DNA from: an uncultured Clostridia bacterium
Lineage (GTDB): Bacteria; Bacillota; Clostridia; Christensenellales; UBA1750
Assembly: GCA_947625765.1 (NCBI GenBank)
Contig: CANQPP010000002.1
Coordinates: forward strand, 1 to 64,000
DNA length: 64,000 nt
Reading direction: 5' to 3'
Part shown: positions 1 through 64,000 of the stretch, one piece after another
Layout of the letters: each line of letters starts with the position of its first letter
Numbering within the stretch: the stretch's first letter is position 1
Made by a program: the position numbers and the translations under genes
Notes under the pieces: generated by a model
Databases searched by the model: none
What the model saw: only the letters and a program-made list of their open reading frames with translations
Told to the model about the DNA's origin: nothing

Positions 1-25
1 CCCCACCCGCCCAAAAATTTATATT

Positions 26-592
26 TTATAAAGATATGCGTTTGCGCACCTGCCGGGCGATGAACAGCGCCAAAGTCAGCTTGACGAGGTCCGGGACGAT
101 GAAGGGAAACACGCACCAGCCCAGGGCCGCCCACAGGCCGACCGCCTCGCCGCCCTGGGCGTAGACGACCATGAACCAGGCCGTGCCGAACGCGTAGCAG
201 ACCGCAAGCCCCAAAACCAGCGCGGCCGCCTCCGTCCAGAGCTTCCGCCCGGGCAGCTTCTCCCACAGCCAGTAGATCGCGCCGATCAGGAGGAAGCCAA
301 TCATATACCCGCCCGTGTTGCCCAGCAGCGCGCCGGGCCCCGCGTGGAACTCCGCGAACACGGGCACGCCGACCAGCCCCAACGCCAGATACACCGCCAC
401 GGCCGCGGTCCCGCGTCCCCCTCCCAACAGGGAGAGCACGCAGAACACCGCGAACGTCTGCATCGTGAACGGCACGACGCTGGGGATGCTGATCCAGGAG
501 CACAGCGCGATCAGCACCGCCGCCAGGGCGATGTAGGCTAGGTCGCGCGTCTTTCTTCCCCTCTGTCCGTTTCTCTGGTTTGCCATCTTCAT
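26..592 (-). CDS. bioY: BioY-type biotin transporter substrate-binding component
   Basis: 188-aa ORF; multi-TM with BioY-like SIPSVVPFTMQTFAVF and GGYMIGFL motifs. Confidence 0.88.
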   Translation of the reverse strand: MKMANQRNGQRGRKTRDLAYIALAAVLIALCSWISIPSVVPFTMQTFAVFCVLSLLGGGRGTAAVAVYLALGLVGVPVFAEFHAGPGALLGNTGGYMIGFLLIGAIYWLWEKLPGRKLWTEAAALVLGLAVCYAFGTAWFMVVYAQGGEAVGLWAALGWCVFPFIVPDLVKLTLALFIARQVRKRISL

Positions 593-596
593 CCTC

Positions 597-1457
597 CTAG
601 AAGACGCACATGCCGTCCCGCGCCACCACGATGTTGGCCTGGGAGTACCGGCTCATGTACCGCTGGTACTCCTCGTGGGAGAACGTCTGCACCTGGTTGA
701 TGTGGGTGACGAAGATGCGCGCGTCTGCCTTCAGGGCGTTCACGGCCATGAGGTTCTCCACCTGCTCCACCAGGTTCTCAGCGCTCATGTGGCCGTTGTC
801 CTTCTCCGCATGGAGGCTGCCCAGCGTGCCCTCGTGGATGAGCATGTCCGCCGCCTGTCCGCGCAGGGCTTCCAGGTTCTCCTTGGAATACAGCCCGGTG
901 TCGCAGGCGTAGAGCAGCTTGCCCTTTTCTCCCCGGTCGAACAGGTAGTTGATCGCCTTCTCCCCCTCGTGGGCCCTGTGGTTGGTCTCGATGGCGAAAA
1001 CGCGCATCCCGGCCGCCTCGAACCATTGATAGGGCTTGACGGCGTGGAACTCCAGCCTGCCCATCTCCTCCAGCTGCGTCATGGCGTTCAGGCCCACCGC
1101 CTTCACGGCCTCGCGGTAGCGGTCCAGCCAGGCCAGGCCCTTTTCGGACACGTAGAAGCGCACGGGGAAATGGCCAAGCCGGGAATTGGCCATGGTCATG
1201 GCCTCGATGTTGGCGATGGAGAAATGGTCCTCGTGGGTGTGGGTGATGAACACGTCCTGCACCTGCGCCAGCGACGCATTGTACTCCTGCGAGGCGGCGA
1301 ACACGTCCGGCCCGAAGTCAACCATGGTGGTCTCGTTCATCAAAAGAGCGCTGCGCTTCCTCGGGATCGCGCCCTCGCGGCGCGCCCGCTGGCAGACCTC
1401 ACAGTCGCAGTAGGGGTTGGGGAACAGCTCCGCGGCCCCGGTGCCCAAAAACAGCAT
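597..1457 (-). CDS. MBL-fold metallohydrolase (PhnP-like)
   Basis: Starts MLFLGTGAAELFPNPYCDCEVCQRAR; THTHEDHFS metal-binding motif. Confidence 0.85.
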   Translation of the reverse strand: MLFLGTGAAELFPNPYCDCEVCQRARREGAIPRKRSALLMNETTMVDFGPDVFAASQEYNASLAQVQDVFITHTHEDHFSIANIEAMTMANSRLGHFPVRFYVSEKGLAWLDRYREAVKAVGLNAMTQLEEMGRLEFHAVKPYQWFEAAGMRVFAIETNHRAHEGEKAINYLFDRGEKGKLLYACDTGLYSKENLEALRGQAADMLIHEGTLGSLHAEKDNGHMSAENLVEQVENLMAVNALKADARIFVTHINQVQTFSHEEYQRYMSRYSQANIVVARDGMCVF

Positions 1458-1476
1458 GCCGATCTCCTCCTGTGTA

Positions 1477-2151
1477 TTATTTTTCCAGCTCGTCCACGAT
1501 CTCGACGCCGCGGCTGGTGCCGATGCGGGAAGCGCCCGCGCGGATCATCTCCAGGGCGCTCGCCAGCGTGCGGATGCCGCCTGCGGCCTTGATGCCGATC
1601 TCGTCGCCCACCTGTTTTTTCATCAGGCGCACGTCCTCCACCGTCGCGCCGCCCGTGCCAAAGCCCGTGGAGGTCTTGATGAAGTCGGGCCGAATTTTGA
1701 GCGCCAGCTCGCAGAGCCGCTTCTTCTCGTCGTCGCTTAGGAAACAGTTCTCGAAGATCACCTTCACCGGGATGCCCTTCTCGTGGCAGGCGTCGGTGAT
1801 GCGGCGCATCTCCTCCTCCACCTTCGCCCAGTCCCCGGACTTGACGGCCGACACGTTCGTCACGTAGTCCACCTCGCCCGCGCCCTTGGCGATGGCGTCC
1901 AGGGCCTCGAACACCTTCACCTCCGTGGTGCACTGGCCCAGGGGGAAGGAGATGGCCGCGTCTACCAGCACGCCGCTGCCCTCCAGCCACTTTTTGCACA
2001 TAGGGATCGGCGCGTTGTTTATTGCCACGGTCTTAAAGCCGTATCGGGCGGCGGTCTCGCAGTGCAGCCGCAGGGCCTCGTAGCTCGCCTCGGGCTTGAG
2101 CAGCGTCTGGTCGATCAGCCGCGCCAGCGTCTTTTTCGTCAGTTGGGTCAT
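1477..2151 (-). CDS. deoC: Deoxyribose-phosphate aldolase
   Basis: IDQTLLKPEAS start, VKVIFENCFLSDDEK, FIKTSTGF and KAAGGIRT motifs. Confidence 0.93.
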   Translation of the reverse strand: MTQLTKKTLARLIDQTLLKPEASYEALRLHCETAARYGFKTVAINNAPIPMCKKWLEGSGVLVDAAISFPLGQCTTEVKVFEALDAIAKGAGEVDYVTNVSAVKSGDWAKVEEEMRRITDACHEKGIPVKVIFENCFLSDDEKKRLCELALKIRPDFIKTSTGFGTGGATVEDVRLMKKQVGDEIGIKAAGGIRTLASALEMIRAGASRIGTSRGVEIVDELEK

Positions 2152-2298
2152 GGGGTCAAGCGCCTCCTTGCCGAGCCTCTTCGCTCATCTTTTGCCCAGT
2201 ATACCACAGACGCGCCCGCCTCCGCCACAAAAATCGGCCTCTCATCCCGCATGGCGGAAAATCGCTTCTTTCTCGTGTCTTTTTGCCCATGTTTCGGT

Positions 2299-2327
2299 TT
2301 GACGTTTTCGTGATTTATCGGTATAAT
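2299..2327 (+). promoter_or_regulatory. Sigma-A-like promoter TTGACG-17-TATAAT
   Basis: TTGACG at 2299, TATAAT at 2322, 17-bp spacer; ~180 nt before the next start codon. Confidence 0.6.
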
Positions 2328-2508
2328 ATTTTCGCAGACTTATCTATGTAAGTCCCAAAAGCTCCGCTTTTGCTGCGGCGTTCGCCGCAGGCTCGATATC
2401 GACGGCGCGCCAAAAATACCCTTGCAGGCAAACATTTTTGCTCGCGGTATACTGTTAAAGATAGAACGACCAGCCCCGAAAATGCGCAGGAGGTGCATAT
2501 TTACACCC

Positions 2509-3360
2509 ATGGCACGATTTACCTTGACCGGCTTTGCGGACGAGATCTCGCCCCTGCTGGACGAACAGATGCGCGTTTTGAACGCCCTTTCCATCTCCTA
2601 CATGGAGCCCCGAACGGTGGACAACAAAAACATCGCGGACTTTACCCCCGCGGAGGCGAAGGTCATCCACCAAAGGCTCTGTGACCACGGCATCGGCATC
2701 TCCGCCTTGGGCTCGCCCATCGGCAAGATCCCGATCGAGGAGGACTTTGCTCCCCACCTGGACAAGTTCAAGAACCTGCTGGATGTGGCGCACGAGCTTG
2801 AGGCAGGCGCCATCCGCATCTTCAGCTTCTACACCCCGCAGGAGCAGGACCCCTGGAAGTACGAGGACGAGGTCCTCTCCCGCCTCTCCGCCCTGGTGGA
2901 TGCGGCCAGGGACAGCGGCGTGCATCTCCTGCACGAGAACGAGAAGGCCATCTTCGGCGACACCCCCGAGCGCTGCCTGCGCATCCACGAGACGTTCCCC
3001 AGCATCGGCTGCACCTTCGATCCCTCCAACTACGTGCAGTGCGGCGTGGACACCAAAAAGGCCTTCGAGCTGCTCCTGCCCCACATCCGCTACATGCACA
3101 TGAAGGATTCCGTGCGCGTGACGGACGGCGTGTTCCGCGACCACGGCTTTGAGAACGTGTCCGACGCCCACAGGCCCGTCGGCCAGGGCGACGGGCAGGT
3201 GCCCTACATACTCTCCCGGCTGCAGGAGAGCGGCTACGAGGGCTTCCTCTCCATCGAGCCGCACCTGAGCGCCGATCCCGCCTTCGGCTCCACCGGCGAG
3301 GAGAAGTTCACCGTCGCCGCCAACGCCCTGCGCGGGTGCCTGAAACAGATAGGAGCGTGA
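2509..3360 (+). CDS. Sugar phosphate isomerase/epimerase (xylose isomerase-like TIM barrel)
   Basis: FADEISPLLDEQ..., HENEKAIFGDTPERC, HMKDS, SIEPHL motifs; internal ATG after AGGAGG chosen as start. Confidence 0.8.
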   Translation: MARFTLTGFADEISPLLDEQMRVLNALSISYMEPRTVDNKNIADFTPAEAKVIHQRLCDHGIGISALGSPIGKIPIEEDFAPHLDKFKNLLDVAHELEAGAIRIFSFYTPQEQDPWKYEDEVLSRLSALVDAARDSGVHLLHENEKAIFGDTPERCLRIHETFPSIGCTFDPSNYVQCGVDTKKAFELLLPHIRYMHMKDSVRVTDGVFRDHGFENVSDAHRPVGQGDGQVPYILSRLQESGYEGFLSIEPHLSADPAFGSTGEEKFTVAANALRGCLKQIGA

Positions 3361-3370
3361 ATCCCCGACC

Positions 3371-4102
3371 ATGCCCAAGTACGGTGCCTATGACAAAAAC
3401 GACGGCTTCAGCTATGCGCTGGGCCTGTTCCCCTCCATGGAGCTGCTCGCCGCCCGGCCGGACAAGCTCAAGTGCCTGCTGGTGCAGGACCTAAGCTCCG
3501 AGTCCGAGGGCGTGCAGAAGCTCATCTCCCTGTGCAGGGAGCGCGGCGTGGAGGTCGAGGAAGCGCCCAAGGCGCTCGCCCGCATCTCCGGCAAGGAGAA
3601 CTGCTTCGCCGCCCTGGTGTTCGACAAGTACGAAAGCCCGCTGGTGGCCGCCGAGGACCACGTGCTGCTCTACTCCCCCTCGGACACCGGCAACGTGGGC
3701 TCCATCCTGCGCAGCGCCGTGGCCTTCGGCTATAAGAACGTGGCCATCATCCGGCCCGGCGTGGACCCATTCGACCCGCGGGTGATCCGCGCCTCCATGG
3801 GCGCGGCCTTCCGGCTGAACATCGAGGCGTTCGACAGCTTCGACGACTACCGTGCCCGCTTCTCCGACGCCATCCGGCCCTACTACCTGTTCCGCCTGCG
3901 CAACGCAAAGCCCTTATCCACCATTCGCCGCAAGTCCCCCGCGCCGCTTACCCTGGTCTTCGGCAACGAGGCCTCGGGCCTTCCCAAGGAGCTTGAGAAC
4001 TTCGGCCGCGGCGTGCTGATCGAGCAGGCCCCCACGGTGGATTCCCTGAACCTGTCCGTGGCCGCGGGCATCGGCCTGTACGCCTTCCGCAAGAGCGAAT
4101 AA
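3371..4102 (+). CDS. TrmH/SpoU-family RNA methyltransferase
   Basis: DTGNVGSILRSAVAFG, LVFGNEASGLPKE, SLNLSVAAGIGLY motifs. Confidence 0.85.
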   Translation: MPKYGAYDKNDGFSYALGLFPSMELLAARPDKLKCLLVQDLSSESEGVQKLISLCRERGVEVEEAPKALARISGKENCFAALVFDKYESPLVAAEDHVLLYSPSDTGNVGSILRSAVAFGYKNVAIIRPGVDPFDPRVIRASMGAAFRLNIEAFDSFDDYRARFSDAIRPYYLFRLRNAKPLSTIRRKSPAPLTLVFGNEASGLPKELENFGRGVLIEQAPTVDSLNLSVAAGIGLYAFRKSE

Positions 4103-4172
4103 AGCGCCGTAAGGACGGCCGTATGCGCGTCCTTATACATAAATAAGACCCACCATAAGGAGGTACCGTTTC

Positions 4173-5192
4173 ATGAAAAAGGTACGCTGCGGCGTCGTGG
4201 GGCTCGGCCAGATCGGCCCCATGCACTGCGAATCCATCTCCCAGATCGAGAACGCTCAGTTGGTCTGCGTCTGCGACCTGGAGGAGGAAAAGGCCAAGAA
4301 GTACGCGGAAATGTATGCCTGCGACTACACGCTGTCCTTTGACGAGATGATCGCCCGCGACGACATCGACCTGGTCCACGTCTGCCTGCCCAGCGGCATG
4401 CACGCCGAGTTCGGCTGCAAGGCGGCCAAGGCCGGCAAGAACGTGATCGTGGAAAAGCCCATCGACGTCTCCCTGGAGGCCGCCGACCGGCTCATCTCCA
4501 CCTGCCGCGCCTGCAACGTCAAGCTCTCCTGCATCTCCCAGCACCGCTTCGACCCCGACATCGACTACTTAAAGAAGGCCATCGACCGGGGCGAGCTGGG
4601 CCGCATCACCTTCGGCGGCAGCCACACCAAGTGGTACCGCTCCCAGGAATACTACGACTCCGGCGACTGGCGCGGCACCTGGGCGCTGGACGGCGGCGGG
4701 GCGCTGATGAACCAGAGCGTCCATTACGTGGACATGGTGCAGTACCTCTGCGGCCCCGTGGCGGAGATCCAGGCGCAGACCGCCATGCTCGCCCATGAGC
4801 GCATCGAGGTCGAGGACGTGGCCGTTGCCACCTTAAAGTTCAAGTCCGGCGCTTTGGGCCTTCTGGAAGGCAACACCACCGCCTATCCCGGCTTCTGCAC
4901 CCGTCTGGACATCTACGGCACCAAGGGCGGCGTCGTAATCGAGAACGACCAGGTCAAGGAGTGGCGCGTGGACGACTGTCCCGGCCCCGGCCAGCAGTCC
5001 GAGGGCGGCCCCAAGGGCGCTTCCTCCGCCGTCATCTACGGCAAGTCCCACACCCGCCAGATCGCGGACGTGGTCAACGCCATCTTGGAGGACCGCGACC
5101 CGCTGGTCACCGGCGAGGAGGCCCGCAATCCCCTGGCGATCGTCCTGGCCGTGTACGAGTCCGCCCGGGCCGGAAAGGTGGTCAAGCTCTGA
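4173..5192 (+). CDS. Gfo/Idh/MocA-family oxidoreductase
   Basis: GVVGLGQIGPMH Rossmann motif; EKPIDVSLEAADRLI. Confidence 0.9.
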   Translation: MKKVRCGVVGLGQIGPMHCESISQIENAQLVCVCDLEEEKAKKYAEMYACDYTLSFDEMIARDDIDLVHVCLPSGMHAEFGCKAAKAGKNVIVEKPIDVSLEAADRLISTCRACNVKLSCISQHRFDPDIDYLKKAIDRGELGRITFGGSHTKWYRSQEYYDSGDWRGTWALDGGGALMNQSVHYVDMVQYLCGPVAEIQAQTAMLAHERIEVEDVAVATLKFKSGALGLLEGNTTAYPGFCTRLDIYGTKGGVVIENDQVKEWRVDDCPGPGQQSEGGPKGASSAVIYGKSHTRQIADVVNAILEDRDPLVTGEEARNPLAIVLAVYESARAGKVVKL

Positions 5193-6196
5193 TGGACAAG
5201 ATCATCCGCACCGCGGTCATCGGCTGCGGCGGCATCTCGCAGGTGCACGTGGACGTGCTTTCCCGTCTGGAAAACGTGCGGATCGTCTCCGTCTGCGACG
5301 TGATCGAGGAGCGCGCCCGGGCCCGCGCCAAGCAGGCCGGCATCGACCGCTACACGCTGGACTGGCACGATTACATTTCCGACCCGGATATCGACGTGGT
5401 GCACCTGTGCACGCCCCACTACCTGCACGCGCCCATGGCCATCGCCCTGCTCAAAGCGGGCAAGCGCGTTTTGACGGAAAAGCCCATCGCCTCCGAGGTG
5501 GCCGACGCCGAGGAGATGATCCGCGTCTCCGACGGCAGGCTGGGCGTGGTGTTCCAGAACCGCTACAACGAGTCCACCCAGTACATCAAGCACGCCGTGG
5601 AGGACGGCCGCTTCGGCCGTCTGCTGGGCCTGCGCGGCTCCGTGTTCTGGCACCGCACGCCGGAGTATTACACCTCCTCCGGCTGGCGCGGCCGCTGGGC
5701 CACCGAGGGCGGCGGCGTGCTCATCAACCAGAGCATCCACACGCTGGACCTGCTCCTCTACCTGGGCGGCAAGGCGGTCTCCGTCAAGGGCAGCGCCTCC
5801 TGCGACCTGCTCTACGACACCATCGAGGTCGAGGACTCCGCCCACTGCCTGCTGCGCTTTGAGAGTGGCATCTACGGCAGCTTCTACGCCACCACCACCT
5901 ACTGCGACGACATGCCCGTGGAGGTGGAGGCCAAGTTCGAGAAGGCCACGCTGCACCTCTACGGCGAGACGCTGCTGGAGGTCAAAGACGGCAGGACCAC
6001 CTGCATCTGCACCTCCCAGGCCTCCGGCGAGAAGGCCTACTGGGGCACCGGCCACGCCGCGCTCATCCGCGACTACTACAGGTCCGTGCAGGAAGGCAAG
6101 CCCTTCTGGATCGACGGCGAGTCCGCGATCCCGGCGCTGAAGGCGCTAAAGGGCGTGTACGAGTCCACCCGCACCGGCAAGCCCGTGCTGCTGTAA
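5192..6196 (+). CDS. Gfo/Idh/MocA-family oxidoreductase
   Basis: ATGA overlap with previous gene; AVIGCGGISQVH and EKPIASEVADAEEMI. Confidence 0.9.
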   Translation: MDKIIRTAVIGCGGISQVHVDVLSRLENVRIVSVCDVIEERARARAKQAGIDRYTLDWHDYISDPDIDVVHLCTPHYLHAPMAIALLKAGKRVLTEKPIASEVADAEEMIRVSDGRLGVVFQNRYNESTQYIKHAVEDGRFGRLLGLRGSVFWHRTPEYYTSSGWRGRWATEGGGVLINQSIHTLDLLLYLGGKAVSVKGSASCDLLYDTIEVEDSAHCLLRFESGIYGSFYATTTYCDDMPVEVEAKFEKATLHLYGETLLEVKDGRTTCICTSQASGEKAYWGTGHAALIRDYYRSVQEGKPFWIDGESAIPALKALKGVYESTRTGKPVLL

Positions 6197-6314
6197 GGGA
6201 GCCACTTCATTTCTTCCGCGAACGACCGCCCGCGGGGCGCTTTTTCACCATCCCCGCGGGCCGTTTTTGTGGGCTTACAACATCCATATAAACCTGACAG
6301 GGAGGGAAAGACCG

Positions 6315-7499
6315 ATGAGAGATTTTGTGTACTGCGCGCCCACCCGCGTGGTGTTCGGCAGGGGCGTGGAAAAGCAGGTCGGCGAGCTGCTCAAGGAGTT
6401 CGGGGCCACGCGCGTGCTGCTGCAATACGGCGGCGGCTCCGTCAAGCGCAGCGGCCTTTACGACACGGTGGTGAACGCCGTGCGCGCCTGCGGCATCGAG
6501 CTGTACGAAAAGGGCGGCGTGCAGCCCAACCCCCGGCTCTCCTTCGTGAAGGAGGCCATCGAGCTGTGCCGCGAGAAGCAGGTGGACTTCCTGCTGGCCA
6601 TCGGCGGCGGCTCTGCCATCGACTCCACCAAGGCCACGGCCGTGGGCGTTCCCTATGAGGGCGACGTGTGGGACTTCTACTGCGGCAAGGCGAAGCCCAG
6701 GACGGCCCTGCCCGTGGGCGTGGTGCTCACCTTCCCCGCCGCGGGCTCGGAGGGCAGCAACTCCTCCGTCATCACCAACGTGGAGGCCGGCGGCATCAAG
6801 CGCGGCCTGGGCTGCGACCTCACCCGCCCCGCCTTCGCGCTCTACGACCCGGAGCTGACCTACACGCTGCCGCCCTACCAGACGGCGGCGGGCGCCTGCG
6901 ACATCATGGCCCACACCATGGAGCGCTACTTCACCAACGAGAAGGACGTGGACTTCTCCGACAGGCTCTGCGAGGCGCTGCTGCGCACCATCATCCGCCA
7001 AACGCCCGTGTGCTTAAAGGACCCCACCAACTACGAGGCCCGCGCGGAGATGATGTGGGCCTCCACCGTGGCGCACAACGACTTCCTGACCAACTTCCGC
7101 CTGGGCGACTGGGCCAGCCACCAGCTGAGCCACGAGCTCTCCGGCGCCTACGATTCCACCCACGGCGCGGCGCTGGCGGTGATCTTCCCCGCCTGGATGA
7201 AGTACGTCTACAAGCACGACGTCAAGCGCTTCTGCCGCTTCGCCGTGAACGTGATGGGCGTGGAGCCGGACTTCTTCCACGAGGAGGAAACGGCCCTGAA
7301 GGGCATCCGCGCCCTCGAGGACTTCTACCGCTCCATCGGCATGCCCGTGACGCTCAAGGAGCTGGGCGTGCCCGAGACCGGCCTGCGCGCCCTGGCCGAG
7401 AAGGTCAAGCGCAACCCCGACGGCACCGTGGGCCAGTTCGTCAAGCTGGATACCGAGGACTGCCTGGCCATCTACGAGCTGGCCAAGGGCACCGACTGA
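6315..7499 (+). CDS. Iron-containing alcohol dehydrogenase
   Basis: GGGSAIDSTKA, GSEGSNSSVIT, DIMAHTMERYF, SHQLSHELSGAYDSTHGAALA. Confidence 0.92.
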   Translation: MRDFVYCAPTRVVFGRGVEKQVGELLKEFGATRVLLQYGGGSVKRSGLYDTVVNAVRACGIELYEKGGVQPNPRLSFVKEAIELCREKQVDFLLAIGGGSAIDSTKATAVGVPYEGDVWDFYCGKAKPRTALPVGVVLTFPAAGSEGSNSSVITNVEAGGIKRGLGCDLTRPAFALYDPELTYTLPPYQTAAGACDIMAHTMERYFTNEKDVDFSDRLCEALLRTIIRQTPVCLKDPTNYEARAEMMWASTVAHNDFLTNFRLGDWASHQLSHELSGAYDSTHGAALAVIFPAWMKYVYKHDVKRFCRFAVNVMGVEPDFFHEEETALKGIRALEDFYRSIGMPVTLKELGVPETGLRALAEKVKRNPDGTVGQFVKLDTEDCLAIYELAKGTD

Positions 7500-7518
7500 A
7501 CATCGCTGAAACCAAAAG

Positions 7519-7553
7519 CAGGGAGGCGGACATTTTAAATGTCCGCCTCCCTG
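7519..7553. terminator. Near-perfect palindrome between convergent genes (likely bidirectional terminator)
   Basis: CAGGGAGGCGGACATTTTAAATGTCCGCCTCCCTG. Confidence 0.6.
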
Positions 7554-7580
7554 TCTGCGTATTCCACAGAAAAGTCCGCC

Positions 7581-8555
7581 TTAACGGATGCCCATTTCTT
7601 TCTCCACGGACTCCATCAGGCCCTTGATGTAGCCCACGGCAAAGAGGTTCCCCGCCAGGCCGTAGCTGGGCTTGGAGTTGTCCTCGCCCACCATCGTGGG
7701 CACGTGGTCGGGCCGGGCGATGCCGTCGAAGCCCACCTCGTAGTAGGCGCGCATCGCCTCGTACATATCGGTGATGCCGTCGTCGTGGAAGCTCTCGTTG
7801 AAGTGGTAACGGTCCCCCTGCACGTCGCGGAAGTGGACGAAGAAGATCTTCTTCTGCTTTCCGAAGCGGCGGATGGCCGCGGGCACGTCCTCGCCCATGG
7901 TGGCAAAGCAGCCCTGGCAGAAGGTCATGCCGTTGCGGGGGCTGTCATAGAGCTCGAACACCTTCTGGAAGGCGTCGGCGCTGGTCAGTATGCGGGAGAT
8001 GCCCATCAGCTCGTCCACGGGCGGGTCGTCCGGGTGCAGGGCCAGATCCACATCGGCCTCCTCGCACACCGGGATCACTTCCTTTAAGAAGCCTTCCAGC
8101 GTGCCCCAGAGCCGCTCCTTGCTGATCTTTCCGGCCCAGGTGTCCGGCGCGTTTTCCACATCGTGGATGTCGAAGCCGGTCACGGTCGCGCCGCCCCGGC
8201 TCACGATGGCCGTGTGGGTGCGGAACCAGTTGAGCACCGGCATCCAGTTGTAGCAGACCGTGCGGATGCCCAGTTTTCCGCAGTTGCGCAGGAACTCCTT
8301 GAAATTCTCCAGCTCCTCCTCCGCGCCGGGCAGCCCCAGCTTCACCTTGTCCAGCGCGGGCGGCCCCTCGATGATCGCCAGCTCCAGCCCCGCATCCGCG
8401 TAGGCGTTCTTCATCGCCAACAGGTTGCGGTAGGAATGCGTCGGGAAGTCCGCGTACCTGGACGCGCCGCTGATCACGTAGCGCAGGCCCATCTGCTTCT
8501 GCAGATCGACCTTCGCCCGGTCGAAGCCCCCAAAGTAAGCCAAGCCCAGTTTCAT
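7581..8555 (-). CDS. uxuA: Mannonate dehydratase (UxuA family)
   Basis: FDIHDVENAPD, LALHPDDPP, FCQGCFATMGEDV, FFVHFRDVQGD, RPDHVPTM motifs. Confidence 0.82.
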   Translation of the reverse strand: MKLGLAYFGGFDRAKVDLQKQMGLRYVISGASRYADFPTHSYRNLLAMKNAYADAGLELAIIEGPPALDKVKLGLPGAEEELENFKEFLRNCGKLGIRTVCYNWMPVLNWFRTHTAIVSRGGATVTGFDIHDVENAPDTWAGKISKERLWGTLEGFLKEVIPVCEEADVDLALHPDDPPVDELMGISRILTSADAFQKVFELYDSPRNGMTFCQGCFATMGEDVPAAIRRFGKQKKIFFVHFRDVQGDRYHFNESFHDDGITDMYEAMRAYYEVGFDGIARPDHVPTMVGEDNSKPSYGLAGNLFAVGYIKGLMESVEKEMGIR

Positions 8556-8645
8556 CGTTCCGTGCCCCCTTGTTCTTCTTTGTATTTGGAAATGCCGTGG
8601 CGAAGGCCATGCAGTTGCACAGCCTTCGCCAGGCCTATCCCAGTA

Positions 8646-10391
8646 TTACTTGTTGTAAACGCGGGGCTCGGACTCGACGGGCACATCCTCGATCATGGAG
8701 TTGAGCTCGTCCAGAACGGGCTGCACCTTGTCCTGCATGGAAGCGATCCAATCGTTCCACAGCTGGGGCAGTTCCTCCTTGGAGGCGGTGGTGATCAGCT
8801 CGATCATCTTGTCGGAGACCTCGGTCGTGAAGTTGCCGGACTTGTTCTTGTTTTCCGCGGACAGGTAGGAGGACTCATAGTCGAAGCTGCGCATGAATCC
8901 GTTGTCACGCAGGAACGCGAACTTTTCGTTGGTGTCGTCGATGTAGTTCTGCGGGTAGTTGACCTTAGGCGCATCCTCAGCGGAGATCGCCGCGCCGCCG
9001 TACCAGTTGAACCAGGAGCGGCTGTTGTCGGGATACGGATCGGCCTGGGTGCCGGGCAGCACCGTAGACTCGGGCCACAGGCACTTGACGGTGCCGTCCT
9101 CAGCCAGCTCCCAATCGGTGCCTTCGATGCCGTAGGCGCGGAAGTAGATGCCTTCCTTGGACAGCATCCAATCGAGCATATCCATCCAGCGGGTCATCTT
9201 GGCCTCGCCGATGTTGGCGCTCATGATCACAGCGCCCCAGTAGCACTGGCTCTGCTTGCACCACAGAGTGCCGTCAGGGCCGATGACCTTGGCCAGCGCG
9301 CCGGCTTCGTTCTCATCGATGTCGGGGAAGTTCTCCTTGAGGGCCTTGCGCACGGAGTACACGCGGTCCACGGTGAAGTTGTTGAAGTCGCTGCCCATCA
9401 GGCCGGCCTTGTAGCTTTCGTCGGGAGTCTGGCCCAGAGGATTGTCCGGCCAGATGATGCCCTGGTCATACAGGTCCTTGGCCACCAGCAGGCCTTCCAG
9501 CGTCTCGGGGCGGGCGGCGGTCCACTCATACTTGCCATCCTTGGGAGAGAACGCGCCGTATCCGTACTGGTTAGAGGTCTGGTATACGCCGAAGGCGTTG
9601 GGGAAGTAGAACAGCTCGGTGCCCATGCCGATGGTCTTGCCCGCGCCGTTCTCGCCGGGATCCTGCTCGATGAAGGCCTTGTTCAGCTCGACCCACTCAT
9701 CCCAGGTGTAGATGTCGTCCTCCTGGTAGAGGTTCAGCTTCTTGGCCCAGTCACGGCGATACATCCAGCTCATGCCGGACATGAAGTTGTACTCGGGGTT
9801 GTCGCGCAGCATGGTGTGGGCATACCACTTGCCATCGATGGTCATCAGCTCGTCGCCGACGTTGTTCTCCAGCTGGTAGTAGGCAGCCAGGTTGGGCCAC
9901 TTGGCTTCCAGCTCGTCCATGGAGGGATACGCCTGGAACATGCCCTGGTTTACCCAGTTAGCATACTCCGCGAACATGCTCTCGTCAAGGTCCATCCACA
10001 TAAGGTCGGGCATGTCGCCGGAGGACACCCACAGGCGGGCCTTTTCGTGCCTCTCGTTGAACGTCAGGGGGATCAGCTCGATCTCCACGTTGAACTTCTG
10101 CTGGAAGTAATCCCACAGCGCAGTGCCGGGGACCGCTTCGGCGTTCTGAACGTTCGAGGAGATGCTGAGCTTCTCGGAGAAGTCGGGCGTGTAGCCGGTC
10201 TCCTCCTGGGTCTCGGGAGCTACGGGCTGCTCCTGTTCGGGCTGGGTCTCAGCCTCGTTTCCGCTCTCGGTCGCGTTCTGGTCATTTGCCGGCGGCGTGG
10301 TCTGCTGTGCAGGGGCCGAACTGCAGCCCGCGATCCACAGCATGCACAGAGCCAGCAGGCAGGCCAGCGCTCTTGTCAGCTTCTTGCTCAT
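8646..10391 (-). CDS. Extracellular solute-binding lipoprotein (LplA-like)
   Basis: N-terminal lipobox LWIAGCSS; large SBP adjacent to LplB/LplC-type permeases. Confidence 0.88.
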   Translation of the reverse strand: MSKKLTRALACLLALCMLWIAGCSSAPAQQTTPPANDQNATESGNEAETQPEQEQPVAPETQEETGYTPDFSEKLSISSNVQNAEAVPGTALWDYFQQKFNVEIELIPLTFNERHEKARLWVSSGDMPDLMWMDLDESMFAEYANWVNQGMFQAYPSMDELEAKWPNLAAYYQLENNVGDELMTIDGKWYAHTMLRDNPEYNFMSGMSWMYRRDWAKKLNLYQEDDIYTWDEWVELNKAFIEQDPGENGAGKTIGMGTELFYFPNAFGVYQTSNQYGYGAFSPKDGKYEWTAARPETLEGLLVAKDLYDQGIIWPDNPLGQTPDESYKAGLMGSDFNNFTVDRVYSVRKALKENFPDIDENEAGALAKVIGPDGTLWCKQSQCYWGAVIMSANIGEAKMTRWMDMLDWMLSKEGIYFRAYGIEGTDWELAEDGTVKCLWPESTVLPGTQADPYPDNSRSWFNWYGGAAISAEDAPKVNYPQNYIDDTNEKFAFLRDNGFMRSFDYESSYLSAENKNKSGNFTTEVSDKMIELITTASKEELPQLWNDWIASMQDKVQPVLDELNSMIEDVPVESEPRVYNK

Positions 10392-10474
10392 GGTCTTTCC
10401 TCCTTAAAACAAATTTGGTTCTTGTATCCAGATCCGAGCCTGGTTGGTCCGGAGAGGATCCTTCTTAGTGCGTC

Positions 10475-11386
10475 TCAGCCCTTGACCGCGCCAACGGTCA
10501 AGCCGGAGACGAAATACTTTTGCAGGAAGGGGTACAACACCATCACCGGGAACATGGTCACGATCACGGCGGCCATCTTGATGCCGTCGCCGAAGGGAGT
10601 GATGCCCGCCTCCTGCATGGATTCAGAGGCCTGGATGGATTGCGAGTTCTGCACGATCTGGCGCAGGACCAGCTGCAGGGGCATCTTGGATGCGCTCTTG
10701 ATATACAGCAGGCCGTTGTACCACTCGTTCCAGCGCTCCACGCCGTAGTAGATGACGAAGGTGATCACCATCGGCAGGGCCAGAGGCAGCACCACGCGGA
10801 ACATGATGATGAGGTCGTTGGCGCCATCGATCTTAGCCGACTCCTCCACCTCTTCGGGGATGGACTGGAAAAACTTGCGCATCACCATCAGGTAGGAGAT
10901 GGATACGCCGCTGGGCAGGATCATCGCCCAAAGCGTGTTCATCAGCCCCACGTCCTTGATCATCATGTACGTCGGGATCAGGCCGCCGGAGAAGTACATG
11001 GTGAACATGATGAAGGCGATCACGAACTTCTTGCCCGGGAAGCTGTGGTTCAGCGCGTAGGCCATCGTCACCGTCAGGAACACGTTGTAGGCCGTGCCGA
11101 TCAGCGTGATCTGGATGGTGGTGATCATGCCGGACCAGATCGCCTTGTTCTCGAACACATACTGGTAACTGGACTTATCCAGCGCCTTCGGCCAGAGCAT
11201 AAACGGTTCGCGGATATACACCGCCTGGGGCGTGATGGAGATCAGGACCGAGTTATAGAACGGATAAAACACCAGCAGCGAGAAAAACACGAGGAACGCC
11301 ATGATCCATACGTCCGTGAAGGTCATGCGGTTGAGCTTGCTTTTTCCCGCGTGCAGGGCCCCTTGGCCCCTTGCCTGTGCCGTCAT
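10475..11386 (-). CDS. Carbohydrate ABC transporter permease (LplC/YtcP-like)
   Basis: AYALNHSFPGKK, EEVEESAKIDGANDLIIMFRVVLPLALP EAA loop; start MTAQARG chosen over longer ORF. Confidence 0.88.
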   Translation of the reverse strand: MTAQARGQGALHAGKSKLNRMTFTDVWIMAFLVFFSLLVFYPFYNSVLISITPQAVYIREPFMLWPKALDKSSYQYVFENKAIWSGMITTIQITLIGTAYNVFLTVTMAYALNHSFPGKKFVIAFIMFTMYFSGGLIPTYMMIKDVGLMNTLWAMILPSGVSISYLMVMRKFFQSIPEEVEESAKIDGANDLIIMFRVVLPLALPMVITFVIYYGVERWNEWYNGLLYIKSASKMPLQLVLRQIVQNSQSIQASESMQEAGITPFGDGIKMAAVIVTMFPVMVLYPFLQKYFVSGLTVGAVKG

Positions 11387-11402
11387 GCCGTTTCCCTCCT
11401 TC

Positions 11403-12356
11403 TCAGAACAAGCCTTCGCCGTTGAACTTGCGGGAGACGAACTCCGCAGTGAGCATGAGCACCGCGTTGACCACGCCCTTGAACATGCCGACGGCCGTGG
11501 AAACGCCATAGTCCGGCGCTTTCTCAAATGTGATGCGGTAGATGTAGGTATCCAGTATGTCGCCGACCTCGTAGACCGCCGGGTTGTAGAGGTTCAGCAC
11601 CTGCATGTAGCCGGCGTCCATGATCGAGCCGATGCGCAGGATGAAGGTGGCGGTAACGATGGTGGCAATGCCGGGCCAGGTGATGTAGCGCACCTTGTGC
11701 CAGCGGTTGGCGCCGTCTATGGTCGCGGCTTCATACAGCGAAGGGTCGATGGAGGTGATGGTGGCCATATATAGGATGGCGTTCCACCCGCTCTCCTTCC
11801 ACATCAGTGAAAAGATCAACAGCCATCGGAAGACCGCCTTGTTCATCAGGAAGTTGACCTTTTCCCCGCCCATGGCCACGATGATGTTGTTCACCATGCC
11901 GTTGTTGCCCAGCAGGTTGGCGATGATGGACGAAAGGATGACCCAGGAGAGGAAATGCGGGAAGGTGAGCACGATCTGCATCACGCGCTTGGGTCCCGCC
12001 TGCCGCACCTCGTTGAAGAGGATGGCCAGTATGATGGGGAACGGGAATACGAACAGAAGCTGCATCCCCGCGATCACAAGGGTGTTGCGCAGGCTGTTCC
12101 AGAAGTCCGCCTCCGCGAACAGGAAGCGGAATTTCTCCCAGCCCACCCAAGGGCTCCCAGTGACGCCCAGATTGGCCGTGAATTCCTTCCAGGCCAACTG
12201 GATTCCGTACATGGGCACGTAACGGAACATGGCGAAGAACAGCACGCCGGGCAGCAGCAGCAGATACATATATCGGCTGTCCCAGATGTTCTTGAGCAAA
12301 CGCCTTCTACGCTGCGCGGGCGTCATCCTAAGTCCCACGGTCCTCGCTTGCGCCAT
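11403..12356 (-). CDS. ABC transporter permease (LplB-like)
   Basis: YMYLLLLPGVLFF, YEAATIDGANRWHKVRYITWPGI. Confidence 0.88.
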   Translation of the reverse strand: MAQARTVGLRMTPAQRRRRLLKNIWDSRYMYLLLLPGVLFFAMFRYVPMYGIQLAWKEFTANLGVTGSPWVGWEKFRFLFAEADFWNSLRNTLVIAGMQLLFVFPFPIILAILFNEVRQAGPKRVMQIVLTFPHFLSWVILSSIIANLLGNNGMVNNIIVAMGGEKVNFLMNKAVFRWLLIFSLMWKESGWNAILYMATITSIDPSLYEAATIDGANRWHKVRYITWPGIATIVTATFILRIGSIMDAGYMQVLNLYNPAVYEVGDILDTYIYRITFEKAPDYGVSTAVGMFKGVVNAVLMLTAEFVSRKFNGEGLF

Positions 12357-12631
12357 GACGCGATCACTCCTTTTCCGTCGTGGGCTGCACGAAGCTTCGT
12401 CCAGCCTTGTATCAAAATCTTATCACGGAAAATCGTACTCAACTATGGAGAATCCTACGTCAAAAGTGGACAAATCTACGGAGTCGCCGCATCCGCTCCC
12501 CATGCTGATTTGCATCCCCGGCCTGCAAAAACCTTTGAAAATCTTTTTCATCCTGCAAAAATGCCCCTTTTATTTTGCACGTCCTTTTGTTATGATAAAA
12601 TCAGCAGGACGGAACGGAGGTCGAGCAAGGC

Positions 12632-13417
12632 ATGTACAGCACGATGGTCGTGGATGATGAAAAGTGGGCGCTGCGCGGCATCTGCCGCACCTTTCCCTGG
12701 GAGCAGTACGGCTTTTCGGAGCCCATCGCGCTGAGCGATCCCGAAGAAGCCCTGCATAGCATCCTTTTGTCGCCGCCGGACGTGGTGTTTGTGGACATAC
12801 GCATGCCCGGCATGTCGGGGCTGGACCTGATGTCCCAGGCCAGGGCCAACCGGGTGGCCTCCGAGTTTGTCGTGCTCTCGGGGCTGCAGGACTTTGAATA
12901 CGCCCGCTCCGCCATCCAGTTTGCGGCCTTTGATTATATCCTCAAGCCCCTGCACACGGATGCGGCGACGGACCTGCTCGTCCGCCTCAAGACGCACCTA
13001 GATGGTCTGGCGCGCTCGCCGCGGGCCAATGCGGATCTATCTTCCGTCCATGCACGGCAGGTCGCCTCCGTCCTCCCCGGCAGCGAGGCCCCCGAAGAAG
13101 CCGACGCCTTCACCCGCCTGGTGCGCTACATCGACGAGAACCTCTCCGAGCCCCTGCAGCTCAAGGAGATCGCCGCCCGCTTCTACCTTTCGCCCAATTA
13201 CGCATCCAGCCTGTTCCGTGCCCGCATGGACACGACCTTCAGCGCCTACTTGAACCAGCAGCGCATCGAAAAGGCGTGCACGCTGCTGCGCGGCACGCAC
13301 ATGACCGTGGAGGAGATCGCCCGCAGCTGCGGCTATGCGGATGCCCAATACTTCTCCCGCGTGTTCCGGCAGACCACTGGTTTGACGCCCATGCAGTACC
13401 GAAAGGGAGACCGCTGA
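12632..13417 (+). CDS. AraC-type response regulator (YesN-like)
   Basis: Receiver VDDEKWALRGI/DVVFVDIRMPGMSGLDL/YILKPL; C-terminal AraC HTH. Confidence 0.88.
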   Translation: MYSTMVVDDEKWALRGICRTFPWEQYGFSEPIALSDPEEALHSILLSPPDVVFVDIRMPGMSGLDLMSQARANRVASEFVVLSGLQDFEYARSAIQFAAFDYILKPLHTDAATDLLVRLKTHLDGLARSPRANADLSSVHARQVASVLPGSEAPEEADAFTRLVRYIDENLSEPLQLKEIAARFYLSPNYASSLFRARMDTTFSAYLNQQRIEKACTLLRGTHMTVEEIARSCGYADAQYFSRVFRQTTGLTPMQYRKGDR

Positions 13418-13420
13418 GCC

Positions 13421-15142
13421 ATGCGCCGGGGCAGCATCACACAGCGCGTAACGCTGGTCTTGGTCCTGGGCCTGGTCGCTCTGCTGGCCATTCTGGTCTT
13501 TTATATCCTGGACACGAGCGCGGCAGCACGGGAGGAGAGCCGTTCTTCGGCTCTGGCGCTCTCCGATGCCGTGACGCAGAGCTGCAGCGACAAGACCACG
13601 TCCATCATAAAGATGGCCTCTTCCCTGGCACAGAATTCCTATGTAGAGGCGTACTTCTCCTCCGAGGGCATCACCGACCGGGTCAGCAGCCTGCGCATCT
13701 TCAACAGCTTTGCCCTCAATGCCATCTCCGATACGCCGGACATACTAGCCGTGGGCCTGATCGACCTGGACGGCAGCTCTGTGACGCTGGGCTCCCTGTT
13801 GGACGCCACTCTTCTTGGCCGCCTCAAGACTTCCTATCCCGTTCTCACCGAGGAGGATCCCTTTCTCCCGTTCTTTACGGACACCATCCGTTTGAGCGGC
13901 CGCGTGCCCTACTATGCCTATATCCTTCCCATTTACGATGTCAACAGTCCCGTGCCCATGACGCGCATCGCGTCCCTGGTCGTTCTCTGCGACCAGCGAA
14001 GGCTCCAGTCCCTGGTTGATCAGCCCTTGACCGACCCCTTCTGCGACGTGCGGCTCTACAACGGCGACGGCCATCCGATGGCAACGCGAGACACTGCGCT
14101 CGTCCGCAGCATCTCCAAGTTAGAGACAGTCACGCATGACATTGGGGATAGCGGCTGGCAGATCACCTATTATCTGGACTTCTCCGCCTTCCGCTGGCAG
14201 GGACTTTCCCTGAACCTCATCCTTCTGGCCGTGCTGGTCTGCACGGCGATCCTGCTCAGCATGGGCCTCATCCTACGTGCGAGCGTGGCACGGCCCGTAG
14301 ACGCCATCATCGAAAAGATCCGAGACGGCAAGGACCTGAGCCAGATGGGCCTGCACTTCGGCAGCGAGCTGGACATCATCGTGGACACCATACAAACGAC
14401 GTTCGCAGACCTGGAGCGGTCAGCCCAGGAGCGCCTGCAAAACCAGACGAAGATGTTCGCCATCCAGCTGCACCTGCGGGAGAGCGAGCTTTCCGCCCTG
14501 CAGAGCCAGATCAATCACCATTTTCTGTACAACACTTTAGAGTGCATGCGCTCCATCGGGATGTATTATGGAAGTCCCGAGATCGTCTCCATCTCCACCG
14601 CCATGGCCGACATCTTCCGCTATTCCATAAAAGGCTCGCCTATGGTGCCCCTGCGCACGGAGCTGGACGTGATAAACAAATACCTGACCATCATCAACGT
14701 GCGTTTCGACGACCGCTTCACCGCCCAGATCGACTGCACGCCGGAAACGCTCGACTGCATCATCCCCAAGATGATCCTGCAGCCGCTGGTGGAAAACGCC
14801 ATCTACTACGGTCTGGAGCCCAAGAAGGGTCCCGGCAGCCTGACGCTGCGCGCCCGTCTGCACAATGCGCAGCTGATCCTCTTGGTCGAGGACGATGGCG
14901 TGGGCATGGAGCAGGAAGAGCTGGAAGCTCTGCGCGCCTCTCTTTCCTCCGACGATCCTCCCTTGAGCGGCAGCACGGAAAAAAGCTCCATCGGGCTCAC
15001 CAACATCGCCAACCGCGTGCGCCTTTTCGCCCATGACCGCTGCTCCGTCGCCGTGCATTCCGTAAAGGGCGTGGGCACCAGCGTCTGCCTGACGCTGCCC
15101 TCGCACAAAGACGTGGAGATCGAGGACGATATTCTTCCTTGA
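13421..15142 (+). CDS. Sensor histidine kinase (YesM-like)
   Basis: HisKA_7TM-type: LQSQINHHFLYNTLECMR, LQPLVENAIYYGLEP, GVGM, GIGLTNIANR-like motifs. Confidence 0.88.
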   Translation: MRRGSITQRVTLVLVLGLVALLAILVFYILDTSAAAREESRSSALALSDAVTQSCSDKTTSIIKMASSLAQNSYVEAYFSSEGITDRVSSLRIFNSFALNAISDTPDILAVGLIDLDGSSVTLGSLLDATLLGRLKTSYPVLTEEDPFLPFFTDTIRLSGRVPYYAYILPIYDVNSPVPMTRIASLVVLCDQRRLQSLVDQPLTDPFCDVRLYNGDGHPMATRDTALVRSISKLETVTHDIGDSGWQITYYLDFSAFRWQGLSLNLILLAVLVCTAILLSMGLILRASVARPVDAIIEKIRDGKDLSQMGLHFGSELDIIVDTIQTTFADLERSAQERLQNQTKMFAIQLHLRESELSALQSQINHHFLYNTLECMRSIGMYYGSPEIVSISTAMADIFRYSIKGSPMVPLRTELDVINKYLTIINVRFDDRFTAQIDCTPETLDCIIPKMILQPLVENAIYYGLEPKKGPGSLTLRARLHNAQLILLVEDDGVGMEQEELEALRASLSSDDPPLSGSTEKSSIGLTNIANRVRLFAHDRCSVAVHSVKGVGTSVCLTLPSHKDVEIEDDILP

Positions 15143-15156
15143 AACAGCATTTTTAC

Positions 15157-15202
15157 AACGCCCCCGAAAAAGGCTTGTTTTCAGGCTTTTTTCGGGGGCG
15201 CG
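15157..15202. repeat. Long inverted repeat / terminator-like hairpin downstream of the kinase
   Basis: CGCCCCCGAAAAAGGC...GCTTTTTTCGGGGGCG. Confidence 0.55.
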
Positions 15203-15307
15203 TCGATTGATGCGCGCTTTACAGCGGGCGGGCGGATGGGGTAAAATGACCGGGAAGGCGGTGTATTTCGCCGCTTTTGACCATCGATACAAAAAGGAGG
15301 GTCCGGC

Positions 15308-16246
15308 ATGGGCGGAAAGAGGGGCGGTCTCTCCCGGTGGGCGCTACTGCGCTTGGGCGCGGTCTGCGCGTGCGCGACTTTGGCGCTCATCTGCCTGCTC
15401 AAGGCGCAGCCGGGCTATGCCGAACCCACGGCCACGGCAGGCAGCGCCGCGCCGGGGAGCGCTTCTCCGGAGGCCTCCGTCACAGCCGCGCCGGAGACGC
15501 CGACGCCTCTGCCCACCCCCTCGCCCACGCCCGTGCCCGACCGGTACGGCGACCTGCTCTTAAAGCCCGGCGACGAGGGCGACGCGGTCATCTCCCTGCA
15601 GATGCGCCTGCAGGACCTAGGGTACTACAACTACAAGATCACCGGCTCCTTCGGCTCGGTCACCAAGCAGGCCGTCATGGACTTCCAGGAGGACAACAAG
15701 CTCTCCCAGGACGGCGTCGTGGGCGGGCACACGGCCTCCATGCTCTACGCCAACGGGGCCACCCGTTCGCTGTACAACCGCCGCATCCCGACGCCCACGC
15801 CCACGCCGACCCCGAAGCCCACGCCCAAGCCGGACAATTCCATCCCCAAGTACGGCAAGCTGATCGAGTGGGCCGATGCCAACAAGCTGGCCCCCCGCGG
15901 CACCACCTTCAAGGTCAAGGACTTCAAGACCGGCCGCACCTACAACGTTTACCGCATGGGCGGCAACAAGCACATGGACGTGGAGCCCAAGACCAAGGAG
16001 GACACCGCCCAGATGAAGGCCTCCATGGGCGGCAGCTGGACCTGGGTGCGCCGCCCGCTGCTGGTGCGGCTCAAGGGCACCTGGTACGCGGCCTCGCTGT
16101 ACGGCGAGCCCCACGGCCAGCAGACCATCCACGACAACAACATGGACGGCCAGGTGTGCATCCACTTCCTCAACTCCCGCACACACGGCACCAACATCAA
16201 GGACCCCGACCACCAGCGCTGCATACGCCAGGCCGCGGGCCAGTAG
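15308..16246 (+). CDS. Secreted protein with peptidoglycan-binding domain 1
   Basis: N-terminal TM; Thr/Pro-rich linkers; GDEGDAVISLQMRLQDLGYYNYKITGSFGSVTKQAV. Confidence 0.82.
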   Translation: MGGKRGGLSRWALLRLGAVCACATLALICLLKAQPGYAEPTATAGSAAPGSASPEASVTAAPETPTPLPTPSPTPVPDRYGDLLLKPGDEGDAVISLQMRLQDLGYYNYKITGSFGSVTKQAVMDFQEDNKLSQDGVVGGHTASMLYANGATRSLYNRRIPTPTPTPTPKPTPKPDNSIPKYGKLIEWADANKLAPRGTTFKVKDFKTGRTYNVYRMGGNKHMDVEPKTKEDTAQMKASMGGSWTWVRRPLLVRLKGTWYAASLYGEPHGQQTIHDNNMDGQVCIHFLNSRTHGTNIKDPDHQRCIRQAAGQ

Positions 16247-16267
16247 AGACAAAACGCACATAAGACC

Positions 16268-16314
16268 CGGGCCGCCTTCCCCTTACAACTTGAAAAAAAC
16301 GGGAAGGCGGCCCG
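16268..16314. terminator. Inverted repeat, probable terminator
   Basis: CGGGCCGCCTTCCC...GGGAAGGCGGCCCG. Confidence 0.6.
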
Positions 16315-16363
16315 TTCATATTATCCGCCCCTTTCTTCCCCGCTCGAAAGGAGAGACATCCCC

Positions 16364-17260
16364 ATGAAGATCGACCGGCTGATCGGCATTTTGATCGTGC
16401 TCCAGCAGAAGGGCAGCGCCACCGCGCCGGAGCTGGCGCGGCGCTTCGAGGTCTCCCGCCGCACCATCCAGCGGGACATCGAGGACATCTGCAAGGCGGG
16501 CATCCCGCTGGTGACCCGCCGTGGCGCGGGCGGCGGCATCTCCATCATGGAAGGCTTCCCCTTGGGCGCCTCTCTGTTCACCGAGGGCGAGCTGGCCGCG
16601 ATCCTGACGGGCCTGCACACGCTGGACAGCGTCTCCGCCTCCCCCGCCGCGCAGAGCCTTAAGCGGAAGCTGGGCGGGCTTTCCTCCCTCTCCGAGCCGC
16701 TGAACGTGGACCTTGCCTCCTTCTACAAGAAGGATTTGAGCGACAAGATCGCCGCGTTTCGTCAGGCCATTCGGGAGAGGCGCTGCGTCTCCTTCCGCTA
16801 CTGCTCGCCTAAGGGGGAATCCCTGCGCCTGGTCGAGCCCTGCCGCATCGTGTACCGCTGGTCCCAGTGGTACCTGTTCGGTTACTGCCGCGCGCGGCAG
16901 GACTTCCGCCTGTTCAAGCTGCGCAGGCTGTGGGAGCTGGCCGTCACGGACGAGCCCTTCTCCCCCAGGGAAGTCCCGGCGGAAAAGCGGCTTTTGGGTT
17001 CCAACATCACCGACGACATCCCCATCCGGGCCGTCTACGACCCGTCCGTCAAGTACCGCCTCATCGAGGAATACGGTCCCGCCTGCTTCACCGTCCAGCC
17101 GGACGGCAGGCTGTACACCGAGTGGGGCTTTTCCGACTTAAGCCGCGCCGAGGAGTGGTTCCTGAGCTTCGGCGGCAGGGCGCAGGTGCTGGACCCGCCG
17201 GAGATGGTCGAGCGGATGCGCTTGGCCGCCCGGCGGCTGCAGGATCTATACGCAGAGTAA
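16364..17260 (+). CDS. YafY-type HTH/WYL-domain transcriptional regulator
   Basis: N-terminal HTH_11 KIDRLIGILIVLQQKG; WYL-like VSFRYCSPKGES...WYLFGYCRARQDFRLFKL. Confidence 0.88.
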   Translation: MKIDRLIGILIVLQQKGSATAPELARRFEVSRRTIQRDIEDICKAGIPLVTRRGAGGGISIMEGFPLGASLFTEGELAAILTGLHTLDSVSASPAAQSLKRKLGGLSSLSEPLNVDLASFYKKDLSDKIAAFRQAIRERRCVSFRYCSPKGESLRLVEPCRIVYRWSQWYLFGYCRARQDFRLFKLRRLWELAVTDEPFSPREVPAEKRLLGSNITDDIPIRAVYDPSVKYRLIEEYGPACFTVQPDGRLYTEWGFSDLSRAEEWFLSFGGRAQVLDPPEMVERMRLAARRLQDLYAE

Positions 17261-17380
17261 AACCCATCCGTCCAAAAATTTTTCGCCCTTAGCACAAGAA
17301 AAAGTGCGACCTTCCCACACCAAACGGTGTTTATCTAAATAGAGAGGCTTTCCATTCCAAACGGCAAGGAGGCGGACGCC

Positions 17381-17941
17381 TTGGACGACAGCAGCATCGT
17401 CGATCTGTTTCTTTTGCGCGACGAAACGGCGATCGCGCGCACGCAGGAAGCCTACGGCGGCCGCCTGCGCGCGCTGGCCTACGGGATCGTGCGGGACAGG
17501 CAGACCGCCGAGGAATGCGAGAACGACACCTATTGGAAGGCGTGGAACTCGATCCCGCCGGACGAACCCCGGCACTACCTGTACGCCTTCCTGGCCCGCA
17601 TCGCGCGGAACCTCTCGCTGAACCGCTGCCGCGACCGAAAGCGGCTCAAGCGCGTGGCGCATCTTGAAAAGCTCAGCTCGGAGATGGCGGAGTGCATCCC
17701 CGCACCGGGCGGCGTGGAAAAGGAGCTGGACGACCGTTTTTTAAGTGAAACGCTGAATCGCTACCTTGCGCAGCTGGACGAGGGAAAGCGGGACATCTTC
17801 GTCCGGCGCTACTGGTACCTGGACTCCGTCTCCGACATCGCCCGCCGCTTCGGCCTGTCCCAGAGCCAGGTCAAGACCACGCTCTACCGCTGCCGCCGCG
17901 GGCTGCGGGAGCAGCTTGCAAAGGAGGAAAACGCGCTATGA
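17381..17941 (+). CDS. ECF-type RNA polymerase sigma factor
   Basis: TTG start; sigma-70 region 2 and region 4 motifs (IARRFGLSQSQVKTTLYRCRRGLREQL). Confidence 0.85.
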   Translation: MDDSSIVDLFLLRDETAIARTQEAYGGRLRALAYGIVRDRQTAEECENDTYWKAWNSIPPDEPRHYLYAFLARIARNLSLNRCRDRKRLKRVAHLEKLSSEMAECIPAPGGVEKELDDRFLSETLNRYLAQLDEGKRDIFVRRYWYLDSVSDIARRFGLSQSQVKTTLYRCRRGLREQLAKEENAL

Positions 17942-18789
17942 GCGGAAGCGAACTGCTCCAGAAAATGGAGCTGATCGACCCTGTCTTCGTGGAGGCCGCG
18001 GACGAGGAGCCCGCAGCCAAAAGCCGCCCCTTCCTCCGCTGGGCGGCCGCCTGCCTCTGCCTGCTGCTGGCGCTTGTCCCCCTTCTTTCCCTGCTCGCGC
18101 GCGCGCCGTCCACGCCCGGCGAGGGGGACGCGGCCGGTGACGGCCCGCCCCACATCGTGCTGGACGGCAGGACGTACCTGATCTCGGCACATCTTGCCGT
18201 CTCCGATACGCTGCCGGAGGGCTTTTCCCCCGCCGGGACGATCGACGTGACCGGCGGCTTCAAGGACTGCCCGTACTATGTAAACCCCGAAAAGCCGGAA
18301 TGGGTGTACATCTACCACGAGGTGAGGACGAACGGGGCCGTGGACGAGAACGGGGCGCTCATCTCCGTGCCGCCCCACGAGGCCTACGTCCGCTACGTGG
18401 ACGAGCGGCTGCGGGATAAGGCGCTCGTCTGCTTTGAGGGGAACTGGTACGTCACCATGTGGAACGCGCTCTCCCCGGAGGAGCTGGGCGTAACGCAGGC
18501 GCAGTATGAGGAGATCGAAGCCGAATACGGACGGCGCATCGAAGGCGAGCCTCCCAAGGGGTTCGTGCTTGCGGGTACGGCGGCGTTCTCCGGCACGGAC
18601 ACCGTGCCCACGGGGCCGCTTGCCAGCAACACGGAGGAAGCGGAGGTCTATTTCTCGCCGGACGAGCCCGCCGTGCTCCTGGTCCAGACCCACTGGTTCA
18701 CGGCCATCGCGGAGGAACAGGGCGAAACGCGCCACGACGGCTACAACGTGTACATACGCTACAACTGTCCTTTTAAGCCGGAAAACTGA
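17938..18789 (+). CDS. Hypothetical membrane-anchored protein, candidate anti-sigma partner
   Basis: ATGA overlap with sigma-factor gene; single TM near N terminus. Confidence 0.65.
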   Translation: MSGSELLQKMELIDPVFVEAADEEPAAKSRPFLRWAAACLCLLLALVPLLSLLARAPSTPGEGDAAGDGPPHIVLDGRTYLISAHLAVSDTLPEGFSPAGTIDVTGGFKDCPYYVNPEKPEWVYIYHEVRTNGAVDENGALISVPPHEAYVRYVDERLRDKALVCFEGNWYVTMWNALSPEELGVTQAQYEEIEAEYGRRIEGEPPKGFVLAGTAAFSGTDTVPTGPLASNTEEAEVYFSPDEPAVLLVQTHWFTAIAEEQGETRHDGYNVYIRYNCPFKPEN

Positions 18790-18893
18790 ACTTTAAGCAC
18801 ACGCCAAGCGGCCGCCCGAAACCGGGCGGCAGCTTGCATGTTCTTTAAGCTGTGGTCGATGCTGTTCTCCGCCGGGTGGCAGGGGCGCGGCGC

Positions 18894-19871
18894 TTAGAAC
18901 TTCGCCACGGTCTGCTCGCGGTCGGCGATGTAGGCCTTCTCCATCAGGTCGGTCAGGGTGCGGGCCTCGCGCAGGCCGAAGGGGATGTGGGCGCCCTTGG
19001 TGGCGCCGTCAACCCACATGCGGGTGGGATGGGGCAGCGCGGCGGGCAGCCTGGCGGGCTCGTACCAGCCCTGGGCGTTGTTCAGCTTGTCCGAGCGGAC
19101 GCGCACGCGGCCGTCCACGGCGATGGCGGTGCCGTGGGTGCCGTACAGCTCCGTGGACGAGGGGGTGTAGGGCGAGACCAGGGAGGTCTCCACCACCGCG
19201 ATGGCCTTGTTCTCGAACTCCACGGCGCAGACGGAGTTCTCCTCCACGGTCCTGCCGGCGCGGGTGTTGAACATGGACACGATGCGCGTGGGGTTGCCCA
19301 GGAACCAGCTGGACAGGTACATGGGATGGCAGCCCAGGTCCATCATCGCGCCGCCGCCGGCCAGCTCGGGATCGTACCAGTAGTCGGGTAGCCAGTTGGC
19401 CAAGGAGCCGTCGTGGCCGTTGCGGATGCGCAGCGAGGTGATCTCGCCCAGCAGCCCCTCGTCCTGCACCTGCTTAAGGTACAAAAGGGCGGGCTCGGTG
19501 CGGTAGGGCAGGCAGATGCAGAACTTCACGCCCGCCTCCTCGATGGCCGCGGCGATGCGGTCGCAGGCGGCGGTGGTCAGCGCCAGCACCTTCTCGGTGA
19601 AGATGTGCTTGCCCGCCTTGGCCGCCTTGACGATGACCTCCTCGTGCATGGAGGTCGGGGTGCAGACGATCACGCCGTCCACGTCGCCGCGCTTGAGCAG
19701 CTTGTCCAGATCGGGCTCAAAGTCCACGCCCAGCTCCTGGCCCCACTGCGCGCCGCGGGTCTTGTCCTCGTCCCACACGCAAGTGATCTTCGCGTCGTCC
19801 ATCTCCTGGATGCGTCTGGCATAGTCCCTGGCATGCACATGCCATTTGGAAAGCATTGCGACCTGAAACAT
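18894..19871 (-). CDS. Gfo/Idh/MocA-family oxidoreductase
   Basis: AMLSKWHVHARDYA, FTEKVLALTTAACDRI; C-terminal Gfo/Idh domain. Confidence 0.87.
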   Translation of the reverse strand: MFQVAMLSKWHVHARDYARRIQEMDDAKITCVWDEDKTRGAQWGQELGVDFEPDLDKLLKRGDVDGVIVCTPTSMHEEVIVKAAKAGKHIFTEKVLALTTAACDRIAAAIEEAGVKFCICLPYRTEPALLYLKQVQDEGLLGEITSLRIRNGHDGSLANWLPDYWYDPELAGGGAMMDLGCHPMYLSSWFLGNPTRIVSMFNTRAGRTVEENSVCAVEFENKAIAVVETSLVSPYTPSSTELYGTHGTAIAVDGRVRVRSDKLNNAQGWYEPARLPAALPHPTRMWVDGATKGAHIPFGLREARTLTDLMEKAYIADREQTVAKF

Positions 19872-20012
19872 GGTATCTTCCTCCTCATAAATCCCCGTCC
19901 ATCGGCAGGGGCTCCGTTTTCCCCCTTAGTATAGCAGTCTTTCCCGCTTTTAGAAAGGGCGGCCGCAAAAAAAGTCTTGTTTCTTCCTCTTTCGCTCGAC
20001 CGCAGGACGCAG

Positions 20013-20052
20013 AAGCGGAGCGGCCGGAAAGCTCCGGCCGCTCCGCTTTTCA
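20013..20052. terminator. Strong GC hairpin terminator
   Basis: AGCGGAGCGGCCGGAaagcTCCGGCCGCTCCGCTTTT. Confidence 0.7.
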
Positions 20053-20066
20053 AATGCCGATCGTTC

Positions 20067-21068
20067 CTACTCCAGGAAGGCGGCGGTCATCAGCGCCTCC
20101 TCCTCGGTGTTGACGATGTCGATGCGGGCGAACGTCTCCTGGTCCAGCGTGAAGGGCTCGCCCTCCACCTGCAGCTGCACCTCCTTGACGTCCGGGAACT
20201 GGGAGCAGGTGAGCACCAGCGCCTTGATGGCCGCCTGGCCGCCGTCGGCGGTATCCAGTATGTCCTTGAACTCCTTGGACATGTTGATGGTCACAACGCC
20301 ATCCTTCTGCCGGACCGAGATGAGCCCCGTTCCCTTCGGGATGCAGCCCAAAAGGCCGGATTCATTGGGGCCTTTGAGCAGCTCCAGAACGGCGGTGTCC
20401 ACGTCCGCGTTGGAGAAGACGGTGCGGGTCACGGGCACCATGCAGCCGCTGGCCTCGCTCTCAAAGAACACCTGCACCTGCCGGGCGCTGTCGTCCAGCT
20501 CCATGTCCACGCTCTCCAGGTTCACGCCGCCGCGCAGTATGGGCTGGGAGATGTCCGTCCCGTGGGTGAGGGACTCCTTCTCCTCCCCCTCCACCAGCAG
20601 CTGCACCTGGTCGATGGAGTCGAACTCGGTCAGCGCGTTCACGATGGAGGAGACCATGTTCACCTCCTCCTCCGCGTCGGCGCACTCCATCGCCTCCTGC
20701 GACAGGGACACCTTCGCCGTGGTGCCCACGATGTCCATGTCCACCTCCAGCCCCTCGGGCAGTGTGGTCAGGAGGCCCAAACGGGCGGCGGTCAGGTCGT
20801 TCTCCTCGTTGGAGACCATCTGCTTGAGCGTGGCCTTGGCGATGCCCTCCTCCCAGGGAATGTCCATGGAGACGGGCACCAGGTACCCGGCCATGTCCTT
20901 ATAGTACACCACCACCTCGCGCAGGCTGTTTTCCTCGATGGCCGCCTCCAGCTCGGCGGCGGTCGGGATCTGTTCCGCGGGTTCCTCCAGCTCCGTGGGC
21001 GAGGCCTTCCGGCAGCCCGACAGGAGCAGCAGCGCCCCCAGCAGCAGGGGAAGTATGCGTTTTTTCAT
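20067..21068 (-). CDS. GerMN-domain lipoprotein
   Basis: Lipobox LLLSGCRK; two GerMN-like repeats. Confidence 0.72.
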   Translation of the reverse strand: MKKRILPLLLGALLLLSGCRKASPTELEEPAEQIPTAAELEAAIEENSLREVVVYYKDMAGYLVPVSMDIPWEEGIAKATLKQMVSNEENDLTAARLGLLTTLPEGLEVDMDIVGTTAKVSLSQEAMECADAEEEVNMVSSIVNALTEFDSIDQVQLLVEGEEKESLTHGTDISQPILRGGVNLESVDMELDDSARQVQVFFESEASGCMVPVTRTVFSNADVDTAVLELLKGPNESGLLGCIPKGTGLISVRQKDGVVTINMSKEFKDILDTADGGQAAIKALVLTCSQFPDVKEVQLQVEGEPFTLDQETFARIDIVNTEEEALMTAAFLE

Positions 21069-21212
21069 GGGTCGCGCGCCTCCTTAACGTGTGCGTTTTC
21101 CCTATACGTCTATGAGGGCGCTCTGGCTTTCATGCGTAAAGGATCCCACATACGGGCACATAAAAAACGGCTCCCTTTTTGCAAGGAGAGCCGTTTAACT
21201 GTCTGTTCTGTT

Positions 21213-22223
21213 TCAGCCGGGCAGGGGCATGGAAGGCACGGCGTTTAAGTCCAGCCCCGCCCTTTCCCCGCGCAGGAAGCGGTAGGAGGCGGCAAAGCCG
21301 ATCATGGCGGCGTTGTCCGTGCAGAGTATGGGCGGCGGCGCGAAGAAGCGGGCATTAAGCCGCGCGCACAGCTCCTGCGCCCGCCTGCGCAGCAGGCTGT
21401 TGCAGGCAACGCCCCCGGCCAGGCAGAAGCTGGAGCAGCCCGTCTCCCGCAGGGCCAGCTCCGCCTTTTCCAGCAGCTGGTCCACCACGGCGCGGCGGAA
21501 GGACGCGGCGATGTCCTCCTTCTTAAGGATATGCCCCGCCTTTTCCTCCCGGGCCACGGATTGCAGGAGCGCCGTCTTTAGCCCCGAGAAGGAGTAGTTG
21601 AGCCCCTCGGTCCTGGCCTTGGGCAGGGGCAGGGCGTGAGGGTCGCCCTGTTCGGCCAGCCGGTCGATGGACGGCCCGCCCGGATAGGGCAGGGACAGCA
21701 CGCGGGCCGCCTTGTCAAAGGCCTCGCCCGCCGCGTCGTCCCGGGTCTTGCCCAGCACGCGGTGTTTTCCGTAATCCTCCACCAAGACCAGATGGCTGTG
21801 CCCACCGGAGACCACCAGCGCCAGCAGCGGCGGCTGAAGGTCCGGCGCGCTTAAGAAGTTGGCGCAGATGTGCCCCTCGATGTGGTGCACGGCCACCAGG
21901 GGCTTGTTCGCCTCATAGGCCAGCGCCTTGGCGTAGGAAACGCCGCAGAGCAGCGCGCCCACCAGCCCGGGGCCGTAGGTGACGCCGATGCAGTCGATGT
22001 CCCGGATGGAAAGCCCCGCCTCGTCCAGCGCCCTGCGCACCACGGGCACCATGGCCTCCACGTGGGCGCGGGAGGCGATCTCCGGCACCACGCCGCCGTA
22101 GAGGGCGTGGGTCTCCACCTGGGAGGCGATCACGTTGGAGAGGATCTGCCGCCCGCGGACCACCGCGGCGGCCGTCTCGTCGCAGGAACTCTCGATGGCC
22201 AGCACCCTCGGCCAGTCGCTCAT
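21213..22223 (-). CDS. tsaD: tRNA N6-adenosine threonylcarbamoyltransferase
   Basis: LAIESSCDETAAAVV, HHIEGHICANFL, SGGHSHLVLV, AGGVACNSLLRRR. Confidence 0.96.
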   Translation of the reverse strand: MSDWPRVLAIESSCDETAAAVVRGRQILSNVIASQVETHALYGGVVPEIASRAHVEAMVPVVRRALDEAGLSIRDIDCIGVTYGPGLVGALLCGVSYAKALAYEANKPLVAVHHIEGHICANFLSAPDLQPPLLALVVSGGHSHLVLVEDYGKHRVLGKTRDDAAGEAFDKAARVLSLPYPGGPSIDRLAEQGDPHALPLPKARTEGLNYSFSGLKTALLQSVAREEKAGHILKKEDIAASFRRAVVDQLLEKAELALRETGCSSFCLAGGVACNSLLRRRAQELCARLNARFFAPPPILCTDNAAMIGFAASYRFLRGERAGLDLNAVPSMPLPG

Positions 22224-24166
22224 GCGTCCACGTCCTTTCCGGACGGGCCGCTGCCGGGGAAGTCGCGGAGCATCTCGTTCATGCGGCGCAGCAGCTCCTC
22301 CACGCTGGGCGCGGCCCCGGCGGCGGGATGGCCCTCCTGGGGACGGGGCGCGGCGGGCCGCTCGGCCCGATGGGTCTCGGCCCTGTGGGCTTCCCCTGCG
22401 GGCTGCGCGGGACGGGACGCGGGCGCGGGGGCCTCCAGCGCGGCGAAGCCCTCCGGCTCGTCCAGCGCGCGGACGGGCTCCTCCCCGCCGACGTTCAGGT
22501 GCAGCTGCTTGTCCTTGGAGCCTTCCAGCGCCTGCACCAGCATGTTCAGCTCGCCCCGGCTCGCGGCCACGCGGATGTCCAGGGGCTTGTTGGGGTCGGG
22601 CACCAGCTCAAGGCCCGCCTCCGTTTCGAGTATGCGCAGGTCCAGCTTCATCTCCAGCCGGAAGTTGGTGGACTGCAGCAGCTCGCGGCTGCGCTCCTCC
22701 GAAAGCTCCGCGCGGGGCGCGGCCGCCGCCAGCGGCGCGGGGGCTTCTGCGGCTTCCTCCGCGGGGGCTGCGGGCTCCGGCTCCTGCACGGGTTCCGGCC
22801 CGGGCTCCTCGACGGCTTCAGGCTCCTTTATCACTTCCGGCTCCTGGATGGCCTCCGGCTCTTGGGCAGGCTCCGGCTCCTGAACGGCTTCCGGCGCGGG
22901 TCCGGGTCCCGGCATGGCTTCCGGCTCGGTTTCGGGTTTCATAGGTCCCTCCATAGGTTCGGGTTCCGATATGGCAGGTTCGGGGACGACCGCCGCCGCC
23001 ACGGACGCAGCCGCAAACGCAGCCGTCTCCACGGGCGCGGGCGCGGCGAACGCGGGTCCCGGCATGACGACCGTTTCCGGCGCGGGCGAAGGCGCTTCCA
23101 CATGTTCCTCCGCTGTAAATAAAGGCGCTTCCGGCGGCTCCTCCGCGGGCGCATCCTGCGTAAATAAAGGCGCTTCCTGCGCAAACGCGGGCGCGGGCGC
23201 TTCCATGGGCGCGGGCTCCTCCCTCGAGACGGGCCGCCGCTCGGTCACGGGCTCCGGCGGCGTCCAGGGCAGCTCCGGCTCCTCGGAGGGCTCGGGGCCG
23301 TCCGCCAGCTCGGCGGGCGCGGCGGGCTCCGCCTCCGGCTCCTCGTCCAGCCCCAGCCGCTGGAAGATCTCCTCGGCCTGCGGGGCGTCCTCCCCGCCGT
23401 CGCCGGCGATCTGAAAGTAGCTCTCCCCGTCACGGCCCTTGTGGGCCAGTATGGCCTGTCCGCCGCCCGGCTGCCCGTTCTTTAAGCACAGGGCGCAGAC
23501 AAAGGCGGCCACGCAGGTTACGAGCAGCGTGCCCCCGAAAAAGAGCCCCAGCACCACCGCGCAGTCGGTGAAGAAGGCCTCGGGCACCATCTGGATCATC
23601 ACCGAATCCGAGGGCAGCATCCACAGGTCGTTGCGGAAGAACAGCCTGTGGAACACGTAGAAGCTGTGCGTAAAGTCCAGCATGCAGCAGGCGGCCACCG
23701 CGCCAACAGCTACAAGCACCGTGCCCGCGCCGATCAGGTACCCCACGCACAGGGCCCTTCCGCTGCGCTCCAGGGACGCCAGCACGATGGCCAGCGCCAG
23801 CGCCGCAAGGCCCGCCGCCAGGGAGCAGTACAGCGCCAGGCGGCCCAGGCTGATCAGGGCCAGCACGTCCACCATGTGGTCCTTCTCCCTCTCGGTGAAC
23901 ACCTCTTGCCACTCGCCGTGGATGTTTGCCTGCATGTCCAGATTCTCCCGGCCGCCGTTCAGGTAGTCCAGCAGGCCGCGGGTGATGGAGAGCAGGTCCT
24001 CATATTCCACGCCTATGTCCGACGCCGCGTCGTACTTGGCGTACTCCCTTTCGTAAAAGGAGTAGTCGTGCGTCAAATAAAACACGCCGCCCAGCAGGCT
24101 CGCAAACAGGATGAACCAGGCCGAAACGCCGGCCAGCACGGCGGGCGCGATCCTCTTTCCGCGCAT
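22220..24166 (-). CDS. Hypothetical membrane protein with long Pro/Glu/Ala-rich low-complexity region
   Basis: Four-TM-like N terminus then ~300 aa of EPEP/QEPE-type repeats; 4-bp overlap with tsaD. Confidence 0.65.
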   Translation of the reverse strand: MRGKRIAPAVLAGVSAWFILFASLLGGVFYLTHDYSFYEREYAKYDAASDIGVEYEDLLSITRGLLDYLNGGRENLDMQANIHGEWQEVFTEREKDHMVDVLALISLGRLALYCSLAAGLAALALAIVLASLERSGRALCVGYLIGAGTVLVAVGAVAACCMLDFTHSFYVFHRLFFRNDLWMLPSDSVMIQMVPEAFFTDCAVVLGLFFGGTLLVTCVAAFVCALCLKNGQPGGGQAILAHKGRDGESYFQIAGDGGEDAPQAEEIFQRLGLDEEPEAEPAAPAELADGPEPSEEPELPWTPPEPVTERRPVSREEPAPMEAPAPAFAQEAPLFTQDAPAEEPPEAPLFTAEEHVEAPSPAPETVVMPGPAFAAPAPVETAAFAAASVAAAVVPEPAISEPEPMEGPMKPETEPEAMPGPGPAPEAVQEPEPAQEPEAIQEPEVIKEPEAVEEPGPEPVQEPEPAAPAEEAAEAPAPLAAAAPRAELSEERSRELLQSTNFRLEMKLDLRILETEAGLELVPDPNKPLDIRVAASRGELNMLVQALEGSKDKQLHLNVGGEEPVRALDEPEGFAALEAPAPASRPAQPAGEAHRAETHRAERPAAPRPQEGHPAAGAAPSVEELLRRMNEMLRDFPGSGPSGKDVDA

Positions 24167-24236
24167 AAGGGGTCCCCTCTTTTCAACAGGTCAAAATGCG
24201 TATGTGCAGGCCGCGAAGCGGCCAAAGCCTTCGGTC

Positions 24237-25337
24237 TTAGAGCATTTGCAGGTAGGCGGTGATGAAGCCGTCCAGATCGCCGTTCATCACGCCCGTGGTG
24301 GAGCCCACCTCATAGCCGGTGCGGTGGTCCTTGACCATGGAATAGGGATGGAACACGTAGGAGCGGATCTGGCTGCCCCACTCGATCTTCTTGAGCTCGC
24401 CCTTGATGTCGCTCATCTTCTCCATCGCCTCGCGCTCCTTGAGCTCCGCCAGCTTCGAGCGCAGCATGCGCATGGCCGTCTCCTTGTTCTGCACCTGGCT
24501 GCGCTCGTTCTGGCACTGCACCACGATGCCCGTGGGCAGGTGCGTGATGCGCACGGCGGAGTCGGTGCGGTTGACGTGCTGACCGCCCGCGCCGCTGGCG
24601 CGGTAGGTGTCGATGCGCAGGTCCTCGGAGTTGATGACGATCTCGCTGTCGTCGTTGAGGTTGGGCATCACGTCCAGGGACGCAAAGGAGGTGTGCCGCC
24701 GGGCCGCCGCGTCGAAGGGCGAAATGCGCACCAGGCGGTGCACGCCGCGCTCGGCCTTCAAATAGCCGTAGGCGTTCTCCCCCTTGACCTCGAAGGTGAC
24801 GGACTTGATGCCCGCCTCGTCGCCCTCCAGGAAGTCCAGCTCCCGCACCTGGAAGCCCTTCCGCTCGCAGTACATGCGGTACATCCTATACAGCATCTGC
24901 GTCCAGTCCTGGGCCTCGGTGCCGCCCGCGCCCGCGTGCAGGGAGAGTATGCAGTCGTTGGCGTCGTACTCGCCCTTGAGCAGCGTGGACAGGTGGAGCT
25001 CGTCGATCCTTGCCTCCAGCTGGTCCAGCTCCTGCTCGATGTCGGGCAGGAAGCTCTCATCGTTCTCCTCGTCGCACATGTCCATGAGGTCGCGGGCTTC
25101 CTTGATGCGGTCGAACAGCGCCTGCACGCCCTCGGTGCGGTCGGTGACGGTCTTGAGCCGCTGGTTGACCTTCTGGGCGTGGTTCAGGTCGTTCCAGAAG
25201 TCCGGGGCCTCCATTTCCCTGTGCAGCTGGTCCAGCTCGTCGTGCAGCTGGTCCATATTGAAGGCGGCGGAGACGTCCTTGAGCTTGCTCTCCAGCTCCT
25301 GGGCCCTCTGCCTGTACTTTTCCAGTTCAACGATCAT
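24237..25337 (-). CDS. prfB: Peptide chain release factor 2
   Basis: [10 protein letters not shown] and [24 protein letters not shown]; continuous frame from the N terminus. Confidence 0.95.
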
Positions 25338-25987
25338 TGATATTCCTCCAGCAGGCCCTCCAGCTCGAAGAAGGAGCGAAGGAACCTGGTTTTTGCTTCG
25401 ATCTCAGGGGGGATGGGCAGAACGCCCTCCACGCGCAGAACCGCCCGCGCGCCGCTGTTAAGGCCCGCAAGCAGGCCGTTTCTGGAATCCTCCACCACGG
25501 CGCAGTCCTGAATGGGCACGCCCGTGCGCTCCGCCCCGCAGAGGAAGATGTCCGGCGCGGGCTTGGAGTTGGAGATGTCGCTGCCGCAGACCACCGCGTC
25601 CACCAGGCTGTCCAGCCCGGCCAGGCGCAGCCACTTGACGGCCTCGGGCCGGTTGGTGGAGGTGCAGATGCACTGGCGCACGCCCTTTTTCTGCAGGGCC
25701 GCCAGCGCTTCCTTCACACCCGGCAGCACGGGCACGCCGTTTTTCTGCATGTGCTCCCAGGTGAGCTGGTTCTCAAGCTCCATCATCATCTCGCCGTCCA
25801 GCCCGTACATCTGCATGCAGACGCGCTTGACGTTGCCCGCGTTGGTGCCCATCACGCTCTCGTAAAACTCGCGGGAGACCTCGATGCCGTGCATGGCGAA
25901 GCCCTTCTTCCAGGAGAGGGCGTGCAGGCGCTCGGTATCCAGCAGCGTGCCGTCCATGTCGTACAAAACGGCGCGTATCTTGGTCAT
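25334..25987 (-). CDS. HAD-family hydrolase (beta-phosphoglucomutase-like)
   Basis: LYDMDGTLLDTERLH, CTSTNRPEAV, VVEDSRNGLLA; ATGA overlap with prfB. Confidence 0.87.
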   Translation of the reverse strand: MTKIRAVLYDMDGTLLDTERLHALSWKKGFAMHGIEVSREFYESVMGTNAGNVKRVCMQMYGLDGEMMMELENQLTWEHMQKNGVPVLPGVKEALAALQKKGVRQCICTSTNRPEAVKWLRLAGLDSLVDAVVCGSDISNSKPAPDIFLCGAERTGVPIQDCAVVEDSRNGLLAGLNSGARAVLRVEGVLPIPPEIEAKTRFLRSFFELEGLLEEYQ

Positions 25988-26004
25988 ACTGTTGAAGGCA
26001 CCCC

Positions 26005-28758
<2,754 letters not shown>

Positions 28759-29085
28759 CTGTGGTTTAGTCCTCCAAAATCGTATCGTATGCGGAAATGG
28801 GTCTCCCCCGTCCGCCGGTCCTCAAAAATTGCCGATTTTATTATACCAGCTTTGTTCCATTCGTTCAAGGGAAACGCGCAACCCGCCCGCTTTGTTCCGG
28901 CCCTTTTTGCTTGGAAAGGCGCTGCGTCCTTCGACGCTTCTCTTCCTCCATGAAGGAAAACGCCAAAGGGAAGCGCCTTTTCATATAAAGAAAACATCTT
29001 GCAAAGCGGAAAACCATGCGCACTTCCCCGCAAAAAAGCCCATCTTGCGGCCGCTTCCAAAAAGCGGTATGATAGACCCATCCCA

Positions 29086-30993
29086 ATGACGCGCCGCGTC
29101 AAGGAGGTCCTTTCCCAAGTGGCGAACGCGCTCTGCATACTGTATTTGCTGCTTTTCCTGCTCTGCGGGCTGATCCTTGCCCACCTGGCCCCGCTGCCGC
29201 TGGAGCCCCTGCCCCGCTGCATGCTGGGCCTGTGCTTCGGGCTGTTCCTTTTGATCTGGCTGCCCGCGCTGCTGGCCTTTCTCTTAGGCTTTACCGTCCT
29301 CTGCCAGTGGGCCGCGCTGCTGCTGGTGCTGCTGCCGACGCTGCTTTGGCTGTTTTTGCGGCGCAAGTCCCTCAAGCCCTTGCGCCTCTCTCCGGACGGC
29401 GACACGGCGTACCTTCTCTTTCTCTCCGTACCCTTTTTGGCTCTGGGCGGCTGCCTCTTATATTCCCACATACTCTGGCCCGCCGGGGACGGCGCGCTGT
29501 GCACCGGCCAGTCCTGCTTCGGGGACATGCCCATGCACCTGGCCTTCGTGACCTCCATCTCCCGCAACGGCCGCTTCCCGCCCCTGTATTCCATCCAGGC
29601 AGGAACGCCCATGGGCTATCCCTTCCTCTGCGACAGCGTCTCCTCCACCTTCCTGACACTGGGCGCGTCCCTGCGCGCCGCCTACATACTTCCCATGGTC
29701 CCGGCGCTGTTCCTGGTGTTCGGCTGGTTCTTCCTGCTCATGCGCCGGATGCTGGGCTCCCCCAAGCGGGCGGCGCTGGCCTTCCTTCTGTTCTTCTTAG
29801 GCGGCGGCTTCGGCTTTGCCTACTTCTTCGACGGCGCGGCGGCGGAGCCGGGCCTGTTCACCCGCATCTTCACCGCCTTCTATGAAACGCCCACCAACCT
29901 GGTGGAGCAGAACGTGCGCTGGGTGAACCCCATCTGCGACATGCTGCTGCCCCAGCGGGCCACGCTGTTCGGCTGGGCGCTGCTGCTCCCCTGCCTGTAC
30001 CTGCTGCTGCGCGCGGGCACGGAGGGCGACAGGTGCTTATTTCTCCCCCTGGGCCTGCTGGCCGGCGGCCTGCCCCTTCTGCACACCCATTCCTTCCTTG
30101 CGCTGGCGGTCCTCTCCGCCGGAGTGCTCATCTGGCAGCTCTGCGCCCGCAAATGCGACTGGAAGGGCTTCCTCGTCTACGCCCTGCTTGCCGCGGCGCT
30201 GGCCCTGCCGCAGCTGCTCTTCTTCACTTTGCGGCAGGCCTCGGGCGAGGGCTTCTTACGCTTCTCTCCCCTCTGGGCCAACGAGAGCGACAGCTTTTTC
30301 TGGTTCTACATCAAGAACTGGGGCCTCATCTTCCTGCTGCTCCCCTTCGCCGTGTTCAACGCCGGGAAAAAGCGCGGCCTGTTCCTCTGCTCCCTGCCGC
30401 TGTGGGCGGTCTGCGAGCTGGTGGTGTTCCAGCCCAACCCCTACGACAACAACAAGCTGATCTTCGTCTGCTACATGCTCGCCTGCGGTCTGGTCGCGGA
30501 CCTGCTCTGCACGCTCTACCGGCGCCTTCGTTGGATGCGCGGCCGGGGGCTGGCCGCGGGCATGGTGCTGACGGCGCTCTTTTTGTCCGGCACGCTCACC
30601 ATCGGCAGGGAGATCGTCTCCGGCTACGAGCTGTTCTCCGCCGCCGACGTGCGCGCCGCCTCCTTCGCCGCCGACCTGCCCAAGGACGCCGTGCTGCTCA
30701 CCGCCGACGAGCACAACAACCCCTTCGCCTCCCTGTCGGGCCTGACCATCGTGCAGGGCTCGCCCAGCTTCCTCTACTACCACGGCGTCTACGACGAGGA
30801 GCGCGCCGAGGACGTTAGATCCATGTACACAAGGAGCGGCGCTTTGCAGGCGCTTGCGCCCAAGTACGGCGTGACGCACGTGGTGCTGGGCCCCAGCGAA
30901 TGGGCCTTGGGCGCGGACGAAACGCTGTTTGACGGCCTACCGCTCCTCTACGACATCGACGGCATCCGCATCTACTCGCTGGAAGGCGCGTAA
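29086..30993 (+). CDS. Polytopic membrane protein (glycosyltransferase/DUF2298-like), function unknown
   Basis: Many TM helices in a 635-aa ORF; DMPMHLAFVTSISRNGRFPP motif. Confidence 0.68.
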   Translation: MTRRVKEVLSQVANALCILYLLLFLLCGLILAHLAPLPLEPLPRCMLGLCFGLFLLIWLPALLAFLLGFTVLCQWAALLLVLLPTLLWLFLRRKSLKPLRLSPDGDTAYLLFLSVPFLALGGCLLYSHILWPAGDGALCTGQSCFGDMPMHLAFVTSISRNGRFPPLYSIQAGTPMGYPFLCDSVSSTFLTLGASLRAAYILPMVPALFLVFGWFFLLMRRMLGSPKRAALAFLLFFLGGGFGFAYFFDGAAAEPGLFTRIFTAFYETPTNLVEQNVRWVNPICDMLLPQRATLFGWALLLPCLYLLLRAGTEGDRCLFLPLGLLAGGLPLLHTHSFLALAVLSAGVLIWQLCARKCDWKGFLVYALLAAALALPQLLFFTLRQASGEGFLRFSPLWANESDSFFWFYIKNWGLIFLLLPFAVFNAGKKRGLFLCSLPLWAVCELVVFQPNPYDNNKLIFVCYMLACGLVADLLCTLYRRLRWMRGRGLAAGMVLTALFLSGTLTIGREIVSGYELFSAADVRAASFAADLPKDAVLLTADEHNNPFASLSGLTIVQGSPSFLYYHGVYDEERAEDVRSMYTRSGALQALAPKYGVTHVVLGPSEWALGADETLFDGLPLLYDIDGIRIYSLEGA

Positions 30994-31149
30994 AGCCCTT
31001 TGTTAAGATTTAATTGCGTCCCCGGCAGGAACGGGGACAAAAACGTCGAAACCTATAAGTGACAAATACGAACGACGGCGTTTCGGGCAGACGCGGACTT
31101 CCCCGTGTCTTAAAGCCCGGATAAGCCGATTTAAAGGAGGCTTGAAGAT

Positions 31150-31674
31150 ATGCGTATCCAGATCTCCGGCAAAAACCTGACCATTTCCGAACCCATCCGC
31201 GCCTATGTGGAAAAGAGGATGCGGAAGTTCGACCGCCTTTTCGGGGACGATGTGGAGGCCCAGGTGCGCCTGGGCGTCGACCGCTACCGCCAGATCTGCG
31301 AGGTCACCATTCCCTTGAAGGGCGTCACGCTGCGCGCCGAGGAGTCCACCAACGACATGTACGCCTCCGTGGACAACGTCATCGGCAAGCTGGAGCGCCA
31401 GATCCGCAAGCACCGCACCCGCCTGGAGAAGCGGATGCGCCAGGACGCCGACACCGCCGAGGTGTACGAGGCCCCCTTCGAGGAGCCCGAGTCCGGCAGC
31501 CTGGTGCGCACCAAGCGCTTCACGCTGACGCCCATGAGCGTGGAGAGCGCCATCGAGCAGATGGAGCTGCTGGGGCACAGCTTCTTCATGTTTCGGGACG
31601 AGGCAACCGGCAGCGTGCAGACGGTCTATAAGCGCACCGACGGCAACTACGGCCTGCTGATCCCCGAGGACTGA
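31150..31674 (+). CDS. hpf: Long-form ribosome hibernation-promoting factor
   Basis: ISGKNLTISEPIRAYVEKRM; C-terminal domain KRFTLTPMSVESAIEQMELLGHSFFMFRD. Confidence 0.93.
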   Translation: MRIQISGKNLTISEPIRAYVEKRMRKFDRLFGDDVEAQVRLGVDRYRQICEVTIPLKGVTLRAEESTNDMYASVDNVIGKLERQIRKHRTRLEKRMRQDADTAEVYEAPFEEPESGSLVRTKRFTLTPMSVESAIEQMELLGHSFFMFRDEATGSVQTVYKRTDGNYGLLIPED

Positions 31675-31713
31675 GGCAAGCTGCCATTTCGCGCATGAGA
31701 CCCTAACGAAACG

Positions 31714-31748
31714 GGCCTCCCGCGGCTAAAGCCGCGGGAGGCCTTCTC
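31714..31748. terminator. Strong hairpin terminator between convergent hpf and MFS genes
   Basis: GGCCTCCCGCGGCtaaaGCCGCGGGAGGCC followed by T-rich tract. Confidence 0.75.
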
Positions 31749-31764
31749 TTTGCGTTTTAAGCGT

Positions 31765-33054
31765 TTAATTGAGCTCACGGACGCGCCTGCTGAACAGCCA
31801 GAGCAGGCAGCTAAGGGAGGCGCAGACGCCGGTGGCCAAAAACACCAGCGCCATGCCGCCGCCGTTGCCGGGACCCAGCAGCTCCCGGAAGAAGGCCGAC
31901 AGCTGCGAGCCGCCCTCGATGAAGGGCGTGGCGACGTTGTCCGCCAAATACCCGCCCAGCAGCAGGCCGATGGGGATGGTGAAGAACTGCAGCCCGTTGC
32001 GGGCGGCGAACACGCGGCCCTGGGCCTCCTCGGGCACGGCGTTGTAGAGTATCCCTAAGCTGGCGGCGTTGAGGTAGCAGATGGGCAGGCTGCCGCCGAA
32101 GGCGGAGAGGCACCAAACGAACGTGTTGCGCCCGATGCCGCAGAGGAACTCGCCCAGCAGAAAGCTCAGCGCGCCGCCTAAGTACACCCAGTACACGCGG
32201 TTTCGCTTGGGCGGGAAGGCCGTGACCAGCAGGCCGCCCAGAACGCCCGCGGCGGAGAGGCAGGCGTTGACCGTGCCTGCGGCGATCTCGCTGCCGCTGC
32301 GGGCCACGATCATGGGGGTCAGCAGGTTCTCAAAGCCGATGCGGGAAAAGAGGTTCATGAGCGCAAGGCTTAAGATCATGTACAGGATGCCCCGGCGGGC
32401 CAGCAGGTAGCGGTAGCCCTCCAGGTTGCTCTGCCATACGGCCTTAAAGTCCAGGCGCAGCTTCTTGAGCCCATCCTCGGGCAGGGGGATCCAGAAAAGG
32501 AGCGTGGAGGCGGCAAACAGAAAGCTGGTTAGGTCCAGCGCCAGCACCAGCGGCAGGCCGCCGAAGGCGTACAGCACGGAGGCCAGCGCCGGGGCGAACA
32601 CGCCCACCAGGGAGGAGGCGGTGGAGTTGAGGCCCGTGGCCCGCTCTATGTTCTCCTTGCCCGCCAGCATCCCGACCGCCACGGAGGCCGCAGGGGCCTG
32701 CACGGCGTTCATGGCGCCATTCACGAAGTTGACCAGGTAAATGTGCCAAAAGTCCAGCTTCCCAAGGAGCGCCAGCGCGCAGACCAGCAAGGAGCCTAAG
32801 CAGGCCACGCTGTCGCTCACCAGCATGATGGTCTTTTTGCGCATGCTGTCCACCAGCCCTCCGGCCAGGAACGACAGCAGGATGCTGGGCAGGAAGTAGC
32901 TGAAGCTCATCAGGGAAACGGTCATCGCCGCGCCGCTGCGCTCGTAGGCCCAAAGGGTCAAGGCGAAGCTGGTCATGGCGCTGCCCAGGGTGGAGACGGT
33001 CTGTCCCGCCCAGAACACGTAGAATTTCCTGTTTTGTATGGAAAACAGCCGCAT
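31765..33054 (-). CDS. Major facilitator superfamily transporter
   Basis: MRLFSIQNRKFYVFWAGQTVSTLGSAMTSFALTLWAYERSG; ~12 TM. Confidence 0.82.
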   Translation of the reverse strand: MRLFSIQNRKFYVFWAGQTVSTLGSAMTSFALTLWAYERSGAAMTVSLMSFSYFLPSILLSFLAGGLVDSMRKKTIMLVSDSVACLGSLLVCALALLGKLDFWHIYLVNFVNGAMNAVQAPAASVAVGMLAGKENIERATGLNSTASSLVGVFAPALASVLYAFGGLPLVLALDLTSFLFAASTLLFWIPLPEDGLKKLRLDFKAVWQSNLEGYRYLLARRGILYMILSLALMNLFSRIGFENLLTPMIVARSGSEIAAGTVNACLSAAGVLGGLLVTAFPPKRNRVYWVYLGGALSFLLGEFLCGIGRNTFVWCLSAFGGSLPICYLNAASLGILYNAVPEEAQGRVFAARNGLQFFTIPIGLLLGGYLADNVATPFIEGGSQLSAFFRELLGPGNGGGMALVFLATGVCASLSCLLWLFSRRVRELN

Positions 33055-33190
33055 AGGTCTTTTCCGTCCTTTCAACGTTAGGTTTAAAAGTCTTGGAGGC
33101 TTTCAGTTTTCCCCCTTGTCTGTAAAACCCTTTACGCGGGAGGCGGGACCAGGCGCGGCCGTGCCGCAGGGGGAGCGCCGCTCCCCGTTT

Positions 33191-33306
33191 GTTTACCCTC
33201 TGCCGCGGCAGGCCGGCGTTTTCGCACCGCGCGCAGAGGCCTTGACATCCATCAGCGTCACCGCTTTATTCCCCCTTTTTTCCGATAAAACGCCGCATGC
33301 GGAAGG
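33191..33306. repeat. Leader repeat copy A
   Basis: gtttaccctctgccgcgg...ccgcgcgcagagg...ttcccccttttttcc...atgcggaagg; same element layout and spacing as copy B. Confidence 0.6.
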
Positions 33307-33368
33307 CTTCCTTCAAAAGCCTTCCGCATGTATGCCGGTAACAGTATAGCACGTCCCCGGAACCCAAG

Positions 33369-33665
33369 TCAAGCGCGCGGGGAAACGCCGCCGCGCAGGC
33401 GGGCGTTCTCGTCGCGCAGCCGCTGGATCTCCAGCAGCAGCGCCTGCGTGCCCGCGTCGGGCCTGGCCTTTTTGCCCCGGCCCCGGCGCTCCATGTCCAG
33501 CGACTGCGGGCCTTCCTCCAGATAGAGACGCTCCCAGCGCGCCACCCGGTCGTGCCCGCCGATGTCGAAATGCCGCGCCGTTTCCAGATAGCTCCAGTTC
33601 TCCTTGAGCATCGTCTCCACCACGCGGCGCTTGAACTCTCCCGAATATTTCCGATACGTCCTCAT
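33369..33665 (-). pseudogene. IS3-family OrfA-like helix-turn-helix transposase remnant
   Basis: MRTYRKYSGEFKRRVVETMLKENWSYLETARHFDI...ARWERLYLEEG...IQRLRDENARL; no OrfB/rve downstream. Confidence 0.65.
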
Positions 33666-33751
33666 GCTCGATCACACGCTCCGTTCCTTTCGCAGGTATT
33701 TTGGATAGGATGCGAAAGCGGCGCGGGATCGGGACGAAGCGGCCGTTTAGC

Positions 33752-33868
33752 GTTTACCCTCCGCCGCGGACGGCCGTCGCCCGAAAAGCGCCGCGCGCGG
33801 AGTCCATGCAGCCATAAGGACCACCGTTTTTTCCCCCTTTTTTCAAGGATGATCATGGATGCGGAAGG
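33752..33868. repeat. Leader repeat copy B
   Basis: gtttaccctccgccgcgg...ccgcgcgcggag...ttcccccttttttc...atgcggaagg. Confidence 0.6.
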
Positions 33869-34126
33869 CCAGCCTCCCGCAAAAACATCATACCACGCGC
33901 CTGCAAAAAAGTCAATCGCCCGCCCCGCAGGCAGCTTCTGGCAGCGCGTTTTTGCCGCGCAGGGCCGAACGCTCCCGCCTTTGCTCTGAACCATGATAGA
34001 GTTCCCCCCTTGTCCTGTGTTTGTCCGATGATTCTTATTTTATGGTTCATGGCAATAATATAATCACACCAATTATGGTAATGTCAAGTAAATTATTGCA
34101 CATACTCATGGAAGGGCGGTGCCTGC

Positions 34127-34375
34127 ATGAAAAGTCTTGGCTACAACGGGCGGCGGAATATTTGCGGGGGACGGATACGGATGGCGCGCCTGGCCAGACG
34201 CCTATCCCAGGAGGCGTTGGCGGCCAAGCTGCAGATGCGGGGCGTGAACATCGCGCAGGACGCGATCAGCAACATCGAATCCGGCGCGCGGCTGGTGACG
34301 GACTACGAGCTGCGCGGCTTCGCCTCCGTCCTGCAGGTGCCGATCGAATCCCTTCTGGACCCGGAAGAAGATTGA
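34127..34375 (+). CDS. XRE-family HTH transcriptional regulator
   Basis: LARRLSQEALAAKLQMRGVNIAQDAISNIESGARLVTDYELRGFASVL. Confidence 0.85.
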   Translation: MKSLGYNGRRNICGGRIRMARLARRLSQEALAAKLQMRGVNIAQDAISNIESGARLVTDYELRGFASVLQVPIESLLDPEED

Positions 34376-34404
34376 CCCATGGGAATCTCCCATGGGTCTT
34401 TTTT
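34374..34404 (+). terminator. Intrinsic terminator overlapping the XRE stop codon
   Basis: GACCCATGGGAatcTCCCATGGGTCTTTTTT. Confidence 0.88.
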
Positions 34405-34410
34405 GTATAT

Positions 34411-35145
34411 AGAAAACCCCGCGCTAGGCGTGGGGTTCAGGAAAGCTTAAAGCTATGGTAATGACAAAAAGACTCCTTTTGCGTAAATTGGAGATACGGT
34501 CTGGCAACTGCATCACACAAGCAAAAGGAGGTCAATCGAATGTCGAATGACAGTAAGAGCTTAGCACACACAAAGTGGAATTGCAAGTATCACATCGTAT
34601 TTGCGCCGAAGTATAGGAGAAAAGTATTCTTTGGAGAGAAGCGTGAAGCAATCGGGAAGATACTGAGACAACTATGTGAGTGGAAAGGGGTAGAAATCGT
34701 AGAAGCGGAAATCTGCCCAGACCACGTACACATGCTGGTGAGCATACCACCGAAGATAGCGGTATCAAGCTTTATGGGGTACCTGAAAGGAAAGAGCAGC
34801 CTGATGATCTACGAACAATTCGGGAATCTGAAATACAAGTATCGCGGGAGAGAATTTTGGTGCCGAGGGTATTACGTAGATACGGTGGGAAAGAACAAGC
34901 AAAAAATCGCAGAATATATCAAGCATCAACTGGAGGAGGACAAGATGGGTGAACAGCTAACAATGCTAGGGAAGGATGATGACCCTTTTAAGGGTGGCAA
35001 GTAAGAGAAAGGCCCGTTCAAACGGGCGGTAAGTAACAATCCCATGCGGATGTCAGACCGTATATGCGCCTGCGAGGGCGCAGCCAGTATTCTAGGGCTT
35101 TGCCCGCACATGAAAAACCCCCGGCTTTGCCGGGGGATAGTTATT
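34411..35145 (+). mobile_element. IS200/IS605-superfamily insertion (IS200 group, tnpA only)
   Basis: Subterminal hairpins AACCCCGCGCtagGCGTGGGGTT (34415-34437) and CCCCCGGCtttGCCGGGGG (35118-35136) flank tnpA; AT-rich versus surroundings. Exact ends uncertain. Confidence 0.82.
34540..35004 (+). CDS. tnpA: IS200-type Y1 transposase TnpA
   Basis: KYHIVFAPKYRRKVFFGEKR, PDHVHMLVSIPPK HUH motif, FWCRGYYVDTVG. Confidence 0.95.
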   Translation: MSNDSKSLAHTKWNCKYHIVFAPKYRRKVFFGEKREAIGKILRQLCEWKGVEIVEAEICPDHVHMLVSIPPKIAVSSFMGYLKGKSSLMIYEQFGNLKYKYRGREFWCRGYYVDTVGKNKQKIAEYIKHQLEEDKMGEQLTMLGKDDDPFKGGK

Positions 35146-35971
35146 TTCTCACGGTTTATAGAAGAAGGCCCTTTCACCGACTTGCCCGCATATTCCACCG
35201 GGCTTTAGCGCCCTTCGTTCTGTCCGGGAAGCCCCTTTCTCCCCGCCGCCCGCATGTTTCGCCGGGCGCGCGCATATAACGGGAAACGGGGGCCGATCCG
35301 CGTCCGGCGGAGCGCGGAAGATGGGCCGTTTCTCCCGCTGAACGCTTTGGAAAATATAAGCAAATGCGGGCGGGCGGACGGCGCAAAACACGGAAAACCC
35401 GCTTTTCTCCCGTCCTCTGTCCCTCGTCCTCGAATGCGGAAAGCGCCCGCCAACGCGGCAAAATCCGCGCTTTTTCGCATTTTTGCCTTCGTCGGCGATG
35501 CGGGCGCGCAGGCGCGCGGCGCAGATCCCAAACAGAAAAAAGCGGAAAAAACCGCTTTGCCGCTCGGGGCCGTCCGCAATATCTATATAGTTATGTTATT
35601 TTTGCTTTTTTATCTGAATCATTAACCGTTTTTTCATAACTGTTTTTATAAAAACAAAACCCGCGGACGCGTTGTGTTGGCGCTCGCACGCGCCCGCGGG
35701 CCGTCTTCTCCCGCCGTCCTCGCTTTTCGACTCGTTATTTACCTGAATTTGGGCAAAAAAATCCCCCATCGACCTGCCCGATGTGACAGTGAAGACGGGG
35801 TAGCGGGGGGGTGGCTCAATAAAGACCGTTTCACAGAACGGTATTATTATACCAAACGACAGAGTTTTGTCAATCCTTTTTTGCAAAAATCTTTTGTAAA
35901 AAGTGTTTCAAGTCGCGGAACTCTACGTAAATGAACTGTTGAATCCGCAGGGCTGCGGGAAGGAGGGCGTC

Positions 35972-37504
35972 ATGGACCGGGTCAGGAAGCTCAGGCAGGT
36001 GGCCGTGCTGTCGTCCTCCTCCTTCGCGCTGCGGCTGATGGGCATGCTGTTCCGCGCGTATCTGGGCCAGCGCATCGGCGCGGCGGGGCTGGGGCTCAAC
36101 CAGCTGGTGATGTCCGTCTACCTGTTCCTCTCCCTGCTCAGCACACAGGCGGTGGCCTCGGCGGTCCTGCGCCTCTGCGCGGAGACGCCCGCCTGTGCCA
36201 AGGGCATCGCCCGCCGCGCTGCCGTGGTCTCCGGGGCCTTCGGGCTCTTTCTTGGCGGCTGCCTCTACCTGCTCGCGCCCCTGCTCTGCCGGGGACCGCT
36301 GCAGGCGGAGGCCCTGCTCCCTTTGCGGCTGCTGGCCCCGGCCCTGCCGCTCACCGGCGTTTCCTCCTGCCTGAAGGGCTACTTCTTGGGCCGCGCGCAG
36401 TCCGGCAGGGTCACGGCCTGCCAGCTCACCGAGCAGCTCGGCCGCATCGCGCTGGCGGTGTTCCTCATGGAGCGCTCCTCCGGCGGCAGCGTGTACGAGC
36501 TCTGCGCCTTGCAGCTGCTGGCCGTGACCGCGGGCGAGCTGCTCTCGCTTCTGTGCTACCTGTTCCTGTTCCTGCGCGCCCCGAAGGACTTAAGCCCCGC
36601 GCCGCCCGCGCTGCTGCCGAAACTTGCGCGCATCTCCCTGCCGATCCTCGGCTCGACGCTGGTGCGCTCCGGCATGCAGACGCTGGAAACGCTGCTCATC
36701 CCGCCGCTTTTGCGCGCATCCGGCTCCGACACGGCGCTGGAGGACTTAGGCCTGCTCAACGGCATGGTGATGCCCGTGCTGTTCTTCCCGGCGGCCATCC
36801 CCTCGGCCATACTCACCGTGCAGCTGCCCGCCGCCGTGCGTCTGACCGTCCGGGGCCGGACGGGCGAGCTGCGCGCCTACCTGCGCCGGAGCCTTGCGCC
36901 CGCTTTTGGCTTCTCCGTCCTGTGCGCCGCGCTGTTCGCGGGGCTGTCCGGCCCCATGATGCGGCTGCTCTACCACAACACGGAGGCGGGCGCGCTGCTG
37001 CTCCTGCTCTCGCCCCTCATGCCGTTCCTCTACCTCGACCGTCTCTGCGACGAGCTGCTCCTGTCGCTCGGCCGCCAGCGCGCCGCCCTCTGGCTGGAGA
37101 TCGGCGACTCCGGCCTGCGGCTCTGCCTGCTGCTCCTGCTGCTGCCGCGCTTCGGCCTGCGCGGGATGCTGCTGCTCACCGCCGCCAGCGCCTGCTTCGG
37201 CTGCTTCGCCCGGCTGCGCTGCCTGCTTTCCGCCTGCGGCTGCGACCGGGCCGCACTGCCGCGGCTGCTGCTCTCCGCACTGCCGTCCCTGCTCTGTGCC
37301 CTGCCGGCGCTGCTCCTCTGCCTCGCCCTGTCCGTTTCGGGCCTGCCGCCGCTCGTTGCCTGCGCCTGCGGCTTTGCCCTGGGCACAGCGGCCTTCCTGC
37401 TGGCCTGCTCCCTGCAACGTCTCCTTGCGCATGGACGAAGGCACGCGGCGAAGGCAGAGGACAAGGCGTCTCCTGCGCTTGCTCGGAGGAAGGCGGCAGT
37501 CTGA
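35972..37504 (+). CDS. SpoVB/MurJ-like polysaccharide biosynthesis flippase
   Basis: SSSSFALRLMGMLFRAYLGQRIGAAGLGLNQLVMSVY; ~14 TM. Confidence 0.82.
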   Translation: MDRVRKLRQVAVLSSSSFALRLMGMLFRAYLGQRIGAAGLGLNQLVMSVYLFLSLLSTQAVASAVLRLCAETPACAKGIARRAAVVSGAFGLFLGGCLYLLAPLLCRGPLQAEALLPLRLLAPALPLTGVSSCLKGYFLGRAQSGRVTACQLTEQLGRIALAVFLMERSSGGSVYELCALQLLAVTAGELLSLLCYLFLFLRAPKDLSPAPPALLPKLARISLPILGSTLVRSGMQTLETLLIPPLLRASGSDTALEDLGLLNGMVMPVLFFPAAIPSAILTVQLPAAVRLTVRGRTGELRAYLRRSLAPAFGFSVLCAALFAGLSGPMMRLLYHNTEAGALLLLLSPLMPFLYLDRLCDELLLSLGRQRAALWLEIGDSGLRLCLLLLLLPRFGLRGMLLLTAASACFGCFARLRCLLSACGCDRAALPRLLLSALPSLLCALPALLLCLALSVSGLPPLVACACGFALGTAAFLLACSLQRLLAHGRRHAAKAEDKASPALARRKAAV

Positions 37505-37536
37505 ACGGCGGCCTTTCTTCCCCAAAAACCCATACA

Positions 37537-37575
37537 AAAGCCGGGCGGAGCTGTTTAAAGCCCCGCCCGGCCTGT
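37537..37575. terminator. Hairpin between convergent spoVB-like and zapA
   Basis: AAAGCCGGGCGGaGCtgtttaaaGCcCCGCCCGGC. Confidence 0.6.
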
Positions 37576-37602
37576 CGTTGTTCTCGAAGGCGCTTTTTAT
37601 CC

Positions 37603-37899
37603 CTATTCGGGCCGCTCCTTCTCCTTCTGCAAGCGGCGCACGGCCGCCTGCAGCTCGGCGATCTCCCTGCGCAGGTTCGCCGTTTCGTCCTTGGCTTTGA
37701 ACAGCTCGTCCGCGACGTTGACCGCCGCCAGCGTCGCCAGGCGCTGCTCGCCGAAGCGGCTGGGCAGCACGGACTCCAGCTCGTCCATGCGGCGGGACAC
37801 ATACTGGGCCACGCTGCGCAGGTAGTCCTGGCTCTCCGCGCCCATCAGGGTGTACTCAAGGCCGTGGATCTGCACCTGCGCCTTGTTCTTGCTTGCCAT
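37603..37899 (-). CDS. zapA: Cell division protein ZapA
   Basis: QVQIHGLEYTLMGAESQDYLRSVAQYVSRRMDEL...LATLAAVNVADEL. Confidence 0.85.
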   Translation of the reverse strand: MASKNKAQVQIHGLEYTLMGAESQDYLRSVAQYVSRRMDELESVLPSRFGEQRLATLAAVNVADELFKAKDETANLRREIAELQAAVRRLQKEKERPE

Positions 37900-37983
37900 G
37901 CCGCTTTCCGCCTCCTTGCCGCTTGAAAAAGCGGTCTCGAACGGGGGTTTGTTCCCCTTTTCCTCTAGTATACGCCCAAAGGC

Positions 37984-40383
37984 TCAGGAACGCAAGACGG
38001 CGTTGTATTTCTCCTTGGCGGCTTTCAGGCACTTGTCGAAGGCCGCGCCGATCTCCGCGTCGGTCAGCGTGCGGTCCGCCGCCTGCAGGATCACGGAAAC
38101 GGCCACGGACTTAAAGCCCGGCTGGATGGGCACGCCGCGGTAGATGTCGAACAGGCGCACCTCCTGGCAGAGCTTGCCCGCGGCGGCCTTCAGGTCGTCC
38201 ATCAGGTCGCCCACGGCCACGGATTCCTCCATCACCAAGGCCATATCCCTCTGCACGGCGGGGAAGCGCGCGGGCGCGGCGGCCTCGCCCACGGGATGGG
38301 ACAGCTCCTCCAGGGCCTTTAGGTCGATCTCGGCCACGTAGGTGTCCGTATCCAGCTCGAAGTTGTGGGCGGCGTCGGGATGCACCTGGCCCAGCACCGC
38401 CAGCTCGCGGCCATCGGCCAGCGCCACGGCCCCGCGGCCCGGGTGCATGTAAGGGGCTGTGCTGCGCTCATAGCGCACGTTCTTGACGCCGAACTTCTCG
38501 AACACAGCCTCCACGATGCCCTTGACCTTGTAGAAGTCCATGCCCGCGCCATAAGCGCCCAGGCAGAGGCTCGGCCTCTCCTCGGGCAGCTCGGTCAGCG
38601 GCACTTCCTTGGGCAGGAAGCGCACGCCGGTCTCGAAGCAGCCAAAGGCCGGACGGGAGCGGTTGAAGTTGGTGGCCAGCGTGGTCAGCACCGAGGGGAT
38701 GAGCGTGGTGCGCATGACGGAATAGTCCTCGCCGATGGGGTTCACGATGCGGGCGGCCTTGCGCTCGGGGGCGTCCTCGGGCAGCAGCAGGCGGTCCCAC
38801 CACTTGGGCGAGATGAAGGAATAGGTCACCGTCTCGTACAGGCCGAAGCCCAGCAGCAGCGGGCGCAGCAGGGCACTGCGGTTGAGCGTGGCGCTCTTTC
38901 TGCCGCCGGTCACGCTGCCGCGCAGGTGGGTCTCGGGGATCTTGTCGTAGCCGTAGAGCCGCAGGACCTCCTCGGCGATGTCCGCGCCCATGCGGATGTC
39001 CTGGCGGTAGACGGGCGGGGTGCAGTACAGGCAGTTATTCTCGATGCGGGTCTTGATGCCTAAGCGTTCCAGCAGCGCGGCCATCTCCTCGGGCGGCACG
39101 GATATGCCCATCAGCGTCTGCACGTAGGGCACGGGCGCTGCGACCTCCGGGATGGGTTCGGGGTTTGGATAGATGTCGATCACGCCGTCCACGACCTCGC
39201 CCGCGCCCAGCTCCTGCACCAGCTGCACGGCGCGCTCCAGCGCCTCGCGCACCAGGTGCACGTTCACGCCGTGCTCAAAGCGGGCCTGCGCCTCGGTGCG
39301 CATGCCCAGCGCGCGGCCGGTCCTGCGGATGGAAGCGCCGTCGAAGCAGGCGGACTCGAACAGCACCAGCTTGGTGTTCTCGGTGATCTCGGAGCCTTCG
39401 CCGCCCATCACGCCGGCAAGGCCGGTCGCGCCGCTCTCGTCCGCGATGACCAGCATCTCGGGGGAAAGCTCGCGGTCCCTGCCGTCCAGCGTGCGGATCT
39501 GCTTGGTGTCCCCGGCGCGGCGGACGATGATGTGCCGCCCGGCCACGGAATCCAGGTCGAAGGCGTGCATGGGCTGGCCCATCTCCAGCATCACGAAGTT
39601 GGTGATGTCCACGATGTTGTTGATGGGGCGCACGCCCGCGGCGTGCAGGTACTGGCGCATCCACAGGGGCGATGGCTCGATCTTGATGTTCTTGACCACC
39701 CGCGCGGTGTAGCGGCGGCAGAGGTCGGGGTCCAGCACGTCGATGCGCACGTGGTCGTGCACGCTGCCCTCCATGGGCTTGAGCTTGATCTCAAAGTCCT
39801 TCATGCGGCCGCCGACGGACGCGGCGGACTCGTGGGCAAGGCCCAGGATAGACAGGCAGTCCGGCCGGTTGGCCAGGATCTCAAAGTCCACCACCTGCTC
39901 GTCCAGGCCAAGGACGGGCTTTATGTCCTCGCCGGGGGTGTGCTCTCCCTGCAGGATCAGCAGGCCGTGGTCCGTGTTGGAGGGATAGACCTCCGCGGGC
40001 ACGCCCAGCTCCTCGCCGGAGCACATCATGCCGTTGGAGACGACCCCGCGCAGCTTGCCCTTCTTGATCTTGACGCCGCCGGGCAGGTGGGAGCCGTCCA
40101 GCGCCACGGGCACATAGTCGCCGGCGGTCATGTTGGTCGCGCCGGTGACGATCTGCAAAGGCTCCTCGCCGCCCACGTCCACCTGGCAGATGGAAAGGTG
40201 GTCGGAATCGGGGTGCTTGACCACTTCCAGTATGCGGCCCACAACGACCTTGTCCACCTCCGCGCCCAGGTCATGCACGGCCTCCACGGCGGTGCCGCAG
40301 CGGATCATGGCCTCGGCGTAGGCATGTACGTCCTTCACATCCAGATCGATATACTCTTGTAGCCACTTCATGGGCATCAGCAT
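37984..40383 (-). CDS. pheT: Phenylalanine--tRNA ligase beta subunit
   Basis: MKWLQEYIDLDV; tRNA-binding, B3/B4, B5 and FDX-ACB domains. Confidence 0.96.
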   Translation of the reverse strand: MLMPMKWLQEYIDLDVKDVHAYAEAMIRCGTAVEAVHDLGAEVDKVVVGRILEVVKHPDSDHLSICQVDVGGEEPLQIVTGATNMTAGDYVPVALDGSHLPGGVKIKKGKLRGVVSNGMMCSGEELGVPAEVYPSNTDHGLLILQGEHTPGEDIKPVLGLDEQVVDFEILANRPDCLSILGLAHESAASVGGRMKDFEIKLKPMEGSVHDHVRIDVLDPDLCRRYTARVVKNIKIEPSPLWMRQYLHAAGVRPINNIVDITNFVMLEMGQPMHAFDLDSVAGRHIIVRRAGDTKQIRTLDGRDRELSPEMLVIADESGATGLAGVMGGEGSEITENTKLVLFESACFDGASIRRTGRALGMRTEAQARFEHGVNVHLVREALERAVQLVQELGAGEVVDGVIDIYPNPEPIPEVAAPVPYVQTLMGISVPPEEMAALLERLGIKTRIENNCLYCTPPVYRQDIRMGADIAEEVLRLYGYDKIPETHLRGSVTGGRKSATLNRSALLRPLLLGFGLYETVTYSFISPKWWDRLLLPEDAPERKAARIVNPIGEDYSVMRTTLIPSVLTTLATNFNRSRPAFGCFETGVRFLPKEVPLTELPEERPSLCLGAYGAGMDFYKVKGIVEAVFEKFGVKNVRYERSTAPYMHPGRGAVALADGRELAVLGQVHPDAAHNFELDTDTYVAEIDLKALEELSHPVGEAAAPARFPAVQRDMALVMEESVAVGDLMDDLKAAAGKLCQEVRLFDIYRGVPIQPGFKSVAVSVILQAADRTLTDAEIGAAFDKCLKAAKEKYNAVLRS

Positions 40384-40389
40384 TTGTCC

Positions 40390-41427
40390 TTACCTCCCCT
40401 TTCCGAATTGCTGCAGGAAGCGCGCGTCGTTCTCGAACAGCAGGCGCATGTCGGGAATGTTGTACTTGAGCACGGCCACGCGCTCGATGCCGATGCCGAA
40501 GGCGAAGCCGGTGTACTTCTTGGAGTCGATGCCGCACATATCCAGCACCTTGGGGTTCACCATGCCCGCGCCCAGCACCTCGATCCAGCCGGTGCCCTTG
40601 CACTTGGGGCAGCCCTTGCCCTTGCAGGCGGAGCAGGTCACGTCCACCTCGGCGGAGGGCTCCGTGAAGGGGAAGAAGGAGGGGCGGAAGCGCACCTTCA
40701 CGTCCTCGCCGAACATGGCGGTGGCGAAGCTGGCCAGGGCGCCTTTTAAGTCGGCCATGGTCACGCCCTCGTCGATCACCAGGCCCTCGCACTGGCTGAA
40801 GGCGGGGCTGTGGGTGGCGTCCACCTCGTCGGCGCGGTAGGTGCGGCCCGGGCAGACGATGCGGATGGGCGGCTTCTGGGAGAGCATGGTCCTGGCCTGC
40901 ACGGGGGAGGTGTGGGTGCGAAGCAGGATGTTGGGGCTGAAATACAGCGTATCCTGCGCGTCGCGCGCCGGGTGGTCCTTGGGCAGGTTCAGCAGCTCGA
41001 AATTGTAGTGGTCCAGCTCGATCTCCGGGCCCTCGGCCACGGAATAGCCCATGCTCACGAAGGTATCCACGATGGCGTTCATGGTGGAGATGAGCGGGTG
41101 CTCCGCGCCCAGCTCGGGCCGCGTGCCGGGGATGGAGATGTCCAGCGTCTCGGCCTTCAGCCGCGCCGCCTTCTCCTTTTCCTCCAGCGTCCTGGCGGCG
41201 CTGTCCAGCGCCTGCTCCAGCTCGTTGCGCAGCTGGTTGATCTTCTGGCCGAAGGCGGGCCTTTCCTCGGGCTTCAAGGAGCCCATGGTGCGCAGTATGC
41301 CGGTCAGCTCGCCCTTCCTGCCCAGGATGGCGGTGCGCAGCTGCTCCACGTGCTGCTTGTCGGTCGCCTCCTTGAGCTTCTGCAAAAGCCCGTCGCGGAT
41401 CTCGTCCAGCCTGTTTTGCATGGTCAT
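40390..41427 (-). CDS. pheS: Phenylalanine--tRNA ligase alpha subunit
   Basis: GRKGELTGILRTMG, HPLISTMNAIVDTFVSMGY, GFAFGIGIERVAVLKYNI. Confidence 0.96.
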   Translation of the reverse strand: MTMQNRLDEIRDGLLQKLKEATDKQHVEQLRTAILGRKGELTGILRTMGSLKPEERPAFGQKINQLRNELEQALDSAARTLEEKEKAARLKAETLDISIPGTRPELGAEHPLISTMNAIVDTFVSMGYSVAEGPEIELDHYNFELLNLPKDHPARDAQDTLYFSPNILLRTHTSPVQARTMLSQKPPIRIVCPGRTYRADEVDATHSPAFSQCEGLVIDEGVTMADLKGALASFATAMFGEDVKVRFRPSFFPFTEPSAEVDVTCSACKGKGCPKCKGTGWIEVLGAGMVNPKVLDMCGIDSKKYTGFAFGIGIERVAVLKYNIPDMRLLFENDARFLQQFGKGR

Positions 41428-41514
41428 GATCTTCCTCCCTTGCTTTTAAGGTCCGTACCTTTGATCTTTTCCCGCGGCCGCGCGCGCCGCCCGGCAGCCT
41501 GACCGTAAATCAAG

Positions 41515-41820
41515 GGACGCGCCCCTGCTTTTCGAGGGCGCGTCCCCATAAGGCGCGCGGTACCACCTGAATTTCGCCCTTTTCCCTTTTCGCTTGACCA
41601 AAAGCGCCGGGTCTCAAGGGCCTTTGTGTGCGCTGTACGGGGCGCTGCCCCCAACGGCTCCGAATGCGTGAAATTCGGCCCTTAACTTCCCCACGGCGGG
41701 CCGCTTTCAGCCGGGCGGCGGCCCGATCTCTTGTGTCCGTGGCGCTTCCTCTTTTGGTGCTTTGCGCCTGAAGCCGGAAGAAGGGCTTACTGTGCGCCCA
41801 TCCACGCCGATCGTATGCCT
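41515..41820 (-). promoter_or_regulatory. T-box leader of pheST
   Basis: Minus strand carries GGTGGTACCGCGCG (41554-41567), then terminator GGGGACGCGCCCtcgaaaagcaGGGGCGCGTCCCTTGATTT, then pheS; TTGCGC-17-TATGCT upstream. 5' boundary approximate. Confidence 0.88.
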
Positions 41821-41909
41821 TACAAGCATAGCACCGGCGGCCGCCTTGCGCAAGCAAAAAGCCGCGGAATACGCGAAATTTTACATGGACCGGGCGAAAA
41901 ATGGGCGTA

Positions 41910-42338
41910 TTACAGCCACTCGCCGCCGTCCTGCTCCTCCTCCTCTTTCTCCTTCGAGGCGCGCAGGAGCCCCTTTGCCTCCTCCAGCAGGTTCGGGATG
42001 AGCTCCACCAGCCTGTCCAGATAGCTCTCGTGCTGGGCGGGCAGCAGCTTCACCTGCCCCTTTTGCACCACCAGAAAGCCCAAAGGGCAGACGCTGATGC
42101 CCGCGCCCGCGCCGCCCGCAAAGGGAGGCTGACCGTTTTCCGGCAGCGTCTCGCCCCGCTTCCTTTCGCTGCCGTATTCCCCGCCGCCCGCGGCGAAGCC
42201 GAAGCTGACCTTGGAGATGGGGATGATCGTGTCGCCGTCCGGGGTCTGCACGGCGTCCCCCACGACGGTGTTCACGTCGACCATGTCGCGCAGGTTCTCC
42301 ATGGTGGTGTCCATGATGGATTCTATCGGATGGGCCAT
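41910..42338 (-). CDS. ytfJ: GerW/YtfJ-family spore protein
   Basis: HPIESIMDTTMENLRDMVDVNTVVGDAV...TIIPISKVSFGFAAGGGEYG. Confidence 0.88.
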   Translation of the reverse strand: MAHPIESIMDTTMENLRDMVDVNTVVGDAVQTPDGDTIIPISKVSFGFAAGGGEYGSERKRGETLPENGQPPFAGGAGAGISVCPLGFLVVQKGQVKLLPAQHESYLDRLVELIPNLLEEAKGLLRASKEKEEEEQDGGEWL

Positions 42339-42907
42339 GTTTTCTTCGCTCCCTTTCCTCGTCTGTGCGCGGCGTACAGCGCCGCTTCCATAATATGCCC
42401 CAGCCGAAAGGCCGCCATACAGGAAAGCCGCAGGGAAAGCGCGTCCCTCCCGAAGGCGGGCCTGACGGCGCTGGCGTAAACAAGGCGCGGGTTGCTCCTC
42501 CTGCACAGGGCGAACAAAAAGGCGTAGAGCTGCTGCGCCCCGCCGCAGCCAAGGGCGGTCAGCGCCGCGTCGTCCTTTGCCCCGAGCTCCGCCCGCAGGC
42601 GCAGGCGCTCAACACGCGCATGTTTTAGCAGTTCCCGCAGGAAGGCGTCCACACCGAAGCGGCCGCGCTTCCCTTTCCGCTTCCGTTTGATCGGCTTCTC
42701 CTTCCCGCCGATGAACTGCTTTAGGCGCAGGCCTTCCTTCTCCCTTCGCAAGGAGAAGCGCAGGCGCAGCCGCACCCAGCCGTCCAGCAGCAGCGCTTCC
42801 AGCTCAAGGGCCGCGCCGCGCCCGTCCGCCTCCGCCAGCAAATGCACGCTGTTGCGGGAAAAGGCGATGAGCAGCGCCAAAAACGCCGCGGCCGCCGCCC
42901 AGGGCAT
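42323..42907 (-). CDS. DUF2953-like membrane-associated protein
   Basis: N-terminal TM, basic linker, position directly upstream of ytfJ. Confidence 0.65.
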   Translation of the reverse strand: MPWAAAAAFLALLIAFSRNSVHLLAEADGRGAALELEALLLDGWVRLRLRFSLRREKEGLRLKQFIGGKEKPIKRKRKGKRGRFGVDAFLRELLKHARVERLRLRAELGAKDDAALTALGCGGAQQLYAFLFALCRRSNPRLVYASAVRPAFGRDALSLRLSCMAAFRLGHIMEAALYAAHRRGKGAKKTWPIR

Positions 42908-43076
42908 GCTCCCTCACCTCTTTTCTCTGCCAAAGGCTTCCAGCCCTATTTATGCCCACGCTTCCCGCCGTTCATGAGCCAAATACGCCGCTTGTGCTTC
43001 TATCCTTCCGCGTGCTATACTTAAAGCTGCTATAAAAAGCGCCCGTCTCAGGACGGGTGGAAAGGAAAGACAGCGC

Positions 43077-44264
43077 ATGATCGTTCGCAAGCTCAACGTG
43101 GAAGACCTGCCCGCCTATGAGCGGGTGCAGGCCGTGTGTTTCACCTTCTCCGCCGACATGGAGGCCCGGGACAAGCGGGGCTACCAACTGTCCGACCGGG
43201 ACGACGTCTGGGGCTCCTTCACCGACGAGGGCGTGCTGCAGGGCGGCATGATCGCCTCCCACTACCTCATGCGCGTGGGCACCAAGCAGTTCAAGGGCGC
43301 GGGCATCGGCGGCGTCACCACGCTGCCCGAGTACCGCCGCACGGGGGCCATCCGCGCCATCTTCCGGGAGATGTTCAAGGACTTAAAGGCCCAGGGCTTC
43401 GTGCTCAGCGGCCTGTATCCCTTCTCCCACGCCTTCTACCGCAAGTTCGGCTACGAGATCGGCCACACGTTCGACCACTACATCGTCCCCACTTCCGAGC
43501 TGCTGGGCGACCCGCAGCCCAAGGCGGTCTACATGGCCGTGGGCGACGAGCGGCTGGACGAGGTGATGGCCGTGTACGAGGCCTTCTCCAAAACGCGCAC
43601 GCTGTCCATCGCCCGCCCCGACAAGGAGAGCTGGAAGGCGCTCTGGTCCGGCGAGCCCTACCAGAGCCGCTGCTACCGCTACCTGCTCTATAACGAAGCG
43701 GACGCCCCCTGCGCCTACGTGAACTTCACCGTGGACGACAAGCGGGAGGCGCGCAGGGCCGTGATCCGCGAGCTGGCCTTCATCGACAAGGCCTCCTTCT
43801 ACCTGGCCCTGGGCTTCCTCTCCCGCTTCCATCCCCATTACGCGGAGGTGGACCTCTTCCTGCCCTCGGACGTGTTCTTTACCGGCCTGCATGCAAATCC
43901 CTATGAGGTCAAGCCCCAGCCCGGCCACGAGTACATGATGCGCATACTGGACGTGCCCGCCTTCTTATCCGGCATGGACTGCCCCGCGGGCAAAGGCACG
44001 CTGACAATGCAGGTGACGGACGAGTTCCTGCCCGAGAACGCGGGGACCTACACGCTCACCTGGGAGGACGGCCGCCTTTCCTGCGAGCGGACGGAGCGTC
44101 CGGCTGACCTGAAATTGGACCAAACCTCCCTCACCCAGCTGGCCATGGGCTTTATGCCCATCGCGCGCCTTAAGTACCGGCGGGACGTGGAGCTGTATTG
44201 TGGAGAGGCGCTCGTAAACGCGGTGTTCCCCGAAAGGCCGCGCTACGTGGGAGACCGCTACTGA
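43077..44264 (+). CDS. Eis-like GNAT N-acetyltransferase
   Basis: GIGGVTTLPEYRRTGAIRAIFREM, GLYPFSHAFYRKFGYE; C-terminal SCP2-like domain. Confidence 0.85.
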   Translation: MIVRKLNVEDLPAYERVQAVCFTFSADMEARDKRGYQLSDRDDVWGSFTDEGVLQGGMIASHYLMRVGTKQFKGAGIGGVTTLPEYRRTGAIRAIFREMFKDLKAQGFVLSGLYPFSHAFYRKFGYEIGHTFDHYIVPTSELLGDPQPKAVYMAVGDERLDEVMAVYEAFSKTRTLSIARPDKESWKALWSGEPYQSRCYRYLLYNEADAPCAYVNFTVDDKREARRAVIRELAFIDKASFYLALGFLSRFHPHYAEVDLFLPSDVFFTGLHANPYEVKPQPGHEYMMRILDVPAFLSGMDCPAGKGTLTMQVTDEFLPENAGTYTLTWEDGRLSCERTERPADLKLDQTSLTQLAMGFMPIARLKYRRDVELYCGEALVNAVFPERPRYVGDRY

Positions 44265-44286
44265 TACCGAAGGAGGAAGAAACGCG

Positions 44287-44916
44287 ATGCTGTGCCTCTG
44301 TTCGGATGGCTTGACGAGCAAACAGCTGCTGGAAGCGGCGGCCCTTTATGCCCCGCGCGGCGGCCACGCCGCCCTGGTGGTGACCGCGGACAGGGCCTAC
44401 CGCAGGCAGGACAAGAACGTGCCCCGCTGCACGAAGGAGCTGGAGGCCCTGGGCCTGACCGCCCACTGCTTCGACCTGGACTTCTCCCCGGCGGAGCAGC
44501 TGCTGCTGTTCGATGCGGCCATGTTCATCGGCGGCAACCCCTACGAGCTGCTGGACAGCCTGCGCCGCGCCAACGCCCGGCCGGTGCTCGAGCGCTTCGC
44601 CCGGGAGCGGCTGCTCATCGGCTGGAGCGCCGGGGCGCTGGTGTTCTGCCCCTCGCTCGATCTCATCGACCGCTACACGCCCGAGATGAACAGCCCCAAA
44701 CTGGACGACCTCACGGGCCTGCATTTGACGGATACGCAGGTGCTGCCCCACTATGCCGCCTTCCTGCGCCGCTTCGACCGCTTCGAGGAAAAGGCCGCGG
44801 AATACGAGCGGGAAACGGGCAGGCCGGTGCTGCGCCTGAGCGACGGCGACGGCGTGTTCCTGTCCGGGGCGGGCGGGCCTCTGCTCGTGCGCGGCGAACA
44901 CCATAAGGAGGGCTGA
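44287..44916 (+). CDS. Peptidase S51 (dipeptidase E-like) family protein
   Basis: AMFIGGNPYELLDSLR, LIGWSAGALV. Confidence 0.78.
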   Translation: MLCLCSDGLTSKQLLEAAALYAPRGGHAALVVTADRAYRRQDKNVPRCTKELEALGLTAHCFDLDFSPAEQLLLFDAAMFIGGNPYELLDSLRRANARPVLERFARERLLIGWSAGALVFCPSLDLIDRYTPEMNSPKLDDLTGLHLTDTQVLPHYAAFLRRFDRFEEKAAEYERETGRPVLRLSDGDGVFLSGAGGPLLVRGEHHKEG

Positions 44917-44917
44917 A

Positions 44918-45444
44918 ATGCCGGAGGAATTGCGGCTGTTTATCCCCCGCCCGGAGGACGGCTGGTTCTACGTGCAGATGATGACCGACCCTGAAACGAT
45001 GGCCTACAACGCGCCGTGGTTCCCGCCGGACGGCTGCATCCCGGAGCCGGAGTCCGAGTGGGAAAGGCTGCAGCGCGGCTGGATCGGGAAGGAGCCGGAG
45101 CGCTTTTACGCCTTCCTGCAGAGAAAAAGCGACGGCGCGTTCGTGGGGGTGTGAATCATCACTTAAACCCGAGGCGTGGCTGGTGGGATATGGGCATCGT
45201 GATCTACGCCCCACAGCGGGGAAAGGGATACGGGAAGCAGGGCCTGCGCCTGCTGCTCGAGCGCGCGTTCCGGGTGGACGGCGTTCCCCGCCTGCACAAC
45301 GACTTCGAGACGAGCCGCGGCGCCGCGTACCGCATCCACAAGGCCGCGGGCTTCCGGGAAACAGGCGCCTCCGACGGCATCCTCCACCTGGAACTGACGC
45401 GGGAGGAATACCTGCAAAACAACCCCGCGCCTCGCGAAGAATGA
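44918..45444 (+). pseudogene. GNAT-family acetyltransferase interrupted by a frameshift
   Basis: Frame 1 ends ...FYAFLQRKSDGAFVGV*; another frame continues GVNHHLNPRRGWWDMGIVIYAPQRGKGYGKQGLRLLLERAF... Confidence 0.8.
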
Positions 45445-45634
45445 ACGTCCCTATCCCCGCCGCGAAAACCCTTCCCTCGCGGCCCATTGAGAAAAAAGGG
45501 AAAGCCTTTCTTTTGTGATACTTTTGCCCCTCGGCCGCGTTTCGCCGAGGAGCTGCTTTTCCATCATAAGAAGCCATGCGATCAGCAGCCCTTTTCCGCG
45601 CTTTACGCAGCAATTCCCGGCCCGCCCCCGCAGA

Positions 45635-45672
45635 GTTCGCCTCCCCTATGCTTTAGCAAAGGGGAGGCGAAC
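45635..45672. repeat. Perfect inverted repeat in intergenic region
   Basis: GTTCGCCTCCCCT-atgctttagcaa-AGGGGAGGCGAAC. Confidence 0.7.
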
Positions 45673-45701
45673 TTCGCAAAGCCAGCGCGGTTTCCGCATG
45701 C

Positions 45702-45741
45702 CAAAAGGACGGCGCGGGCCTCGCCCTGCCGTCCTTTTTCT
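45702..45741. terminator. Bidirectional intrinsic terminator
   Basis: AAAAGGACGGC...GCCGTCCTTTTT. Confidence 0.75.
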
Positions 45742-45762
45742 GCGCTTATTTTCAATATGGGA

Positions 45763-46800
45763 TCAGATCGTCTTTGTGTCCTGCACGAAGGCCGTCAGCA
45801 GGCGGTAGGTGTTCTCCAGCCCGTCCAGGTGGCCGCGCTCGTAGCCGTGGGAGGCGAACACGCCGGGGCCGATCAGCGCGTGGCGCAGATCGTAGCCCGC
45901 GGAAAGGGCCGCGTCCGCGTCGGAGCCGTAAGCGGGGTAGATGTCCACGGCGTAGCGCAGGCCGTTTTCCTCGGCCAGCTCGATCAGCCGGGAGGTCAGC
46001 TCGTAGTTGTAGGGCCCGCGGGAATCCTTGGCGCAGATGGAGACCATCGTCTCGTCGCAGCCCAGGTCGTCGCCCACGCAGCCCATGTCCACGGAGAGTA
46101 TATCCTGCGTGTCCTCCGGCAGGCCCGCGCTGGCGCCGTGGCCCACCTCCTCATGGACGGTGAAGATGAGATACAGCCTGCGGGCGGGCTTGACCGCGCC
46201 CTCGGCCACGGCCTTGGCCAGGCGCAGCAGCACCGCCGAGGAGGCCTTGTCGTCCAGATGGCGGCTCTTGATGCAGCCCGAGGGCAGTATGCAGGCGCGT
46301 GGCTCAAAGGCCACGAAGCAGCCCGGCCCGATGCCGAGCGCCTTGACGCCCTGTGCATCCTTCACGTTCTCGTCCAGCACCACCTCCATGGTGGTGTCGT
46401 CGCGCTTGACAGAGCCCATGTCCCGGAACACGTGGGTGGCCGGGGTGGTCAGGTACACGCAGCCGGTGTATTCCCGGCCGTCCCGGGCGAAAACGCGCAC
46501 GTTCTCGTTCTCGATGGAGTTCCAGGCATAGCCGCCGATCTGGCACAGGCGCAGCCTGCCATTGGGCTTGACAGAGCGCACCATCGCCCCCAATGTATCC
46601 ACGTGGGCGGACAGCGCCAGCGGCGCGCCTTCCCCGCCCAGGCAGCAGACCACGTTGCCCTTGTGTGTCCTCTCCGGCTGGAAGGACAGGCCGCGCAGTG
46701 TGTTCTCGATCCTCTCCGCCGCCCGGTGGGTGTAGCCCGTGGGCGAGGGCGTGTTCAGCAGCCCCAGCAGCGTTTCCGCCATCCATTCCCGATCGTTCAT
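45763..46800 (-). CDS. M42-family metallopeptidase
   Basis: PSPTGYTHRAAERI, LSAHVDTLGAMV, TVHEEVGHGAS, GSDADAAL. Confidence 0.88.
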   Translation of the reverse strand: MNDREWMAETLLGLLNTPSPTGYTHRAAERIENTLRGLSFQPERTHKGNVVCCLGGEGAPLALSAHVDTLGAMVRSVKPNGRLRLCQIGGYAWNSIENENVRVFARDGREYTGCVYLTTPATHVFRDMGSVKRDDTTMEVVLDENVKDAQGVKALGIGPGCFVAFEPRACILPSGCIKSRHLDDKASSAVLLRLAKAVAEGAVKPARRLYLIFTVHEEVGHGASAGLPEDTQDILSVDMGCVGDDLGCDETMVSICAKDSRGPYNYELTSRLIELAEENGLRYAVDIYPAYGSDADAALSAGYDLRHALIGPGVFASHGYERGHLDGLENTYRLLTAFVQDTKTI

Positions 46801-46971
46801 CTTGGTTTCCCCCTCCTCTGTTTATGGGTGTTTCTTGTATACAGTATACCGCATTTGTCCGTCTTTCGCCATTTGTCACAGAACTTTTTCTTGCATGAGA
46901 GCCGCGACGTGGTACAATTAGGAAAGCGCCTTAAGGAAAATAAGCTCTCTGGAAAGGAACGTGCCCCCATC

Positions 46972-47571
46972 ATGCGCCTGCTCATCGCCAGCAACAACGC
47001 CCACAAGATCCGTGAAATGCGCCAGATACTGCATCCCCACTTCCCCGTCGTCCAGGGTCTGAAGGAGGCGGGCCTGTCCATCGAGGTGGTCGAGGACGGG
47101 CATAGCTTTGCCGAAAACGCCTACAAGAAGGCCAGCGAGGTCTGCAGGCTGACCGGCTGCGCCTCCCTGGCGGACGATTCCGGCCTGTGCGTGGACGCGC
47201 TGGACGGCGCGCCGGGCATCTACTCGGCCCGCTTTTCCGGCGAGCACGGGGACGATGAGGACAACAACCGCCTGCTGCTCGAGCGCCTGCAGGACAAGCC
47301 CCGGCCCTGGACGGCCCGCTATGCCTGCGCCATCTGCTTATGCAGGCCGGAGAAGCCGCCCATCCAGGTGGAGGCCTACTGCGAGGGCACGATCATCCCC
47401 GAGTACCGCGGGCAGGGCGGCTTCGGCTACGACCCGCTGTTCATCCCCGAAGGGTACGAGCGCACCTTCGGCGAGCTGGACGCAGAGCTCAAGAACCGCA
47501 TCAGCCACCGGGCCAAGGCGCTGGCGCTGCTGCTCGAGCGGCTGGAAGAGGAGAACCCCAAATGCGGCTGA
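46972..47571 (+). CDS. rdgB: XTP/dITP diphosphatase
   Basis: LLIASNNAHKIREM, SLADDSGLCVDALDGAPGIYSARF, GFGYDPLFIPEGYERTF. Confidence 0.95.
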   Translation: MRLLIASNNAHKIREMRQILHPHFPVVQGLKEAGLSIEVVEDGHSFAENAYKKASEVCRLTGCASLADDSGLCVDALDGAPGIYSARFSGEHGDDEDNNRLLLERLQDKPRPWTARYACAICLCRPEKPPIQVEAYCEGTIIPEYRGQGGFGYDPLFIPEGYERTFGELDAELKNRISHRAKALALLLERLEEENPKCG

Positions 47572-48038
47572 TCGTGGTGAGCGACACCCACGCCTGCACC
47601 GACCGCATGGATGCCTCTCTGGATACGCTGCGGGCCTTAAAGGGCGATATGTACGTGCACCTGGGCGACTACGTTTCCGACAGGGACTACCTGCAAAAGC
47701 GGCTGGGCGTGCCCTTCGTGGCCGTGCCCGGCAACGGGGACTGGGGCATCCGTTTGGAGAAGGAGCGCGTGCTTGAGCTCGGGGACAAGCGCCTGCTGCT
47801 CTGCCACGGGCACACGCTGGGCGTCAAGTCGGGCCTTCTGCGGCTCTGCCTGCGGGCGCAGGAACTGGAATGCGACGGGGCGCTGTTCGGCCACACCCAC
47901 GAGCCGTACTTAGGCAACGAGAACGGGCTGTTCCTCCTGAACCCCGGCTCTTTGGGCTACAACTGGATGAGCGGCCGCGGCATGGGCATAGGCGTGGTGG
48001 AGCTGGAAGGCGGGCAGCTGCGCGGGGCGCTGTTATAA
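47562..48038 (+). CDS. YfcE/MJ0936-family metallophosphoesterase
   Basis: VVSDTHACTDRM, VAVPGNGDWG, LLCHGHTLGV, FGHTHEPY, LNPGSLGYN. Confidence 0.92.
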   Translation: MRLIVVSDTHACTDRMDASLDTLRALKGDMYVHLGDYVSDRDYLQKRLGVPFVAVPGNGDWGIRLEKERVLELGDKRLLLCHGHTLGVKSGLLRLCLRAQELECDGALFGHTHEPYLGNENGLFLLNPGSLGYNWMSGRGMGIGVVELEGGQLRGALL

Positions 48039-48082
48039 GGCGATCATGCGGCAAGATTTGCACTTTCATGGAAAAAAGGGGC

Positions 48083-48111
48083 TTGACAGGCCCGGCCCGA
48101 CGGTATATAAT
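48083..48111 (+). promoter_or_regulatory. Consensus promoter of the tRNA array (TTGACA-17-TATAAT)
   Basis: Exact -35 and -10 hexamers, 17-bp spacer, 39 bp upstream of first tRNA. Confidence 0.85.
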
Positions 48112-48149
48112 ATCAAATCGTCAGTGAGATCGTCTCCTGCGTCTTATAT

Positions 48150-48226
<77 letters not shown>

Positions 48227-48258
48227 ACCTCAGCGCGGCGGTCGTCCCTGGCAGGCAT

Positions 48259-48336
48259 GGTGGATATAGCTCAGTTGGTTAGAGTGCCAGGTTGTGGCCC
48301 TGGAGGTCGTGGGTTCGAGCCCCACTATTCACCCCA
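48259..48336 (+). tRNA. tRNA-His (GTG)
   Basis: Extra 5' G, anticodon loop TTGTGGC, encoded CCA. Confidence 0.93.
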
Positions 48337-48407
48337 CTTCAATTTCACACGCCCAAGAGGCTTCCGCCTCCTGTCGTTTCGGCGGGAGATGGGGTGGGTC
48401 GAAGCGT

Positions 48408-48482
48408 TGGGGTGTCGCCAAGTGGTAAGGCCCGGGACTTTGACTCCCGTATTCGTAGGTTCGAGTCCTGCCACCCCAGCCA
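48408..48482 (+). tRNA. tRNA-Gln (TTG)
   Basis: TGGGGTG/CACCCCA acceptor, loop CTTTGAC, encoded CCA. Confidence 0.93.
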
Positions 48483-48492
48483 ATCCCAACAC

Positions 48493-48568
48493 GACCCATT
48501 AGCTCAGTTGGCAGAGCACTTGACTTTTAATCAAGGTGTCCGGAGTTCGAATCTCCGATGGGTCACCA
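48493..48568 (+). tRNA. tRNA-Lys (TTT)
   Basis: GACCCAT/ATGGGTC acceptor, loop CTTTTAA, encoded CCA. Confidence 0.93.
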
Positions 48569-48591
48569 AGTTTTTTCCATCGGAAGAACAT

Positions 48592-48675
48592 GCGGGCGTG
48601 GCGGAATGGCAGACGCGCCAGACTTAGGATCTGGTGCCCTAGGGCGTATGAGTTCAAGTCTCTTCGCCCGCACCA
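48592..48675 (+). tRNA. tRNA-Leu (TAG)
   Basis: GCGGGCG/CGCCCGC acceptor, long variable arm, loop CTTAGGA, encoded CCA. Confidence 0.92.
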
Positions 48676-48695
48676 TCTTCCCCTTTTCGGAGCGT

Positions 48696-48770
48696 GCGGT
48701 AGTAGCTCAGTGGTAGAGTGCCACCTTGCCAAGGTGGATGTCGCGAGTTCGAATCTCGTCTACCGCTCCA
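48696..48770 (+). tRNA. tRNA-Gly (GCC)
   Basis: GCGGTAG/CTACCGC acceptor, loop TTGCCAA, encoded CCA. Confidence 0.93.
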
Positions 48771-48804
48771 TTTTTCCTTCTTTCCCCTTGCGCGGACCTC
48801 ACAC

Positions 48805-48878
48805 GCGGGTGTAGCTCAATGGCAGAGTTCCAGCCTTCCAAGCTGGCTGTGTGGGTTCGATTCCCATCACCCGCTCCA
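48805..48878 (+). tRNA. tRNA-Gly (TCC)
   Basis: GCGGGTG/CACCCGC acceptor, loop CTTCCAA, encoded CCA. Confidence 0.93.
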
Positions 48879-48894
48879 AACTATCCCCGGTTAT

Positions 48895-48970
48895 GGACCG
48901 CTAGCTCAGTTGGTAGAGCACCTGACTCTTAATCAGGGTGTCCAGGGTTCGAGTCCCTGGCGGTCCACCA
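48895..48970 (+). tRNA. tRNA-Lys (CTT), copy 1
   Basis: GGACCGC/GCGGTCC acceptor, loop CTCTTAA, encoded CCA. Confidence 0.93.
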
Positions 48971-49006
48971 ACAAAAGGCCTTTCCCTTTTACTTCCGCTT
49001 CGATAC

Positions 49007-49082
49007 GGACCGCTAGCTCAGTTGGTAGAGCACCTGACTCTTAATCAGGGTGTCCAGGGTTCGAGTCCCTGGCGGTCCACCA
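49007..49082 (+). tRNA. tRNA-Lys (CTT), copy 2
   Basis: Identical by eye to 48895-48970. Confidence 0.93.
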
Positions 49083-49149
49083 CGGAATGGGGAAAGGCCT
49101 TTTCCTGCCCAAACCCCCATTGATCGGAATTTAAGGAGGTCGTCGACCC

Positions 49150-50571
49150 TTGCGCGCTTCCCTGCTGGGCGACCGCGATTTTTATCGCTCCATACTCGCC
49201 ATCGGCCTGCCCGTGGCCCTGCAGAACCTGCTGGCCACCACCGCCAGCATGATCGACACCATGATGCTGGGCACGCAGGGCGAGCTGGCCGTGGCCGCCG
49301 TGGGCATCAGCTCCCAGTTTGCCTCTTTGATGTTCTCGGCCTATTTCGGCTTCTGCAACGGCGGCATGCTGTTCTTCGCCCAGTATTGGGGCGCCAGGGA
49401 CGAAAAGGGCATCTGCCGCGCCTACGGCGTGACGCTCAGCTTCATGATGCTGGTGGGCCTGCTGTTCGGCTTCGTCTCCGTCGCCTTCCCCCATTGGGTG
49501 CTCTCGGTCTACACGGACAAGCCCGCCATCCAGCAGATCGGCGTTCAATACCTGCGCATCACCGGGTGGAGCTTTCCCCTGCAGGTGCTGGCCATGGCCA
49601 TCAGCTCCCTCATGCGCTCCACGGAGAACGTCAAGTCCCCCTTGTACGCCTCCATCGCCAGCCTGCTCACCAACATGGTGGTCAACTACCTGCTCATCTT
49701 CGGCCGTCTCGGCCTGCCCGCCATGGGCGTGCGCGGCGCGGCCGTGGGCACCGTGGTCTCCAGCGTCGTGAACGTGACGCTGCTCTACCTGCTGGCCATG
49801 CGGGACAAGGAGGCCTTCATCCTCCGTTTCCGCGAGCAGTTCCGCTGGACGCGCGCCTTCATGCGCCAGTACTTCCAGAAGAGCCTGCCCATGATCGGCA
49901 ACGAGCTGCTCTACGGCGTGGGGCAGATGCTCATCAACATCGTGGTGGGCCGCCAGGCGGAGGCGGGCATCTCCGCCATGGCCGTTTTCCGCGTGATCGA
50001 GGGGCTGATCTTCGCCTTCTTCGTGGGCCTGAGCAGCGCCAGCGGCGTGCTTGTGGGCAAGAAGATCGGCGCGGGCGACCACGAGGGCGGCTTCCTCGAC
50101 GCCAAGCGCTTCGCCCTCATCTGCCCCATGGTCACGCTGCTCATCTGCCTGTGCCTGCTGCCCGTGCGCGGGCCGCTGCTGCGGGTGTTCGGCCTGGGCG
50201 ACACCGCCCTGCAGTACGGCAAGTGGATGCTGCTGGTCTACACGGTGGCCGGCACGGTGCGCACCTGCAACTACATGATGAACAACTGCTTCCGCGCCGG
50301 CGGCGAGCCCGTGTTCGGCACGGTGCTGGAGATCAGCTGCCTGTTCCTCATCACGGTGCCGCTCACCTGGTGCGCGGGCATCGTCTGGAGGCTGCCCTTC
50401 CTGGCGGTGTTCGGCTTTATGTACATCGACGAGTTCCTGCGCCTGGCCGTGGAGCTGGGCTACCTGCGCTCTGGCCGCTGGGTGAAGCCCGTCACTTCAG
50501 AGGGCCTCGCCACGCTGGCCACCTTCAAGGAGAGCCTTACAAATAAGCGCGCCCGCAGAGGACGCGCCTGA
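49150..50571 (+). CDS. MATE-family efflux transporter
   Basis: TTG start after AAGGAGG; ILAIGLPVALQNLLATTASMIDTMMLG. Confidence 0.9.
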   Translation: MRASLLGDRDFYRSILAIGLPVALQNLLATTASMIDTMMLGTQGELAVAAVGISSQFASLMFSAYFGFCNGGMLFFAQYWGARDEKGICRAYGVTLSFMMLVGLLFGFVSVAFPHWVLSVYTDKPAIQQIGVQYLRITGWSFPLQVLAMAISSLMRSTENVKSPLYASIASLLTNMVVNYLLIFGRLGLPAMGVRGAAVGTVVSSVVNVTLLYLLAMRDKEAFILRFREQFRWTRAFMRQYFQKSLPMIGNELLYGVGQMLINIVVGRQAEAGISAMAVFRVIEGLIFAFFVGLSSASGVLVGKKIGAGDHEGGFLDAKRFALICPMVTLLICLCLLPVRGPLLRVFGLGDTALQYGKWMLLVYTVAGTVRTCNYMMNNCFRAGGEPVFGTVLEISCLFLITVPLTWCAGIVWRLPFLAVFGFMYIDEFLRLAVELGYLRSGRWVKPVTSEGLATLATFKESLTNKRARRGRA

Positions 50572-50595
50572 TCTACCCCAAAAAACGCTTAAGCA

Positions 50596-50632
50596 GCCCG
50601 CCGGAGATCTCCGGCGGGCCGCTTCTTTTTAC
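50596..50632. terminator. Perfect palindrome terminator between convergent genes
   Basis: GCCCGCCGGAGATCTCCGGCGGGC followed by cgcttcttttt. Confidence 0.7.
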
Positions 50633-51430
50633 TTACAGCTTGTCCTTGGTGTAGAAGATCCAGTGCTCATTGTCGATCATGTGCCGGTAGCCCTCGCCGC
50701 CGAACCATGCCTGCGGCAGGTCGTCCTTGCCGCCCGTGCGCAGGAGGTCCTCAGCGCAGTCCTTCAGCTGGTCGATGAAGGACGCGGGCGTGGTCTCTAT
50801 GCCGTGGCCCATGGCCATGCGGTCGAACTCGCCGCGCCAGGGGTCGAGGCCGTTGAGGCTTTCCAGCAGGGTCCGGATGGAGGTGGAATGGTCCAGCTGC
50901 ATCCACAGCTGGTGGCAGAGGGCGTCGCCGGTGAACAGCGTGCGGCTCTGCCTGTCCAGCAGGCACAGGCTGCCGGGGGTGTGCCCGGCCACCAGAATGG
51001 CCTCCAGAACGCGGCCGCCCAGGTCGATGGTATCGCCCGGCTGTATGTCCTTTAAGGGGCAGGGCTTGGCCTTGCCGCTCTCGATGAGGGACAGGGCGTA
51101 GCGCTTAGCCTCTCCCTCGGGCTGGCTGCGGACGTAGTTCTCATAGTCGGCGAAGAACTCGTCGTGGATGGCCCAGTCCGCACGGTTCAGATACGCCTCG
51201 TCAAAGAACATGTTGCCGTAGATGTGGTCGCAGTGGCCGTGGGTGTTGAACACCACGAGGGGCTTGTCCGTCACCCGCCGGACCAGCGCGTGCAGGTCCT
51301 CCAGGCCGTTCAGCGTGTCCACGATCAGGGCCTTCTCTGGCCCCTCCACCACGTAGCAGGTGGATTCGCCCGCGTCGTCGATCAGCGTGATGCCGTCGCC
51401 CAGCGGGTAAAAGCGCGCTCTTTGCTGCAT
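50633..51430 (-). CDS. MBL-fold metallohydrolase
   Basis: VFNTHGHCDHIYGN, VAGHTPGSLCLLDRQSRTLFTGDAL. Confidence 0.88.
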   Translation of the reverse strand: MQQRARFYPLGDGITLIDDAGESTCYVVEGPEKALIVDTLNGLEDLHALVRRVTDKPLVVFNTHGHCDHIYGNMFFDEAYLNRADWAIHDEFFADYENYVRSQPEGEAKRYALSLIESGKAKPCPLKDIQPGDTIDLGGRVLEAILVAGHTPGSLCLLDRQSRTLFTGDALCHQLWMQLDHSTSIRTLLESLNGLDPWRGEFDRMAMGHGIETTPASFIDQLKDCAEDLLRTGGKDDLPQAWFGGEGYRHMIDNEHWIFYTKDKL

Positions 51431-51589
51431 CTTTTTTCCTCCCTTATTGGATGCGTTTCCTCCGCGTCCGTGTTTATCCAGCGGACGATTTATTATAGCA
51501 CAATCGGGTCCCGAGCGTCACCCATCATTTGCGCAACCGCCCTTCCCGCCTGGATGGAAATTTTCTTCCGAAAAATCCGCCCCGCGCGA

Positions 51590-51618
51590 TTGCAGACGGC
51601 CGCGGAACATGCTATGAT
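51590..51618 (+). promoter_or_regulatory. Promoter TTGCAG-17-TATGAT
   Basis: Hexamers at 51590 and 51613; predicted start a few nt before the structured leader. Confidence 0.6.
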
Positions 51619-51629
51619 ATACAGGATAA

Positions 51630-51800
51630 AAGGGAGTAGCCTGCGCCCGCTTCCCGGGCGTTGTGCGCGCGCGTCACCCCGGCGGCACGGCTCGTTCGTC
51701 CGCCCGCGGCCACATGAAAAGGCGAGACTTTTTTCGGATGCGGAGGAGTTTTTCTCCCCACCCGGAAAAGGCCTCGTTTTTTTGTTGGCGTCCCCCCTTT
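51630..51800 (+). ncRNA. Riboswitch-like structured 5' leader (yybP-ykoY-like motifs; class unconfirmed)
   Basis: AAAGGGAGTAGCC at the predicted 5' end and GGCGAGACTTTTTT at the 3' side, with GC hairpins between. Confidence 0.45.
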
Positions 51801-51836
51801 TGCAAATCGACCAAAAGAAAGGTAGTGAACCCCCTC

Positions 51837-52982
51837 ATGGAGCTGCTCTTTGGCGACCTCATGGCCATCGCGCCTCTGGAATGGGCGAAGATGGTCGCCA
51901 TGTGGGTCATCGGCGGCCTGCTCATCTATCTGGCCATCAAGAAGGATATGGAGCCCTCGCTGCTGCTGCCCATGGGCTTCGGCGCGATCCTGGTAAACCT
52001 GCCCATGTCCGGCGCGATCACCCAGACGATCAACGGCGTGGTGGAGGAAGGGCCGCTGTCCGTGCTGTTCGACGCGGGCATCGCCAACGAACTCTTTCCC
52101 CTGCTGCTGTTCATCGGCATCGGCGCGATGATCGACTTCGGCCCGCTGCTGACCAACCCCAAGATGATGCTCTTCGGCGCGGCGGCGCAGTTCGGCATCT
52201 TCTTTACGCTGGCCATGGCCGCGCTGATGGGCTTTGACTTAAAGGACGCCGCCTCCATCGCCATCATCGGCGCGGCGGACGGCCCCACCTCCATCTTCGT
52301 GTCCAACTACTTCCACAGCAACTATATAGGGCCCATCATCGTGGCGGCCTATTCCTACATGGCGCTGGTGCCCATCGTGCAGCCGCCGGTCATCCGGCTG
52401 CTGACCACGAAGAAGGAGCGCCTCATCCGCATGCCCTACGAGCAGAAGAACATCTCCAAGACCACGCGCATCCTCTTCCCCATCGTGGTCACGGCCATCG
52501 CGGGGCTGGTCGCGCCGCGCTCGGTGGCGCTGGTCGGTTTCCTGATGTTCGGCAACCTGTTGCGCGAATGCGGCGTGCTCAACTCCCTGTCCGAGACGGC
52601 CCAGAAGGTGCTGGCCAACCTCATCACCCTGCTTTTAGGCCTGACCGTGGCCGTGCGCATGCAGGCCGATATGTTCTTGAACCTGCAGACGCTCATGATC
52701 CTGGCGCTGGGCCTCGTGGCCTTCATCATGGACACCGCGGGCGGCGTGCTCTTTGCCAAGATCCTGAACCTGTTCACCAAGAACAAGGTGAACCCCATGG
52801 TCGGCGCGGCGGGCATCTCCGCCTTCCCCATGTCCTCCCGCGTGGTGCATAAGATGGGCCTCAAGGAGGACCCGCAGAACTTCCTGCTCATGCACGCGGC
52901 CGGGGCCAACGTGGCCGGCCAGATCGCCTCCGTCATCGCCGGCGGCCTCATCATCAAGCTGATCGAGTCCCTCATCGCCTAA
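51837..52982 (+). CDS. Na+-translocating decarboxylase beta subunit (OadB/GcdB/MmdB family)
   Basis: GIGAMIDFGPLLTNPKMMLFGAAAQFGIF, IIGAADGPTSIFVSN, HAAGANVAGQIASVIAGG. Confidence 0.93.
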   Translation: MELLFGDLMAIAPLEWAKMVAMWVIGGLLIYLAIKKDMEPSLLLPMGFGAILVNLPMSGAITQTINGVVEEGPLSVLFDAGIANELFPLLLFIGIGAMIDFGPLLTNPKMMLFGAAAQFGIFFTLAMAALMGFDLKDAASIAIIGAADGPTSIFVSNYFHSNYIGPIIVAAYSYMALVPIVQPPVIRLLTTKKERLIRMPYEQKNISKTTRILFPIVVTAIAGLVAPRSVALVGFLMFGNLLRECGVLNSLSETAQKVLANLITLLLGLTVAVRMQADMFLNLQTLMILALGLVAFIMDTAGGVLFAKILNLFTKNKVNPMVGAAGISAFPMSSRVVHKMGLKEDPQNFLLMHAAGANVAGQIASVIAGGLIIKLIESLIA

Positions 52983-53009
52983 AGGCGCGTCAGGAAAGGA
53001 GTTAATCAC

Positions 53010-53147
53010 ATGCAGACGAACTTTCAGGTCTTTCTTTCCACGCTGCCCGTCGTGGGCTACGGCATGGGCGGCGTGTTCCTGGTGATCCTGCTCATCATGG
53101 GCGTCACCTGGCTCTTCAACAAGGTCACATCCGGCAGGGACGAATAG
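53010..53147 (+). CDS. 45-aa single-TM protein, candidate OadG/MmdE-like accessory subunit (absent from supplied ORF track)
   Basis: AGGAAAGGAG upstream; MQTNFQVFLSTLPVVGYGMGGVFLVILLIMGVTWLFNKVTSGRDE*. Confidence 0.75.
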   Translation: MQTNFQVFLSTLPVVGYGMGGVFLVILLIMGVTWLFNKVTSGRDE

Positions 53148-53163
53148 CGTCCCATCCCTTTTT

Positions 53164-53254
53164 CCGGGGCCCGTTCGCGGCGGACACGCGGCGGGCCCCC
53201 TTTTTGGCGCTTATTCGATATGAAAAGGCCCCGGAAAGCTGCTCTCCGGGGCCT
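53164..53254. terminator. Two adjacent hairpin terminators serving convergent genes
   Basis: GGGGCCCG...CGGGCCCCCTTTTT, then AAGGCCCCGGA...TCCGGGGCCTT. Confidence 0.75.
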
Positions 53255-53279
53255 TGTTTGGTCGAATTTGGGGCTTAGT

Positions 53280-54593
53280 TTACGCCAGATTCTCGGTGTT
53301 CTTCTTGCGGGGCTTCATGTTCTTGGCGGCGATGCGCGCCTGCTTGGGGATGTCGGTGGTCACAAGGCTGGGCGCGGTGGCGCGCTTGGCGGCCTCCAGC
53401 GTCACCACGCACTTGCCCACGTCCTCGCGGGAGGGGACCTCGAACATCACGTCGAGCAGTATCTCCTCCATCACGGCCCGCAGGCCGCGCGCGCCGGACT
53501 TGCGCTCGATGGCGGTGGTGGCGATGTAGCGCAGGGCCTCGTCCTCGAACTCCAGGTCCACGCCGTCCAGCGCGAACAGCTGCTTATACTGCTTGCACAG
53601 GGCGTTCTTGGGCTCGGTGAGGATGGCGACCAGGGCGTCCTCGTCCAGCTGGTTCAAGGTCACCACCACGGGCAGCCTGCCCACGAACTCGGGGATCAGG
53701 CCGAACTTGAGCAAGTCCTCGGGCTGGATCTTGGCCAGGCTCTCGCCCACGTTGCGGCGGGTCTTGGAGGGGATCTCCGCGCCGAAGCCCAAAGTCTTCT
53801 TCCCCAGGCGGTTCTCGATGATGTTCTCGATGGAGTCGAAGGCGCCGCCGCAGATGAAGAGGATGTTGGTGGTGTCGATCTGCAGAAACTCCTGGTGGGG
53901 GTGCTTGCGGCCGCCCTGGGGCGGGACGGAGGCCACGGTGCCCTCCAGAATTTTGAGCAGGGCTTGCTGCACGCCCTCGCCCGACACGTCGCGGGTGATG
54001 GAGACGTTCTCGGCCTTGCGGGTGATCTTATCCACCTCGTCGATGTAGATGATGCCCTTCTGGGCGCGCTCGATGTCGTAATCGGCGGCCTGGATCAGCT
54101 TGAGCAGTATGTTCTCCACGTCCTCGCCCACGTAGCCCGCCTCGGTCAGAGCCGTGGCGTCGCCGATGGCGAAGGGCACGTTCAGTATTTTGGCCAGCGT
54201 CTGGGCAAGGAAGGTCTTGCCGCAGCCGGTGGGGCCCAGCATCAGTATGTTGGACTTTTGCAGCTCCACATCGTCGTTTTTCTTGGCCCCCTTGCCGTCC
54301 ATGCCGATGCGCTTATAGTGGTTGTAAACGGCCACGGAGAGCACGCGCTTGGCCTTGTCCTGGCCCACGATGTACTCGTCCAGCTTCTCCTTGAGCTCCT
54401 TGGGGGTGGGCAGCTGGAACTCCTCCTGCTCCACGTGCAGGATGTGGTCCTCGTCCAGTATATCGTGGCAAAGCTCCACGCACTCATCGCAGATGAACAC
54501 GCCGGGGCCCGCCACCAGACGGCGGACCTGCTCGGAGGCCTTGCCGCAGAAGGAGCACTTGGGCTCCTTGATCTTGTTCTCGTATTTTGGCAT
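53280..54593 (-). CDS. clpX: ATP-dependent Clp protease ATP-binding subunit ClpX
   Basis: Zinc-binding [43 protein letters not shown]. Confidence 0.97.
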
Positions 54594-54650
54594 TCTCGTT
54601 TCCTTTCGCCTGACGGCCCGAAACTGCCGGGTCTATGGTTTTAGATGGGC

Positions 54651-55235
54651 TTACCTGCGCGGCGGCACGATGGAATCCACGATGCCGTAGGCCTGCGCGT
54701 CCTCGGCGGACATGAAGTTGTCGCGCTCGGTGTCGTGCTCCACCTTTTCCAGGGGCTGGCCGGTGCGCTCGGAGAGGATCTGGTTCATGCGCTTCTTGGT
54801 GCGCACGATCCACTCGGCGTGGATCATCACGTCCGTGGCCTGGCCCTGGGCGCCGCCCAGGGGCTGGTGGATCATGACCTCCGCGTTGGGCAGGGCGCGC
54901 CGCATGCCCTTGGCGCCCGCCGCCAGCAGGAAGGCCCCCATGGAGGCCGCCATGCCGATGCACAGCGTGGAAACGGGGCAGCGCAGGTACTGCATGGTGT
55001 CGTAGATGGCCATGCCGGCGGTCACGGAGCCGCCCGGGCTGTTGATATAGAGGTTGATGGGCTTATCGGGGTCTTCCATCTCCAGGAAGAGCATCTGCGC
55101 CACCACCAGGTTCGCCGTATAGTCGTCGATCTGGCCGGTCAGGAAGATGATTCTGTCCTTGAGCAGGCGGGAATAAATGTCGTAGGACCGCTCGCCGCGG
55201 GTCGTCTGCTCCACAACAACGGGTACCAAGCTCAT
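54651..55235 (-). CDS. clpP: ATP-dependent Clp protease proteolytic subunit ClpP
   Basis: [63 protein letters not shown]. Confidence 0.97.
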
Positions 55236-55413
55236 GATTTTTACACGCTCCCTTCAGCCGCTGCGCTAAATAAAGTTTTTCGTTTTGTCTTGAAATTCCG
55301 TTTCCGGGATAAAAACGGCAGCCCCCGGGCCGCTTTTGGCTGCGGCCCGCTCGGGCAAACCGTTTTTTTGTTTTACAAATGGATGGCTCTTTTCTATAGT
55401 GCCGGGCAGGGCC

Positions 55414-56781
55414 TTACTCGCCCTTCTCCTCCGCGGGGGCTTCTTCCGCAGGCGCTTCCTCGGCAGGGGCTTCCTCGGCGGGAGCCTCCTCCTTCTTTTC
55501 GACCTCCACGGCCTTTTCCATCAGCAGGTCGATCACCTTCTGGCTGACGACCATGTCCTTGAAGTATTCCTTGTCCTGCTCGGAGAGGGTCTCCTTGAGC
55601 TCGTCCGCGCTGCGCTCGTTCTCCTCGGCGTACTTGGCGATCTCCTTGTCCACGTCCTCGTCGGTGGCCTCGATGTTCTCCGCCTCGCGGATGGCATCCA
55701 GCACCAGCTCCGCGCGCACGCGGGCGGCGGCCTGCACGTCGTACTGCCCCCGCAGATCGTCCATGGTCTGGTTGGTGTACTTGAGGAAGTCCTCCATCTT
55801 CAGGCCCTGGTAGCTCATGCGCATGGCCATGTCGTTGACCATGGCGTCGATCTGCCGCTCCACCATGGGACGGGGCACGTCCACCTGGGCGTTGGCGCTG
55901 ACCGTCTCGATCAGGGCGTCCATCTGCTCGTTGCGGGCGCGGTTCTTGGCCTGCTCCTCCAGTTTGGCCCTGATGTCGGCCTTGTATTCGTCCAGCGTCT
56001 CGAACTCGGAGGCCTCGGAGGCGAACTCGTCGTTGAGCTCGGGCACTTCCTTCTCCTTGACCTCGTGCACCAGCACGTGGAACACGGCGGGCTTGCCGGC
56101 CAGCTCCGTGGCGCGGTAGTCCTCGGGGAAGCTCACGTCGATGTCCTTCTCCTCGTCCTTGCTCATGCCCACGATCTGCTCCTCGAAGCCGGGGATGAAG
56201 GTGCCGGAACCCAGCACCAGCGGGAAGTTCTCGCTGCTGCCGCCCTCAAAGGGCTTGCCGTCCACCATGCCCTGGTAGTCCACGCTCACGCGGTCGCCAT
56301 TCTTGGCGGGACGCTCCACATCCACCCAGCGGGAGACGCGCTCCTGGGCGGACTTCAGCTCGTTTTCCACGTCCTCGTCGGTGACGCTCTGGTCCACCTT
56401 GGGGATCTCGACGCCGAAATACTGGCCCAGCGTCACGTCGGGGCGCACATACACCGTGGCGGTGAACACGCAGTCCTTGCCGGGCTCGATGCTCTCCACG
56501 TCCACCTCGGGCTGGTCCACGGGATGGATCCCGGTCTCCTGCACGGCGCCGTCGTAGGCGTCGGGAAGCAGGGTATTGAAGGCCTCCTCCACCAGCACGC
56601 CCTGGCCGTAGTAATTCTCGATGACCTTCCGGGGCGCCTTGCCCTTGCGGAAGCCGGGCACGCTCAGCCTGCCGCGCAGCTTGTGGTAGGCGGTGTTCAT
56701 GCCCTGTTCAAACGTCTCGGCCGACAGGGTGATCGTCAGCTTGACCTGGTTGGAAGAGAGTTTTTCCATCGTAGCGCTCAT
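55414..56781 (-). CDS. tig: Trigger factor
   Basis: FRKGKAPRKVIENYYGQGVLVEEAFN; GDRVSVDYQGMVDGKPFEGG; acidic PAEEA repeats at C terminus. Confidence 0.94.
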   Translation of the reverse strand: MSATMEKLSSNQVKLTITLSAETFEQGMNTAYHKLRGRLSVPGFRKGKAPRKVIENYYGQGVLVEEAFNTLLPDAYDGAVQETGIHPVDQPEVDVESIEPGKDCVFTATVYVRPDVTLGQYFGVEIPKVDQSVTDEDVENELKSAQERVSRWVDVERPAKNGDRVSVDYQGMVDGKPFEGGSSENFPLVLGSGTFIPGFEEQIVGMSKDEEKDIDVSFPEDYRATELAGKPAVFHVLVHEVKEKEVPELNDEFASEASEFETLDEYKADIRAKLEEQAKNRARNEQMDALIETVSANAQVDVPRPMVERQIDAMVNDMAMRMSYQGLKMEDFLKYTNQTMDDLRGQYDVQAAARVRAELVLDAIREAENIEATDEDVDKEIAKYAEENERSADELKETLSEQDKEYFKDMVVSQKVIDLLMEKAVEVEKKEEAPAEEAPAEEAPAEEAPAEEKGE

Positions 56782-57077
56782 TAGCCATGCCCTCCAAAGC
56801 GCTCCTTGCGCCGCGCGCAGGGAGCCGTTCTTAACTCCAGCTTTTTAACAAAAGCGGCAACTTATAGATGATAGCATGGAAAAGAAAGCAAAGTCAATCT
56901 CCGGGCCGGATTTTGCCTTAAAATTAACCAAATATTTGCCCATCCCGAAGTTGTACAGGGCAAGGCGCGGTTCGGACGGGCACAAAGACGCATAGTATGT
57001 TGTGACGGGGGAAAGCCTTTTTTCGTTTTCCCTTTTCTTGATCATCAAGCGTTCACGGAAAGGCGGGTGCCGCCCCG

Positions 57078-57488
57078 ATGCTGTTTGCCGATCTTCCGCG
57101 CCCCAAGCTATACAGGTCCCAGCTGCGCCTGCGCGGCCAGAGGCTGTCCCTTTCCCTGCCCGGCTTCGACGGGCCGGTGTCGAAGGTCTATCCCCTTCTT
57201 TCCCGCTGCCGGGTGTCGCTGCTCGGCCGCGCGGGCGCTTCCGGGGCGCTGACCCGCTGGCAGTACCTTGTGCGCGTGCCCGTCTCCCTTTTGGGGGACG
57301 GCTCCACCGCGCTCACCATCCTGCGCTTCCGGCCCGAGCTTTCAACGCCGCTGCCCGAGGAGACCATGCGCTTTTCCGGCGGGCTGCACGTGGACGTGGA
57401 CCTGACGGACCTAAGCGCCGCGCCTTTAGGTCCCGGGGAATACGAGCTGCGCTTTTCCGCCTGCATCCGTCTGTTCCTCTCCGCTTGA
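57078..57488 (+). CDS. Hypothetical protein
   Basis: 136-aa ORF; start codon not certain. Confidence 0.5.
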   Translation: MLFADLPRPKLYRSQLRLRGQRLSLSLPGFDGPVSKVYPLLSRCRVSLLGRAGASGALTRWQYLVRVPVSLLGDGSTALTILRFRPELSTPLPEETMRFSGGLHVDVDLTDLSAAPLGPGEYELRFSACIRLFLSA

Positions 57489-57514
57489 CAGCGGGCACAC
57501 AAATGCCGTATACT
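57485..57514 (+). promoter_or_regulatory. Promoter TTGACA-18-TATACT of the ABC-F transcription unit
   Basis: TTGACA 57485-57490, TATACT 57509-57514; overlaps upstream stop codon. Confidence 0.75.
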
Positions 57515-57551
57515 TAACTTACAGAACCAGAGAAAGGAGCTACAAGGACGA

Positions 57552-57569
57552 ATGAGAAAGACGGTCTAA
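57552..57569 (+). CDS. Candidate 5-codon leader peptide MRKTV upstream of the ABC-F gene
   Basis: AAAGGAGCTACAAGGACGAATGAGAAAGACGGTCTAA. Confidence 0.6.
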   Translation: MRKTV

Positions 57570-57740
57570 TAAGCGTTTTTTACTTGGCCCGAAAGAGCAG
57601 GGGAGCGGGTTCGCCGTATCCTCTTTGTTTCGGCTGAACAAAAAACGCGAGGAGACCGAGGCTTTCGCAAGCGTCCTTCCCGCTTTCTTTTTGGTGCGGC
57701 GGCTTTATTCGGCTGCTGTCGCTTCACGTTTTCCTGACGG

Positions 57741-57771
57741 CGCGGGGAGAAGATGTCCCCCGCGTTTTTTG
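57741..57771 (+). terminator. Attenuator terminator upstream of the ABC-F gene
   Basis: CGCGGGG-agaagatgtc-CCCCGCG-TTTTTT. Confidence 0.85.
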
Positions 57772-57829
57772 TTCCCTCCGGCCTCTTTCGGCCTTCCGAC
57801 CCGAATTTTAGGAGGACGAACGAGCTTTT

Positions 57830-59407
57830 ATGCGCATACAGATCACCGACCTATGCTTTCACTACGAGGGCAGCCACGACGACATCTTTTCCCACGCCTC
57901 CGTGCAGCTGGACAGCGACTGGAAGCTGGGCTTCATCGCCCGCAACGGCCGGGGCAAGACCACGCTTTTGCGCATCCTGGCCGGACAGCTGCCCTACGCG
58001 GGGCTGGTGGATTCCCCGCTTTCCTTCAGCCTCTTTCCCCAGGAAGTCGCGGATGAGAACGCCAGCGCCTTTGCCGCCGCGCTCTCCCTGATCGGCCCCT
58101 ATGCGGAACTGGAGAGGGAAATGGCGCAGAGCGAGCACGACCCGAAACGCAGCGCTGAATACCTTTCGGCCCTTGAACGCTACGGCGAGCTGGACGGCTG
58201 GAACATAGCGGCGCGCCTTCGGGCCGAGGCGGGGCGGCTGGGCGTGCCCGAGGAGGCGCTGGAGCGGCCTTACGCCACGCTGTCGCCGGGCGAAAGGTCC
58301 AAGCTGCAGCTGGCGGCGTTATTCCTGAGGCCGAACAACTTCCTGCTGATCGACGAGCCCACCAACCATCTGGACTTAGAGGCCCGCGAGCGGCTGGCGC
58401 AGTACCTGAATACAAAGAAGAGCTACCTGCTCGTTTCCCACGACCGCAGCCTGCTGGACGGCTGCATCGACCACGTGCTGACCATCGAGCGGGACAGGAG
58501 CCTGCGCGTGGAAAGGGGCAGCTACACCAGCTGGCAGAAAAACGTGGATGCCCGCAACGAGGGCGAGATCGAGGAAAACGAGCGTCTGCGCGGGGAGATC
58601 CGCCGCCTGCGCCAGTCCGCGCGGGAGAAGTCCGACTGGTCGGACAAGCTGGAGAAGGGCAAGATCGGCGGGCACGTGTACGACCGCGGCGCCGTGGGCG
58701 CGCAGGCCGCGCGCACGATGAAGCGGGCCAAGGCGCTGGAAAGGCGCATCGACCGGGCGGCGGAGGAAAAGTCCAGGCTGCTGCACAACATAGAGGAAAC
58801 GGGCGAGCTCAAGCTCTTCCCCTTGGAGCACCCCGCCCGCCGCCTGTTCCGCCTGGAAGACGTGACCATCGACTACGGCCGCAGGCCGCTGTTTTCGCCC
58901 GTCAGCTACGACTTTCAGCAGGGGACGCGGCTGTGGATCCGCGGCGGCAACGGCAGCGGCAAATCGTCGCTTCTGCGCCTGCTTTTGGGGCAGGACGTGC
59001 CACATGCGGGCGGGCTCTACCCCGCCTCGAACCTGATCGTCTCCTACGTTCCCCAGGAGACGGGCTTCCTCTCCGGCAGCGCTTCGCAGCTGGCCGCCTC
59101 CCTTTCCATCGACCGCAGCCAGTATTTCACCATTCTGCGCAAGCTGGGCTTTGAGCGGGAGCAGTTCGAGAAGGACCTGGCCGACTTTTCCATGGGCCAG
59201 AAGAAGAAGGCGCTGCTGGCCGCCTCCCTCTGCCAAAGGGCGCAGCTCTACCTCTGGGACGAGCCGCTCAACTACGTGGACCTGCTCTCCCGCGTGCAGC
59301 TGGAGCAGCTGATCCTGCGTTTCAAGCCCAGCATGGTGCTGATCGAGCACGACAAGAGCTTTGCCCAGAACGTGGCCACGGATACGCTTATCCTGCGCGC
59401 CCCGTAA
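57830..59407 (+). CDS. ABC-F ribosomal-protection-type ATPase (Lsa-like)
   Basis: Two ABC domains; LDSDWKLGFIARNGRGKTTLLRILAGQLPY; LSPGERSKLQLAALFLRPNNFLLIDEPTNHLD; no TM. Confidence 0.87.
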   Translation: MRIQITDLCFHYEGSHDDIFSHASVQLDSDWKLGFIARNGRGKTTLLRILAGQLPYAGLVDSPLSFSLFPQEVADENASAFAAALSLIGPYAELEREMAQSEHDPKRSAEYLSALERYGELDGWNIAARLRAEAGRLGVPEEALERPYATLSPGERSKLQLAALFLRPNNFLLIDEPTNHLDLEARERLAQYLNTKKSYLLVSHDRSLLDGCIDHVLTIERDRSLRVERGSYTSWQKNVDARNEGEIEENERLRGEIRRLRQSAREKSDWSDKLEKGKIGGHVYDRGAVGAQAARTMKRAKALERRIDRAAEEKSRLLHNIEETGELKLFPLEHPARRLFRLEDVTIDYGRRPLFSPVSYDFQQGTRLWIRGGNGSGKSSLLRLLLGQDVPHAGGLYPASNLIVSYVPQETGFLSGSASQLAASLSIDRSQYFTILRKLGFEREQFEKDLADFSMGQKKKALLAASLCQRAQLYLWDEPLNYVDLLSRVQLEQLILRFKPSMVLIEHDKSFAQNVATDTLILRAP

Positions 59408-59416
59408 GGGAACAGG

Positions 59417-59466
59417 AAAAGGCCGCAGACCTTCGCCGAAAAGCGAAAGTCTGCGGCCTTTTTTCA
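59417..59466. terminator. Intrinsic terminator downstream of the ABC-F gene
   Basis: AAAAGGCCGCAGACCTTCGC...GCGAAAGTCTGCGGCCTTTTTT. Confidence 0.8.
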
Positions 59467-59480
59467 TAATTTTTTGTGTC

Positions 59481-59933
59481 TTAGGCGATCATTCTATGCA
59501 CATCCAAAGCGCAGGGCAGGAGCCCGAGGTTGTTTGGCATATCGTCCGCAAAGATCATGCTCCCCGCGCTGACGCCGACGACCACGCCGCCCTGCCGGAT
59601 GAACGACAGCAGCTTCCGGTCGAAGCCGCCTTCGCGGACCCGCTTGAGCAGATACCTGGCGTCGCCTCCGCACAGATAGATCACGTCGAATGCCCCTGAA
59701 AGCTCGTCCTCCACCTCGTCGTGCAGATCGCAGACGCATATGTTTTCCCTTGCGATGCCGCATTTGAGCAGGTCGTTCAGGCATTTGGGCAGCACCTCGA
59801 CCGCGTCCGGCGAGATGGCCGCCGTCGGGATGAACATCGCCTTGACTTGAGTTGGTTCCTTGGTGAGCATTCTTAGAAAGGCCCGCTCGATCGCCTCCGT
59901 CTCCAGGCCGCAGGAGGTGAGAAAAACATTCAC
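59481..59933 (-). pseudogene. Peptidase S51-like protein, apparently C-terminally truncated
   Basis: MNVFLTSCGLETEAIERAFLRML...VIYLCGGDARYLL...VVGVSAGSMIFADD...LDVHRMIA*; short for the family. Confidence 0.6.
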
Positions 59934-59985
59934 GGGTCTAAAACTCCCTTTGTTTTTCTCTCTGCCGAACAGCCATTGGCCGCGT

Positions 59986-60699
59986 TCAGCGCACGCCCAA
60001 GGCCTTTAAATGGCGCACGATCTCGATGGTCGTCATGAAGGCCACGTCCTCCGCCTGGGAGACGCGGCGGAAGATGTCCTCCATCTTTTCCCACAGGTTT
60101 TCCGCGTCCAGGTCGTAGGAGTGCCCCACGATCTGGCAGATGGCGAGCTCCTCGTCCGTCTCGAGGAAGCCGTCCACGTACTCGTCCAGCTCCTTTTCCA
60201 GATGGAAGATGCCCGGCCGCCAGTAGTACAGGTCCTCCGGCAGCGCATAGGAGTGGCTGATCTCGGAGATCCTCGAATACTCAAAGCCGCATTCCTTGGC
60301 GCATTCGGCCATCAGGGGGCTCCAATAATCGAAGGGCGCGGCAAAGCCGCTCACCTCCTGCCCAAAGAGGCTGCGGAGATTTTCCCGATCCTGCCCCATC
60401 TCGTGCAGCACGAACGCGCGGGGCTTTTCCTCAAAATAGGGATGCGTCAGGCTGTGGCTGGCGATCTCGTGCCCGTCGTAGAGGCCCTGCGCCGCGGCGG
60501 GGGACAGGCGCTTGACCACCATGCCGGTCTCGTGCACCCAGGTGGACTCCGTCTGCATGAGCTCGGAATTGAGGTTAAACGTCCCCTTGATGCCGTAACG
60601 GTTCAAAAGGGATATGAATCTTACGTCCTGCGTAATGCCGTCGTCGTAGGAGACCGTAAAGACCTTTTTCTTCCCGCCGGGATACAACCGCTTTTCCAT
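59986..60699 (-). CDS. Polysaccharide deacetylase family protein
   Basis: FTVSYDDGITQDVRFISLLNRYGIKGTFNLNSEL; HEIASHSLTHPYF. Confidence 0.82.
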   Translation of the reverse strand: MEKRLYPGGKKKVFTVSYDDGITQDVRFISLLNRYGIKGTFNLNSELMQTESTWVHETGMVVKRLSPAAAQGLYDGHEIASHSLTHPYFEEKPRAFVLHEMGQDRENLRSLFGQEVSGFAAPFDYWSPLMAECAKECGFEYSRISEISHSYALPEDLYYWRPGIFHLEKELDEYVDGFLETDEELAICQIVGHSYDLDAENLWEKMEDIFRRVSQAEDVAFMTTIEIVRHLKALGVR

Positions 60700-60916
60700 A
60701 GTAAATACCTCCCTTTTCCCTGCCGGGCGTCCTTTTCCCGCCCGGCGCTTCCCATTGTACCATCTAAACGCGAAAGAATCCACCCCCCGCCAAACAAAGC
60801 GCTTTCCCTCTTTCCTTCCCCGGCTAAAACCGGCGGCCCCATCGCATACTAAGGGGCGGTCCGGCCGCCGGGGTGCGTCCCACGGCGGCCCGGCCTTAGC
60901 GAAGGAGGGATGCGAT

Positions 60917-62596
60917 CTGTACGCCATCATACTCGTCATACAGCTAGGCGCAACGCTGCTCATGGGCGCGTACTTTGCCCGGCAGCTGCGCCGCCAGAAG
61001 TTCAGCGAAAGCGGCCCCCGCCAGGACAGCCGCCAGGAGATGGAGAAGCTGCGCCGCATGCGCGCCGTCCACCTGAACCTGCCCCTCAACGAGCAGGTGC
61101 GGCCCAAGGCCTTTTCGGACATCGTGGGGCAGGAGGAGGGCATCGCCGCGCTCAAGGCCGTGCTCTGCGGGCCGAACCCCCAGCACGTCATCATCTACGG
61201 CCCGCCGGGCGTGGGCAAGACCTGCGCGGCGCGGCTGGTCCTGGAGGAGGCCAAGCGCCGGGGCGACTCCCCCTTCGCCGCGGACGCGCCCTTCATCGAG
61301 ATGGACGCCACCTGCGCCCGCTTCGACGAGCGCGCCATCGCCGACCCGCTGATCGGCTCCGTCCACGACCCCATCTACCAGGGCGCGGGGCCCCTGGGCG
61401 TGCAGGGCGTGCCCCAACCCAAGCCCGGCGCGGTCACCAGGGCCCACGGCGGCGTGCTGTTCTTGGACGAGATCGGGGAGCTGCACCCCATGCAGATGAA
61501 CAAGCTGCTCAAAGTTTTGGAGGACCGCAAGGTGATGCTGGAGTCCGCCTACTATTCCGAAAACGACCGCAGCGTGCCCCGGCACATCCACGACATCTTC
61601 CGCAACGGCCTGCCCGCGGACTTCCGTCTGGTGGGGGCCACCACGCGCAGCCCGGAGGACATCTCCCCCGCCCTGCGCTCCCGCTGCATGGAGATCTTCT
61701 TCCGCCCCCTCTCCGCCGCCCAGACCGCGCAGATCGCCCGCAACTGCGCCCTCTCCGCGGGCTTCCAGATGGAAAAGGGCGTGGATGTGTACATCGGCTC
61801 CTACTCCGCGGGCGGGCGCGACGCGGCCAACCTGGTGCAGGTGGCCTGCGGCATCGCCCGCGGCGAAAAGAGGAACACCATCCTCATCCGCGACGTGGAG
61901 TACGTGATCCGCACCGGGGCCTATGCCAAGCGCCCCGACCGTCGCCTGCCCGGCGGCGCGCTGGTGGGCAAGGTGTTCGGCCTGGCCGTGAGCGGCGGCG
62001 GGCAGGGGCTGGTGCTGCCCATCGAGGCGGTGGCCTTTCCGAAGGAAGGCAACGGGCCGGGCTGCTGGCAGGCCACGGGCATCGTGGACAGCGAGCAGAT
62101 GAACTATGGCGCAAAGACCGTCACCCGACGCTCCACGGCCTCCGGCGCGCTGGAGAACGTGCGCTCGGTTATGAGGGGCATGGGCCTTGACGCGGACGGG
62201 TACGACGTGCACCTGGACTTCCCCGGCGGCATGCCCGTGGACGGCCCCTCGGCGGGCATGGCCATGGGCGCGGCGGTGTACTCGGCCCTGACGGGCGTGC
62301 ACTTGAGCGGCTCCATGGCCATGACCGGGGAGCTGGGGCTGGACGGCTCCGTGCTGCCCGTGGGCGGCGTGCCGGCCAAGGTGGAGGCCGCCCTGGACGC
62401 CGGGGCGGAGCTGGTGCTCATCCCCCGGGAGAACTGGCAGCAGCGCTTCGAGGGCGACCCCCGCGTGCGCGTGGTGGACAGCTTCGCGCAGGGGCTGGAG
62501 TGGCTGCGCGCCCCGGCCCTGCAGGCGCCGGAAGCCCCGGCGGCCCTGCCCTCCCCCGCGGCGCTGGCGGCGGGCGACGGACCGGTGAGCGTGTAA
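60917..62596 (+). CDS. lonB: ATP-dependent protease LonB
   Basis: N-terminal TM; IIYGPPGVGKTCAARLVLEEAK; DEIGELHPMQMNKLLKVLEDRKV; GPSAGMAMGAA; proposed CTG start after AAGGAGGG. Confidence 0.87.
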   Translation: MYAIILVIQLGATLLMGAYFARQLRRQKFSESGPRQDSRQEMEKLRRMRAVHLNLPLNEQVRPKAFSDIVGQEEGIAALKAVLCGPNPQHVIIYGPPGVGKTCAARLVLEEAKRRGDSPFAADAPFIEMDATCARFDERAIADPLIGSVHDPIYQGAGPLGVQGVPQPKPGAVTRAHGGVLFLDEIGELHPMQMNKLLKVLEDRKVMLESAYYSENDRSVPRHIHDIFRNGLPADFRLVGATTRSPEDISPALRSRCMEIFFRPLSAAQTAQIARNCALSAGFQMEKGVDVYIGSYSAGGRDAANLVQVACGIARGEKRNTILIRDVEYVIRTGAYAKRPDRRLPGGALVGKVFGLAVSGGGQGLVLPIEAVAFPKEGNGPGCWQATGIVDSEQMNYGAKTVTRRSTASGALENVRSVMRGMGLDADGYDVHLDFPGGMPVDGPSAGMAMGAAVYSALTGVHLSGSMAMTGELGLDGSVLPVGGVPAKVEAALDAGAELVLIPRENWQQRFEGDPRVRVVDSFAQGLEWLRAPALQAPEAPAALPSPAALAAGDGPVSV

Positions 62597-62629
62597 AAGT
62601 GCCTCTTTGTTTGTAACCTGCTCGACCCC

Positions 62630-62658
62630 TTGACATTTGCCCTTTGCGATGTTAGACT
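62630..62658 (+). promoter_or_regulatory. Promoter TTGACA-17-TAGACT
   Basis: TTGACA 62630-62635, TAGACT 62653-62658. Confidence 0.7.
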
Positions 62659-62713
62659 AATTTTTGGTGGAAAAATTTTGGGATCGATCCCGAGACGAAA
62701 GGAGGCCGTGGCG

Positions 62714-62845
62714 ATGACCAAGAGCAGCGACGAGAACAACAAAGATCGCGCAAGGAGCGCAGCCGTGCCCGGCCCCGTTTCGCATCGGAAGTCCGCCGCC
62801 CGACGGGCCTTTTGGATCAAGGACAGACCCTGCCCGCCCATTTGA
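62714..62845 (+). CDS. 43-aa charged small ORF upstream of the ABC exporter
   Basis: AAAGGAGG 8 nt before ATG; MTKSSDENNKDRARSAAVPGPVSHRKSAARRAFWIKDRPCPPI*. Confidence 0.5.
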   Translation: MTKSSDENNKDRARSAAVPGPVSHRKSAARRAFWIKDRPCPPI

Positions 62846-62903
62846 CCTCTTGATAATGGAAGGCGCAAGGCCAATATACAGCGAACAGAAACGCGGAAAC
62901 ACA

Positions 62904-62955
62904 AAAAGCCGGCAGGGCTCCCCTTACCATAAGGGCCCGACGCCGGCTTTTCTTT
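62904..62955. terminator. Intrinsic terminator between the small ORF and the ABC exporter
   Basis: AAAAGCCGGC...GCCGGCTTTTCTTT. Confidence 0.75.
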
Positions 62956-63008
62956 GTACGGCAAAGCAGACCCCTTTGACATAAGAGAAAGACAAGGAGT
63001 GAACCAAC

Positions 63009-64000
63009 ACGAACGAAAAACGCAAACAGCTCATCCGCTGGCTGATGAAGGGCAACCTGGGCTATTATGGCGGCGCGATTCTGGCCACGCTGGGCTCGGT
63101 CGTCATCGGCTTCATCACGCCCCTGCTGCTCTCTTTGGTCCTGGACAGCGTGCTGGGCGAAAAGGCCCCGGAAGGCCCCGGCTTCATGGTGGCCTGGTTC
63201 AACTGGATGGGCGGAAGGGAGAACCTGCTGCGCAACCTGTGGATCTGCGCCCTGTCGCTGGTCACCTTGAACGTGCTGGGCGGGCTGTTCCAGTTCCTCA
63301 ACGGCAGGCTGAGCGCCGTGGCCTCGGAGAACATCGCCCGCTCCCTGCGGGACAGGCTCTACGACCACCTCTCCCGCCTGGAGTTCAACTACCACGTGCG
63401 CGCAGAGACCGGCGACCTCATCCAGCGCTGCACCTCGGACGTGGAGACGGTGCGCCGCTTCCTGTCGGTGCAGCTGGTGCAGATCGTGCGCTCGGCGGCC
63501 ATGCTGGTGATCGCCCTGTGCATACTCTGGCCCTTGAGCCACAAGCTGACCCTGGTGGCCATGCTCATCGTGCCGCCTTTGTTCCTCTACTCCATGCTGT
63601 TCTTCCGCGCGGTGATCCGCCGCTTCCGCGAGACGGACGAGTCCGAGGGCGCGATGAGCGCCACCCTGCAGGAGAACCTCACCGGCATGCGCGTGGTGCG
63701 CGCCTTCGGCCGCCAGCGCTACGAGATGGAGAAGTTCGAGGAGCGCTCCCGCGACTTCCGCGACAAGATGGACCGCTCCCTGCGCTTGGACGCCTGGTAC
63801 TGGTCCACATCGGACTTCATGAGTATGCTGCAGACGGGCCTGGTGCTGCTGGTGGGCATCTTCTTCTGCATCCGCGGGGAAATTTCCTTAGGAACACTGG
63901 TGGTCTTTACCCAGTACGAGAGCATGCTGCTCTGGCCCGTGCGCCAGCTGGGCAGGATATTGGCCGACATGGGCAAGTCCGTTGTGTCCTTGGACCGCCT
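63009..64000 (+). CDS. ABC transporter, TM domain plus expected ATPase domain (MdlB/LmrA-type exporter), truncated by window end
   Basis: NEKRKQLIRWLMKGNLGYYGGAILATLGSVVIGFITPLLLSLVLDSVLG...SLRDRLYDHLSRLEFNYHVRAETGDLIQRCTSDVETVRRF; not in the ORF track. Confidence 0.88.

Follow-up and report, generated by a model that had tools for sequence, protein, structure and literature searches.

A yybP-ykoY-type leader, probably a Mn2+ riboswitch, upstream of an orphan oadB paralog in Clostridia

Which signal, if any, is read by the structured leader that precedes an oxaloacetate decarboxylase-type membrane subunit in an uncultured Clostridia bacterium? The leader lies in the window, the whole 64,000-nucleotide stretch of DNA analyzed here. 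The preliminary description had recognized a riboswitch-like leader, noted a resemblance to the yybP-ykoY motif and favored a Na+-sensing class on account of the downstream gene. With its conserved, covarying structure, its mutually exclusive strands and its gene context, the leader is very probably a riboswitch of the yybP-ykoY (Mn2+) class that acts by transcription antitermination. The gene itself, oadB2 (51837-52982, plus strand), encodes an orphan OAD_beta paralog of 381 aa, as assigned by Pfam (PF03977, E=1.6e-155) and a phylogenetic tree, and carries an SD-like AAAGGTA at 51818-51824. It is followed by mini-oadG (53010-53147, plus strand), which encodes 45 aa with one TM segment, matches positions 6-33 of the 76 in PF04277 below threshold and is kept after the oadB2 orthologs. 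On the other side, a divergent gene for a metallo-beta-lactamase-fold protein (50633-51430, minus strand; Pfam PF00753) adjoins the leader. Elsewhere in the window are a cluster of nine tRNA genes (48150-49079, plus strand) and a match to RF01405 (34415-34527, plus strand; 71.9 bits, above the gathering score), the STnc490 family, a Salmonella Hfq-binding RNA whose clostridial occurrence is unexpected.

Transcription would start from a promoter-like element at 51590-51618 (plus strand), consisting of TTGCAG (51590-51595), a 17-nt spacer and TATGAT (51613-51618). The -35 sequence is weak (3/6 consensus positions), while the -10 sequence matches in 5/6 and is extended by an upstream TGC. The promoter named in the preliminary description is thus present, and promoter-like pairs are enriched before 62 oadB leaders (score 9.4/12 versus 7.6 after shuffling), with a median distance of 9 nt between the -10 sequence and the aptamer.

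The aptamer (51626-51734, plus strand) adopts a compact three-helix arrangement that is supported by covariation and scores 68 bits with R1, a covariance model built from 25 oadB leaders only; as the window leader is one of these 25 sequences, the score is not independent. Its switch helix P1.1 is formed by AAAAG (51628-51632) and CTTTT (51728-51732), and P1.2 by GCC (51639-51641) and GGC (51721-51723), a pairing that covaries among leaders. Between the two helices lies L1, with the 5' strand GGAGUA (51633-51638), invariant in the alignment of orthologous leaders, and the 3' strand GAGA (51724-51727). The complete strands read AAAAGGGAGTAGCC at 51628-51641 and GGCGAGACTTTT at 51721-51732. The P2 hairpin (51643-51661) is followed by the P3 arm (51662-51714), composed of P3.1 (51662-51673 with 51705-51714), the one-sided 7-nt loop L3 (UCACCCC, 51674-51680) and the P3.2 hairpin (51681-51704), all on the plus strand.

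Many orthologous oadB leaders can be aligned over their full length, and this comparison carries the structural assignment. Among the 25 oadB leaders, 89% of cells are paired in the named structure versus 73% after shuffling, 20 of the 27 pairs in P1, P2 and P3 change on both sides, and the covariation score reaches 0.504, compared with 0.204 for shuffled alignments and at most 0.131 when the structure is slid. The CGUCA of the L3 region is invariant (25/25), and RNAalifold, run unaided, recovers essentially the same P1-P2-P3 structure. A match to the structure model was found upstream of oadB in 38 of 80 close relatives, some of which served to build the model. Taken alone, the aptamer has a folding stability that is ordinary for its composition (z = -0.23), so its support is comparative; single-sequence energy favors a shifted P1 register (-44 kcal/mol versus -35 kcal/mol for the comparative structure). 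At the position of P4, the window has a UGAAAA linker, and neither a P4 arm nor a four-way junction is present. A hairpin occupies this position in two orthologous leaders (L059 and L064) and is missing from two mntP leaders (L272 and L279), so P4 varies inside the set; it was therefore treated as an optional, non-defining feature of the class.

Downstream, the aptamer merges into an intrinsic terminator (51719-51783, plus strand), whose hairpin (51719-51780) has a predicted energy of -30 kcal/mol (z = -4.2) and is followed by T7 at 51777-51783. The near-repeats that had earlier suggested alternative pairing turned out to be the two arms of this one hairpin; they look alike because each arm reads AAAAGG...CTTTTTT or the complement of that pattern. 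The 5' arm coincides with the 3' strand of P1.2, L1 and P1.1, which makes aptamer and terminator mutually exclusive. A terminator that captures the 3' strand of the aptamer is found in 19/20 oadB, 15/15 MntP, 32/33 exchanger and 30/30 ATPase leaders; in the 20th oadB leader, no T run meets the terminator criterion. In L. lactis, Mn2+ stabilizes P1.1 and thereby blocks an overlapping terminator (PMC11087558). Homology to L. lactis yoaB suggests that the ligand likewise switches the window element on. In the default OFF state, the GGCGAGACUUUU strand would enter the terminator hairpin 51719-51780 as the polymerase leaves the aptamer, and transcription would end in the T tract. Mn2+, bound between L1 and L3 and contacted by N7 of A51676, would allow P1.2 and P1.1 (51628-51641 with 51721-51732) to keep the GGCGAGACUUUU strand, thus blocking the terminator and permitting transcription of oadB2 and mini-oadG.

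The assignment to the yybP-ykoY class, suspected in the preliminary description, is borne out by L1, L3 and a set of targets consisting mostly of cation exporters. The window element shares with the L. lactis yoaB aptamer (RF00080 class) the P1.1/L1/P1.2, P2 and P3.1/L3/P3.2 layout, the L1 strands GGAGUA and RAGA, an L3 of UCA plus 4 nt, and a P1.1 3' strand that is also part of an intrinsic terminator. The L3 of L. lactis reads UCA41AUUC, with A41 providing the N7 contact to Mn2+ (PMC6754395); by sequence comparison, A51676 occupies the position of this adenosine, and the following AUUC is replaced by CCCC in the window. By analogy, the ligand would be Mn2+ or a close divalent ion. Differences from the known representatives include the lack of the P4 arm found in the crystallized aptamers, an orphan oadB2/mini-oadG pair as the target, and the fact that the element is missed by RF00080.

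This last point matters, as the preliminary description had proposed that Rfam covariance models and the conservation of the leader in orthologous loci decide the question. The Rfam search gave no RF00080 match in the window or the whole genome, and at the leader only chance miRNA-like matches to the terminator hairpin appeared at gathering and relaxed thresholds; the DUF1646 Na+ motif also gave no match there. The RF00080 miss is misleading, however, since this model is insensitive here: it scores several mntP leaders of the class with 24-28 bits, below its gathering threshold of 45, which is a curators' cut-off and no biological feature, and it reaches a sub-threshold E=0.001 for one orthologous oadB leader (L005). 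Many clostridial members of the class are therefore missed by the Rfam model, and it is the purpose-built model and the conservation of orthologous leaders that establish the element. Applied to two 8-kb stretches of E. coli (16 kb), R1 matches nothing but the leaders of mntP and alx, and these weakly (16.8 bits, E 0.014 and 13.4 bits, E 0.11, respectively). The clostridial RNAs add to an established class and escape its current Rfam model. A related case is RF02617, "Streptococcus sRNA 10", which matches L009:1217-1334 with 35 bits, below its gathering score. Its consensus shows the full Mn2+-riboswitch layout with a terminator (GGGAGUAGC ... CGUCA ... UGAAACAGCGAGACC), and it resembles the window element in layout, in a UGAAA-type linker without P4 and in the overlapping terminator. 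It differs in being catalogued as an sRNA and is probably a cis-acting leader that was filed as such.

Although built from oadB leaders, R1 finds matches in 152 of 391 Clostridia genomes (E<=0.001). Among 113 matches whose next genes were inspected, 33 precede Na+/Ca2+ exchangers, 30 P-type ATPases, 20 OadB, 15 MntP and 5 ABC ATPases, with the remaining 10 preceding other genes (TerC among them) or none; target classes were called by sequence motifs, and examples of the main types were confirmed with Pfam. MntP, P-type ATPases and TerC are also targets of yybP-ykoY riboswitches. The window genome itself carries a second such leader before mntP (L273:2113-2257, contig C14), with a long L3 and an overlapping terminator. 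Both deep branches of the OadB2 clade include members with the riboswitch. Its distribution on the tree requires 22 state changes, and well-supported branches impose at least 9 of them. An early association that was lost repeatedly would agree with this pattern, with repeated gain as a possible alternative. No match to the riboswitch model was found at the operon OadB loci examined. In the literature searched, no paper links the yybP-ykoY class to OadB, and a published gene list may already name oadB. Mn-type aptamers also stand before genes for SPFH/band-7-like proteins, a CitMHS-family transporter, an M48 peptidase, a KUP-like transporter and ABC ATPases; targets without an obvious Mn2+ link occur at L138, L179, L211, L212, L142, L173 and others. 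At one locus (L163), tandem aptamers (151-243 and 295-383) precede a single P-type ATPase gene.

The L3 loop divides these leaders into two subtypes, which raises the possibility that some of them recognize another ion. A long L3 (GUCAACA..., the ACA type of X. oryzae) is present in 13/13 readable mntP leaders, and the short L3 of L. lactis (UCA plus 4 nt) in 19/19 oadB and 30/30 Na+/Ca2+-exchanger leaders, while ATPase leaders are mixed (19/8). The difference between mntP and oadB is pronounced (Fisher p = 3e-9, uncorrected for relatedness), and in five genomes, the window genome and G001, G002, G086 and G186, a long L3 before mntP coexists with a short L3 before oadB2. Since variants of the yybP class with other divalent ligands are expected by Breaker's group (PMC7266159), a variant sensing another divalent ion, with Ca2+ as the obvious candidate, could control the exchangers, ATPases and OadB2. 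Both types have been crystallized, however, the short one from L. lactis and the long one from X. oryzae, and both bind Mn2+ (PMC6754395), so a different ligand does not follow from the split. In addition, neither the sensing A nor L1 has changed, and the sequences are related, which means that the L3 split is not fully independent. A variant with a different divalent ligand is hence improbable, and a different threshold or ion between the subtypes is possible.

Control of a Na+ pump by a Na+-responsive riboswitch, the option preferred in the preliminary description, suits the family to which OadB belongs, and some Na+-I riboswitches (DUF1646 motif) do precede oxaloacetate decarboxylase genes (PMC9337991). 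The Na+-I riboswitch is a different RNA, though, with no match here: the leader contains no Rfam Na+ motif even at E<=10, 33 oadB loci that lack a Mn-type element yielded none at the gathering threshold, the fold, L1 and L3 are those of the Mn2+ class, and the other targets of the element are mostly divalent-cation exporters. Na+ sensing is accordingly very unlikely. Still less credible is a leader devoid of an aptamer, in which an ordinary terminator stands behind a constitutive promoter or a leader peptide mediates attenuation. Translation from an in-frame ATG at 51714 would indeed run as M-K-R-R-D-F-F into the terminator, yet this ATG lies in the variable P3/linker region, is missing from most orthologous leaders and has no visible SD before it, and neither the invariant L1 and L3 nor the compensatory changes agree with such a leader. 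As a leader-peptide start, this ATG was rejected for its lack of conservation.

The description of the target as a decarboxylase subunit has to be qualified as well. The preliminary description was right about the OadB family, and the protein is an orphan paralog that shows signs of a lost alpha-subunit partner. The window genome encodes two OadB proteins. The operon OadB (contig C5) lies beside a carboxyltransferase and a PYC_OADA protein, with a 122-aa gamma frame alongside, whereas OadB2 is followed only by the 45-aa gamma and has no adjoining alpha gene. In the sampled genomes, operon gamma frames span 108-153 aa, compared with a median of 45 aa behind the riboswitch-bearing orphan OadB. 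In the Salmonella OAD complex, gamma contacts alpha through its tail (residues 61-84; PMC7274780); mini-gamma is too short to contain this tail and would not contact alpha in the same manner. OadB2 and operon OadB form separate clades (support 100). Glu40, Asp203, Asn373, Ser382, Asn412 and Ser419 are kept in 116/116 OadB2 sequences, and these include the Na+-binding residues of the beta subunit, Asp203, Ser382 and Asn412; the equivalent of Asp203 in the window protein is Asp148. Substitutions occur at Arg304 in 109/116 and at Asn311 in 77/116, versus neither in operon OadB (0/20); alanine at either position moderately inhibits decarboxylation and has little effect on Na+ binding (PMC7274780). 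OadB2 therefore resembles the beta-gamma complex of oxaloacetate decarboxylase (PDB 6iva/6iww) in its OAD_beta family and Na+-site residues, and departs from it in the frequent replacement of Arg304 and Asn311, the tail-less gamma of ~45 aa and the lack of an adjacent alpha.

OadB2 is encoded in 123 of 393 Clostridia genomes (~31% of the sample). About 119 of these 123 (compared by eye) also contain PYC_OADA, as do 328/393 overall and 18/20 and 36/38 genomes with a riboswitch-preceded oadB. Co-occurrence was considered as proof that OadB2 is independent of alpha and rejected, since PYC_OADA is found in nearly all OadB2 genomes; an alpha subunit acting in trans is thus possible. In four OadB2 genomes (G439, G098, G345 and G458), neither PYC_OADA nor an MmdA-type carboxyltransferase was found; completeness is 100%, 96% and 91% for the first three, G458 having no figure, and G439 contains only AccA/AccD-like halves. 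In G345 (L124), the riboswitch stands before an exchanger gene, and oadB2 begins ~25 nt after that gene. At another locus (L080), the gene behind the riboswitch is mntP, and oadB2 lies beyond a gap of ~289 nt that contains a hairpin.

The orphan context, the residue changes, the genomes in which no alpha was found and the shared riboswitch loci suggest the hypothesis that OadB2/mini-OadG belongs to a Mn2+-efflux set as a cation transporter and does not form part of a decarboxylase. With much less certainty, the pair may help to clear excess Mn2+ or supply the Na+ gradient for Mn2+ exchangers. A tentative version of this idea, which we regard as a reasonable possibility falling somewhat short of even chances, is that the pair has lost the decarboxylase and exports Mn2+ or a related divalent ion on its own, coupled to Na+ or protons and activated by the Mn2+ riboswitch; if true, it would be a kind of metal-efflux transporter so far undescribed. 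The two L3 subtypes that track target genes make the ligand question of yybP variants directly testable. The Mn2+ riboswitch regulon is extended to a gene that nobody would call a manganese gene, and a "decarboxylase subunit" of ~31% of the sampled Clostridia genomes becomes a candidate metal-efflux transporter. An orphan Na+-pump subunit under a Mn-type switch points to a possible unrecognized manganese-export system.
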